Origin: Lobosporangium transversale
Lineage: Eukaryota; Mortierellomycota; Mortierellomycetes; Mortierellales; Mortierellaceae
Assembly: GCF_002105155.1 (NCBI RefSeq)
Contig: NW_019029027.1
Coordinates: forward strand, 186,001 to 250,000
Direction of reading: 5' to 3'
Length of the DNA: 64,000 bases
A program made the translations under genes and the position numbers. Below the pieces are notes generated by a model. The model saw only the letters and a program-made list of their open reading frames with translations. It had not been told where the DNA came from and ran no database searches. This document shows, one piece after another, positions 1 through 64,000 of the stretch (position 1 is its first letter; the number at the start of each line of letters is the position of its first letter).

Positions 1-1188
1 AAAAAAAAAAAAAAAAAGGAAACGGACGGGAGACGAAATAGAACAAGCTGAGGATATATCTGTTGTAGCATTTGCATGCGTCAGAAAGATCGAGATTTTT
101 TTTTTTTTTTTTTTTTTTCCTTTGTATCTTTGTACATAAACATGTTTGCTTGAATGCGCACAATTGATCGTGACCCGTGCATAATCACCTGCACTGCAAC
201 TCAATGCTGCATATAGACAATTCGGTGTATATATCTGTAATATGAACCCATCATCGGCCTATTTGGAACTGAATTCGTATCCAAGATATGCCATTCCCCT
301 TGATTTTGCATCCGGCTAAAGTAAAGTAGGCAAGGTCAATAAAAAAGAATGCTATCTTGTAAAATATTAATAGTAAGGAAAAAAAAAAAAAAAAAAAAAA
401 AGATGGCAAACCACATATCGTCATTCTCATTGTGGGATATGATATGGGACTATTGGACACCAGATCCAAACCACCTCCAATGAATCAACTATAACCAAAA
501 ATCCTGAACGCCCAACCAAACGGCTTTTTCCAAATCATCCTGTCTATGAAGTGCCTAGTCATCTGTTCATCACTTTATAGACTTTCAAGCGGAGAGGAGA
601 GAAGGGAAGAGAGGGGAAAGAAATAAGGAGGAAGGAATGTCGAGGGGATTGAGAGAAAGAAAGGAAGAAAAGGACAAAAGAAAAACATTAAAGAAGTAAC
701 GGAAAAGACTCATGCACATCACCTTCATGGCCCAATCTCATGACCAGATTTTCACACAATGAGCGGTTTGATGAACCAGTTCGGCATACGTTTATCTATC
801 CATCCTTTTTACCTTTCTGTTGTCATGCGCGACTCTACTGGAACTACGCGCCCTGAAAAATGTGAATGTACATGTACATGGATATAAAATGTAGTACGTA
901 TAATTCAAAGACTTTTTTTTTCTTTGATGGAAAATACACGAAAAATGGGGAGAAGAAGAGAAGGTGGCACAGACACATATTCATTCAAGTGTGCTCAGCA
1001 CCACAACAACACAACAACAACAACAACAATATCAATCCGTTTTTTGGATTCATGCGGCTGACAGTGCACTGCATGGTGATCACGATGCACGCCTAGACAA
1101 GGGGAAGGTTGTTGTTGCTAGACTAGAGACATTAATGTTAATCGCTTTGTAAAAAAAAAAAAAAAAAAGGACTAGTCTACTGTATCTG

Positions 1189-1221
<33 letters not shown>

Positions 1222-1930
1222 GCCTCGTGGGTCAAGTGAACAATTGTTTTCTTTTGTTCATGTATGCAGGCCAACCATTTCATGTGCAACAAGCTGTGGG
1301 AGAGGGGAAGTACCTCCCCTTGTTCCTTACTTGTTTTATAACGTTACTGCCAGCTTACATGTTACAACTTTCACAAGATGACCCAAAACATCCACATGAA
1401 ACACGAAAATAAAGAACAGGCACATACACACGCGCGAATCGAGCTGGTCATGCCCACAAAGCAAAAAACAAGGGCATTGGTGTGGCGTTAGTCTCGCTGG
1501 CTGTCAATAGGCTTCTGTTTATATATATTACGCGTCTTGCTTTTCTTTTCTCTTTTTTTTGCCGATAGAATCAGGAACGAAAGACCTTGGTTTCATATTT
1601 GTACGACTCTACTCATCTCTAACCATGTTTCCGTGCTTCCATCTTTCAATTGGCGATCAAACAAGTAAAACAAGTACGGTTTACCATATCCAATCCTGGA
1701 TTACCAAAATAAATATATATAAAAAATCCTTGGTTGTCTTCTCTCTCCCTCTCTCTCTGTTCTCTCCCGTGCCATTAAAGATACTATATGTATGTGTATA
1801 TAAATATATATATATATATTTGGATAACTAGACTTAAAAGTCATCGTTGCTAATGGCTTGCTCCCACATGATGAACAAGTTACTTTTATAGGCTCCGTAG
1901 ACAGCATCTTTCCCATTGGATAAGCAGAAC

Positions 1931-1961
<31 letters not shown>

Positions 1962-2674
1962 ATTGGATTTTTGGGTTTTGTTGGTTAGGCAAAAAAGAGT
2001 TTATGCCATGTCCGTCATCTTGCGTAACATGTAACATGTCATCTTGTACAAAAATGTTTAAATATATCCAACTGTTTATACACCATAGAATGAGTCTAGT
2101 ATTCATTGTTATAAAGGAAGAAGGATTGGGCTTTACATGTGTCCTCAATGGTTGATCATTAGAAAAGGCAATGATGTGTCTAACTTGTCCTTGATGGGCC
2201 TAAAATAACAGCATGATCGATGGTGCCAGTCGATTGTGTTTTTTTTTTGATATTGCTAACAACACACAGAATACTATTGGACTTTTTTGAGCCGAATGAA
2301 GTCTTTTTCTTTTATTTTTTTGCCAGTTAGAACAAAGAAGATGTGTTCTAGGATATGTATATCTGTGTATATTATCCAGCACGTATACTAATGTGTATAT
2401 GTAGATACATGTATACATTTATATATATACTCATGGCCACTTTTTTTGCGAAAAAAAAAAAAAAAAAAAAAAAAAATTCCTGCATCCCAGCTCCAGAGTC
2501 TTACATGGGAAAATACAGATGTTCATATTTCTATACAGCGAAGGTATACATTGATGGTTCTAATTTATCAGACTAATTTATGAATGCTTTCTAAAATGCT
2601 TTACATTTACAAAGGTAAAGGGCAGTATTATATACCTCACTTCATCGCCTACAAACAGATTCACACAAACATCT

Positions 2675-2707
<33 letters not shown>

Positions 2708-3055
2708 TCCGTCTTTCTCATCATGCGACAGAGAGTACATGTATACAACAATATATATATATATATATCCAGTATTAAATACATTGTTGGTATTTTACTT
2801 CCCTTTCCCGCTTCATGTCCTGCTGTTCTGCTGTTGCTAAAAGTCTCTCTGCTCTCACTTGCCAATGTTTGCCACTAATTGGCCAATGCCTTTTTCTCCT
2901 CGGGAATCTGATGCCTTCCTCTTTAAAGGGTTGGATAATCAACTCAGTCCTGGACCAACAATAAGGAAGCACAGACGCGTCATAAAGCTCCTTCCACCTT
3001 CGCTTTCTGTCTCTCCTTCCCAACTCTTTCTTAACGGAACAGATGCATTGTTGAT

Positions 3056-3086
<31 letters not shown>

Positions 3087-3593
3087 CGAGTCCTCTTGCC
3101 TAGATCACTTTAGCATCAGTCGCTTATTCTATCATCAACATTTGTCACCTACATAATGGCGCGATGGTAAGGAAAAAAAAAAAAAAAAAAAAAAAATGTA
3201 AACAACCATATATATAAACAAAATTCATTTCTATGCCATAAGCCTATGCCATGCAGAATAAATATCCTATATGCATATGCAACTTTATGGCTACACGCTC
3301 GAATATCCTTACCCCAGTTTTGTTTTTGAAGTTTTGAACGCATTATCTAAACAAAAAAAACATCTCATAGTCCAGCGCATTTTTTTCCAAAGTCGCACCA
3401 CCCTCTTCGTCAAACACATCATTCAACTTGGCTATCTTTATTGTCTACTATCAAATGAAAAAGAGTGGAAAAAAAAAATTGTACAGTTTTGAAAGGAAAT
3501 ATGGGAAAAAGATGAAAAAAGTAACTATTTTACTATTACAACTGCCACTATTACCACTATCGCTATTATTATTATTATTATTATCATTATCAT
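1..3593. other. Gene-free, homopolymer-rich region
   Basis: I see no supportable gene in this stretch. Open frames here are short and mostly translate A/T runs. It holds long homopolymers at 1-17 (A), 96-118 (T), 379-401 (A), 1151-1168 (A), 1189-1217 (T), 1931-1957 (A), 2451-2476 (A), 2677-2705 (A), 3059-3086 (T) and 3173-3196 (A). Short TA-dinucleotide runs lie near 1805-1820 and 2751-2768, and an ATT-trinucleotide run lies at about 3562-3586, just past the stop of the neighbouring antiporter gene. The right edge probably contains that gene's 3' untranslated region. Confidence 0.6.
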
Positions 3594-6500
3594 TTAGAAT
3601 GCCGTCGTAAAACTCACGTCTCCATTGCCTGGGGAAGCAGGTGCATAGACGAACCCGGCCATGAGGACTAAATAGCTCAAAATAAGGATACTGCCTTTGA
3701 AATAATTACTCTTCCCTTCAATGTAGGTGTATGTCAACAAGAACACGGAGAACAACATCGCAAACACATCCCAGCGTGGAAATATTAGGTTGAACGTATA
3801 CTTCCAAACCTCGTCCTTGCCATAATTCAACCACGCAGAAATTGCCACCATCGCCGGAATTTGGATTAAACACACCTGCAGAGCATATGCTGATCCAATC
3901 TCCATAGATAGTGCAATATTGCCATACATCGCGAACGAGATAGCATTCATGAACTCTGTCACATTCGGTACAAGTGCAAACAGTGCCAATCCGAGTAACT
4001 TTTCATCAATCGATGAAACAGCATTCACACTATTAACCAAAATTTCTGAAGCCAAGACAAGTAGACGGTTTATGTGTCATTAACTAAACAACAAACAAGC
4101 CTATGCTCTCAAAATACTCAAAATATTCAAAATATTCAAAATATTCAAAATATTCAGACTCTTCACCCAAATATTTCCCATCCGCTTCATTACCTGCAAT
4201 GACCGAGTAAAGTATAGTGCAGACCAATAGCACAGTTGCACTCTTCGCCTTGGACCAATTTGGAGAGTCGTGTCCTCCATGAGCTTCATTTTCCTCGTCC
4301 TCATGCATATGCTTCAGCGAATCATGCTCTATGGTGAGTGACGAAAGCAGACCCTGAGCAGCAGGATGAAGGACCGACGCCGATGCTGGTCCCGACGAAG
4401 CTCCACTCGTAGCCGGAGCTGAATATGGAGGTCGCCTTCCCGCCGTTGAACCGCTGGCTGACGCCGTCAGGTAGTCTGTTGACGACCGAACTCCTGCATG
4501 TCCCAGTTCAGCGTCTTCATCAGCATGCATAGGCGCTCGATGTATAGAAGTTGCCTGTGTGTTGGCTCCGTAATGAAGAAGCTGTTGAACAATATGTGTT
4601 GGTAGCAATTTTCTGTAGATGGACGAGTCGCGTGTGGAGGGGTGCTGAGGCTCATGCCAGATCTGCTTTACATGCGTCCTGAGTGAAAACCAAATACCGA
4701 TCAAGTATGCAGAGGGGAGGACAATGCAGCAAAAATACATTAGCGGCTTGACGTTCTTTTGGAAAAACATGTCATCCGTAGGATTGGGTTGATGATGATA
4801 ACAACGATGGCATATTGTTTCAATCGGCAGGGATACGCTTTCTGGACAAGGAGTGCAACGCAGTTCAAACTATTACGCGCCCATAAAAGTATCAAAATCG
4901 GGTTTGATGCTCATTAATCCTATGAAGCTCTTTCTTAAACATCAATTTCCTGCGAACAAACTCATTCACCTACCCGACCATAAATGGAGTAAAATAGCGT
5001 AGGCGTCAATACTCCAATGAGCGCCATGATAAGCATTGTTGCAGTCACACCTAGGAAAGTGCCCAGGCATTTTGTTGTCGCCAATTTTAAACATTAGTGC
5101 TTCGCTTGCCATAACCAAGCACATAAAAATAAATATGCCTAGTTTAATCTTAACCACAACAGTAGCCACTTACCAGCACTCTTAACATTAAACTTTTGTT
5201 CTTTCTTCTTGACAGCGCCGCTCATCATACTCATGCCAGGCATCAACAGCAGTCCCGCCAAGAAACTTCCAATCAATGCACCTTCTGTGATTAGTCCTTT
5301 ACCCTGTGATAGCGCAACAGTGTACAAAATAATCTCTATAACAGAGCCAAAAGTGGCATTGATAACAGCCCCCATCCCCAATGACGACTGAGCTGAAATA
5401 GATGAGACAGCCATCCCAATAAAATATGAAAGCGGAATAACAGATGCCAATCCCAGCGAGAAAATCACAGCGGACGACGTCAGTATCGAATCATGTCCTA
5501 GCACATCTGTCAGAACATATTCATCGAGAATAGTGAAAAGTACGACAGGCAGCAAGTTGATAAAGATAATATTGGTTCCGTCATAGGTGTATTTGTAGTA
5601 TTGGAGGCCAATAGCATCGTATGTGCAGAGCAGGATCTCTGAACGTTGAGGAGAAAGAGTCAAAGAGCTGCCACGCTTAAAGTTAAGTCGCAAAGGATGC
5701 TGGTGCAAATGCGTTGCCAGCACATAAGTGAACTTCCCCATAGGAATTGAGACAACCATGAACCAACACAGGGAAGAGACAAACAAATGCAGAGGACCTA
5801 ATGAGAAAACAATGGTGAGGATCCGGAGCGGAGATTAATTATGGGCATACCAACTGGATTAATCACGTTGATATACTTTCCACAAAAGAAGTCTTCTATT
5901 GGACGACGAATATCGGCTTTATAAACTTTTTACTAGCTCAAAGGCGACATACCGATCAGGAGGTAGTAAAAGATATAGTAGACAATACCACCCAGACCCA
6001 ATTCATAAATATACCGAGGTAAATTTTTGATAGTGAAAAATATCCGACGAAGTTTCGGCTCCTTATGCTCTCGCCCTGTCGCTGTGCTACCTCTTGAAAG
6101 TAAAGGTCGGGACTCATCGCTCCCATTTGCTTGACCACCATAATCTGGGGTACGCAAATTGTCAGTCCTGAATTCACCAGGTGATAATTCACGCTCAACG
6201 TACTGCCCGAATGGCCAGAATAGATAGTAGCTTAGCCCAAGAACAACCCGTGCATAGGCTGCCCCTCCAAAAGGTATTAGATACAGTATGAGAGCGATCA
6301 TGAAGCACACAAGTGCAAGCCACCAGCCAAAAATGAGAGTCCAGAGTACATTTCCGACTGAGAGATATAGGTCTGGCGATGGTTGCGAATGTAAAGCCGA
6401 GTTGGCTTTGCGGATGACAGATCGCGACTTTTTGTACAATGCTGGTTTCCAAAGTGGTAAACCGAACGGGTGGGTTTGATTGAGGGTCTAGATGTTATGC

Positions 6501-7318
6501 ACAACGTACAAAATTAGGTTTGACAGTAACTCCAAAATATTGATGACCACCACTTTTCATGTTGATTAATTACGAGCCACAACAGCCTTTTGTAAATGCA
6601 TCGGAAATTGTTCTCCACATACCTCTTGTCTATCCTTCAGCGTCAAGTGTTCGATGTCGCTTCCACGGTCATCTTCGTCCTCGTCTTCATCTGCCTCGTC
6701 TTCATCTTCCTCGTCATCGCTGGAGCGACCGCCATAGTGATTACGACCCTCCATTGATCGTTCATCGTAGTCACGAGTAGATTTCCGAGAGTGACCCCGC
6801 CGCAATCGACTGTGATGCGATCGTACGCCATCATCATCTTTCTGGCTGTTACCGTCCTCATCGTCTTCAGAAGACTGATTGCGCTGTCGGATAGACGAAC
6901 GGCTGGATCCAGGACGTTTGCTTGAAGTAGAATGTCTACGACGACTACTTGATGCTGCTCCATCAGAGTTGAGAAGAGCAGTCGAGTATCTATACGGTGC
7001 TTTAGGCCGTTTGGATGCTGCAGAATAAGACGATGTCGATCCTTTGGAGCTTGATGGCACTATTCCTGATCCAGTGTGGCTCAGTCCTCCTTCCAATGGC
7101 AGCCCCTGCAGTGGTGGTTGATATTTTACAGTGGATGATGAAGCGTTGGAGCTTACGGAGACTCTGCGAGGATTTTTTGGAGAATGTGGCGAGCGCACCA
7201 TAGGTGGTTGCTGCCTCCGATTCTGACTTTGTTCCTGTGCTTGTGCGGCAGCAAGCTCGCGGGTCAATTCAAGATGTTCAAGGTCATTGCTGACATTGGC
7301 AGCATCGGATTGGGACAT
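3594..7318 (-). CDS. VNX1: VNX1-like vacuolar cation/H+ antiporter (YccF-CAX fusion)
   Basis: This is a membrane antiporter that should exchange monovalent cations or Ca2+ for protons, probably at the vacuole, as in the yeast VNX1 branch of the CAX family. Seven exons keep frame: 7318-6623, 6487-5953, 5925-5851, 5797-5174, 5050-4974, 4869-4194 and 4045-3594, giving 1044 residues. The first about 230 residues are a Ser/Arg/Asp/Glu-rich cytosolic tail. A YccF-like membrane domain follows (motif LYLSVGNVLWTLIFGWWLAL). Then come two CAX halves: the first has GAVINATFGSVIEI, the second has ALFALVPNVTEF. They are separated by a loop with paired CxxC motifs and an acidic/His segment. The ATG at 7318 was chosen because the open frame upstream has only a non-ATG codon. 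The intron at 4046-4193 carries a 9-bp tandem repeat. The gene is divergent from MOCS1A. Ion specificity cannot be read from sequence. Confidence 0.9.
4108..4156. repeat. 9-bp tandem repeat inside an antiporter intron
   Basis: About five copies of an AT-rich unit (aaaatattc) lie within the last intron (4046-4193) of the VNX1-like gene. The repeat happens to stay open as a Tyr-Phe-Glu repeat if read through, but the flanking splice sites and the exon phase place it in the intron. Confidence 0.75.
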
Positions 7319-8068
7319 GAGCAGAGTGAGCAAACTACGTGCAGGATGTTGTGAACAGTGGCTGGAAATTGTCCGTATTCAAGAATAAAAACTAGAATAA
7401 AAGAAGCAAGGGAAAAGGAAAGATGGCAGAAGGAATGGATGAACGTGAGAAAACGAAAGAAAGAATGAGCGGCATATTTTGTTTGTGATTTTACTCAAAA
7501 GGTTCATAGCAGTCATAATTGCCCAGGAAGGAACTGCGAGGAACCTGTCTGTTCAGGTACGCACTGATGTTGTGGCATTTTACCACAATGCACATCAACG
7601 GAAGTGTGTTCATACTTCTATGGCATCTACGAGCACGTGTTCGCATAGGATGCTTGATGCTCATGATATCAATTTTCCTTTTTCGTCTCGAAAGCAAGGC
7701 TATGTATTTCCTTTGGGCAAACCATGTCCGATTGCATTGAACAACAGGTTGCAAAAGTGGCTGTGCTATGAAGTTCAGTGTACATCAAAAAGTGTTTCTT
7801 TGGATCTCCGAAGGCCTACAAACGAGCAATAATACCTATGGATGGTCTTAATAGCTTTACATGTATACCCAGTTAAATGCTGCCGATTGGAAATGAGTTG
7901 AAGCAGAGGTAGGAGAGTGGATGCAGTAGGCTGTAGAGGTGAAGATGTGGGGTGAGGACACAGGGATTTTGACCCACTTTTCGTGTCTCCACTTTTTTTT
8001 CTTTGTGGAGTTTTGGCTCCCTTCGGACCCATTTCAATAAAGTTTACTCATTTGTTACATTTGACATT

Positions 8069-8105
<37 letters not shown>

Positions 8106-8241
8106 CCTTTCCACACCACATCATCGTTTGAATCCATCCAACTAGTCGTCTGTCATCCCTTCTACTTGTTCCTCTACCCTGCTCTGATCACCTTTTTTCT
8201 TCTCACATTTGCTTTTCTTGTCATTTGAACTACTTCCATTC
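7319..8241. promoter_or_regulatory. Divergent promoter between VNX1-like and MOCS1A genes
   Basis: This 923-bp spacer separates two divergent start codons and must hold both promoters. It contains a run of 35 T at 8071-8105, about 136 bp before the MOCS1A ATG. Several short open frames exist on both strands, but none has family resemblance, splice support or a good start. No specific factor site can be assigned by eye. Confidence 0.5.
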
Positions 8242-9114
8242 ATGACATTGCTCGGTCTCGCTACATGGCCAAAGCGCTTGCCTTCGCTTCTACGCGCAGC
8301 AGCGGTACATAAGCACACAGTGTTGGCCACACACAACATTCATGCTTCAATGCTGCAGAGAATGGTTGGCCCTTGTGCAACTAACGTTGTTACCCATGCT
8401 TTCCGCAACGACAAGCGAAGTTATTCTCAACCGGCGTTAGCGACTGAGGACGAGGATTTGGTCATACCCACTTCAACCGACCCAAACCAACAACAGAGTA
8501 GAAGAACCAGGATCCAGGTACCGTACTCAGATCGCTAGATCGACAAGTTGAGCCTTCTCTTCCTTTTCTCCTTATTGACTTGCAGTTTTTCTTTCTTTTT
8601 CCTGTTTGTTCTGAAAATAGGCAAAAATTGCAGAAATTGATCAAGAACGACCATTCTCTAGCGTACTGACCGACAACTTCTCAAGACAACACACATATCT
8701 TCGCATATCTCTCACAGAAAAGTGTAACCTGCGATGTATGTGGCTAAATATCTCCATTATGATTCATCGGCCTGCACTTATATATGTTTAGAAATGATCC
8801 TTAATACTTAACATGCCGTTTCCTGCTTCCCTTCCCCACCATCTTTATATAGGTACTTATTGTATGCCTGCAGAGGGTGTAGAACTTTCACCTAAGGATA
8901 ATATTCTCACTACTCCCGAGATCATTCGTCTGGCGCGTTTGTTTGTAAAAGAAGGTGTGACCAAGATTCGATTGACTGGAGGCGAGCCCACTGTGCGAAA
9001 GGACATCAGCGAGCTAGTTGGTAAGAAGCAGTATTTTTTTTATTTTTATTTTTTTTATTTGATCTGTCAAAGTGTACTCAACTTCTGGACACGAATGCAG
9101 TTCCGCAGCTCTGC

Positions 9115-9145
<31 letters not shown>

Positions 9146-10078
9146 TCCTGTTACTTCCTCGACGCCTGAATGATGACTCATCATGCGTTGTTTCTATGCT
9201 TCCGTATATTAAATGACTCTTTTATGACTATATCTCCATAGAGCAACTGGGCGAGTTGCAACCACTGGGCCTCAAGACCATTGCCATGACATCCAATGGT
9301 ATTGCACTCAAGCGTAAGCTACCATTTCTCGTTAAGAGCGGTTTAAATTTACTGAACCTTAGTTTGGACACCCTTGATCGCTTCAAGTTTGAGTTGATGA
9401 CTCGCAGGAAGGGATTTGAGAGAGTCATGGAGACTATTGACGATGCACTGGCATTAGGGCTGGACCCTGTCAAGGTCAACAGTGTGATCATGCGAGGAAC
9501 AAATGACAAGGAAGTGCTGGATTTTGTTGAATTCACGCGGCATAAGAAGGTTGACATACGGTTCATTGAATATATGCCATTTGGAGGTAAATATAATAAA
9601 TACATGGAGGATACCTTGATGAAACAGTGTTTTCTTTCAGGATATACTAAATTTTTTATTTTTTCTATTTTTTATAGGCAACAAGTGGAAAGAGAATAAG
9701 TTTGTACCATATCAAGAGCTAATCAACAATATCCGTGCTGTCCACCCAACCTTTAAGAAGCTTGTAGACGATCCTAATGATACATCAAAAGCATATCATG
9801 TACCGGGTTTTGCTGGTCAGGTTGGATTTATCACATCCATGTCAGATCATTTTTGCGGGACTTGCAATCGCCTTCGTATAACAGCGGACGGAAATCTGAA
9901 AGTGTGTCTCTTTGGAAACACTGAAGTGTCACTCAGAGATATGATACGTCAAGGCAAAACAGATGAAGAGCTACGCGAGGTGATCGAGATCGCTGTCAAG
10001 AACAAGAAGAAGCAACATGCTGGCATGTCGAACCTTGTGCACATGAAGAACCGGCCCATGATCCTTATTGGCGGCTAG
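8242..10078 (+). CDS. MOCS1A: GTP 3',8-cyclase (MOCS1A/MoaA), molybdenum cofactor synthesis
   Basis: This is a radical-SAM enzyme for the first step of molybdopterin synthesis, turning GTP into the 3',8-cyclo precursor. Five exons (8242-8517, 8621-8735, 8853-9020, 9242-9586, 9678-10078) give 434 residues. The N-terminal [4Fe-4S] motif CxxxCxxC is C127, C131 and C134, and its second Cys codon is assembled across an intron. The SAM-binding GGEP motif follows. The second cluster is C361, C364 and C378, in the CGTCNRLR region. The protein ends in the Gly-Gly tail conserved in MoaA. The first about 90 residues are Arg/Ala/Ser-rich with few acids, like a mitochondrial presequence, and match nothing in bacterial MoaA. 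The ATG at 8242 is the first in frame; upstream only a TTG is available. No MoaC/MOCS1B partner is attached or adjacent. Confidence 0.95.
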
Positions 10079-11070
10079 ATTGTTATACATATATAATTAT
10101 AGTAATAATCATAATACTCAATAAACCATGTACTATTTACCTGTGATGGAGACTTAATTCCAAGTAAAATCTAAAAACCATTTATCAGAAAAGCTGTAAT
10201 TATATATATACTTTCATTCTACCTGAATCGATTAGCAATATACTTTTGTCTGTACAGCGCACAATTGTTGAGCTGAGGGTTTCGTGACAAACCACCTCGA
10301 ACATCCTCCTTGATGCCCAATGGCAAGCTCACATACTTTCGTAGCTAATTATACTACAAGCGACTCTCTACAATCCGCTCCATTGAGAGAAAAAAAAAAA
10401 AAAAAAAGGTTTTATGAGTACCATACTGGACCCATGTTCCAAAATGAGGATCTCTGATGTGAAGAGTCAACTGTTCTATAACCCCATGCTAGATCTATAA
10501 CTTCAATAACAACATTTCTACTTCTGCTTCTATTATATTGAAAAGCTTTTGCTTATTCCCTAGGTCATGTTATTATACTCTTTTTGCGTATCATCTTTTC
10601 TGATATTGGGTCACTAGGCTAGCAGTTGTTGCAAAAGTCGATGAATTCGGGACGCCAGTCGTCTGCTGCCAGTGCAAAATGGATAACAAGTTGATACAAC
10701 AAGCTGTTCATTATCCATTAAAGTCAAAAAGAAGCCATTATCACAACAGAGGGATCGACTTGACTTTGCTGTGCCCTATGGAACGGAAGATTCTGACCAT
10801 AGAGTGTGTAATTTAAAGACTTGCGTGGTTTAGCTCATTTAAACTCGAATTTCAAGCGTAGGTTTTTGCAAAGGGCCTCTTGATCAACACTTGTGGTTAT
10901 ATCTGTGTGGATAGGATCCATTTGAGGTACATGTGCCGTCCATTCACCGGCGAATAGTCAGTTGAAAATTTTTTCTTATCCGTTTCACGTACATGAGCAG
11001 AACGAAATCCCAGAATAAAGCCATTGGCGCCTCTTTCTTAAACAAATAAACGGGACTAGAGATCGGGAAA
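10079..11070. other. Intergenic spacer with possible gene relics
   Basis: This region lies between the MOCS1A stop and the left end of the transposon. It contains an A-run at about 10388-10407. An ATG-poor open frame at about 10598-10817 (+) has clustered Cys residues (VVCCQCK) and ends after LTIECVI. On the opposite strand, roughly 10850-10960 reads openly as LFAGEWTAHVPQMDP and onward. Neither frame has clear splice sites or a recognised family, so no gene is called. Confidence 0.35.
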
Positions 11071-12607
11071 TATAGTCCTCGTTATTTGGTCATGCACATA
11101 TTGTAAAAATATATTGATTGAATTGGAGGTCAGAAATGAGAAAATAATTGAATTGTAATTGAATACAAAAAAATTTGTAGGCTCCCTTGTCGGCAATCGA
11201 AATGGACTGTCCCTCTATGGGTTCGCTATTTGCACGGCTTCCATTCTCTACTTGCAGGTCTGGTATCACCTGATTAAAGCCACTCTTACGCAATACAAAA
11301 CATATTAGCCAGCTGACACATCATTTTTTCATCTTTCTTCCACTCTTCAAATCTACACTCATCATGGAGCCTCCACGCCTCTCTCCTCAAGTGAAGCATA
11401 GGTAAACGTCGATAAATATTATGGTTGATGAGTCTTTATTTGCACAGACTAATCACCCATTATATTTAGTCCCAATTGGGCATAAGCAAGCTTTTAGCTA
11501 GATGTGAATCATGTCATCTCTTTTCAGCAGCCTACATATCAGACCCGGTCGTTGCATGCAGGAGCGCTTTCCGTTTTCTTTTCTTTTTTTTTTTCTTTTC
11601 TTCGTCCAGCTTGGGTTAGCGGCAAAGTCGTAGGATTCAGCGCTCGAGTCTCAATCTGGGATGAGAAAGGCTGTGTATGCTACGCGTGCTTTGCTGCTTT
11701 CTCTTTTCTTTTTTTTTTCTTTTCTCTTTCTTTGTCCAGCTTGGGTTAACAGCAAAGTCGTCATTCTTTACATTGAATACTTCTGTATTCAATGTAGGAG
11801 TCCTTACCTCACAGTCGTGGCTATTGTAGGACGCTTTTTGTAAAGTCGTCATTCTTCACACTTGAATACTCCTGTATTCATTGTAGGAATCCTTACCTCA
11901 CAGACGTGGCTATTGTAGGACGCTTTGCTGTTGTACTTTTTCTTTTTTTTTTTTTCTTTTTTTCTTTTTTTCTTTTTTTCTTTTTTCTCTTCGGGCTTGA
12001 GTTCAGCAACAAAGTCGTCATTCTTTACATTGAATACTCCTGTATTCAATGTAGGAGTCCTTACCTCACAGTCGTGGCTATTGTAGGACGCTTTTTGTAA
12101 AGTCGTCATTCTTCACACTTGAATACTCCTGTATTCATTGTAGGAATCCTTACCTCACAGACGTGGCTATTGTAGGACGCTTTGTTGTTCTTTTTCTTTT
12201 CTTCTTTTTCTTTTTTTCTCTTATTTATTTTGAAAGCGCGCATCGATGCACGTGGGACTATACCATGTTTTCTTCCAGTCGTTGTTTGTTTCAAGACTTA
12301 AGCGAGAAGTCGTATATCCTCAAGTACAGAGGTATTGAAGTGCCATCCTACAGCTGTATGACCATGCATGTGTGCATCTTCCAATATCCATATCGAGTTG
12401 CTACTGGATTTTAATGGCTAATTTACTTTGTAAGATATGGGACCCTTAGAATTGTACATCTGCAGTAACAAGCGGCCCTCTGCGCAAGCAATTTATATCC
12501 AGTGATCCTCATCACAGCCAGGAAGATCAGTGATAGACATAGGAACAAGTCGCTGGCCAAATCATATCATGACTCAAGATGCAGTAGTGGACATCTCAGA
12601 CAATAGC
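11071..12607 (+). repeat. Left terminal inverted repeat of the transposon (1537 bp)
   Basis: This is the inverted copy of 16545-18081, of equal length, with about three substitutions seen. It has unique outer sequence, then polypyrimidine tracts alternating with short tandem modules (11733-12190), then unique inner sequence. It ends 24 bp before the stop of the accessory gene. It contains no convincing gene: the open frames inside it are repeat translations. Confidence 0.92.
11754..12187 (+). repeat. Subterminal modules with palindromes, left end
   Basis: Four copies of an about 88-bp module start at 11754, 11842, 12011 and 12099, arranged as two pairs 257 bp apart with pyrimidine-rich spacers. 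Each module starts with aaagtcgtcattctt, contains a hairpin-capable palindrome, and ends with gtggctattgtaggacgcttt. In copies 1 and 3 the palindrome arms are 11 bp around a 4-base loop (11770-11795 and 12027-12052). Such subterminal repeats are plausible transposase-binding sites. Confidence 0.8.
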
Positions 12608-12631
12608 TAGAATAAACTGCATGAACTTTAT

Positions 12632-14448
12632 TCAGCCTTTTCTAAAGTCAAAAGAAGGCCGCATCCAATCCTTGCGTATATTCCCTTCCCGCTCTATGAT
12701 GTTTGTTGGTACAATATTCGTCAAAGGCAGGGTGTCCTCCGCATTGACTTTTTCACTCATCTCCTCGAGAATTTCCTTAATGATAAGCAAATAGAAATAT
12801 TAGTTCTCTCAGTGATACAATGACTGTAGCTAACATAAACCTGACAAATCAATGAAATACATACCCGTGCTTTTAGTAAGATATTTAGACCCTCCTCAAT
12901 GTATCGGAAAGTCGTGTTGTCTCTTGGAAAAGTAAACTTCCCTATTTCCTTTACAATATAGAGGGCTTCATACTCCAAACTAAGCACGAAGAATTCCATC
13001 ATGCCCTCTGAAGTCGTAAAGACGGTGTGTTTTATTGCTATTAGTAAATGTGCATGGAGAATCAAGATATAACATCAGGCTTTAAAGATTTTAAACTCTT
13101 ACCTTGCACTAGAAGCCCAAGAACTTTGGGTTTCGCCACGCCATTGACGAGGAGCAAATCTAGTGCAAGCTTCTGTAGGTGAAATAGCTTTCTTCTATCA
13201 CTCTTCAGAAGGGCGAGAGAAGAGTTGTCACGTTTGCCTTCAGACACCATGGTGACCAGCCCTTTAACTGACCATTGCTCGTCCGGGAAAAGGGTCTGTG
13301 TGTAATAGGAAGGAACGGGCATCTTCATTCCTCTAAGGTACAACAAGGAGAACTTTGTTCAGGGACTGACAATTTAATACAGCAAAAATCAGGTTGATTT
13401 GACGAAAAAAAGACTTACGCCTGTGAACTGGACTCTGGATGCACATCACCGAAAACCGCACGTAAAATCGGATTTACAATGCAGTCAAAGAGGCTTTGCT
13501 CCGTCTTCGGCGATTCTTTCCAGAGAGTATTGTTGCCAGACAGATTTGCGAAAATTTTACGTAGTCTTCGGTCCACTTTCGGGTGATCTTGGTGGATACC
13601 GAAGCAAAGCTCTTCGAAATCCTTTTGAGAGGAGTTGGCGGCTTTCTCTGCAAATGATTCTATAAATGCAGAGTCTGCTTCCTCGAGCATCGCCTTGACT
13701 TCAACCGCAAACATTTTCTCGACGCTTGAAGGCAAAGCTTCATCATTGTACATCTCCAGCAAAAATTCTTTTGTGAAGATGTAGTTCAAGGCACTGGATA
13801 ACAATGCAAGATAAAGCATGCCTCAGTATTAGGATTATTAGCACAACGTCAAGGAAAGAATATAAAAAAAACAGTTTCCACTTACGAGGTCTGCCAGACG
13901 GTCGCCGAATTTTGTAGCTCTTCCACAAAGTTTCGCCTGTATTCGATGATACGTGACGAAATATTATTGCCACTTTCCGTCCAGGTGTCCTCCGTATGAA
14001 GGGAGCCCTCCTTCATTCCCTCACCCTCCATATCGGTGGCAGGGCTTGTTCGCCCATGCTTTGGAGACTCCTCGTGGTCTTTGGCGGCCCTCTACTTATT
14101 AAAGTGTGCAACTATTTCAGCGCAAACAAATGGTAAAAAAAAAAGAAAAAAAAGAAAAATAAAAAATACCTTTCTGATCGACCTTTTCCACACTCTGTTG
14201 TTTTCAGAGTAGCGGTTCCTTTCAGCTCTGTCCAACAAAAGGTTCTTCATCATTTCCTTTTGAGCGGCATACTCGGTGTAAGAAACCGTAGGTCGTATGA
14301 ATCTCTTGTAGACCGTAGCCCATCTTTTTCTGTCGTCATACTCTAAACCATGAGTACTCCTGGCCCACAGTATAAAGCTGGTAATGCTCAGAGCTGCTGG
14401 TTCAGAATCGATGAACTCGATAACAGTGTTGAGGGTGGGATCTGTCAT
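12632..14448 (-). CDS. Transposon accessory protein, unknown function
   Basis: Six exons keep frame (14448-14170, 14091-13886, 13793-13419, 13332-13103, 13037-12865, 12775-12632), giving 468 residues. I do not recognise a named domain. The N-terminal third is charged. The C-terminal half (DRRKLFHLQKLALDLLL and onward to LEYEALYIVKEIGKF) is helical and resembles uncharacterised, expanded protein families of early-diverging fungi; that resemblance is an impression, not a search result. The start is the ATG at 14448, about 100 bp downstream of the transposase stop on the same strand. The stop lies 25 bp from the left inverted repeat, so the gene fills the rest of the element body. Position and orientation suggest a helper for transposition or a passenger. 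It could also be a captured host gene. Confidence 0.7.
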
Positions 14449-14551
14449 TATAGGGATGGAGAGTTTAGAGAAAAATGAAAAATACTGCTATGCTTGATGT
14501 CCTTTTATTCAAAAAGCACTTTTTCGTCCCGCCTCTTGCACTACATTGTTT

Positions 14552-16310
14552 TTACTCAGCCCCTTCGATATCTTCATCGTCTTCATCGTCCTCATCACCA
14601 ATTGGTTCAATCAAAACACCATTCCGACTATCAATGGTGTTGGCAATAAGTGGTTGAAGGTGACGATCGAACGCTCCCTCAGAAACATCAATTGCCTGAA
14701 GATTACAGAGTAAATCTTCTTCACTCTGTGCCACCGGATCAGCTGCAAAAGACTCAGTTGGCTGGATGGCACGCTCGTTCATATATCTATTGCCCCAGTC
14801 GATAGTTTTTTTCCATGCAGCAATGAAAACTTTATTGGGAAGGCTCATGAAGAACTTCTCCAGCATCATAGTGAGAGTTTCGGCAGTCATCAATCCATGT
14901 GTGTTGTATGCCACCATATTCTTAATGACCCCCCAAATAATCTCGATGGGCTGAAGCTCGCAATGGTAAGGTGGGGTCTTCATGATCCAATGGCCACCAT
15001 TTTCAGATGCGATATCCCGAACAGTGTACCTCGGTTGATGCTCGATCGTTTTGAGATACTCAAGAAGCTCCCGCTTTGTTGGCTCAATGCCATCCCCTCG
15101 CGTACTTGACGGTATTTCTATTTCATGAGATCTCAGCCAATTTATAATCTCAGCCTTGCGGTTAAGGCTGGTTGGTTTTTTGTCCGGTGAATGGAAATGG
15201 TATTTAGCACCATCCATATGAATGATGCTAGATCTGAACCCCATCTCCACAAGGGTCTTACAAAGCTTCTCGAATAAAGCTTCGAACAACTGATGATTGA
15301 AATATCCATGATAGTCGTGGTCTGCAAAGATATTTCTATTGTCCCGCATATCGTCCCTTGACTGGTTTTGCTGAGCCGTCCTTACTTGGAGGGGTGCCTT
15401 CCCATGCGCTGGCCAAATGTGAACGCTGTCGTTCACGAATTTCCCAACCGTTTCCCCTTTATCCTCATCGTAATAAACTACAAATGCAGCAAACATTACG
15501 AGTAGTGGTTGGCGGGATGGTTCCTGCACAGGGTCGCCTCCGCGCTCAACCCATCGGTTTGCTGAGGAATGGTTGATATGGCAATAGCTCTCGTCAAGAA
15601 AAACTTCAGGCCGTATCGGTACTACCTTACCTTCGACCACTTTGAGATTAGAAAGGCGTTCGGTCAGGTACTTGTACCGATACTGCACGATCTGTGGAGA
15701 ATTGTGCATGATGGATTTCCTTACCCATCTCTTTCACCTTTCCACCACGTCCGACTCCCTTACAAGGCTTTCTCAAAATTCCGCTCTCGGCCCAATTTAT
15801 CGAAGCTCTGCACGAGCGGAGATTTATACCTGAAAGCCCAGACAATTGAGCGTTCCAGCCCGAGCCAAATGCGTCTTTTAACCACTTGTGGACTCCTTCA
15901 GGAGCTGCCTTCAAGCGAGAATATATTCTGGCAAGTAGAAGGTATTCCTCATTTGTCACGGCCTGTTTTCCACGAGACGGCAAGAGGGTGCTGCTTTCTT
16001 GCGATCCTGGATCAGCAGAATCTACAAATGGATTCTCATCATCAAAGAATGGGTCTGACTGGATGAATGACTGGCGCTCGAAATCGAGGATAGGCCCTTG
16101 GTATCCAGGGGAAGACTCAAGCCCAATGTACTGATGTGCTGGGGAAGGCCAGTGAGGCGATTCTCGAACATTGAGACTCCTGTAGCATTCTGTTTGTGCT
16201 CCCCTGTACCGATCTGTGGGTGAATTGGGTGGGCTAAAGTGATAGCGATGCGATCTGCTGTACCGATCGCTGGATGAATTGGATGAGTGGAAGGGATAAA
16301 TACGAGTCAT
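14552..16310 (-). CDS. DDE transposase, Tc1/mariner-like fold
   Basis: Exon 1 is 16310-15738 and exon 2 is 15691-14552, joined by a 46-bp intron (AAG/GTGAAA to CAG/ATC), giving about 570 residues. The donor is the least certain call: another GT at 15724 exists but breaks frame. The catalytic region has a first Asp in FLDESYCH, a second in HMDGAKYH, and Glu in CELQPIEIIWGVIKN, the pattern of DDE endonucleases of the IS630/Tc1/mariner superfamily. I count 89 residues between the second Asp and the Glu, far more than the classic 34. The N-terminal exon is Ser/Arg/Tyr-rich, with a helical segment that may bind DNA. The C-terminal tail is strongly acidic. The gene starts 235 bp inside the right repeat. 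No stop or frameshift interrupts it. Confidence 0.87.
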
Positions 16311-16544
16311 GTTTAAGAAAATAAGAGGCGAGAAGATGAAGAAAAAGAAAAGAAAATAGCAAAAGCGTACTTTAAAGCGTTCCTTAGAATGTTTTAAAAC
16401 CCGACAGTGGTTGATGAAAGAGAGTGGTCAACAGAGTTGGTTAAAATCTCTCTCGACGAAAAAGCGAGGAATATTAACATGTAAAATTACTGAAACTTTA
16501 TAAGATGTGCATATGTTTTATTTATTGATAAGAATGATATGAGC

Positions 16545-18081
16545 GCTATTGTCTGAGATGTTCACTACTGCATCTTGAGTCATGATATGATTTGGCCAGC
16601 GACTTGTTCCTATGTCTATCACTGATCTTCCTGGCTGTGATGAGGATCACTGGATATAAATTGCTTGCGCAGAGGGCCGCTTGTTACTGCAGATGTACGA
16701 TTCTAAGGGTCCCATATCTTACAAAGTAAATTAGCCATTAAAATCCAGTAGCAACTCGATATGGATATTGGAAGATGCACACATGCATGGTCATACAGCT
16801 GTAGGATGGCACTTCAATACCTCTGTACTTGAGGATATACGACTTCTCGCTTAAGTCTTGAAACAAACAACGACTGGAAGAAAACATGGTATAGTCCCAC
16901 GTGCATCGATGCGCGCTTTCAAAATAAATAAGAGAAAAAAAGAAAAAGAAGAAAAGAAAAAGAACAACAAAGCGTCCTACAATAGCCACGTCTGTGAGGT
17001 AAGGATTCCTACAATGAATACAGGAGTATTCAAGTGTGAAGAATGACGACTTTACAAAAAGCGTCCTACAATAGCCACGACTGTGAGGTAAGGACTCCTA
17101 CATTGAATACAGGAGTATTCAATGTAAAGAATGACGACTTTGTTGCTGAACTCAAGCCCGAAGAGAAAAAAGAAAAAAAGAAAAAAAGAAAAAAAGAAAA
17201 AAAAAAAAAGAAAAAGTACAACAGCAAAGCGTCCTACAATAGCCACGTCTGTGAGGTAAGGATTCCTACAATGAATACAGGAGTATTCAAGTGTGAAGAA
17301 TGACGACTTTACAAAAAGCGTCCTACAATAGCCACGACTGTGAGGTAAGGACTCCTACATTGAATACAGAAGTATTCAATGTAAAGAATGACGACTTTGC
17401 TGTTAACCCAAGCTGGACAAAGAAAGAGAAAAGAAAAAAAAAAGAAAAGAGAAAGCAGCAAAGCACGCGTAGCATACACAGCCTTTCTCATCCCAGATTG
17501 AGACTCGAGCGCTGAATCCTACGACTTTGCCGCTAACCCAAGCTGGACGAAGAAAAGAAAAAAAAAAAGAAAAGAAAACGGAAAGCGCTCCTGCATGCAA
17601 CGACCGGGTCTGATATGTAGGCTGCTGAAAAGAGATGACATGATTCACATCTAGCTAAAAGCTTGCTTATGCCCAATTGGGACTAAATATAATGGGTGAT
17701 TAGTCTGTGCAAATAAAGACTCATCAACCATAATATTTATCGACGTTTACCTATGCTTCACTTGAGGAGAGAGGCGTGGAGGCTCCATGATGAGTGTAGA
17801 TTTGAAGAGTGGAAGAAAGATGAAAAAATGATGTGTCAGCTGGCTAATATGTTTTGTATTGCGTAAGAGTGGCTTTAATCAGGTGATACCAGACCTGCAA
17901 GTAGAGAATGGAAGCCGTGCAAATAGCGAACCCATAGAGGGACAGTCCATTTCGATTGCCGACAAGGGAGCCTACAAATTTTTTTGTATTCAATTACAAT
18001 TCAATTATTTTCTCATTTCTGACCTCCAATTCAATCAATATATTTTTACAATATGTGCATGACCAAATGACGAGGACTATA
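16545..18081 (-). repeat. Right terminal inverted repeat of the transposon (1537 bp)
   Basis: This is the reverse complement of 11071-12607. It carries the mirror set of palindromic modules at about 16965-17398 and the same pyrimidine tracts, here as purines on the plus strand. It ends in ggactata, directly followed by a TA run. Confidence 0.92.
16965..17398 (-). repeat. Subterminal modules with palindromes, right end
   Basis: These are the four mirrored copies of the about 88-bp module described in the left repeat, at about 17398-17311, 17310-17222, 17141-17054 and 17053-16965. Spacing and palindromes are preserved. Confidence 0.8.
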
Positions 18082-19171
18082 TATATATATTAAGGCCTGA
18101 TGGCCGCGCATGTTGGGTTCATTCTCAGCTGCAAACTTATTTTCACGAGGCATCTCACATCTATGATAGATGTCCAACAAAGGCAAAACACAGTTTTACC
18201 AGAAAAAGGTAAAAAAAATAAAAAAGGTAACCTAACCCCCCATCTATTGGAATTCCCAGGAGGGAGAAAGCTTACACTTGAGAAAGGGGAGGCGAAGTTT
18301 TCAAGCGACCATGTAGGGAAAATAGAAAAATGACATCTGTGTTGTCAAAAATCAAAAATAGATACCAATGAAGGGGTAAGAGATCTCAAACTAGGTCAGA
18401 ATTATGCGTGTTGGCTAAAATGACAGAAAAAGGAAAACGTCGACATGATGTCTCGACAACAACCTTCATTAAAGACCTCTTCCATTTAACCGCCCACTGC
18501 GAAAAGGAGACAATAACATTTATTGGTTGCATCTCATTACAAAGCAAACGGGTATTGTGCACAACAGAGGAAGAGCTCTGCGCAAATGCATGGTCTTTTT
18601 TTTTTTTCTTGTGAACCCTGGGTAAACAATACAACAATACACGCAATGCACGCAATGCAACGCATCGCACGAAAAAAAAAAAAAAAAAAAAAAAGTCCGT
18701 CGGAGTTTCTAAAGATTTCCATCGTCATCGCACAAATACAATAAACAAACTGAGTAAAAAAACGAATAGACCTTGTATTTAGTCTGTTCGGCATTACATA
18801 TCACCCATCACTCAAAGAGCACTTTTCAACGACGATGACATGTAATCCAACCAATACTCATTGCCCGCGCTTTTTTTTCTTCTTCTTCACTTATTGTCGT
18901 TTTTCCTCCCTTTTCTCTTCTTTTCTTCACTTTTACTCGTCTTTGTGTTTTCCTTGCTTGCCTGGAAAACAGGCTTCTTTCATGCATTCCTCTCCACTTG
19001 GTTCCACTATTACTGCTTTCACCGCCAACATCATTCCTAACCAGTAACCAAATACATCTTTCTTTTTACAAATTTACTATCGCCGTGAACAACTACAAAA
19101 CAACACGTCGACAGATTGAAAAGAGAATATTTAATACGCTATAATAATTCTTTACACAATTAATCATAATT
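18082..19171. other. Spacer between transposon and AUR1
   Basis: The region starts with a TA run and contains an A-run at about 18671-18694. Open frames are under 100 codons and lack family resemblance. The last few hundred bases are pyrimidine-rich and probably hold the AUR1 promoter and leader. Confidence 0.5.
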
Positions 19172-21104
19172 ATGTTGTCCATCACCAACGTTAATCTGCG
19201 ATATCGCAGGGTCGTCGTTGCCACCAAGGCAGCTATCACATCAACAATTCGCCCACTTCAAAAGCACCACTACACCCTCTACGATCTTCAATATGTCTTT
19301 CTCTTTGCGCTCTTCAGCTTCTGCTATTACATCATGGAGAAGCCGATCTGGTTCAAGCTGCCCATTGCACTTGGCGCTATTGGTCTATTGATCCCTCAAA
19401 AGACCCGTCAGTTTATGCTTCCGTTCCTTGCCATTGCTGCTTGGCTGGTGTTATTCTATTGTTGTCGTTATATCCCTGCAGAGTGGAGACCCCATATTTT
19501 TACATCTGTCCTTCCTACTCTTGAAAATATTCTTTATGGTGGTAACATCTCTGAACTTCTTGCCCAATCCACGTCCCCTGCAAAAGATCTTCTGGCGTGG
19601 ATGCCCTATGGAGTGCTACACTTTGCACTACCATTCATCACAGCGGCATTGATTGCATACTTTGGTCCCAAGGGCACTCTTCCCGTCTTTGCTCGTACCT
19701 TTGGTTACATGAATTTAGCAGGTGTTCTCACGCAACTGTTCTTTCCCTGTGCTCCACCATGTAAGCTTTGCTGATGTTCATGAGAATGCTTGCAGCACAC
19801 TTGAAAAAATTTAAGGCATCTATTTTAACATTTTAGTTTCCTCTTTGGTTTTTTATCATAACGTCGGTTGATCAGGGTACGAAACCAATTATGGTGCATT
19901 GGAGCCTGCAACCTATTCTATGCCCGGTAGTCCCGGTGGGCTTGCTCGTGTCGATGAGATTTTGGGACTAAATATGTACAAATCCACCTTCACGGCATCA
20001 CCTTTAGTATTTGGCGCATTCCCTTCATTACACTCTGCCTGTGCCTGGCAGCTTGCTTTCTTCCTTGTCTTTATCTTTGGTCCCCGCTCTGTGCCATTCG
20101 TGGTCGGATACGTCTTTTGGATATGGTGGGCAACCATGTACCTTGGTCATCATTACGTTGTTGACTTGGTTGGAGGCGCTGGATATGCTGTCGTCGCCTT
20201 CTGGATTGGCTCTTTTTTCTTGCCTTCAGTCCTTCCTCAACATCACAACGCCAAGGCTGCATACGTCATTCATGATTTGGGCGATGCAATGAGCCACCAG
20301 GAAAAACAATTACTTTTTAATGCGGCTCATGATGACTTTGCTGAGAACGCCACATGGGTTCAGGATGATGACGGCAATGGTGACATTGAGGAAATGGCCA
20401 AAGTGGTCGTGGTCTCTGTCGAACCTGAGATGGAGGAATGCAATCTAATTCAGTCTTCATCCGCACCATCCTCACCCACGGTTGGATCTGCTCCCAGGAA
20501 GAATAGTCAGTATCGTCAGAGCTGGAACGGTTGGCAAGGATATGAGTCTTGGATGGAAGTCCTTGCCACTATCAACTCTCCACGTGCCTCTCCTCGCACT
20601 TCGCCCACATCCACCCCTCGCCACTCTATTACTCATGTTCACGGATATAATAGTCGCTCCCGTCTCAGCCGCGAGTCAACCCATTCAACCGGATCTGTTA
20701 CTACTCTTGATCTAGACAAGGAGGTAAATGTGGCCATGGTTCAAGGCTCTTCGTCATCGAAGCGTGATTCGTTCCTGAATATGGCTTCTATTCCCTCACC
20801 GCTAGCAGCAATCGAAGAGGATGCTGTTAGCAGTTTAAATGCAATTAATGTGGCCACGGGTCGATCTCGGCCCAGTCGTTTGATTCTGGAACACGGCCAA
20901 AATACCCTTTACTCTGGATCAATGCCCAATAGCCCTGCAATGGTTGTTGCCGAATCAAATGCCGAATCAAATGCCGAATCGAGCCAATCAAGCCAATCGA
21001 GTCATTCAAGTCAATCAACCAGCTCATCCAGACCTATATCTCCTCGATCATTTGTTGCTGATAGTTCTTCGCTTGCTCTTGGCAAGCGCTATAAGGATGA
21101 ATAA
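19172..21104 (+). CDS. AUR1: Inositol phosphorylceramide synthase, catalytic subunit
   Basis: This enzyme transfers phosphoinositol from phosphatidylinositol to ceramide in the Golgi. It is essential in yeast and is the target of aureobasidin A. Two exons (19172-19760, 19876-21104) give 605 residues; the Trp codon at the junction is split. About six to eight membrane helices occupy residues 45-325. The PAP2-type motifs are clear: GAFPSLHSACAW with H249, then GHHYVVDLVGG with H289 and D293, matching the H/H/D triad of yeast Aur1. The tail after about residue 330 is long, Ser/Thr/Pro-rich and presumably cytosolic. It includes a short tandem repeat (AESN units near 20953-20990) and stretches of Ser-Gln-Ser. 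Yeast Aur1 is about 400 residues, so this tail is an extension. Confidence 0.95.
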
Positions 21105-21512
21105 GTCGATGGTTGCCTCTTTTCTTTCTGTCACTCTCTCTTACCTGTATCATATATCTACTCTCATTTTCTTCTGCCGCAGTTCTTTTAAGCATGTAAA
21201 CATAACTAATAGTCAAATTATAATAATAATAATAAACAGTTCTGCTGGGACCTCCATTTGTTCTGCGCAATATGTTTGTCAGAAGGGTGGCGAAGCATTA
21301 AAAAACCAAGCCTTTTTTTAAGTTCCACCAGTCACACATTCACATTTATATACACCCAATTTCTTTTTTCATTTTTTTTTTTTCACTTTCCCCTTCGCAA
21401 CCACAAGTAATCACACGCTTAGTCACTCCATATTCACTCATTAATTTATAAGCACACATACTCTTTCTCCCTCTTTCTTCTCTCTTCTGCATTCTACGGG
21501 GTGGTAGGCGAA
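21105..21512. promoter_or_regulatory. Spacer between AUR1 and the PARP-Deltex gene
   Basis: This is a 408-bp tandem-gene spacer. Its left half is AT-rich, with aataataataa at about 21222-21234 as a possible 3'-end signal for AUR1. Its right half is pyrimidine-rich (tttctccctctttcttctctc at about 21463-21483), a common fungal promoter feature. No gene is seen. Confidence 0.45.
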
Positions 21513-24500
21513 ATGCAGCCTCTTGTGTATACGAATCAAGACGAACTATCGGACCACTTCCGGAAATTTTTTGAAGACTGTCCGCTCGACCTCGAAAAGA
21601 ATGCTATTCCGTTTGAAAGGACTTCTGATACGGCTCACTTTAAATCTGTTCTGACAGTGCCTCAGACTGCAACGCAGTTCAACACCCCACCAGCTGCTAC
21701 TACTATACCTTCAAACCAGTCTGCCACCAATGCAGCCTTACTTCTTAATCTCGACCCCGGTACGGAAGAGGCCCTCTGCAGGACTATCGCTGGCGATTTT
21801 TACAGCCATACACGCAATCGACTCGAGTATGAAATCAAGTCTGTTCATCTTTTGCGAAACCCCCTTGTCTGGAGACGCTATCAAGCTGAGAAGCAACTCC
21901 GGAGGCAGTTAGCTGAACAAGATAGACTGGCCCGTACAAGGGCCCGATGCAACTCAAACAGTGATGAGAAAGATGATGTGGGCCCTACACAACTCTTCAG
22001 GGACGAAATATTGTATCACGGGACGCAACAGAGACGTATCCCCTCTATACTCCTCAATGGACTAGACCCACGGATGACTGTGCGAGCAATTTATGGCAAA
22101 GGCGTTTACTTCTCAGATTCGATCGAAAAGTGCATGCAGTATGTAGACAAGCAGACCAGTATGGATCAGGAATACTCGATTATCCTTTGCTGTGTCCTCT
22201 TGGGCAATGTCCTGGTTGAGCCATACGAAAGATCAAAACGAAACCTCACTCAGCAAACAATGTTCTTGCCAGAAGGCTATGACTCTGCTGTGGAGCAAGA
22301 TGTCTTCAAAGAATGGATTGTGTAAGTTTTCTTTCTTTCTTTCCTTCCTTCTTTTTTTTTTTTTTTTTTTTTTTTTGTTTTGTTTTGTCAATAAGCTAAT
22401 GCTTTTAATTACATTGTGCTCTATTTTAGTTTTGAAAAGTCACAGATTCTCCCACTCTGTGTTATTAACTTTACAGCATCCAACAATCCGGATAGTTTTT
22501 TCCGAATGACAGCGCATCAAGTCCTCTTCAATAACTCCAGTACATATCCTAGTGCCATCACGGACATTGCAAGGAGATGCACAGTGCCGACACCTACGGA
22601 TAACGGCCATCAACGGAGTCGAGATGAACTGAGCAAATCAGAACTTTGGAGAGCACCTGATTTTGCATTTAGAGCAATGTTGATTGGGATCTTTGACCTG
22701 CCAGGCAACCTCCCCACCACTCAAATACGGAACATTCACTTCGAACCCTCCAAAGAATGGGCCGTCCGCTTTATTGAGCCTTTATCAAATGAAGAAAAAT
22801 TCTTCTACATGAGCGATTCTAGTTACAACACGTTAATGGAGCTATTCAAAAATATTCAAGTACATATGGTACGCATGGAAAATAGAAAACAAGTAAACCG
22901 CGCACGCAGAACCATAGAAGAAAACCGCATAAATAGTCAGATTGACAATCTTCCTGATGGGCAAAAGTTGATCGAGACGATGGCCCTAGTAGGACCACAG
23001 CTCCATCGGATCCAAAGCGAGGGCAATACAATTACTCAGGAAATTGAACGAAACAAAAATCAACTGCTTGTTTCTGGGCGAGGGCATATCATACAAAGCC
23101 ATGAATTCCGGTTATTCATTCACCCATTGGAGCGAAAGCTTGAGGAGCTCAAGGCCATGCATAATGACCTGATGGCGCAGTTAGCACCATGGTCAAGAGA
23201 TGATTTGAATCGCGCCGAGCTTTTGCTCAAAGCAAAACAGGAGCTGCAAAAAGCGATAGACGGGGAGCTAGAGTGGGAGCAACGACAGCAGAAAGTGATT
23301 AGTGCTGAGAAGGCAAGGTCAAAGGCTCAAGGATTTTCATTGATCACAACTATCTCACTACAGCGCCTTGAATCGCATATTCGAAATGCTAAAGAGAGAC
23401 GCGAACTCTTAGAGAAGGGCAAGAGCTTCGAAATGAGCTTCCGCTTCACAGATGTCGAGATCGAGACTTCTTCATCTAAAGTTTGGCCTCAAATCGTAGC
23501 AGAAATGTTGCTACCAGTGGTGATGATGACTCATCTCAGTGACAATATCTTCGCACATTTAAATAACACCAGCAGGTGTTCGGAAAACCTTGAGATGAAT
23601 CGTGATAAGGAGGAAGCAAATGGTGGTCTTAGGGATGCTGGCGCTTGGTGGCATGCTGCTCCTCAGGCTCTTTTTCAGGAGCCAGCCGCAGCCTCGGTCT
23701 TCTGGCCGATTGATCCCCGTAGCAGGCTTACTAACCGCCGACTCATTCTATTGCAAGACTATGTTGAGTGGATGTTCATGGAGAAAGAGAACAGGACTCG
23801 AAAACGCGATAGACGCCTCAATCAAGGAACACCTTGGTCTAATAGCAGCTTAAACCCAACTGAAGAACTTTTACCCTCAGAACTACCGGGATTTATTCAA
23901 GCACAGTGGGATTTATTGGATCCAAGCATTCTTCATTCGATCCGGGGACTGTCAAGTCGGTTTGGGACTGTAGTATTTGACAGGAAGAAGCGACTAGAGG
24001 AATTAGCTCAAATGGGGAACGACCTGCTGAGTAACCTCTTTGTGGACGCAGAATACCATATGCTGATGGGGGATAGGCAATTATCTTCAGGTTCTTCCGG
24101 CACGCAGACATCGTCCACATTACCGCCTGTAGAATGTCCTATTTGCCAAGAGGCTCTTGAACTACCGGATCCTAATAGCTCATCATTACCAACAACAGCA
24201 GCACATGAAAAGGTTGTCAAGCTCAAAGGTTGTCGCCACTGTTTCCACGAGGAATGTATCAAGCAATGGTTCCAGTCCAAGGATGCGCAGCTGAAATGTC
24301 CCATGTGTAATACCTTATGTACAACAGAGGCCAAAGCAGGGGTAACTAAAAATGCCTTAGGTGGACGACCACAGAAGTTAGGGCCTAGTCCGGATGCTGT
24401 GATGGGTTATAGCTTTGATGTGCGTCTATGTTGTTACTTCATTTATATCATCATACCATCTCATGAAATTGAGGATCCGGAATACCCTAACAGGAGTGCA

Positions 24501-24956
24501 CGTCCACGCACCACCATCCACACGGACATTCGGTATGCCATCGTCCCATTTTCAGCGCGCCTAGGGCCTTTATTAATGATTCGGTTAATCGCTTTGTTTT
24601 ATTATGGGCACCTGTTCCGGGTTGGGCGCTCGATCACTCGGAATGTGGATAATGTTGTGACCTGGAATGGCATTCACCTTCGAACTAGCTTAACGGGCCA
24701 GTATGGTTTCCCGGCCCCCAATTTTGAGAGGAACTGTTGGCAAGAGATTAACCAGAAGGGTATAGCTATGGGATTAGAAGAACTTGTACTAGGCATGCCT
24801 CAATCGGATGGATCGATGTCAGCAGCAGTTGCATCAACATTGGACCCACAGGCTTTGAATGGGATCGCGTTACCAGCAGAAATCTTAGCCGAGCTAGCAG
24901 CAGAGGAGATGGTCGTCCGGATATTTCATGAGAATCGCCCTTTATTATTTACATAG
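21513..24956 (+). CDS. PARP catalytic domain - RING-H2 - Deltex C-terminal domain fusion
   Basis: Two exons (21513-22321, 22430-24956) give 1111 residues. The start is the first ATG; upstream only a GTG is in frame. Residues about 90-285 form a PARP-type ADP-ribosyltransferase: H169 in LYHGT, Y199 in YGKGVYFSDS, and E267 in KEWIVFEKSQ, an apparent H-Y-E triad. The last segment is completed across the intron, which confirms the join. Residues 290-835 are helical, with a charged stretch at about 440-620, and match nothing I know. A RING-H2 finger follows: C839, C842, C871, H873, H876, C879, C893, C896. Residues 929-1060 resemble a Deltex C-terminal domain: PEYPN, VGRS (S1004), VVTWNGIH (H1019), YGFPAPNF and E1042. 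Deltex RING-DTC modules bind ADP-ribose or NAD+ and direct ubiquitin to or from it. One chain could therefore write ADP-ribose and ubiquitylate the same target. The cellular role is unknown. Confidence 0.9.
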
Positions 24957-25111
24957 ACATATTTGCATATTCCATTTTGTTTGTTCATCCTCCTAATAAA
25001 GCATACCCAATGAATTACTGTAAATTATTTTCTTTTGTGAATTGAATGATTAGATGATTTTTTTCAAATCTATCTATTGCTCTATTATTTTATTTTCAAG
25101 TACCCCTTTTT

Positions 25112-26267
25112 CTATGGTTGTAATTTGATCCGCTGTCGACTTTTCTCGAGAGTATGGGTCATGGCTTTGAGCCTATCAAGCATAGATTGGACATCTGGAT
25201 CGTCTGTGCCGCGGAGCAAATCCTTCTTGGCTTGTTGGATGTTTTGCTGAGTTTCAGAGGATGGGCTTATGAGGGACACAAGCGATTTCTGTAATTCATG
25301 AGTATCATTCAACATACTCAAAAGTAGATTCTGTTCCATATTAAGTGAACTCGCAGCCTCACCCAAACCTAGAAGACAAAATGTATGCTTGTTTTGAGTG
25401 ATCAATCTTACTCTTGTATGGTTGATAAGGAAACATATATACAAAATGATGAGCTGGTATAGCTGTTACCTGGTACGGTTTCCTGTTGCTGTTGCTTGCT
25501 GCTTAATTGCGTTACATCACCACTCTCATTGCAAAGATGATGGCGGTGGTGATATGCTGTGATAGATTGCGATAATTCTTGTTCATACAACTCTTCAAAC
25601 TTTTGCATGGATCGAATAAGTTCTGTTGTCGCCCGATCAAAAGAGGCTTTCATGTTCTGATCCAGCTTTAACGATATTGATGATGATATATAGTTGGCAT
25701 TATATGGCACCTGTATCCAAAAAAAAGTAAATAGGAAACAACCTTCAGCTTTCGATTTGGTTTTTTTGTGCCTAAAAACTTTTTTTTTTTTTTTTTTTTG
25801 TTTAATGCAATAACCTCGCCAAGTTTTGATTCAAGTCGTTGTTGTGCTGCATACAATGCCTCTTGAATTTCTGAAAAGATGGTTTCTAGCGTTTTGGTCC
25901 CACTAATGGTCTGGTGGTATCGTTTCTGTTGAGGTTCTTCCGCTTCCCTAAGAAGGTCTGTTGAAAAGAGTTGGACAGAATCTGTAAAGATGCTATGGTT
26001 CCATGTGGGTGTTGTCATTATTGAATCCATCAGGCGACAAGCGTTCACAGCCGCTGTACTGTTCGCATCCTCATGCATACTACTGCTGCTGTTGTTGGTT
26101 TTGTTGTTAATGTTGCTGTTAATATTCCCTGTCCAGTCTGCCATTGAATGATTCACATTGGTTTGAAAATGAGAAGTTGGAACTACATTCAGTAGAGGCA
26201 TCGCCACCAAAACTCGCGACTTCATAAAATTAAGTGATATAGTACCAATAAAACTGATCAATATCAT
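25112..26267 (-). CDS. Coiled-coil protein of unknown function
   Basis: Three exons keep frame (26267-25815, 25710-25470, 25368-25112), giving 316 residues. A start at the ATG of MADWTGN, about 42 codons downstream, is equally plausible. The first intron has a weak GTTATT donor and a long pyrimidine stretch. Residues 1-75 are Asn/Ser-rich. The rest is mainly amphipathic helix, for example KTLETIFSEIQEALYAAQQR, TTELIRSMQKFEELYEQEL and DVQSMLDRLKAMTHTLEK, interrupted by a His-rich loop and a Gln run. The size and heptad pattern would suit a small scaffold or kinetochore-type subunit, but I recognise no family. It is convergent with the PARP-Deltex gene (155 bp apart) and divergent from the aspartic protease gene. 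Confidence 0.6.
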
Positions 26268-26431
26268 TGCCCTTGCTTCTACAGCGTCAGCATCATTTGG
26301 CCGTACATATTCATCTCGCTCTTGAGCGCATGCATTTTTCCTCTCTTCTACTTTCTTTTATCCTCTGGATACTCTAGACACTCTAGGTACTATTTTAAAA
26401 CCCTCCAAAAAAAAAAAAAAAAAAAAAAAAA
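26268..26431. promoter_or_regulatory. Short divergent promoter ending in a poly(A) leader
   Basis: Only 164 bp separate the two start codons. The right edge is 25 consecutive A (26407-26431) running directly into the protease ATG, so the predicted leader of that mRNA ends in poly(A). No other motif can be assigned. Confidence 0.6.
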
Positions 26432-28162
26432 ATGCTCACAAATTATGGCTTCCTACTGTCAACTCTTTCTATGGCCCTGACACTCATCACTGTGTCTAAT
26501 GCGTCCCATCACGGTTTTTCAGACATCTCAGACAGCCCAGATACCTTATTCAATACCGTTATTAAATTCAAGCTCGATCGTACCGAGCTTTCTGGCCCAG
26601 GTCTGCGGAAATTTGCAGTCAGACCCTACGCGATCCATGAAGAAGGAGAATTGGGTCAAGGAGAACAAGAACAAATATTGCCCCTACAACAAGCCCTGCA
26701 GGAACAGCAACACAATGAACCTGTAGTTGCAGTCCCATTGACTGATATTCCCAAGCATTATGGATACACTGCAGTGTTCACCATTGGAACATATGATGGC
26801 TCTCAGGTATCTTCATCTTCAATACCTCCTCATTCCTCTGCTTCCAGATTTCCGTTCATTGCAAAAAGGCCCGACTACCTCTTCAACTTATTGGTGGATA
26901 CAGGTTCTGACCTAGTGGTTGTGACTTCGGCTAGCTGTGCAGATCCTGAATGTATCCAAGTACCCCATCGATATGACAGTTCACTCTCTCGGACAGCGAC
27001 GCTAGCAAAAAATATGTTGACAGGAGGCCATCGATGGGTTCAACAGTACGGTGATGGTACAATTGCGAATGGCACATTGTTTCAAGATACCCTTGGGTTT
27101 GTCTCTCCTGTCAACGCAGACAAACCTGGAGCTCAAGCTTCTATCACCGCATCTCTCACCACGGCGACGACGCTCCAAATCAAAAACCAACCTATCCTTG
27201 TGGTTGATCAACCTGGGCTGGGATTGACTAAGAGTTATGGCCATGGGGTAGATGGCATCATTGGGCTAAACCTACGTAGTCCTGTCATCTCCTCCACTGT
27301 AATCCAGAATCTTCAAAAGATTGAAGCTACTGCATCTGCAGCTAAAGCAGCCAAAGAAGCGGTAGCAGCAACCACACCATTATCTTCGCTATTGTCGTCA
27401 TCAGCTCGTCCAGTCCTTCATCATACACCAGCATTCTCGACAGATAGCAAGGCCGGAATGGGTATAATGAGTCTTTGGCTCTCTAAATCTCTTGAGCCGG
27501 GCCAGGGTGGTGAGCTGCTTTTGAATGCTGTGGACAAATCCCGGTTCCGTGAACCGATCCGTTGGAGCGCTCGAGGCCCTAGCCCCTATGATTGGTCTAT
27601 CATGATGGATAAAGGGATTCTTCTCTTTCTGGACCAAGAAAGCCCTGCGACCTCAACAACCACTGTAGGACTCCTTAAACCTAAAACTGCAACTGATTTT
27701 AGAGATAAAACAGCGCCAACGGCAACGGCGACAGTGACGGCTCAGGTATTGGTCCCTGGGACAGAGTATACGTATGCTGTGCTGGATTCTGGCTCTGATG
27801 GTATCTATCTTGCAAAGTCCACTTACCATGCCTTTTTTCAACATGTCCCTGGCGCAAGGCAGCTCAAGAGCGGGTACTGGCGTGTTCCCTGTGAAGGAAC
27901 TACGGAATTGGCGTTTGGAATAGAAGGAATGCTCTATAAGGTTCCATATCAGGATTGGGTCAAGAAACCGAATGAAACGGTCTCAAGTGCCAGTGCTGCC
28001 CTTACACAAGCAGAATTAGGGCCTGGAATGTGCCAGTCCAGAGTCTTTGGTAGCTCGCCAGGCCCAACGTTGCTGGGAACAGTATTTCTAAGAGCTGTTT
28101 ATACAGTTTTTGACTTTTCTAGACCTGGACATGAGCGTATGGGATTTGCGGCCCTTGCTTGA
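26432..28162 (+). CDS. Secreted pepsin-type aspartic protease
   Basis: This intronless gene encodes 576 residues of peptidase family A1. It starts with a hydrophobic signal peptide (about residues 1-25, ending near VSNASHH), followed by a propeptide rich in Gln/Glu. The N-lobe has the catalytic Asp in LLVDTGSD (D156) and a flap Tyr in QQYGDGT. The C-lobe has the second Asp in AVLDSGSD (D452) and the closing LGTVFLRAVYTVFDF block. Both active-site triplets are intact. There is no obvious membrane anchor or GPI signal at the C-terminus (ends GFAALA), so secretion or vacuolar delivery is likely. An inserted Ala/Ser-rich loop (about residues 290-345) separates the lobes. The lack of introns contrasts with most neighbours. 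Substrate preference cannot be inferred. Confidence 0.93.
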   Translation: MLTNYGFLLSTLSMALTLITVSNASHHGFSDISDSPDTLFNTVIKFKLDRTELSGPGLRKFAVRPYAIHEEGELGQGEQEQILPLQQALQEQQHNEPVVAVPLTDIPKHYGYTAVFTIGTYDGSQVSSSSIPPHSSASRFPFIAKRPDYLFNLLVDTGSDLVVVTSASCADPECIQVPHRYDSSLSRTATLAKNMLTGGHRWVQQYGDGTIANGTLFQDTLGFVSPVNADKPGAQASITASLTTATTLQIKNQPILVVDQPGLGLTKSYGHGVDGIIGLNLRSPVISSTVIQNLQKIEATASAAKAAKEAVAATTPLSSLLSSSARPVLHHTPAFSTDSKAGMGIMSLWLSKSLEPGQGGELLLNAVDKSRFREPIRWSARGPSPYDWSIMMDKGILLFLDQESPATSTTTVGLLKPKTATDFRDKTAPTATATVTAQVLVPGTEYTYAVLDSGSDGIYLAKSTYHAFFQHVPGARQLKSGYWRVPCEGTTELAFGIEGMLYKVPYQDWVKKPNETVSSASAALTQAELGPGMCQSRVFGSSPGPTLLGTVFLRAVYTVFDFSRPGHERMGFAALA

Positions 28163-29591
28163 AAAGGACTAGGAATAAAAATAAAAATGATTTTAAACGA
28201 AGACGCGTCTGTGTGGCTTGGATCATTTTCACCTCTAAAAAAAAAAAACAAAGTCCGCAATTCAGTAGATCAAGCATTTGCCGTGGTCTCCACTTGGGCG
28301 AAAATCCCATGAGTTCCATGTGGAGTGATATTATATATACTGTGCATAAATTTACAGACTTCGTAAGCACTTGATGACTCCAAAAAAAAAAAAAAAAAAT
28401 GTATATATTTATTTATTTATATTTGTATTTGACAAAATAAAGCGGACATTTGACTGGCACCCCTTGGCCCTGATCTGTGGCTGGAATATGCATCATGACA
28501 TACGACGATGAATTCGTCCAGTGTCTCAACAATTATATACTTACTCCATTTCGAGACTGGAATCCTCTTGGGACCGATCATTACTTGTTAGATGAAAGTA
28601 CATGTATACCATCAGAGGGACGACAAGAAGATAGCGAGGATAGAAATGATGATCGGATTCGCCAAGCCAACATCTAGTCGGTCTCGAGAAAAAGACATGG
28701 AGTACAGTACGATTCATGCTGATTTGCTTTCATCTTAATCACATTTCTCTTCCCTTTGGTTTGCACAGCCTATGACTTCATTATCGTCTTACTGGGTTTG
28801 ATGAAAGCCATTATTAAAATGGAAAGAATAGAAGCGCCATGCTTTATGAGCGGACGTCGAATGCGTAATAAAGTACGCCTGGGATCCCTGAGTGTCAGTG
28901 CTTAAACTGGACTCCCCATTTTAACACTTTTTACAGGAAATCAAAAAAAAGATACAAAATCATTGGAGACTAGGCGTACATATTAAATACCTTGAATACC
29001 TTGCCCACTCTCTTTCTCACACAGCAAAAGGAAAATAAATAAATAAATATGCGGAAGGTATGCCGATGATGCTGTCATGCCGATTCACTATTATCATCAT
29101 TATTGGCGCAGAATGGTGTCATGGCCCTGTTTGCGTGTATTGTGGAAAGTACAGAATATACCTCTTTTCATACTCTTTTCAAACTTGTGGTCTTCATATT
29201 CCATTCCCTTATGCGCCCATGTAACTTTTTTTTTTTTTCCTTTTTGTCACCACGAGGGTCTAATGTTGATGAGCAGAATAATGAACAGAAAAGTAACGAG
29301 TTTTGTATATATATAACATGATCAATTCATTGAAGGAAGAATGAATAGAAAAAAAAGTAAAAAAAAGTACTGATACAAAAATTATCTGTCATTTTGTCTC
29401 TAACGTTAATGATAAGGTCTTCAATGATATGGATCATAATCTAGACCTCCCCGTTGCCCACTAGCGTGCCCGTTCTCTCGACCGACATGAGAAAAAAAAT
29501 AAAAAACAAACAAATAAAAAGCAGCATTCATGCGTGGAGTGTTGGTCAGTCTCCCTGCACTCTACTTGCTCCATGGATGAACAGTGGTCCT

Positions 29592-29629
<38 letters not shown>

Positions 29630-30515
29630 TCTTTTATCAAGCAGTATATAGGCAGAAGAATGATAAATTTGTGTATTCATTATTCCGATTCGGACATGTA
29701 TGAACCATCCTTCTCACTTTACAAGCTTTTCTCAAGAACCAAGGCAGGGCAACGAAGTTTTTTTGTTTTATTTGCCTCCTTCTTTCGATATTTCATGGGC
29801 CATCGGCTGTTCCTTTGATCTTTGGAAAATGCTCCCTCCTTGTTTTCCTGCGTCTTTTTTTTTTTTTTTTTTTTTTTTCGTGTTGACCCAGCAAAACGCA
29901 ACAAAGAAAAAACTCAATTTGACATGCGAGATGACGTCGGTGTAACCTTCGACAAAAAATTGAGCCGTCTGAAAAGCACTGTCTACAAATTGACAGACAA
30001 CTGTTCAGTGGATTCTATCCACGATGTACCGTATTAAGTTTTTTTTATGCCATGTGTTTCCCCTTTCATTCATTCACACACATCCTCTCTTTCGCCCCCT
30101 AGTCTAAAAGGCACGGCTATCTTTCTTTTTCTCTCTCCTGTCGGGATTAGCAAGCTGACACAAATTGGAAGGAATAAAAGACGTGTTAATGACTAAATGT
30201 CTTTTGATAACGCCTAGATTGCCCTATTGAAAATGTTAAAAGCAGAATAAAGAAGAGACACGCAATAGCAATCTTTATGTCCTGTGTGACACAGAGAGCG
30301 CCTTATTTTTTTTTTTTTTAAACATAAGGGGTGTATACAGGACACGGTTGTTATCATAAATGAATGAGTAAATTGTGTTTTCATTCAATACTCACTATAT
30401 AATCGCATCTTTATGCATATTATCATGTAACAACGACAATCTTGATGTTTCGAACCTCCAGGGTTTTCCTGTGATCATCAATTATGGACAAATGTCTCAA
30501 CTTACATCTGCCGCC

Positions 30516-30554
<39 letters not shown>

Positions 30555-33500
30555 CAAACACTCATTGATACTCCTTTTCCGTCCATGAATAAGAGGTTCA
30601 GTGGAGATAAAGAAGTATGGAGATGGAGGTGTAAATGTAACCCACACATCACAAAGAGGCAATGGACATTATCGTTGCTCTTTATTTTATTTTATTTTAC
30701 GTTATTTGGAAGTGCAAGGAAGGAGGAACAGGGGTCAATGTGAGCGTGATGGTCAATGTCTTCTCTTCAGTTCAGCTCCCAGCATCTTGCGAGCGCTGTG
30801 CAAACAGCTCTCTCCCTCACTCTCTCTTTTTTTTGTAAAGCTGTCCTCAAGTTTTATCAACAGGGTTAAATACATGCATATACGTTGCATACAAATGGCG
30901 AGGTTAGAAGAGAGGGAAATAAAAACAACGGCGACATTTTTAGACATTTTGAGCAGCATCTATATTTCGTACCCTGCATCCAACATCAGCAATAAAAAAA
31001 TAAAAAATAAAAAAGACTGTAGCGCGTCGATATTTTTGGACTTTTGCCGTTTGCTACGTTGAGAGGACGATGACTTCGATGAGCATAAAGCGCTGCTCAC
31101 TTCATTTCATGATAAACATGATAAAGCATTATTTTTTTTAAATAAAATCACGGACAAAAAAACTGGCCTCTTGCGTTCAACCACTTTATTATTATATATG
31201 CCCAAAGTGTTTTAAATCTCATCATTAAAAAAAAAACCATAAATGTTTACATCGATATAAACCATGCTGGAAGGCGAAGTGCTCAACGAACAGGGCCTTG
31301 GACATCATGTCGAACAAGAGCCAGTTTTTGTGGGTAATCGGCGTCTAATAGACTAAGGATTTCTGAGCATATTGCAAACGAAAGGAGAAAGAGAGAATAT
31401 ATATAATAAAACTGAGAGCATATCCAGTCGGGTTGAGGGCCCCATAATATGTCCCGAGCGTCATTATGACCAGACCCATTCCTTGGTTCAGATTTAGAAA
31501 AAAAAAAAAAAAAAAAAAAAAAAACTGAGTGTCTGATTTCAAAATAACGATAACGATGGCAATGGTAACTGACGCGAAATAAAGTAAAGGAATGTTTAAT
31601 TCTCCATCCTCTATTCTCTGTTCCTTATCCCTATTGTTTTTTTCTGTTCTTTTGCTTTATAAGAAAAAGCGCGGGATAGATGAATGACTGAAAGGAACAG
31701 CTCAAATGTATTATCATCGCCACGGACTTTTTTTTTGATGAATGTGTAATCTGGGGACCCAAGTCAACCGTAAAAAAAGATATATATTTTTTTTTTTTGC
31801 CGGCTCTCATTGCTCTCAACCCCACTTCCTACTCTTTCCCTATTCTGTTCTTGTATGTCGATATATATTTGTAAACTGTTGATTCCTCTCTTTGTGTTCG
31901 CATAACATCTCAACATGTCAACGACGGCGAAGATCTTCGCGTAGGTCTTGTTGTTGAAGTTATTTGTTTGTTTATTTTTGTCTTTTCCCTGAGAATTGAT
32001 GGGTACCCACTGTAAAACAACTAACCCGCCAAATTGTTATAGTAAACCTTTGTCCAATGCTTGAACATGGCTTGCTATTGACGTTGTTGCAGGCTGAAAA
32101 AAAAAAAAAAACTTCTTTTATGAATATGCCTTTTTTGTTTATTTTTTATTTTTTTACACTTGATCAGATGGGTCATCGTCCTTCTCTGAGCCATGAACCC
32201 GATTCAAATAGGACAACTTACACTTCTTCCCGTACACTCTGCAGATACAACTAGGCGAGCATATATAAATACATATACACACACATATATATATATATAA
32301 GACTGTAGGATGCAGCAATTGAGGGAGCGGATGCAAACCCGCACACCATGGTTTCCCGTATCACAGATCAAAAGGGAAAGGCCACCAAGTAGAGGGCACG
32401 ATTAAGAACTGGGTTTATGCTGGTTTTTTCTCAAGATCTCTTGAGAGAGAGAGATTGTCCTAACTATGTGATTGTATTGTTCAAGTAAACAATCATCGGA
32501 ACCGTGGACTTTTTCTTATTCCTGCATGCACAAACTGGACACATCAATCTATATGCTTTGCTTCTCATTCATGACCTGACCTGGCCTGTCATCGCTCTCT
32601 CTCTTTGTTCGCTGTTTGCTCGTCTTCCCCATTCCCCATATTCTGCTTCTTGTTTACTTGCCTGTTGCTCGTGCCCAAGCGACCGCAGGGTTTTATAGGG
32701 TCTCACTGCATAGAAGATTCAATACTTAATCCTGTAGACTCTATTATCTTTATTCAAAAACCTTAATAAACAATAATATAAAATTATATAATAATAGTAA
32801 ACTAGAATGAATAAGTAAATCGAGTGCAAACACGATCCCCGACAGAGCAAAATCACTTAAAAGACCAGCCTTCAACTTCAACTATTCTTTTTTCTTTTCC
32901 TCTTTCCTCTTTATTCTTTATTCTTTCCTTCAGTCCTCTGAAAACTTCACATCAACCGCATCAATTACAGCTCGTTCATCAAGTGATTTCAAAACACATT
33001 CATTCATTTGCGCTATCTTCCGTTTCAAGTCTGAAATTCACCCACAATTTTCCTGAGGAGCACGAGCCAGTCGCCTTCCCACACCATTCCTTCACTCAAT
33101 CTGCCTTACAAAGCCATTTACGCTCCCTATTAGCGCTTTTTTTTTTTTTTTTTCTTTTTCTTTTTCATTCGTACTCCTCTTTCTCAACGTTCAATCCAAA
33201 AGATCATCGCATCGAAATCAGCTCCTATCATTTCAATCCACAACCCTAAGAAATACTAAGGTATTGACTAAACTTATGGTTTTTTTTTTAAAGGTTCCTA
33301 TTCCATCTCAGTTGAAACTATCTGAGATGGTACATCAAGTGTCGAATACCGTCCTTTATCACATACTCCACTTCCACACAACATTTTTTTTTTTTTTTTT
33401 CTCTTTCTTTCATTATGGACGTCCTGTGATTCATTCTCGGGGTATTTACTTGTTTCGTTATCCACTAAAATTCTAAACAGATGCAAGCGTCTCAGACACA

Positions 33501-34210
33501 GTGACTTGTAATCAACATGAGTAATGGTTAAAGAGAACAATGTCCATAACCATATTGTTTAATAATTCAATCTGATTACTGGGATCAAGAGCTTCCTTCC
33601 TCTCTCTTTCTCCTTCTTCCTCTCTCTTTTTCCTGTCATTGTTCATTCTCTTACAATCGCCCGGGTATAATCTTCTCAAATGTTAGTCAATGAATAAGAC
33701 AATTGAAAAGACAACGCGCTCCGAAGCTATCTTATATATCCCTGATCACGTCATTAGTCGGCTCGAAAAGGAACATGGTCTTCAGAGGCCATGGAGACGG
33801 CACATTAAAAGAGATGTAACGAGGGCGAGTGAGAAAGAATGTGAAAAATGTGAAAGATAAGATGTTTCGAGAGGGAGCATGGATCAGCAATATCCGCTTA
33901 CCCTGTCAAATCCCTCCCTTCGTCTCCTTTTTCGACCATCGTTCTTCGCTGTATTCTTTCTACTGCAACGATACATCCTCCTGCCAGAGGCAAATAAAAC
34001 AATCTGTCCCGTTTAGTATTTTAGCGTTGAAGCTTGCTGACGAGGAATTGCAAGCACATCAGCTTTTTTTATCCCGACAAACTAAACCTAATGTCAGCTT
34101 TTTTTTTTTTTTTTATTTTTTTTATTAGAATTCTTCAACTGCTTATTACAAGAGCTACAAACGTCGTAACAGCGAAATCAACATCTCTTTTCTGAAACCA
34201 TTACACTATC
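28163..34210. other. Six-kilobase gene-poor region
   Basis: I find no frame that I can support as a gene. The longest open frames (up to about 150 codons, near 30601-31062 and 32824-33249) are low-complexity and lack family resemblance. Homopolymers lie at about 28382-28399, 29591-29627 (T8 then A29), 29858-29878, 30516-30554 (T25 then A14), 31499-31524 and 33137-33153. Non-coding transcripts cannot be excluded. The right end (about 33600-34210) is pyrimidine-rich and probably contains the promoter and leader of the Con7-like gene. Confidence 0.5.
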
Positions 34211-36457
34211 ATGTAAGTTGAAAGCTTATCAAGCAGTTCCGCCAGGTTGGATCATCGCTTCTTTGGTTCTCGCGCCCCAATCTGTCATTTTATTTCATTT
34301 TGTTTTCACATATTCTCACCTTTTCATACGCACTCCATCTTATGAACCTCGAGATACGCTGTTCTTTGTTGGCTGAGAGTGATTTCATCATATTCAATAC
34401 AGAAGTTGTTCATTGGATCTAAAACAAATTGCTGTGTTGTCATCCAGTGAGGATGGACAATATTGTTATTTTTGGTGTCAAATTGCGCCTCGGAATTCAT
34501 TTCATCGTTTATTTATGAATAATCTCATCATACATCAACCTTCACTGTACTCCATCGTCGCTTTTCTTTGGTACTCATTTACCTCAAACGCACGCACCAT
34601 ATCTTTTTTTTTCTTTGTACTTTTTTTATTTTTATTTTTTTTTATTTTTTTCATTTTCCCTTCCCCTTTTAATGACGTATATTGTGCATTCTCGACAGGA
34701 GGCAATATTGGCATGAAGAAAAGCACGTAGAATGATCCAAGGATGAGGACAGTCCCTTCCAGCACACAAAAACGAGGTTTTCATTTCCTTTTTGATTGTG
34801 CACGTCACGACAAACCCATTTCATATTCAGTTTACCTACCCCCCGCCCTTGTGTACATTGCTCAATAATAATATTTGTCTTCATTTTATTATTATAATTA
34901 TTATAATAATCACAATTATTCTTTGTCGCTCTTGGATTCTAAGATTGTAATATTCCCCCCCCCTCCTGCGCACGCTCCCTTGTGTCCCTTGACCATCAGA
35001 TTAGTCTCATTTCAACAAAGCATGGATTGACAACACGGCACTGGACCGCCGTTCAGCTCATTTTGTATTGTGCATGGCTTTGTTTTTTTTTAGACCCAAA
35101 CATTAATCATATCATTTCTCACTTTTCTATCTCTGTACCCGAATCTCTTATTTTGCTCCTGCTCTCCACAACAGGCAATCAGCGCCTCCTCCGGTCAACC
35201 TGTATGCTACGCAGGGCCATCCTTATTCTCATCATCATCATCATCATCATCATACCCAACACCACCATCAACAACCAAGCTTTGTTGAGGACCCATCAAG
35301 GATGCAGCAAACTGATTACATCAGAAACGGTTCACCTACTCTGATATCCTCACACACCAACGGCCAAGACTCACCCATTACCGGCGCCAACCAGAGACGC
35401 GTTACTTACCCATTTGTTCCTTCTATCGACACGAGCTCTAGTCTTATGATGAATGGTTTAACAAGTCCCGAGAACTCTGGGTCTAGTCCACTCATGGGCA
35501 GTCCATTTCCTGTGCAGGGTGGCCTAATGGGTGTGGGTGTTAGTACAGTTCCAGGGGTCCAGGCCGGAATGATTCGGTCGTCTCCGCTGGCCGGATACAT
35601 GGACACGATGACACTTCAGCAACATCAACATATGCCGACACAAAACTCAACTCACACTCATCCATCTCAGATGTCGCCCAGCAGCTCACCGTACGCCCAA
35701 CCTTTGATTCCAAGCACACATCCATATACACCACCACAGCAACATCAACCACTCCCACAGATGGGACCGGGTACATGGTTTGGGGCAGATGCAGGCGATA
35801 ATGGACAGAACGGTGCAGCAAAGACATATTCATTTGTTCCCCTATCTGGGGTGAACACCAAGAAGAGACCACGCCGTCGCTTCGATGAGATCGAGCGCCT
35901 CTATGTCTGCAACTGGGGAGATTGTGAAAAAGCCTATGGTACTCTTAATCATTTAAATGCACATGTCAACATGCAGAAGCATGGACCAAAGCGTCATCCA
36001 TCTGGTAGGTCTTTTTTCTTTATTTTTTATTTTTTTTTATTTTTTTTATTGTTTTTCTCTTCAATGTGCAAACTTCAACTTTCATACCCCGAGATTGAAA
36101 AACCCCAATCTAATTATTTTATATTTTGTGTGACTTGCAGAGTTCAAGGAGATGAGGAAAGAATGGCGACGCCAGAAGAAGGCAGAAGAAGAGGCGGCCA
36201 AGCAGGCTGCGGCGGCGTTCCAACAGGAGCAACAACAGCAAAGCCAGCAAATGCATCATCAGAACCAATTCCAGTTGTGTGATCCGATCCTAAACAATAT
36301 GCAACATGGTCATCCTCTTTCGATGCATCCATTGGGTCACCACCAGCACCAGCCACATCAGCTCCCTCATCCACATGCTCACCCAAATCAATATCACCAT
36401 CACTCACAACAAGGGATGCAATCTCAACATCATCACCAGCATCCTATGGGATTTTAA
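34211..36457 (+). CDS. Con7-like C2H2 zinc-finger transcription factor
   Basis: The DNA-binding core (about residues 230-300) matches Con7-type regulators of filamentous fungi: YSFVPLSGVNTKKRPRRRFDE, then a finger with C-x4-C and two His in CNWGDCEKAYGTLNHLNAHV, then EFKEMRKEWRRQKKAEEE. Flanks are Ser/Pro/Gln/His-rich, with a run of eight His and a His/Gln-rich tail. Exons 35175-36004 and 36141-36457 are secure. The frame stays open upstream of the first internal ATG (35302) back to a strong acceptor at 35174, so the true start lies in an earlier exon. AT at 34211-34212, followed by GTAAGTTG, would join the G at 35175 to make a split ATG and a 382-residue protein in phase. That first exon is my inference; the alternative start is 35302. 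Con7 in the rice-blast fungus controls conidium and appressorium genes. Confidence 0.85.
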
Positions 36458-36931
36458 GAGACAGCATCGAAGGAATCAAGACAATCCTTATTCCTTTATT
36501 GTTCGACCCCCATTATAGCTTATTTATGTATACTTTAATATTTTGCTTTCTATTTACCTATTTTTCTGCTCGCACGACTTTTGCACTATCTGATGCAAAT
36601 GCAAATGTAAATGTAAATGTAAATTGCAAAAGAGAAAAAAAAAAAAAAAAAAAAAAAAAGAGAGCAAAAAAAAAGACAAATTTCTATACCATGTCGTGCA
36701 TTTATACACCTCATTCCAAGGACCTGATTCTCATATTTATGTTCGCTGTGTATTTTGCTTTTTTTTTTTTATTTTTTATTTTTTATTTTTCTCTTTTTTT
36801 TTTTTTTTCTACAATTTACCCTTGTGTTGTCTCACAGGTGGAGATAATGAACAAAAATAAAAAAAAATTACTTGATATTTTATAGAAATATACACTTTAT
36901 AACATCTGACAAACCGTGTTTTAATATAAAC

Positions 36932-36966
<35 letters not shown>

Positions 36967-38525
36967 TACTCTATCGGCCTATTAATGACGGTCAAATGTT
37001 GCTTACGCACGACCTGACAAGTTCCTGAATGTGTACTTAGAGTCCTTAGCTTAAAAATAAACATTATGTATTATATAATCATAGTGTCACTTAGTAGAGA
37101 GCAGCCAGTAACAGCAGTGGCGGTTAGGCCAGTCTATAGAGACAGTAAGACGCGTGTTCTATAGAATGAGACCCTAGGAAGAATACGCGCGTTTCCGTAG
37201 GTGACCAATAGGAATGCTTTTTCTCCGAGATATACTTCTCAGAACACCAATTGACAATGATCTAGAACTTCAGGGTCTTTTTTTTATTTTTTTTTTATTT
37301 GTCCCTTGCCCTTGTGCAGAAACAGAGTCCGCAGACATGAGCTGTCGGGGTATGTGGCAATTTTTTTTTTTAGAGTTGTGTGTAAGGAATAAGGAAAAAG
37401 TGGGACAAATAAAAGAACCAATTAGGATGAAGATTGCCACAATGGCCTGAAATACAAAAGAAAACACGAAAGGTATAAAAAGGGCAGATGGAGAGTAGGA
37501 AAAAAAAAAAAAAATCCTTTGGACTTGCTTGGCTTGGAATAGACAGGCTAAATTGAGTCAGCAAAGGAAAAAAAAAAAAAAAAAAAAAAAAAAAGACAAC
37601 GTGTCAAGGCAAGACTGGGGATAGTCTATGCTGTTTGCTTTCATTCTATTTGGCCTTCACTTATGATAGACATTGGGATATGGGATACAAATATAGTGTA
37701 GTTCGAGTGGGATCTGATTGCTCTTTGTTCCCTATCCTTCGATTTTATTCTGCTGGCCTGCGCCCATTCTCATTGTATACACCTTATATTCCTTAATTTG
37801 TTATTGCTATCCCTTTATTCATTTACACAATGTCCTGCGCATTTTCCATATCATTCTGAAGGCCTTTTTTTTTAAAAAATACCTCTTTCTCTCTTTCTCT
37901 CTCTTTCTCTTCATAGAATATCCTTCAATTCGCCATCATTATTCTTTTGACTATAGTTTCAATGCATTGTACATTCACAGGAGGGTGAGCCCATAAGCCT
38001 CTTTACTCTCTATCTTTTTCTCTCCTCTTTTCTTTGCCGCATTCTCTTTCTCCTTTTTTTTTTTTTTTTTTTTCCTCCTTCTTCAGATCACATCATAGAA
38101 TGTGTATTTTTGTATTGTTTTGAGCCACAGAAGATTCCTTTTTATTTCTTTTTATCGATTGATCCATCCACAGCCATGACAAATCCATCCGAACCACGGG
38201 ATCAGGTTAGATTTCTTACCGTAATCCTCGCATGCGCCTGCCTGGTGCCACATTGAAAAAAAAAAAAAAAAAAAATGCGCCGAATCACAGAATCTTGACT
38301 TTTAGAAAAAAAAGAAAAAAGGCAGCTCTTTACAATGTTAAGGATGCATCCAAATTGTCGCCGCTTCTTGATGCGCTCGATACCCTTCTTATTACCTCGC
38401 CATGGTAGCCTCTTAAACCATTTCTTTTTCACACCTCTCTACCTTGTATAAAACTTTAGACCGACAAGGTTCACAACTTAGCTAAACAAAGAAGAAGTCG
38501 TCAAGATTTCCAAACGTCCACTGAT
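36458..38525. other. Intergenic region with homopolymers
   Basis: No gene is supported. It contains A/T runs at about 36637-36659, 36772-36809 (T-rich), 36933-36963, 37500-37514, 37568-37594, 38057-38073 and 38256-38275. The segment 37081-37205 is GC-richer and free of runs, but has no frame or recognisable RNA fold by eye. Confidence 0.45.
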
Positions 38526-40050
38526 ATGACACGCAATGAACCAAAACAGGCCTGGTTGTCATCATCGAGTATAGAAAGAATCATGGCCAAAGAAGGACCA
38601 CAGGAAGCTTCCATCATACATTCGACTTCATCATTCCCCCAACCCATTTGTCATCACAATCCAAGTACTTCCTCTTCTTATCCTGTGTCTACTTCCGATG
38701 ACCATTCCGAGATGTCATCAGAAAGCACATCAGTTGCTATGGTATCCACGCTACCTAACGCGACTTCACTGGACCGAGCCAGCAATTGCCCAAATGCGTT
38801 AGTGGTATCCTTGGATGGGCCCTTGAGAGGACAAGAAAAGGGTAGCCAACACGACAACAACAAAAGTAAAAACACTGGCAATGGCTACAACGTCGAAAGC
38901 AACCATGATAACAACAACAAGTTTATGAACTTTCAAAATCATAGTAGCGCTGGTAGCGCCAACATCAACAGCAATAGCGGCGGCAGTATCCGCACTGATG
39001 CCGAACAGGCGGTGGATTGTAGTCACCGATGCTCAGAGTCATCTTCCAGCGGATATCTAGATCCGTTTCTGCTCACGGCCCTGAATAACCGCCATGACCG
39101 GCTTTTTCTGTTAAAGTTAGACCGTGACTTTTGCAACTTTATTCAAGATCCAAAGTAAGTTTTGGTTTGGAGAGAAGTTAAACATTTGTTGAGTCAGGGT
39201 TGCACACATTACAAACGAGCACAGATTATAGAATCTTCATTCGTCTGGCACGCATTTACTCATATATATCAATACACTTTGTATTTCACTATTTCACAGT
39301 CAAACCCAGTTAGAGTTCCCTTGGCTGAACTCTTATTATCGAATGATCATCCATCGATCTGCTATTTACTTTCAACTGGCCCGGAAAGTTGATCCATTGC
39401 ATAAACGAATCACATTGTCCAAGACAAAGCATTCCGCCATGTAGGTCTTATCGATGATACTTTTTTTTTTTTTTTTTTTTTTTTTGCATATCGTTAATAT
39501 TAATTATAATCATGTTTTTATACATAAACATACAGTCCACCGCTACGATTTCACGACTTGGTGGAACACGATGATGATGATGATGAAGAAACTGAAAGCC
39601 AAGAAAGGGATAATAAAGAAGAGCACATTGATGATAAAGGTGACAGCACAATGGAACAACAAGGCCAAGTTCGATCAATGGCGAATATACAGCCCACCAA
39701 AGTCCTCAAAAGATGTCCACCAAGGGCAGCGAGTGCTTGTGAAGCCAGATGCAGCAGCGACATATCGGCTGGCCTACGACGCGAAGCCACTCTATTATCT
39801 TCACGGACTCTTTCCATGGAAGAGCGAGAAAAAGCCTATGCAGAGGCTAGGGCCCGTATCTTCGATGACGACAGACCGAAGCAACCAGCAGACTCAGTGG
39901 AAGCCTCTACAGGACTATCCGCTTCATCTTTGGGTTTAAATGAACGATGTCCGCAACGGAATGCAGAGTTAGTTACTAATGCAGCTAGTCGACCGTCACG
40001 ATCCGATGTGGCTACCGCACAAACATCACAACAACTACAACTACAACTAA

Positions 40051-40089
<39 letters not shown>

Positions 40090-41079
40090 TTTTAGGCAGA
40101 TCGAGAACACAGTCAGCGGGGCTATCAAGACGAGTTAGCAGTAGTTCTTCGAGTTCATCATCCTCTGGGCCTGAGTATGGGTCGATGCAAGACTACCATT
40201 CAGTAAACAATCGATCCGGATCCTCAGTTAGGCTCGACTACTCAGGTCGATACAGCGATCTTGGAAAACAGCCTTGGAGTTCAGTTGAACAACGAGGACG
40301 ACATCATCCTTCACATCAACACCAATATCAACATCCGCACCCGAATGAACTTCAATATATCGCCTGCCATTATCAACCCATAGAGGGCCACAATATCAAT
40401 AAATATCAGAGTACCTGTGCTCACTGGACGAACCCAGGTCCAAATTATTTCTGCTCTCATCGTGCCTCCCATTATCACCAAGATCATGCCCATTACCCAG
40501 CGCACTCACTACATCATTCTCATAGTCACTGTAACTGTCTATACCAAATGCATTATGGTAATGCCCATTATATGCCGCTATCTCCCCCAGGACCATCGGC
40601 GCATCATTCTTCGAGCCAAAGGCCTACTGTCGCTTCCCCTCAAGGAAAACAGCACCACCATTATGGGAGTTATTCGTATGGTTCACGCCAGACTTCTGGA
40701 TGTCGCATTCAACAGGGCTTTGGCCCGCAAAGTCATGAACAGCAGGGAGCTCGGGATATGACACCACAACAGCCACAGCCACCCTTATCCTACTATCACC
40801 AACATCATAGTCAATGTGCCAACTATTATCAATCCTGTGGAGAGATCTATCGCCAAATCGAACATCTTCAGGTGCAGCAGCAACAGCATGGGCCTGGCCG
40901 GTCTGAGGAATATGAGAACGGACAGGATAGCCATTTCTCTCCCACGACAGAGTCTGGATTTGAATCAACACCCCCGCTGCATCTGTTTCAGGGGTCAGTG
41001 CGTCCTTACCCAGCATCCAATGGTGGATATCGTCCATATCGACAAGGAATCTTGTTGCCATCGCAGATGCTTCGACACC

Positions 41080-41155
<76 letters not shown>

Positions 41156-41474
41156 GCAGCAGCAGCAGCAGCAGGAAGAGCATGGGCAGCCATTGAAGTC
41201 TAAGCCTTCGCCAGGTCATCTCAATCAATTATCAGTACAAACACGAGTCCTAAAAGTGTTGGAGCCTGCAGTGTCAGAACAAAGAGGATCTTTGATATCG
41301 TCGCCGACCTCATCTCCCAATACAACCGCTCTGACACCCACAAAACAGACATGGCGGATGCGTGTAGCAGCCATGGTAGGTCGTGAGGAGGGCGCTCTGG
41401 TCTATGATGTTGATTGCCGACCGCCCAAGTCTACTGAGCTTTACGATCCTTATGCCAGCGACCGTAGAAAATGA
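38526..41474 (+). CDS. R3H-SUZ domain RNA-binding protein with long poly-Gln tract
   Basis: Three exons (38526-39154, 39300-39440, 39536-41474) give 902 residues. The R3H domain spans the first two junctions: DRLFLLKLDRDFCNFIQD, then LEFPWLNSYYRMIIHRSA with the Arg-x3-His signature, then ARKVDPLHKRITLSK. An acidic stretch and a SUZ-like segment (PTKVLKRCPPR and SMEEREKAYAEARARIFDDD) follow, the order seen in encore/ARPP21/R3HDM proteins that bind single-stranded RNA. The remainder is disordered and rich in His, Gln, Tyr and Ser. It includes a run of 32 Gln (41079-41174) and a shorter run near 40053-40088. Such tails favour RNA-granule assembly; that role here is inference. It is convergent with the Zn2Cys6 gene, 249 bp apart. 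Confidence 0.88.
41079..41174 (+). repeat. CAA/CAG trinucleotide repeat coding 32 Gln
   Basis: Twenty-five CAA codons are followed by seven CAG codons, uninterrupted, within the R3H-SUZ gene. A change in copy number would keep the frame. Confidence 0.95.
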
Positions 41475-41664
41475 GTTTTTACCATTTTTTTACTTCTACT
41501 TCATCATTGCATATTTTTCCTATTCACAATTCCCTTTTATTTATCACTTTGTTGCTTATTATATTCCTTGTCTTTTTATTTTTGCCTTCAAGTTGATTTT
41601 GTCTTTTTATAGTGAAGACATGTCTGACAAAATAAATTTGTACGAAATAAAAACACATTCAAGG

Positions 41665-41695
<31 letters not shown>

Positions 41696-41723
41696 TAATA
41701 TACAAAAAGCAAAAAGATTACTA

Positions 41724-44700
41724 TTAAGCACCCCAAACTAGATTCGATACGCCTGTTGGTTGGAGTGAGGAAGGTGTAGGTATCCCTGAAGAGCTGTTCA
41801 AAAAGTAGGTATACTCGTTCGAATCCACACCTTGTGACATTAGGAGTTGTTGATGTTGTTGTTGTTGTTGCTGCTGCTGCTGTTGCTGTTGTTGCTGTTG
41901 TTGAGGATGAAGATGTTGTGACAATGGGGATGGGTGCTGTTGTAGTGGATGTTGCTGGATTAACTGTTGTGGTGAAATAGATGGGTCTATTGTTGAGCCC
42001 TGCGGTGAAAATCCACCGCCACTGCTCAATAACGAGTTGGTCGTTGACGTTGTCGAGGCACCAGATTCTTCCTGACGTTGAGTAACAACAGCACTGTTAC
42101 TGTTCGCAGCACCATCCATCGTACTCTCAAATAAATCATTCCGTGTCAAACTTTGTGCAAGTGGATGCATTCGATTACTATGAATTATTGTAGCGTGACT
42201 ACGACTATGATTTGGGACCAGATCCACAGTAGTGTTGTCCAGTAACATTGATGAATTGAGCTCTGCCATACCCTTGATGCTATTGTCAATGCTGTTGTTG
42301 TTGCTATTGGTGCTGTCAACGTTATTGTTGGTATCGCCACTGTTTATATGTGATGCTATTCCATCATTTCCAGGAGTCACAGGGCTATTTGTACCTCCAT
42401 TCTGCATATAAAGCATCCATTCGTCGTTGCTTATCGATGTTGGTAGGCTCCAAAGCGTACCAGAGAATGGGTTCTGGTATGTGTTTGCAACATTGGTAGC
42501 AGCAACCGCCGGGTCGACATTAGGTTGTTGCTGCTGTTGTGGTTGAAGGCAATTGCTGGCGGCAACCGAAGTTGCTCCTGGTACGGCAAAGGGATCAATC
42601 AATGGTGTTGAATAGAGGTTTGGATCAGCTCCAACAATACTTACAGCTACTCTATTAACATTAGTTCCAGCTCCAGTAGTGGCTACAATTGATTCTGGAG
42701 TCATTGATGAACTGTAGACAGATGTACTCATCCCCGAAGGACTATTGCTTGATAGCACAGTACCGCTTGGGTTTGGAGATGGCGTTGTTGCTGCGGCATT
42801 TTTGGTCTGTCTTGGCCTTCGTGGAAGAGGAGCGTGCCCTTGAGTTAGGCCCGGATGTGGTCGTATTTGGTTGTGTGCCGCATGATGGGGAGAAACTGAA
42901 CAGAAGTATGGGGTGGGAGAAAAGTGTCTAGAATTGCGGCCCATGGGCTCTGCGTGCTGAATTCCTGTTGGCTGATAATATCCCATGATCTGATCTATAT
43001 CAAACGCAAACGATTGTTCTTTGGGGATAACCAAAGCTGAAGGGGGGAGCTCAAGCTCTGCAAGGTTGATATTGTTGCTATTATTCATTGCTACTGCTGG
43101 ATCTGCGCCATTACGTATGGTATATTTGAATCCTATATTTTTACACAACGATTAAAACAAATTCACCTCAAAATGTATTTTATACAAAAAAGTTTTTTTT
43201 TTTTTTTTTTTTTTTTTTTTGATCTTCAGATTTCATACCTTCAACGGAGCATGGCAACTCAATATTGCGCGACTTCAGCAGATTCTTAATGTTATTTCCA
43301 CACCATTTCCCACTAATCCAAACATCTTCAATCACGTTCAGACAGCGGAGAGTCTCAACTGTTCGTAGTTTTGCCGAAGCAGCCAAAACTGGATCCAAGC
43401 TCGTACAGTTATTAATATGAACTAAACCTGCCGTAAAAAAAATAAATACCGCCATATGAAGCAAACATTTTAACCTAGGCACGTCTCTATGTTCATCTGT
43501 AGTCCGCATCAAATTGCTAGCAATCTCAATCGTATTATTGGCGGCAGACGTGCAGATCGAAAGCGAGATTGTCCAGTCATTGGTGTTATGAGGAGACTGA
43601 TGGCTGTATGGCCGATGCAACAGAATTAGAGTTGCATAAAACATCATGTGCAATGTACTAACAAACGTCCCAGGTTCCTGCTGCACAGATCGAAACTGTA
43701 AATGTGGTGGAAGCGTCAGAAGCCAGTCCGTCAGCTCCTTATCAAGCTGTTCCAGCGGCGCAGGGTTGGTCATAGATAAACTGGACAAAGAAGAGGCCTT
43801 TGAGAGTGGACTATAAAGACTGACCAAGACTCTGCCCATGATCCTTGTCAACGATGCCAAGTATACGAAATTCTTTTCCGAATGTGGCGAGGGTCCTGTC
43901 AGCATAATAGGTGCATTGTCCAAACGGTACTCTAGCAGAGTATTCTCTTCATCGATACCCTCAGGATACGTTGCATCCACGTCGTGTTCGTTGATGCCCT
44001 ATGGAAAACAGGGAGCCGGAAGCCCATTGTAGGTTTTAGCAGGGTAACATGGATGCATTGGTATATAGAAGCATGGTTTGTCACAACCAAATAGAATTGT
44101 GTGTGAAGTCAATACCTGTGGCCCGCCGAATGTGGCTGAGACGAGGCGATCCGCCACGAAACACGCCCACCAAATACGATTCCTTTCCTCTCGATCCAGT
44201 GCGGGCATATGTGGATTCAATTTCATACAATCTCGATGCAAGCCCAGATGCTGTGCCATTCGGATCGCAAGTCCAATGAACATCCATGCACGATATCCGC
44301 CACCGGTTCCCATTTGCTGATACGAAAGTATGACCAAACCACCAACACAATACATGTCTGGAGCATCATAGATGGTGTCAAGGATAGCCTTTGCCTTTTC
44401 TGCAAATTTGACCCCTATCGTCTGCGGTTTAGTTGGGTCAGTTCTGAAGGAAAGATCATCTGAAAATCGAGAAGCTAATGCAAAGATACTATTGAGCACA
44501 AAGAGGAATGATGGTGAATAGTCTCGATTCTGCAGACGTTTCAGAAACTTGGACCACACGAAGACAGGGGCGAATGGGTGAACGTAAATGAAGTAGAGGT
44601 TAAGAAGTTTGGTCATGACTTCTGGTGATGGCAAATCTGGGTTTTCAACAAATTTGCGGGCTTCTGGTTGCTCTCGTTCCCGTATTGAATAGCCACCCCA

Positions 44701-46169
44701 GTGTCGGCGATTATAAAACATTGGTGAAGATTTGCCCACATAGCGCTCAATTCCTTTATGATCCAGCGTCAAGTGTCCCATATCTTCTTCCAAATCATCG
44801 ACTTCAGCCATTGATGGCGTGTTCAAGTTAAATTTTGGTAAATGATCGACAGATGGTGAACGTTCTGTGAGATCGCTTAGCTGAGAGTGTTCTGATCCTA
44901 AATTAGGTGACGGAGAGTTGAAAGCTTGGAAAGTGGTATCCCTTAATGAGTGAATGGAGCTGATCAGCTGGGGATCAACAATGTGCTGCTGAATATCATT
45001 AGAATGTGTCTGTGATGGTATTTCAGGACTTTGGCTCATGCCTTGATGAAAGATTGGCTGTTGCTGTTGCTGTTGTATTGAAGTATTTTCTGTATGAAAT
45101 GACTGAGCTGGGTACTGTTGCTGCTGCTCTATAACGAGCTCGGGTGTAGGCTGTTGTTGTTGTTCTTCTCCTTGAAGATCTTGCTCTGGTTTCTGTAAAG
45201 AGGGTTTGACATTGCTTTTCGTGGATTTCCGCCGCCTCGTCTTTGGTGTAGTAGTTATGGAAGATGCAATACTAGAGGATTGTACCCCTGCTTCACTGCT
45301 TGAGCTCTCAGCTTTCTCGTCTTCTGCCGGTCCACCAACCATGACCTCCATACGGTGCAAGCGATCCTCGACTGCATTGGTATGTCCTGAATATCGGAAA
45401 TAATTAGGTCGTATAACATTGTGCATTAATAAGTAGGACAAAGAAAGAAAGAAAGAAAGAAAGAAAAAAAAAAAACGTCCTAGTTTGTTCGTATCACATA
45501 CGTCCAGCGCCTTTTGGTGGGCCTCTTTTCTTGGTTGGATCTAGATACAAGCCTGAAGAAGAAAAAAGAAAAAAAAAAAGGTAATACCAAAGCATATAGT
45601 TTAAGTAAAGACAGACTACCATTTGGGATTGTAAAGGGAATTAGTAGATGGGTGCAGACAAAAGCACATACATGGAATTTGAAGGATTTCACAACTGGTG
45701 CAGACGTCCGCTTTTGCGTCTATAGGACATCAACAATCATAGTCTTATTAGCCATATTAATGCTCAAGTGGATCAACTGAGTAATTGATGTCAATAGAGC
45801 AAAGTATAGATGATGCTTTTGTATACCTACCACACTTGATTTTCTTTCTTTAAAAAATAAATCAATAAAATGGGTAAATGAAAATCATCTTGGCGTATCT
45901 CCAATGCTCAAATTATCGTAATTTACAACTTACTTTCTACAGTTGTCACAGGCTATGTTCCATCCATTTCCGTCCAAATTATGAAAAAAGAGCCATATTA
46001 AGACAAATAATTTTTTTTAGCTGAGTAATCATTTCATGGAGACCATCTGGCGCCACATATCAAAGTGGCTCAGCATTCACATTCATCTCAACCTATCTGT
46101 CCAACAAAGCAATTGTACTTATATACCTTTGGTCACCCGCTGACGCTCCTTGTGCTCGTCTTTAGACAT
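41724..46169 (-). CDS. Zn2Cys6 transcription factor with fungal-specific domain
   Basis: Eight exons keep frame: 46169-46127, 45952-45934 (19 bp), 45847-45831 (17 bp), 45719-45672, 45552-45502, 45386-44116, 43998-43239 and 43132-41724. They give 1205 residues. The zinc cluster is perfect, C-x2-C-x6-C-x6-C-x2-C-x6-C (CDNCRKKKIKC and onward), and is followed by LYLDPTKKRGPPKGAGR, a linker typical of XlnR-like binuclear-cluster factors. Its six Cys come from four exons, two of them microexons. A Gln-rich linker precedes the fungal_trans middle homology domain (about residues 340-760), with YRAWMFIGLAIRMAQHLGLHRD as its hallmark. The C-terminal third is Asn/Ser/Gln-rich with a poly-Gln run (41857-41904) and is probably an activation region. 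An intron holds a long T run (43193-43220). The target pathway is unknown. Confidence 0.9.
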
Positions 46170-48213
46170 GGTGTTGAGGCTATGCTGTACTGCGGATAAT
46201 ATAACCAAAGCTTGATTGATGATAAGTTACGCTTGCTGTCAATAAGAACAAAAAAAAAAAAAAAGGAGCAATAGATTCAAAGGAGAATTGTGTCCGTTGT
46301 GCAACACGATTTTTTTTGATGTTGAGTGTGGGAGTATCGGGAGATACGACTCTGCGCACTACCAGGATAATGTAAAAGAATATGCCTTCACTTCGAAAGG
46401 CGGGTAGCAACATCAATTCAGAACAATTATATTGCTGTGCATTGGCGGGGTGTAGAGATGAACAAACCAGACCATTGCTCCATTGCTTTTGCATCATCGC
46501 CATCTCTTCATTCCCTTCAATGAGGAAACATGACAATTGAACTGATTCAAAGAAAATAAAAAAAAAAAAAAAAAAAAAAAATGGTTTATTTACCAACAAG
46601 TATGAAAAGTGATTAATGAGGGCTTTGTCTCGATTGATTCGATTTGATATGATCCGTAATAAGCAAGTAATCGTCCGTGGTAAGAAAGAAAAAAGAAGAG
46701 GATTCTCTGAAGAAAGAAAGAAAGAAAGAAAGGAAGAAAGAAAGAGAAAGAAAAAAAAAAAAATGGAGAGGGGTCGTGCACAAGAAAGACAAAGACGGAG
46801 CAGATGGAAGGGAAAGACAAAAAAAAAAAAAAAAAAAATAGATAGAAAACATAAAAGCACGGTACGAGGATGAAGTTGGGCTATGAGAGAGCAAAGAGCA
46901 GAAAGGCAGCATGAACAGAGACAACAGAACGCGGACATGACTATGGACATGGACATGGATATGGGGCAACAGACAAACATGTTCTACAGATCTTCGACAA
47001 AATCAAATAATGACAGATATTCAAAAATAGACATGCCAACTTTGTGAAAGACAAAAAAATGCCCCTTTTCTCAAAACTACTTCTGTAGAGGCAGCTTGTT
47101 TTACACTTTACCGGATCCCGGCATTGCCTTGCTTCTTGATCCTTCATTTTTCCTGGTTCTTCTTTTGATTCATTGAGCAGCTGATTCAAGCAAATGTCTC
47201 TGAAATCAAACTCGAATAGATTCATGGAGCATCACCCCTCACTCTATTACTCGATCATTGGCACTTGACGTTTGATACTTTGGCATTGTTGAAAACGAGC
47301 AGAGGGGATGGTAATGACATGATTATTATCATATTGTATTTCCAATTCTGAAAAGTCAGATGGACAAAAAAAGTTCAATTGTGGCATGCATCTGATAGTT
47401 ATCCACCCACAATAGGGTATCTCCTTGCCATCACCAACGCATAAAATAAAAAAGGATATCTCAGACACCTGATCTCTTTTTTATATTTCCTCTCCACACA
47501 ATGCACACAATCAGCGACCTGTTGGACAGCTCTTTTTATTTATTTATTTATTTATTTATCTACTTAACTTTGTTTAAATTCTTTCTTGGCAAAAACGTAC
47601 TCTTCATTGTCAATTACTCCAATTCATGAACCAAGAGGACGTTCGTTCTCTCTATTCTTTCCTCTTCATATTATATACATCTATATCTTGAAGTAGAAGA
47701 GATGGTATCCGGTCATCATCTTCATCAAACGTAATAAACTATCTTTATGGCCTGGAGCCCTCCTTTTCTTGATTTGTTTAAAGATTCAGTCCATCAGGGG
47801 GACATTCCCCGATATTACTAATTACTTGAAGGATTAAGCTGCTCAATCAAATTACGCCTCTTTCTACGATCTCCCTTGATAATTTATAATTGAAGGGTTC
47901 GAGAGTGATTAATTTATTCACAGATAATTAAGTGAAGAGATATTGCTCATAATCCTATTAGTTTGAAAACATTTTTCTAATTAATAGCATAATATTTATA
48001 TACATGTATGAACTTCAGAAGTGGCCATGTGGCCTTTTTGTACAAATATGGAAAGATCCTGTTGGTATTAAAATTAGCAAATCATGTGATCAAGGCAGGC
48101 GCAGGGAAAAACATTTAAGCATCTTTACCGCTGTAATTCACAGATGCATGCTTTGATAGACATTTGTTTGTTATAATTAAGAAAGAAAGAAGATATTTCC
48201 TTGTCTCTTATTT
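46170..48213. other. Spacer between Zn2Cys6 and GET5-like genes
   Basis: This is upstream of the Zn2Cys6 gene and downstream of the GET5-like gene. It holds purine-rich microsatellites (GAAA units at about 46704-46745), A-runs at 46556-46580 and 46820-46838, and TTTA units at about 47533-47560. A 266-codon frame on the minus strand (46980-46180) translates pyrimidine tracts and has no family resemblance. No gene is called. Confidence 0.5.
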
Positions 48214-49213
48214 TTATTTCTTTACAATTTCTTTCTCAATATCCTTTGTTGCCGCATTGCCAACTAAGTCACGGTATTGGCCTAAGAAGCCTTTAGTCAT
48301 CAAGGCTGCATCCTCTTTAGAACCCAGTTTATCCCTCAATTGACTGTTCAGCCAGTACCAAAACTCGGCTTCCTTTGCAATAGCTGTACCTTTCTCTGAA
48401 AGTCCCCTATATGAGGTTAATAGGGGCTTTTTAGTTGTTGATGCTTGTGTTGGGGTTCCTGCATTTTCAGACTCTTGAGTAGCGGCGACAGCAGTAGCTG
48501 AAGATGAGAGAGATGTAGGTGCTGTAGCCGCGTCTGCTGTTACTGAAGTTCCTTCAGCTGCTGCAGCGGAAGTACCACCAGCCTTTGAAAACAGATGAAC
48601 AACTGACCCTGTCATGAGACCATAATCCTCTAAACTCTTGCTATCCACCAATGCTTTTCCTTTGAGTACTAATCTCTGAGCTGCAACCTCAATCCCAGAC
48701 TTGGCCTGAAAAGCCTGCTTCAGATCTGCAATTGTTCCTTGTGCCGGAACACTGACCGTCCACTGTCCTGATTTGAGCGATTTGATTGTCACTTGGATAT
48801 CTAACATTACAAACCAATACCATAATAGGTACACGCGATTTAATATCAATGGTATTTTGATACACCATTGAGGGACAATGTTCATAGCCCAAATATTGAG
48901 GGGGAAAAAAAAAATACCTCCTTCTGGAGCCCCGGCTTTCACGGGCTTGGCAGGCCTTTCGAAAGTGGCTCTCTACAGTTAAGAGGAAAAAAAAAAAAAA
49001 AAAAAAAAAACATATCGGAAAGGAATATATGATTCGTATACTCAGGTTTTCAAGAGTTCCTAGCGCTCATGCTTATTTTTATATTTGTTTTACCTTTGAA
49101 GTCCAATTGGGTGCAAGGCCAGGGGGAATGTAGTCAGCAGGGAATTTGGTAGACTGACCTGCATAGACAGCCAGGACCTGGGAGATGAAAAGAGATTCCT
49201 CGGCGGATGACAT
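48214..49213 (-). CDS. GET5: Get5/Mdy2-like ubiquitin-fold protein
   Basis: Three exons (49213-49094, 48972-48918, 48800-48214) give 253 residues. A short N-terminal segment (SLFISQVLAVYAG and PADYIPPGL) resembles the Get4-binding region of Get5. Residues 60-130 form a ubiquitin-like domain (VTIKSLKSGQWTVSVPAQ, then LVLKGKALVDSKSLEDYGL). An Ala/Ser/Thr-rich linker leads to a C-terminal helical segment (EFWYWLNSQL, then MTKGFLGQYRDLV), like the Get5 dimerisation domain. In yeast, Get4-Get5 bridges Sgt2 to Get3 and delivers tail-anchored membrane proteins to the ER. Length and domain order fit Get5 better than other UBL proteins, but N-terminal similarity is modest. Confidence 0.78.
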
Positions 49214-49834
49214 TGCTAGTTCAATTCGATGATTTTTGGACTTTAATCTTCTTTAGTACTTTGGACAAGTTTGATGAGCTCAAAAGAAGCTCTGAGAAAA
49301 AAATAGGGAAGCGCTGTGGTCACGTGGCGAAACCTAAATCGCTTTTTTGTCGCGTAATGTATTTACGGCCTGCTGCTGCTGCTAGAAAATGGTATCTAAG
49401 ATAATATTGGGGGTATGCAGACGTAATGTTATCCCTGAAGAAGCGTTTACTTTTACGGCATTCAAGAGGGAGCTGAGAAGCACATGATAATGAGTGGTGC
49501 TGAACCAGATTGTAGATTGTATCTGCTACGCACTGGCCCTGTGGAGAACAACACTTTTTTCATTTCATTTAATCTCCTCCCCTTATTTTCACTTTTTGCC
49601 AGCCGAGGCACATGCACATCAATATCTCGGCGTGACCCCCCTCCAAACAATGGTTGAATGTGCCTTCTTCTGTGTATTGATCGACTCAATCATCGTCTAA
49701 GTTAGTCAGGAGCTATAAAAGATAGGTCAAATACATTTTGCTTTCTTCTTCCTCCTTCCATCAGTCCACCAGGCCATACTTCTAATCCATTACTTCCAGC
49801 TTCCCACTCTGCCCTTGGAACCAATAATAAAAAT
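49214..49834. promoter_or_regulatory. Divergent promoter, GET5-like and hydrolase genes
   Basis: This 621-bp spacer lies between divergent start codons. It has no homopolymer run longer than about eight bases, unusual for this window. There is no gene or assignable motif. Confidence 0.45.
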
Positions 49835-52215
49835 ATGACATCTGTCCAAAGCGATATCAAGTACTCTCGAACAGGGGCTCCTATCCCGCCCCTCACTAAT
49901 CCTGAGCAGGGCCTTGTGGAGAACAATGGAGCCGAGGCTATCCCTGGCGATGTCAATATGTCCCCTCTGCAAGCAGCACATGCGGCACAACAACAAAGCC
50001 AACAAAAGCCTCAGCCGTTCCCTGCGCCTTCCTTCCTTCAACGAGCCTATCTCAAGGGAGTCCTCTACAAGCCGCAGGATATTGTGTTTCTCGTGTGTCT
50101 CATCACTTCAGCGCTCTGGGCTATAATCCGACTTCATTGCATCGAACTGCCCTTTTTGGTCATCACGCGGTTCAAGTACCCAACCAAACAATATCCCCTC
50201 GGCTGGACATGGTGGTGGACCGTTGTTATGGCTCTCTTGCGTTCAGTGGGGCCACAGCTACAGACCATTGGGCAATTACGCTTCACGGGCTTGTTTGTGG
50301 AAGGATTTATACCAATTCAAGCAGCGTTGGTTCGAAACGTGAGAATAGATAAAAACATCCAATTTAAGGTGAAGTTGGATGTACTCCTGAGACCCGAGCG
50401 CGCTAGCTTGGCACAACTTCGCAAGCAACTGAAGGATCGGGGGCATTCAGACGATGTGATGAATCCAAGTCAGGGGTATCTTGAGTCTATGCATTTACCC
50501 ATGCTTAGCCCCTATCGCTTGCCAAACATGCCTGAAGAAGTTGGCCAGCTAGACAATATTGAAGAAGGCACCTATACTCTAAGAGGCGAATGGATCGAGG
50601 CTTTACCGATCAAGGGCGATAAACGACCTAAAAGTTCAACTGTAATACTTTATTTCCATGGTGGGGGCTACGCCTTCTTATCACCAGCCTCACATCGTGA
50701 CTTCTTGTGTCGATTGGCAAAGGACATTGGGCCTGGTACAAGAGTCTTCTCGGTGGACTATCGTATGGGCCCTGAGCATCCCTTTCCAGCCGCCATCCAC
50801 GATGCATTTGCGGCTTACTTGTATCTAGTGGAGCCTGGCCATGAGGCTTTAATCCTCGATGGTGACAAGGAAGCAAGGCCATTTATGGATCATGTGCCCG
50901 TGGACCCAAGAGATATTGTCGTGGCAGGTGATTCCGCAGGCGGCAACCTTACGGCAGCATTCATGTTGTATTTAGCTAAATATGTTCAACCATGCACCTC
51001 TCCCAAATATGTGATGCCGCACGCAAGCATTCTGATCTCGGTGAGTAGAAATACATGTTTTAAGAAGTGACTATGAGGTCCCTGATGTCTGTAGTTGTTT
51101 CCTGATAAAGTCCTTTCCGACAACTCAATGACTTTAGGGATGGACTGATCCTACATCATCGCTGCCAGCAGCAAATAACAATGACTGGTACTGCTACTGT
51201 CCCGGACCCATCGGCTCCATCCCTTTTAACAAGGAAGCTTATTTTTCACATAACAAGGTAGGTTTCTGGCTACTTTCTCCATAAACATATAATGTATAAA
51301 TTTTGTACATATTTACCGGCTATCTTGGACGGAGACTGAGGGCTAAAAGGCTATTCTGTTCTTAATGTTCCTTTTCTTTTCTTTTCATTTTGTGGCGGAA
51401 AAAGATGAATTACGCTTGCAATTATATCTGTGGTGATCCCGAGACCTGCCCAAACCCACGAAACGCGCTTGGAAAAGCACGAAAATGGGAGTGGTACTCT
51501 CATTTAGCTCAACATCCTCTGGTTTCCCCAGTCCATCGAGCCGATCTCTCTGGATTAACAAATACTCTTCTGGTAAGTATAAATACATCAGTGTTGAGCT
51601 ATCTACTACAATAGTGGCCTGCTGAACCTTCCTTTTTTTTTTTTTTTTTTTTTTTTTTTCTTTTTCTTTTTCTTTTTTTTTTTCTTTTTCTTTATCTTTA
51701 TCTGGAACGTCATTCAGCAAACTGCAACGCATGATCGACAGATTGACGACAGTCGCCTGTACGCCCACCGTCTCGGTTTGGAAAACCCAGATAAATTAGT
51801 GCGTATTGAGGTGTATAAAAACATGGTTCATGTCCATCACGTCTTCTCAGTGCTAGAGTTTGCAGCTGTGGCTAGGAGGAATATTGCCCGATTCATTGAC
51901 CGATCAAGACACTACCGTGATTTTGAAGAAGGAAATGAAGAGAGTAAAGGTAACAGAGCGCAAGAAACAGAAACCGGGGGTAGCAATGACAATAGCAATA
52001 GTATCAATGACAGCAAGAATGCTCAGCGTGCTATTGCGCTTCAAAAGGTGGAGCGCAAATACGTGAGCTTAGGTATGGTCAATCATAAATCAACAGTTGA
52101 CGGTGTTGAGTGGGTTGCATTAGATTATCCTAACAAGGAGGTGGCCAAGGACGAAGGATGGCCTATGAGTGTCTTGACCAAGAGCTGGCCACCGAACGAC
52201 ACGCATGAGGAGTGA
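49835..52215 (+). CDS. Membrane-anchored alpha/beta hydrolase, hormone-sensitive-lipase type
   Basis: Four exons (49835-51040, 51138-51257, 51405-51572, 51718-52215) give 663 residues. A Pro/Gln-rich cytosolic N-terminus is followed by one or two membrane helices (about residues 83-125). The catalytic domain has the oxyanion motif HGGG (H275) and the nucleophile elbow GDSAGG (S367). A late acidic residue in THDRQIDDSRLYA and a His in VHVHHVF complete a plausible triad. This is the alpha/beta-hydrolase_3 family, which includes arylacetamide and steryl-acetate deacetylases and HSL. A lipid-ester substrate at the ER membrane is likely but not proven. A Cys-rich insert (NYACNYICGDPETCPNP) and an acidic, Asn/Ser-rich loop interrupt the C-terminal half. 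The last intron ends in a long pyrimidine tract. Confidence 0.88.
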
Positions 52216-52695
52216 ATAAAAACCTTAAAAACCTCCCCTTTACAGACCGGTCTGTGATAAATGGAACTGGGTTATGGCCAGCGCCGCCTGGACTTTAGGA
52301 GAACAAAATACATATATAGTTGCCAAATAAAATTCTTATTTAGACATACCAGAGCTGCGTATGTTGAATATAACAAGGTCGTTTTGCAGATTTTTGTGCA
52401 AGCAGCCGTAACATCCGACCATAGCATTAATTTGATTACGAGATTGAGTGATGCCATGGCTGTCCTCGTGAGGCCCAGCATTTCTTCAAGCACCGCATAT
52501 AATAATCGTCAGCACCAACGAATTCAAAACTTCATCGATATGGCCTCATTGTCGTCTAGATATAGTTAATCCTACTACATGTACGGAGCACTCCACATGT
52601 CCCAGTTTTTCTAACAGCCTCACGTGTGCGTAGTCGCATCGAAGGTGTGGGTGTGTTATAAATTTACTAAATCAACCAAAAGACAGTGCTGCGTA

Positions 52696-52727
<32 letters not shown>

Positions 52728-52806
52728 GACAACACATGAGAAGTTCCGTCTAAAAGATGTATACTTTATTTTTATAAACATGATAAATTATTCAAAATTG
52801 ACTCTT
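52216..52806. other. Spacer between convergent hydrolase and TyrRS genes
   Basis: It holds the 3' regions of two convergent genes and a T-run at about 52699-52727. A 102-codon frame at 52261-52569 (+) lies right behind the hydrolase stop. It has no recognisable domain and is not called. Confidence 0.45.
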
Positions 52807-55235
<2,429 letters not shown>

Positions 55236-55749
55236 GACCTGCACTGATCTTTAAGGAAGGAGCGAATAGCAAACATGTTCGGAGAGTTTTGGTGGCTGGT
55301 CTAATACGCCACTAAAATGTGAAATCACGAGATCTTCAAAATATCAAATGAAATTGTTGCATTACTTAGACAATTGCAAAAGAGAAAAATCCTCAGGAAC
55401 AGGGTTTGAACGTCATTCATTGCCAATTCAACATCAAAGCATGGGGAAATAAGATTTGACGTTTAATCCATAATGATGAATAGCATGTATGATTTCGTTC
55501 AGCCTAGACTGCAGCGTCGTGATCCAATTCAATCCGACCATTTTTATTCCTCAAGATTCCATATTTTAAGATTGATATTCGTTCACTAGTCCCTTCTTTG
55601 CTCCTGTTATATTAAATAGTGCCTTATGGAGTTCCCAAGAGCTGCTCAAAGACATATAAGGCCCTCCATCGTCCCTTCCGCTAGTCTCGATCAGGAACTG
55701 AGGCTTGTTGGAGAGTATAATCTGAAATAGGTATGAGATTTGGCGCATT
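55236..55749. other. Spacer between TyrRS start and RPS9 pseudogene
   Basis: The TyrRS promoter side of a divergent interval. There is no homopolymer and no supportable gene. A 60-codon minus-strand frame at 55748-55566 has no family match that I recognise. Confidence 0.45.
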
Positions 55750-56153
55750 GACTATACTCTGTCCAGTATCCGTCGTGCTCGTGAGCTGTTGCCATTGATG
55801 GACAAGGGCCCTCGTCGTTCCTCCGGGGGCAACGTCTTGATGTCCATTGATGTGTTAGATTACTCCTTGGCCTTGAAGATTGAGGACTTCTTGGAGCGTC
55901 ATCTCCAGACCCAGGTCTTCAAGCTCGATTTTGCCAAATCCATCCATCACGCCTGTGTCTTGATCCGTCAGCGCCACATCCGTGTCGTAAGCAGGTCACC
56001 GACATCTCCTTCATCATCTGCCTTGAATCTTAGAAGCACATTGACTTTTCTTTGACCTCCTCATTTGGTGGTGGACATGCTGACCATGTCAAGAGAAAGC
56101 GTGCTGCTGTTACCGCAAGCAGGAGTGATGATGTTGAGGAGAAGGACGAGTAA
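55750..56153 (+). pseudogene. RPS9: Decayed RPS9 (ribosomal protein uS4) copy, 5' truncated
   Basis: The translation matches the C-terminal two thirds of eukaryotic ribosomal protein S9 (small-subunit uS4): [14 protein letters not shown], then [20 protein letters not shown], then [18 protein letters not shown], and after a frame change [13 protein letters not shown]. Lesions include a missing segment near 55845-55860 where the Arg-rich loop should be, a one-base deletion near 55986 in the codon after RHIRV, and an in-frame TAG at 56031-56033. The frame closes at TAA 56151-56153 after an acidic tail. No intron interrupts the match and the 5' third is missing, which suggests a retrocopy. However, no poly(A) tail or target duplication is obvious. 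The functional gene must lie elsewhere. Confidence 0.88.
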
Positions 56154-56560
56154 AATATTTCTAATATCTAGTATATAGTCTTTCGAGTAATTTTTCCGAC
56201 ATTCAAATAAAAGTGAATATGAAAGAGAAAAGTCGAAAGAATGAGGGGTTTTTACAAAGGTAAGACAATGAGACGTTAAGGAAAAATCAGGTCAAGGTTT
56301 GTACTTTTTTTTTTTTTTTTTTTTTTTTGGACGCGTCTCGCGTTTTGCGGTCACAATACCTCTTTTTTTGGGGGCTACTTTGCCTCATCTGATCGGTAAC
56401 TTGCTCATTATTCTCCATTCCCTATTTTACTTCCTCTTTTATTCTTTCTTATCTCTCTTCCCCCCAATATAGCGCTTATTCACTCTTTATACTCTATCAA
56501 GTAGTGAGCTTAACAACAATAAAGCAACGGTTTACAACAGATTAGGGACATAAAATTCGA
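56154..56560. promoter_or_regulatory. Promoter region of the PP2C gene
   Basis: This 407-bp interval has a T-run at 56307-56328 and a pyrimidine-rich block (about 56405-56465) typical of promoters in this window. No gene is seen. Confidence 0.4.
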
Positions 56561-59162
56561 ATGATCAACTCTGTTGCATGGACCATGGCCCGTCGGTCTG
56601 TCTCATCTCCACGGCTATTCTACACCTATTCCGCTTCCTCGGCTTTTCCAGAAATCCGCCCCCGTAGCAGCCTTATCGCCTCGTCAGAAGTAGCTTCTAC
56701 AGCTCCAATTCGTGTTAATACGCCAAACTGCCGTCAAACCCCTTCAATACCACCATCACGCTCGTGCTCGCGCTCTCTCAAGTCATCCTCAGGCTTAACT
56801 GCAAAGGTGTGCTTCAGCCCTAGACCCATACCAATCCTCCAGCAACAGCAACGACAGCAGCACACTTTATTTTCTATGCTTCCAACCGAGGTAATTGCTC
56901 CATTATCTAACCCCTTAGCAAATTAGTACCATTGGAAATAAAAGAAATGAGGAAAAAGCTCTCAATCATTGAGTTCAATAGTAACAACATAAAGTTATAA
57001 CTTTCATCCAATATTTCCAGCAAAGACCAAATATCTCGACAGTTTTCTCACGGCCCCTACTGCGCTTACAACAGCAACAACCAATCATGCAACATCATCG
57101 ACATTTCTGTGTGACACACCCTCATTCCAATCCTCTGTATCTCATAAATATTACGGCTGCAACAACAGGTTCAAGCTTAAAAGTCTTGATCCCATCCCCC
57201 CCACCTTTTCATCTCGCTTCATCATCATTACTGCCCGCACCATTGTATCCATCATACAGCCAGGGAAGTCGTCCGCAAATCCGAGCTTTCAGCATGAGTC
57301 CAAAGCATGGATATGCGCAACCATACTTCGCGATGCAGAACTCACAAGGCGATACATTAAGGATTCATCTTACTAAATCTCGCGATTTTGTCGGTATCCG
57401 GTCCACACGTTGCCAACGAAAACATAATCAGGACAGATACAAGGTTCTGGTCCTTAATCCACCAACATATCCTTCTGATCTATCGCCAGAAAGTAAGAAT
57501 GGTCCAGCTACTAGCCAAACCAATGAGAACAATCTTAGCAACAGCAACAGCAACGGCACTAATAATAAAGTCGATACGGCTACGGACTCCAACAGCAGCA
57601 ATCATCATCATACTACGCTTAGGAGTACAGGAGGAACACAAATGGATGCAGATCACAAAACACTTTTTTACTTTTCAATCTTTGATGGCCACGGTGGATC
57701 ACACACAGCTGATTACTTGATGGCTCATCTGGATGAATATATTGAACAGGCTAAACCAGATATGGTCCCTCAGGTCATTCGAGATCTGCGTAAACTAGGG
57801 GGATACTTTCGGTCGTTTCGACCCCATTTCCTCGAACCATTCTTACCACCAGATTTTGAAGAAAAATACGGGGCAAGAGGAAAGGGTGCTGGAGAATCTG
57901 CTGCAGCCGAACTGGCTAGACAACAAAGGAAAGTTCATGTGAAGGGTAAGGGCGGTCAAGTCAAGTCGATGGTGTTCATTCCACACCCAAACGCCACAGA
58001 AGAAGAGCAAAAAGAAGAATTGGAAAGCTTGGAAAACCAGGCTATACCAACAATTTCAGCATCGGCAGCAGGGGTCGAAAGAGAAGGGGAAAGTGCAGAT
58101 CAAGATAAAAGCATAGTGGACGAGATTCAAGGGAAAGAACTGCAACGTGATTATGATGACTATGATGATCCGCTTGAGGTAACTAGGCGGAGAAACCTAA
58201 ATCGAACTTCACCCCTTCCGGGAGGAACATCCTCTTACTCTGGGTCAGATCCTTCAGAGTATGAGCAACTCATTATACGTCAGCGTGGTAGCCAAAAAGA
58301 TGATGGTGTATCAGTAAAGCCCAAGGCGCCTGCTATACCTATTCCTACAACCATGACTTTGGAACAGCGCCTGTGCCTGTCCTTTTTACAATGCGATACT
58401 GAGCTCATCCGTGACAAGTATGGAGATGGTTCGACAGCCTCTGTAGTGATTGTGCAGTCCAAAGGTGCATTCTGGGAGGCCAAGGATGACTTGGATTTGA
58501 TTCTAGCTCATGTGGGCGATACACGAGTCTTACTCTGCGAAGCGCCTCGTGGAGAGAGTATCCAGTTAACAACGGATCATCATCCAGATGCTGTAATGGA
58601 AGTTGGTAATGTTCAAGGAAACAAACAATCAAACAAAAACAAAATCGAAACAAAAAAAAAAAAAAAAAGTGCCTATTAAGTGATAATGAGATTGACCTCA
58701 CACGATTTTTTTATTTTTTGTGCTTCAACAGAACGTATCCGCAAGATGGCTGCCTATGTCAGTGCAGATTCGTTTGGTGAAAATATGTTTCTGGGCCAAT
58801 TGGCCAATACACGTGCTTTGGGCGATATTGCCATGAAACCCTTCGGAGTCTCTGCAGAGCCCGAGCTAATCCGTCGAACCGTCAAGGCCAATGAAGCTGC
58901 CTTCTTAGTCCTCATCTCTGACGGAATTTCTAGCGTCATGAGTAATCAAGAAGTAGTCGACTGTGTCAAGCTTGAAAGCAACCCTACACAGGCAGCAGCT
59001 AATGTGTTAAACTTGGCTGAGCAATTAGGGGCAGAAGATAACTGTACAGTCATGGTCGTCAAGTTACCAGCTTGGGGCACTAAAATGCCTGATCTTTCCA
59101 AAGAGTTGAGGGAGTATCGATGGCAAAGTGAGGCGCAACAATCAAGAGCAAGGAGGCGCTAG
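56561..59162 (+). CDS. PP2C-family protein phosphatase with mitochondrial-type leader
   Basis: This is a metal-dependent Ser/Thr phosphatase. Three exons (56561-56890, 57021-58605, 58732-59162) give 781 residues. Residues 1-220 are Arg/Ser/Pro/Gln-rich with almost no acids, starting SVAWTMARRSVSS, which suggests mitochondrial import. PP2C motifs follow in order: VGIRSTRCQRKHNQDRYKV, FSIFDGHGGSHTADYL, GDGSTASVVIV, LILAHVGDTRVLL, LGQLANTRALGDIAMKP, FLVLISDGIS and GAEDNCTVMVV. The metal-binding Asp residues are present. A charged insert of more than 150 residues (about 57890-58340) splits the catalytic domain, and an Asn/Ser-rich insert (57490-57640) precedes DGHGG. Yeast Ptc6 is a mitochondrial PP2C of the same broad type; orthology is not established here. 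Confidence 0.9.
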
Positions 59163-59752
59163 ACCAAAAAAAAAAAAAAAAAAAAAAAAACTTTTTATGT
59201 ATTATAGTGGTAGCATTTCATACATCTCCTCTTGTTGGTAATCAACTTGTGCTATTACCGCGTCTATGCTGAGCATTATCTACTAATCATAGAGAAACAC
59301 CATCTTATGCGAAATAATTAGTCTATAAAGTAGCTAAAATAACACGTCAGATGCGACTTGATGGAGGAAAAAGATCCAAATTTGAAACCCACGCTACTAG
59401 AAGGATGATTATATTAATCTATTTCTTGCCTTACCATATCGATCGACAGAGAGCATTTGTCCGTCATTTATCAGTCTAAATGAATTCCGGGCATGCTTTG
59501 TGGTCAGCAGTTTTGAAATGTCAGTAAGCGACGTGATAAACACGATGTACAAGATCACTATGCATAAAAATGAAAATCTCGATCTGATGCAGACGTGAGC
59601 AATCACGACTGAGATCAAGCAGTGTCAAGTGGGATCCCTCATCTTTCAGGGACCCCATTTCATCCCAGAGGATACATTTTAGACATGAAGTGAACTTTAA
59701 ACCAAAGTGGCAATTGCAATTCCGCTCTGTCTCAACTTCTATCTCTCTTTTA
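59163..59752. other. Spacer between convergent PP2C and NUP133 genes
   Basis: The interval begins with an A-run (about 59166-59190) just past the PP2C stop. No gene or element is seen. It should hold both 3' ends. Confidence 0.45.
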
Positions 59753-62034
59753 TTACAGATCTGCGTCTTTCATCTCCACATCTTGGTTTGCCAAGAATGA
59801 TCCTGCTTCTGCCCTCGATCCCACAGCTTCTTTTTTGACAATGTATTTAACCTGCTCCCACTTTTCCAGCAGCTGGCCATCATGAATACGCCTTTCTAGT
59901 TCTTCATTCTCAAGCTCATAATCACGAATCATAGCCTTATAGTTCCTGTCGATATCGACAGCTATATCATCTTCATTTTCTACAGCCATACCGGCTGAGA
60001 ACCGCTCTTTGAATAGCTCTGCAGGCATCGTGCACTTGGTATCTTGTGGCCTTAGCAAGACTAAATCATCTCTACTACCACTACTTCCTTGTTCCACCAC
60101 TGCATACGCCCGACACATCCAAGAATTCATCAGCTTGTCCCGTGCTTCCTGTTCTGACATGTCCTCAAGTTTCCAATATGAATCTTGTACAGAGCCTGAA
60201 ATAAAGATACGCCGCCAGATGTCCTGCAAAACGTAGGGTCGACGGTTTTCGGGAATATCGGACGAATGAAGACAAATGTTGAGTACAACGTCGCAAATGT
60301 CCAAGTTTTGGATTTCAAACTTCTGTTGCAGCATTAGAATGTCAAGGAGGTCCTCTGAACTGATTGTTTGGCGGTTGAGCAGCGTCCGTATGGCTAGAAG
60401 CGTTGCCTAATCAATTGACAAACAATTTGCATAAGTGTATTTACAAAGTCAACAAGCCATACTAAGGCTAGACCGATGTCCAAATTAACTTGCATGTCTT
60501 TCATACCTTGTACAGAGTCGGCTGTTCTGGCAAAATAGAAGATCCAAAGGTTTTAATAATCGCTTGAGCCCTCTCTTCGATACTCGCCAATGTGCCTACT
60601 TTATGATCCCATTCATCTGCTAATAATGCTTGAACAGTTGCCATCTCGAGTTCCTCATTGTTTCTACTTGCATACTTCATCATTTCATCCGAATTTGCAG
60701 CACCGTTCTCTTGTTGCTCTTGCGTCACGCCAGCCATGAACAGGAGTTTACTCAGACTCAACATTGTCCTTCGGCGATTCACATTACTTTCAAGTACAGC
60801 AGCATCTTGTACACGCTGCGAAGCTCCTATAAATCGTTTGGTCTTGATGTCATGCAGCCAGGCAATCTTGTTGTAGTCACGATTGTCGAAGTAAACTGTG
60901 AGCAAGTCGCTGTATTTCTCGCCCATTTCTAAAAGATCCGATAGTTGATCTATTCCATGTATCCGCAAAAGGTATAGCGTTAGCTCATATACCGCGAATA
61001 AACGTTGTTCCTGATAAAGCGCTTAATAGCTCGTAGATTTGGTAATTGGGTCAATGTAAAACATACCATTATCATAGTACCATTGAAACAAAGCGTTTGC
61101 AAAGTCTTGTTGATATATGTCAATGTAGGCTGCAATTTGGTTCTCATTCCCTATACACAGCTTGACTAGTGTATCAAAATCTTTGTACCGTTGGGCCAAT
61201 TCAATCGCAGTTTGTGTTCTCTTGAGCTCAACCAACGGTGTTAACAGCTCTGACTTTGCTTTATCGTATGCATTCACAGCAGTGACAACAGCAATGTTGT
61301 GAACGCTTGATGATGGTAACCTAATAAGCAGTTAAAATAAAGTAAAATAAATAAGCTGTACCCAAATAGTAAAATTGTCTTGTATAATAAACGATTTAGC
61401 CATGTTACCGCCCCTTACCCTTCTAAGTATTGCAGACGCTCAGAGAATGCCTGCAAGGCCACATCTGCAAGGTCACAAAGTTGATCCAAAAGTTCATCAG
61501 TTGAGGGTGAAGATCTAATAACGTCCAGAGATTTTTTCTTCGTGTCGACATGCTTTTTAAAAGTTGAAAGTGTTTCCATGTATTGTGCTGAAAATGCCAT
61601 AATGATTTTCTCCGCTCCTGTCATTTAAATATGGGTCAAAGTAAATTAAATAAAAATCATATGGAACAGAGAGGAAGATTAATAAGCAATGGATCACTAT
61701 TAATTTTCAATCATCAGATAAATATAAATGATTTTTCACAACCAACGAACCTGTCCAAGGCTCGAAATTACAACTCTTTTGTAGCGCATAGCTTGCCACA
61801 TTCTGCTTTCTATAATTCCAGGCTGAGCGCAGACTGAGAATCATAATTTTGTTGATATTCCGTACGAGCTCTGCTTGTTGGCCGTCAGACAACGACGTGA
61901 GATCAGCAGTGGATCTCTGCAAGTTGGATAGAAACTCAGCCAAGTTGTCGGCCTGCAAACGTAGAAAATTGAAAAATTAAGGGTTAGCGCTCCTCTGAAA
62001 TACATTACCCTCCAAGATACAACAAAAGGATTGT

Positions 62035-62083
<49 letters not shown>

Positions 62084-63989
62084 CGCTGCCGAATGTGTGT
62101 CGTACATGATAGTTCATAAAGAAGGAGATGGGATCTTCAGACAAGTTTGCTCCAAGCCTCTGCAAGCTTTGTGATGCCGCATCATCCATGACTTGCTTCA
62201 GATTTTTCCTGGTGCTCGAATTTCTGTCCTTAGCTATCAATATTAGTTGATACTGGCTCCATAATGCATTTGCGGCTGCCAATTTTTCTGCAGCCCAGCA
62301 GAGCTGGAATCTAGTGTCAATTGTGAGGCGGCTTGCCATTCCAGCAGCTTGGATACTCTCAATGATGCTCGTGATCCTCGTGTAACGTTCCCAAAGCTTT
62401 CCAGTCAAGTCCTTGCCCGAACTTAGCAATGCTGCATAGGACTTCATGATCTCAGTGCTAACATTCAACGAGGCCTGGTTAAGATCACCGCCGTCGTAGT
62501 GTGTTAGATCAAATGAGATAGGGTTGTTCTTTTTGCGGCCAAAAAAGACTGCCTGTTCCAGCTTAGCTTGTAATTGCTCCGTCAGCAGCTCCTTGGGTGA
62601 TCTGGGTTCGTCTCCTAAAGTTGAAGATGGTAAGCTAGAGCTTTTGCTGTTGTCTATTTGGATGTTGATCCCTAATCGGCCACTAGCCTTGCATATAATT
62701 GTAAGCTCACTACTATCTTCCATCTCTAAACCGCGCTGCTTCCAATCCTCTGATCCAAACCCGATAATCCTGTCTGTCTTCAGAGGAACCAAGTCCTCGA
62801 GGTCCATCTTAGGTGATGTCGAGCTGATGATTACTGCTTTGGGCATGACAATGAAAACACCTGGGCCACCCTTTGGTACAACTAGTCTTGGCGATGCCAG
62901 CGGACGTAGATCCTCTTCCTTTAGGGCCGAAGCGGTATAGGGATATTTCTGCGTATTAGTCACTGAATTTGCTTCACGTGGGAGAAATGGTATGCTATGG
63001 GATACAGTATAGGAAAATACTGTTTTTTTTTGCATTCAACTTACCATTGTGCTGTGGATATATTTCACGCTTTCAATATCAATGCTTGGACTAAACTGTG
63101 ACGAAAGTGTAAACAGCGCACAAGACAGTGGTGTCGTTGGATATTTCTCGGCAGTGTCAAAAAAAGTTACTAGCAACAATAGTTTGCCGTTTTTAATATA
63201 CTCAATATCCAAAAGACGAACGTCGGGATCGCTGCCAAGAGGAAGTGTAGCAGAGTAATCACGCAAAATCCGTTCTGTAACCTTTTCCTTTAGCGGAATT
63301 TCAGGCTCCTGGGCGTATTCGCCAGACCTGTGAAGGCACCATCTATGAAGGGTTCTCTGTGTCAAAACGTATAAATTCCATCGCCCAAGCTGATCCTGGA
63401 TTTTGGGGCCAGAGGTTAAGGATTTAACTTTTTGAGATATATCAGGTCCTTGTGTCTTGCCAATAATGCTATAGAACGATGCCATTGCCCCTCCTGATTT
63501 CCCATGCAATTGGGTCGATGTGAGGGTAATGGATCCGAGCTGCTTTTTGATCGCCATCTGGTAAATGCACGCGTATCTTGAGCCAAAATAATATCCCATG
63601 GGCTATTTATTGACATTTCATATGAATGAAATGGATTGTAAGTCCAGGGTCATACGCTAATGCGGCACATATAATATGAAAGATAGTGGCTAGTGAGTGA
63701 CATCCTATGAGGAAAAACTTACCCCAGCACATTCAACATAAGTAATGCAGTCATTTTGGGCTAAGTTAATTTTCGTATCCACATGCTCATCGACATTCGA
63801 GAGGCTGAGATCAATATTATTCCAGTACCAACAGGTTCCGTCGGGAGAACATGCGAGTACACCAGAATTCTGATTATCTGATTTGGTTATGGTGACCACT
63901 GGCAAAAGAACCGAGGCTTCTGCTGATGTATAGCTGTTTGGTGGCATTGGAAGGCTGATACACATTGGAGGAGATCGGTACGTAACATC
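59753..63989 (-). CDS. NUP133: Nucleoporin NUP133, 5' end beyond window
   Basis: This is a scaffold nucleoporin of the Y-complex (Nup84/Nup107-160) of the nuclear pore. Eight exons keep frame: 63989-63723, 63602-63045, 62948-62106, 61952-61751, 61617-61419, 61320-61067, 61021-60507 and 60406-59753, giving 1163 residues plus stop. The first coding exons lie past 64000. The visible N-terminal part is beta-propeller-like (VLACSPDGTCWYWNN, GYYFGSRYACIYQM, GRWNLYVLTQRTLHRWCL). The rest is the long helical Nup133/Nup155 C-terminal stack, including KSELLTPLVELKRTQTAIEL, LLEMGEKYSDLLTVYFDNRDY and LQDIWRRIFIS. The intron at 61953-62105 contains T21 followed by A29. The 61750 donor (GTTCGT) and a 45-bp intron at 61022-61066 are the weakest splice calls. 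It ends in an acidic tail. Confidence 0.87.
62034..62083. repeat. T21-A29 perfect palindromic homopolymer in a NUP133 intron
   Basis: Twenty-one T are followed directly by twenty-nine A, so the transcript could fold back on itself inside the intron at 61953-62105. Similar T-to-A junctions occur at 30516-30554 and 29591-29627. Confidence 0.85.
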
Positions 63990-64000
63990 CTAATTATAGA

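Follow-up and report, generated by a model that had tools for sequence, protein, structure and literature searches.

In human cells, the steps of ADP-ribosylation and ubiquitylation are divided between separate partner proteins. The ADP-ribosyl-ubiquitin hybrid mark is a recent discovery, and the PARP-to-DELTEX pairings in human cells are still being worked out. A precedent in trans is provided by the androgen receptor, on which PARP7 acts first and DTX2 second (PMC12402299). Automodification of PARP10 and the subsequent ubiquitylation by DTX2 have also been reconstituted with recombinant proteins (PMC12687431). In the human PARP9/DTX3L complex (with PARP14), a PARP-fold protein likewise cooperates with a RING-DTC ligase; however, the two are separate chains, and PARP9 is described as inactive (PMC2964712, PMC12687431).

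A PARP domain can also be joined to a ubiquitin-pathway domain in one chain. Two kinds of fungal PARP are on record, clade 1 (PARP1-like) and clade 6A (PARP-UBCc), and clade 6 is reported to be without the catalytic glutamate. In Dictyostelium, the single chain of DDB0232928 combines a PARP with an E3-type domain (PMC2964712). A wide survey of PARPs from 2014 noted links to ubiquitin, and the word "Deltex" is absent from its main text (PMC4245714). In a survey of Notch components from 2009, in which four fungi were sampled, Deltex was called holozoan-specific (PMC2770060).

The window analyzed here, a stretch of 64,000 nucleotides from Lobosporangium transversale (Mortierellomycota), contains a gene that looks like a one-chain version of the PARP9/DTX3L pair. 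Protein searches returned 50 proteins; 41 of them, under 31 species or strain names, contained both a PARP and a DTC domain. A preliminary description of the locus had assigned the fusion to this fungus. The PARP-DTC fusion is real, but it is not limited to L. transversale and occurs across a family of soil fungi. The same description stated that no fungal system of this kind was known, and our searches agree with it: no description of a PARP-Deltex fusion or of a fungal Deltex was found in the open-access literature, while a journal behind a subscription may contain one. Two enzyme kinds, each already known, are joined in a new way in this protein, and one of them had been said to be missing from the lineage.

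Gene structure and the intron in the PARP domain

The features of the gene, all on the plus strand and in window coordinates, are as follows.

21513..24956, plus strand: PARP-RING-DTC gene, from start codon to stop, 1111 amino acids with one intron spliced out
21513..22321, plus strand: exon 1, encoding residues 1-269 plus two bases of codon 270; it covers the N-terminal helices and the larger part of the PARP domain
21726..22490 (intron included), plus strand: PARP/ART catalytic domain, residues 72-290 (Pfam, model, fold comparison, alignments)
22017-22019, 22107-22109 and 22311-22313, plus strand: PARP triad H169, Y199 and E267 (alignments)
22322..22429, plus strand: intron, GTAAGT...TTTTAG, inside the PARP domain
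22430..24956, plus strand: exon 2, remainder of codon 270 through the stop
22491..24110, plus strand: middle region (residues 291-830), with a small alpha/beta part, then long helices and another, mostly helical stretch
24135..24308, plus strand: RING-H2, ligands C839, C842, C871, H873, H876, C879, C893 and C896 (Pfam)
24396..24794, plus strand: Deltex C-terminal (DTC) domain, residues 926-1058 (Pfam, profile alignment to DTX2, DTX1 and DTX3L)
24675-24677, 24702-24704 and 24744-24746, plus strand: DTC key residues H1019, Y1028 and E1042 (profile alignment)
24795..24953, plus strand: C-terminal extension past the DTC domain, residues 1059-1111 (alignment, tails, model confidence)

The encoded protein is identical over its full length (100%) to a public protein of the same species, which is labeled "putative E3 ubiquitin-protein ligase dtx2" and elsewhere titled after its RING domain. 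Several other public members of the family carry the names dtx2 or dtx3l.

When the intron is retained, an in-frame stop follows immediately. The intron separates the strand with the catalytic glutamate (KEWIV) from the final strand of the PARP domain (FEKSQILPLCVINF), and exon 1 alone would therefore encode an incomplete PARP fold. As the intron splits the fold, the two halves are not separate genes, and its position is an argument against two transcripts. Relatives with a DTC but without a PARP domain were also informative. In four of these seven proteins (P0034, P0042, P0044 and P0046), homology starts one residue past the intron, just as gene calling of the second exon would give, and the intron position thus looks common to the relatives; P0040 starts ten residues further, and P0033 and P0041 start deeper in.

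Read by itself, exon 1 stays open until a stop shortly beyond the splice site, and public models of this family sometimes fuse neighbors (P0004, P0005, P0037 and P0045). Both observations would fit an artefact in which two adjacent genes were wrongly merged. However, the PARP fold requires the strand encoded after the intron, the relatives appear to share the intron position, and the identical join occurs in 41 proteins under 31 names, so that such an artefact is improbable enough to be neglected.

The PARP, RING and DTC domains

The preliminary description had proposed a two-exon join, the PARP motifs H169/Y199/E267, a full RING-H2 (C839-C896) and Deltex landmarks at the C-terminus, all in one chain. 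Each of these elements was recovered. The join yields a single chain of 1111 residues, and profile searches accepted the PARP, RING and DTC regions above the Pfam cut-offs and rejected none of them. The anatomy of a PARP and a RING-DTC module in one chain is therefore well supported.

The PARP profile (PF00644) scored 51.6 bits compared with a cut-off of 26.7, and the fold comparison recognized the ART fold in the predicted model. E267 aligned with the glutamate of the PARP1 motif YNEYIVYD in the profile alignment. H169 and Y199 are present in 41/41 proteins with PARP and DTC, and E267 in 39/41; the two gaps, in P0017 and P0032, fall in proteins that are disturbed at the intron. G170, T171, K206 and C207 are likewise invariant (41/41), and Y210 is present in 40 of the 41. 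According to the profile alignment, and in PARP1 numbering, K206, C207 and Y210 correspond to K903, S904 and Y907, so that one nicotinamide contact would be a cysteine instead of a serine in the whole family. The H-Y-E triad permits a poly-ADP-ribose product; it is compatible with poly-ADP-ribosylation and does not prove it over mono-ADP-ribosylation.

The catalytic domain was compared with known PARPs by profile score and by fold Z, with clade 3 taken as the PARP7/10-15 type. The nearest PARP was PARP12, yet PARP1 was at most 4 bits away and the tankyrases were within about 1-1.5 Z. Assignments to the two described fungal types were ruled out. Upstream of the catalytic domain neither a WGR nor a PARP regulatory domain gave a Pfam match (E up to 1), which excluded clade 1, and clade 6A was excluded because no UBCc match was found in the chain (Pfam, E up to 1) and E267 is kept.

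Five RING models exceeded their Pfam cut-offs. The eight ligands are complete in 40/41 proteins, and P0015 is without the first two. The RING-H2 type is the one reported for DTX1/2/4 (PMC8424196). The RING sits directly ahead of the DTC domain, and the match to DTX2 (6y22) spans both domains with an E value of 4.5e-17 in the profile search. The same order of RING and DTC is found in human DTX1/DTX2/DTX4 and DTX3L, and for DTX3L it has been reported that both domains must share one chain for the ubiquitylation of ssDNA (PMC11460948).

The DTC profile scored 39.9 bits compared with a cut-off of 25. Residues were mapped by profile alignment to DTX2, and the DTX2 residues counted in this alignment were compared with the published numbers. 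H1019 and E1042 are the equivalents of DTX2 H582 and E608, and Y1028 occupies the position of DTX2 H594 and matches DTX3L Y719. H1019 is present in 41/41 proteins and E1042 in 39/41, the exceptions being P0037, which has a glycine and whose model is fused to ribosomal protein L24, and P0049, a partial protein with a gap. At position 1028, tyrosine occurs 24 times, phenylalanine nine times and histidine eight times among the 41. Compared with DTX2, the loop that connects H1019 with Y1028 is shorter by three residues, and it was modeled with a pLDDT <50. DTX2 S568, which we presume to be an ADP-ribose contact, aligns with fungal position 1005; this position is occupied by leucine (29), valine (6), isoleucine (4) or alanine (2), and by serine in none of the 41 proteins. 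In DTX2, His582 and Glu608 have been reported to matter for the ubiquitylation of NAD+ and ADP-ribose, Glu608 without contacting the ligand (PMC7615817), while His594, the counterpart of DTX3L Tyr719, binds ADP-ribose (PMC11460948).

In contrast to human DELTEX proteins, the fungal chain has an N-terminal PARP domain and an extra tail, its pocket loop is shorter, and no WWE match was found in it (Pfam, E up to 1). DTX3L is likewise without a WWE domain, which is a feature of DTX1/2/4 (PMC11460948). Unlike the PARP9/DTX3L complex, the fungal chain also gave no macrodomain match in Pfam.

These conservation patterns bear on two alternatives. Firstly, ADP-ribose could be a local tag: the PARP would mark the target, the DTC would merely read the mark, and the RING would ubiquitylate nearby lysines, resulting in an ADP-ribosylated protein with normal ubiquitylation. 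The near-complete conservation of the eight RING ligands (40/41), the PAR-targeted ubiquitylation activity described for DTX2 (PMC7615817), and the higher variability of the binding position 1028 compared with the catalytic pair are in favor of such a tag. However, the E1042 equivalent, which in DTX2 is important for ubiquitylation of the hydroxyl without touching ADP-ribose (PMC7615817), is kept in 39/41 proteins and the DTC histidine in 41/41, and it is not obvious why a domain that only reads the mark should require this His-Glu pair. A local tag, with its normal ubiquitylation product, is thus rather unlikely.

Secondly, one of the domains could be a non-catalytic relic, for example a PARP fold that serves only to bind NAD+ or a partner. 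A model for this is offered by PARP9, which pairs with DTX3L in humans: its triad has been lost, and it has been described both as inactive (PMC2964712) and as being without an assigned catalytic activity (PMC12687431). In the fungal family, however, H-Y-E is complete in each of the 39/41 proteins whose third triad position is occupied, the DTC His-Glu pair is complete in 39/41, and both domains show about 64-67% identity compared with 26% for residues 291-680. Decay of either domain is therefore highly improbable.

A conserved family and its genomic context

The PARP triad, all RING ligands and the DTC His-Glu pair are jointly complete in 36 of the 41 proteins. The PARP, RING and DTC domains show about 59-67% identity in the family alignment, whereas residues 291-680 show 26% and drift fast. 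PARP and DTC are thus inherited together and are far better conserved than the middle, and the fusion appears to be conserved enough for a working module.

The middle region is nevertheless retained in most of the aligned members. No known family was found for residues 291-830, and in the predicted model the long helices at about 399-600 read as a putative coiled coil. At the other end of the chain, many family members terminate with an FHxxxPLLF-like motif. The tail was modeled at a pLDDT of about 80, and it may pack against the protein or contact a partner.

Seven proteins (P0035, P0037, P0043, P0045, P0047, P0049 and P0050) form a second, more diverged PARP-RING-DTC group. In two of them, P0037 and P0045, the annotation includes ribosomal protein L24 in the same protein, which is probably a false join as well. 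P0038 (Mortierella sp. 14UC) has 621 residues and contains the PARP part without a DTC domain and without a residue at the E267 position; either the gene is truncated or its model is broken.

When the 42.7 Mb assembly was searched in six frames, only one DTC match was obtained, in the gene described here, along with two PARP matches. The second PARP, on contig C41 (82717-86340), has BRCT, WGR, PARP_reg and PARP matches above the Pfam cut-off in adjacent open frames, and is thus PARP1-like. Two PARG matches, two ADP-ribosylglycohydrolase matches and one macrodomain match were also found (C62 289142-290126, C74 91047-91825, C1 620296-622011, C34 156085-157551 and C84 617372-617830). The genome of L. 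transversale therefore likely encodes ADP-ribose erasers.

In the window, a PAP2-type phosphatase match (19899-21104, plus strand) lies just upstream of the gene, an aspartyl protease gene (PF00026, 26432-28162) lies downstream, and an open frame at 14552-15709 on the minus strand matches the DDE_3 transposase. In the public relatives P0004 and P0005, PF00026 shares a protein with PARP and DTC, pointing to a conserved neighborhood and to false fusions in both models.

Proposed mechanism and significance

We propose that the protein is a single-chain ADP-ribose writer and DELTEX-type ligase, by which a target would be ADP-ribosylated and then ubiquitylated, probably on the ADP-ribose. We assign this reading a probability of about 0.62. 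It is based on the PARP fold of the predicted model, the profile matches of the RING-DTC module, and conservation; the activity itself we infer. The N-terminal PARP would transfer ADP-ribose from NAD+ onto a target, perhaps recruited by the helical middle, or onto the protein itself. The resulting ADP-ribose would be taken up by the chain's own DTC, the RING would supply E2~ubiquitin, and H1019 and E1042 would activate the 3'-hydroxyl, so that ubiquitin would be esterified to ADP-ribose. With writer and ligase in one chain, the second step would follow the first.

The proposed order equals that for PARP7-DTX2 on the androgen receptor, where ADP-ribose precedes DTX recognition and ubiquitin (PMC12402299). 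In contrast, PARP7 and DTX2 are two proteins acting in trans, and PARP7 is a mono-ADP-ribosyltransferase, whereas the fungal PARP has the catalytic glutamate. Clade 6A proteins carry an E2-type domain and a PARP without the catalytic Glu, compared with an E3 RING-DTC and an intact H-Y-E in L. transversale, and DDB0232928 has a U-box and a macrodomain instead of a RING-DTC (PMC2964712).

The precedent of PARP10 automodification and DTX2 (PMC12687431) also leaves room for a self-limiting PARP. Its automodification would dock its own DTC, and ubiquitin would turn the enzyme over or switch it, which would make the protein a timer and not a targeting device. Such self-modification would be possible within a single chain whose helical middle is long; however, this middle, although drifting fast, persists in most aligned members, a hint that it has a separate function. 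We consider a timer distinctly unlikely.

A further step beyond the single-chain writer and ligase is about evenly balanced in our judgment. The protein might be a self-contained "MAR-ubiquitylase" that makes target-ADPr-ubiquitin in cis from NAD+, ATP and ubiquitin, and the hybrid mark might be an evolved, dedicated signal outside animals, with DELTEX chemistry beyond the holozoans.

The family extends Deltex past the holozoans, to which the 2009 survey with its four fungi had confined it (PMC2770060), and adds a further type of fungal PARP beside clade 1 and clade 6A. For biochemists, it offers one protein with a fixed PARP-DELTEX pairing that is testable in budding yeast, which is reported to lack PARPs (PMC2964712). 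The natural joining of a writer to a ligase, in a family that keeps the two active sites intact, argues on independent evolutionary grounds that these reactions belong together.
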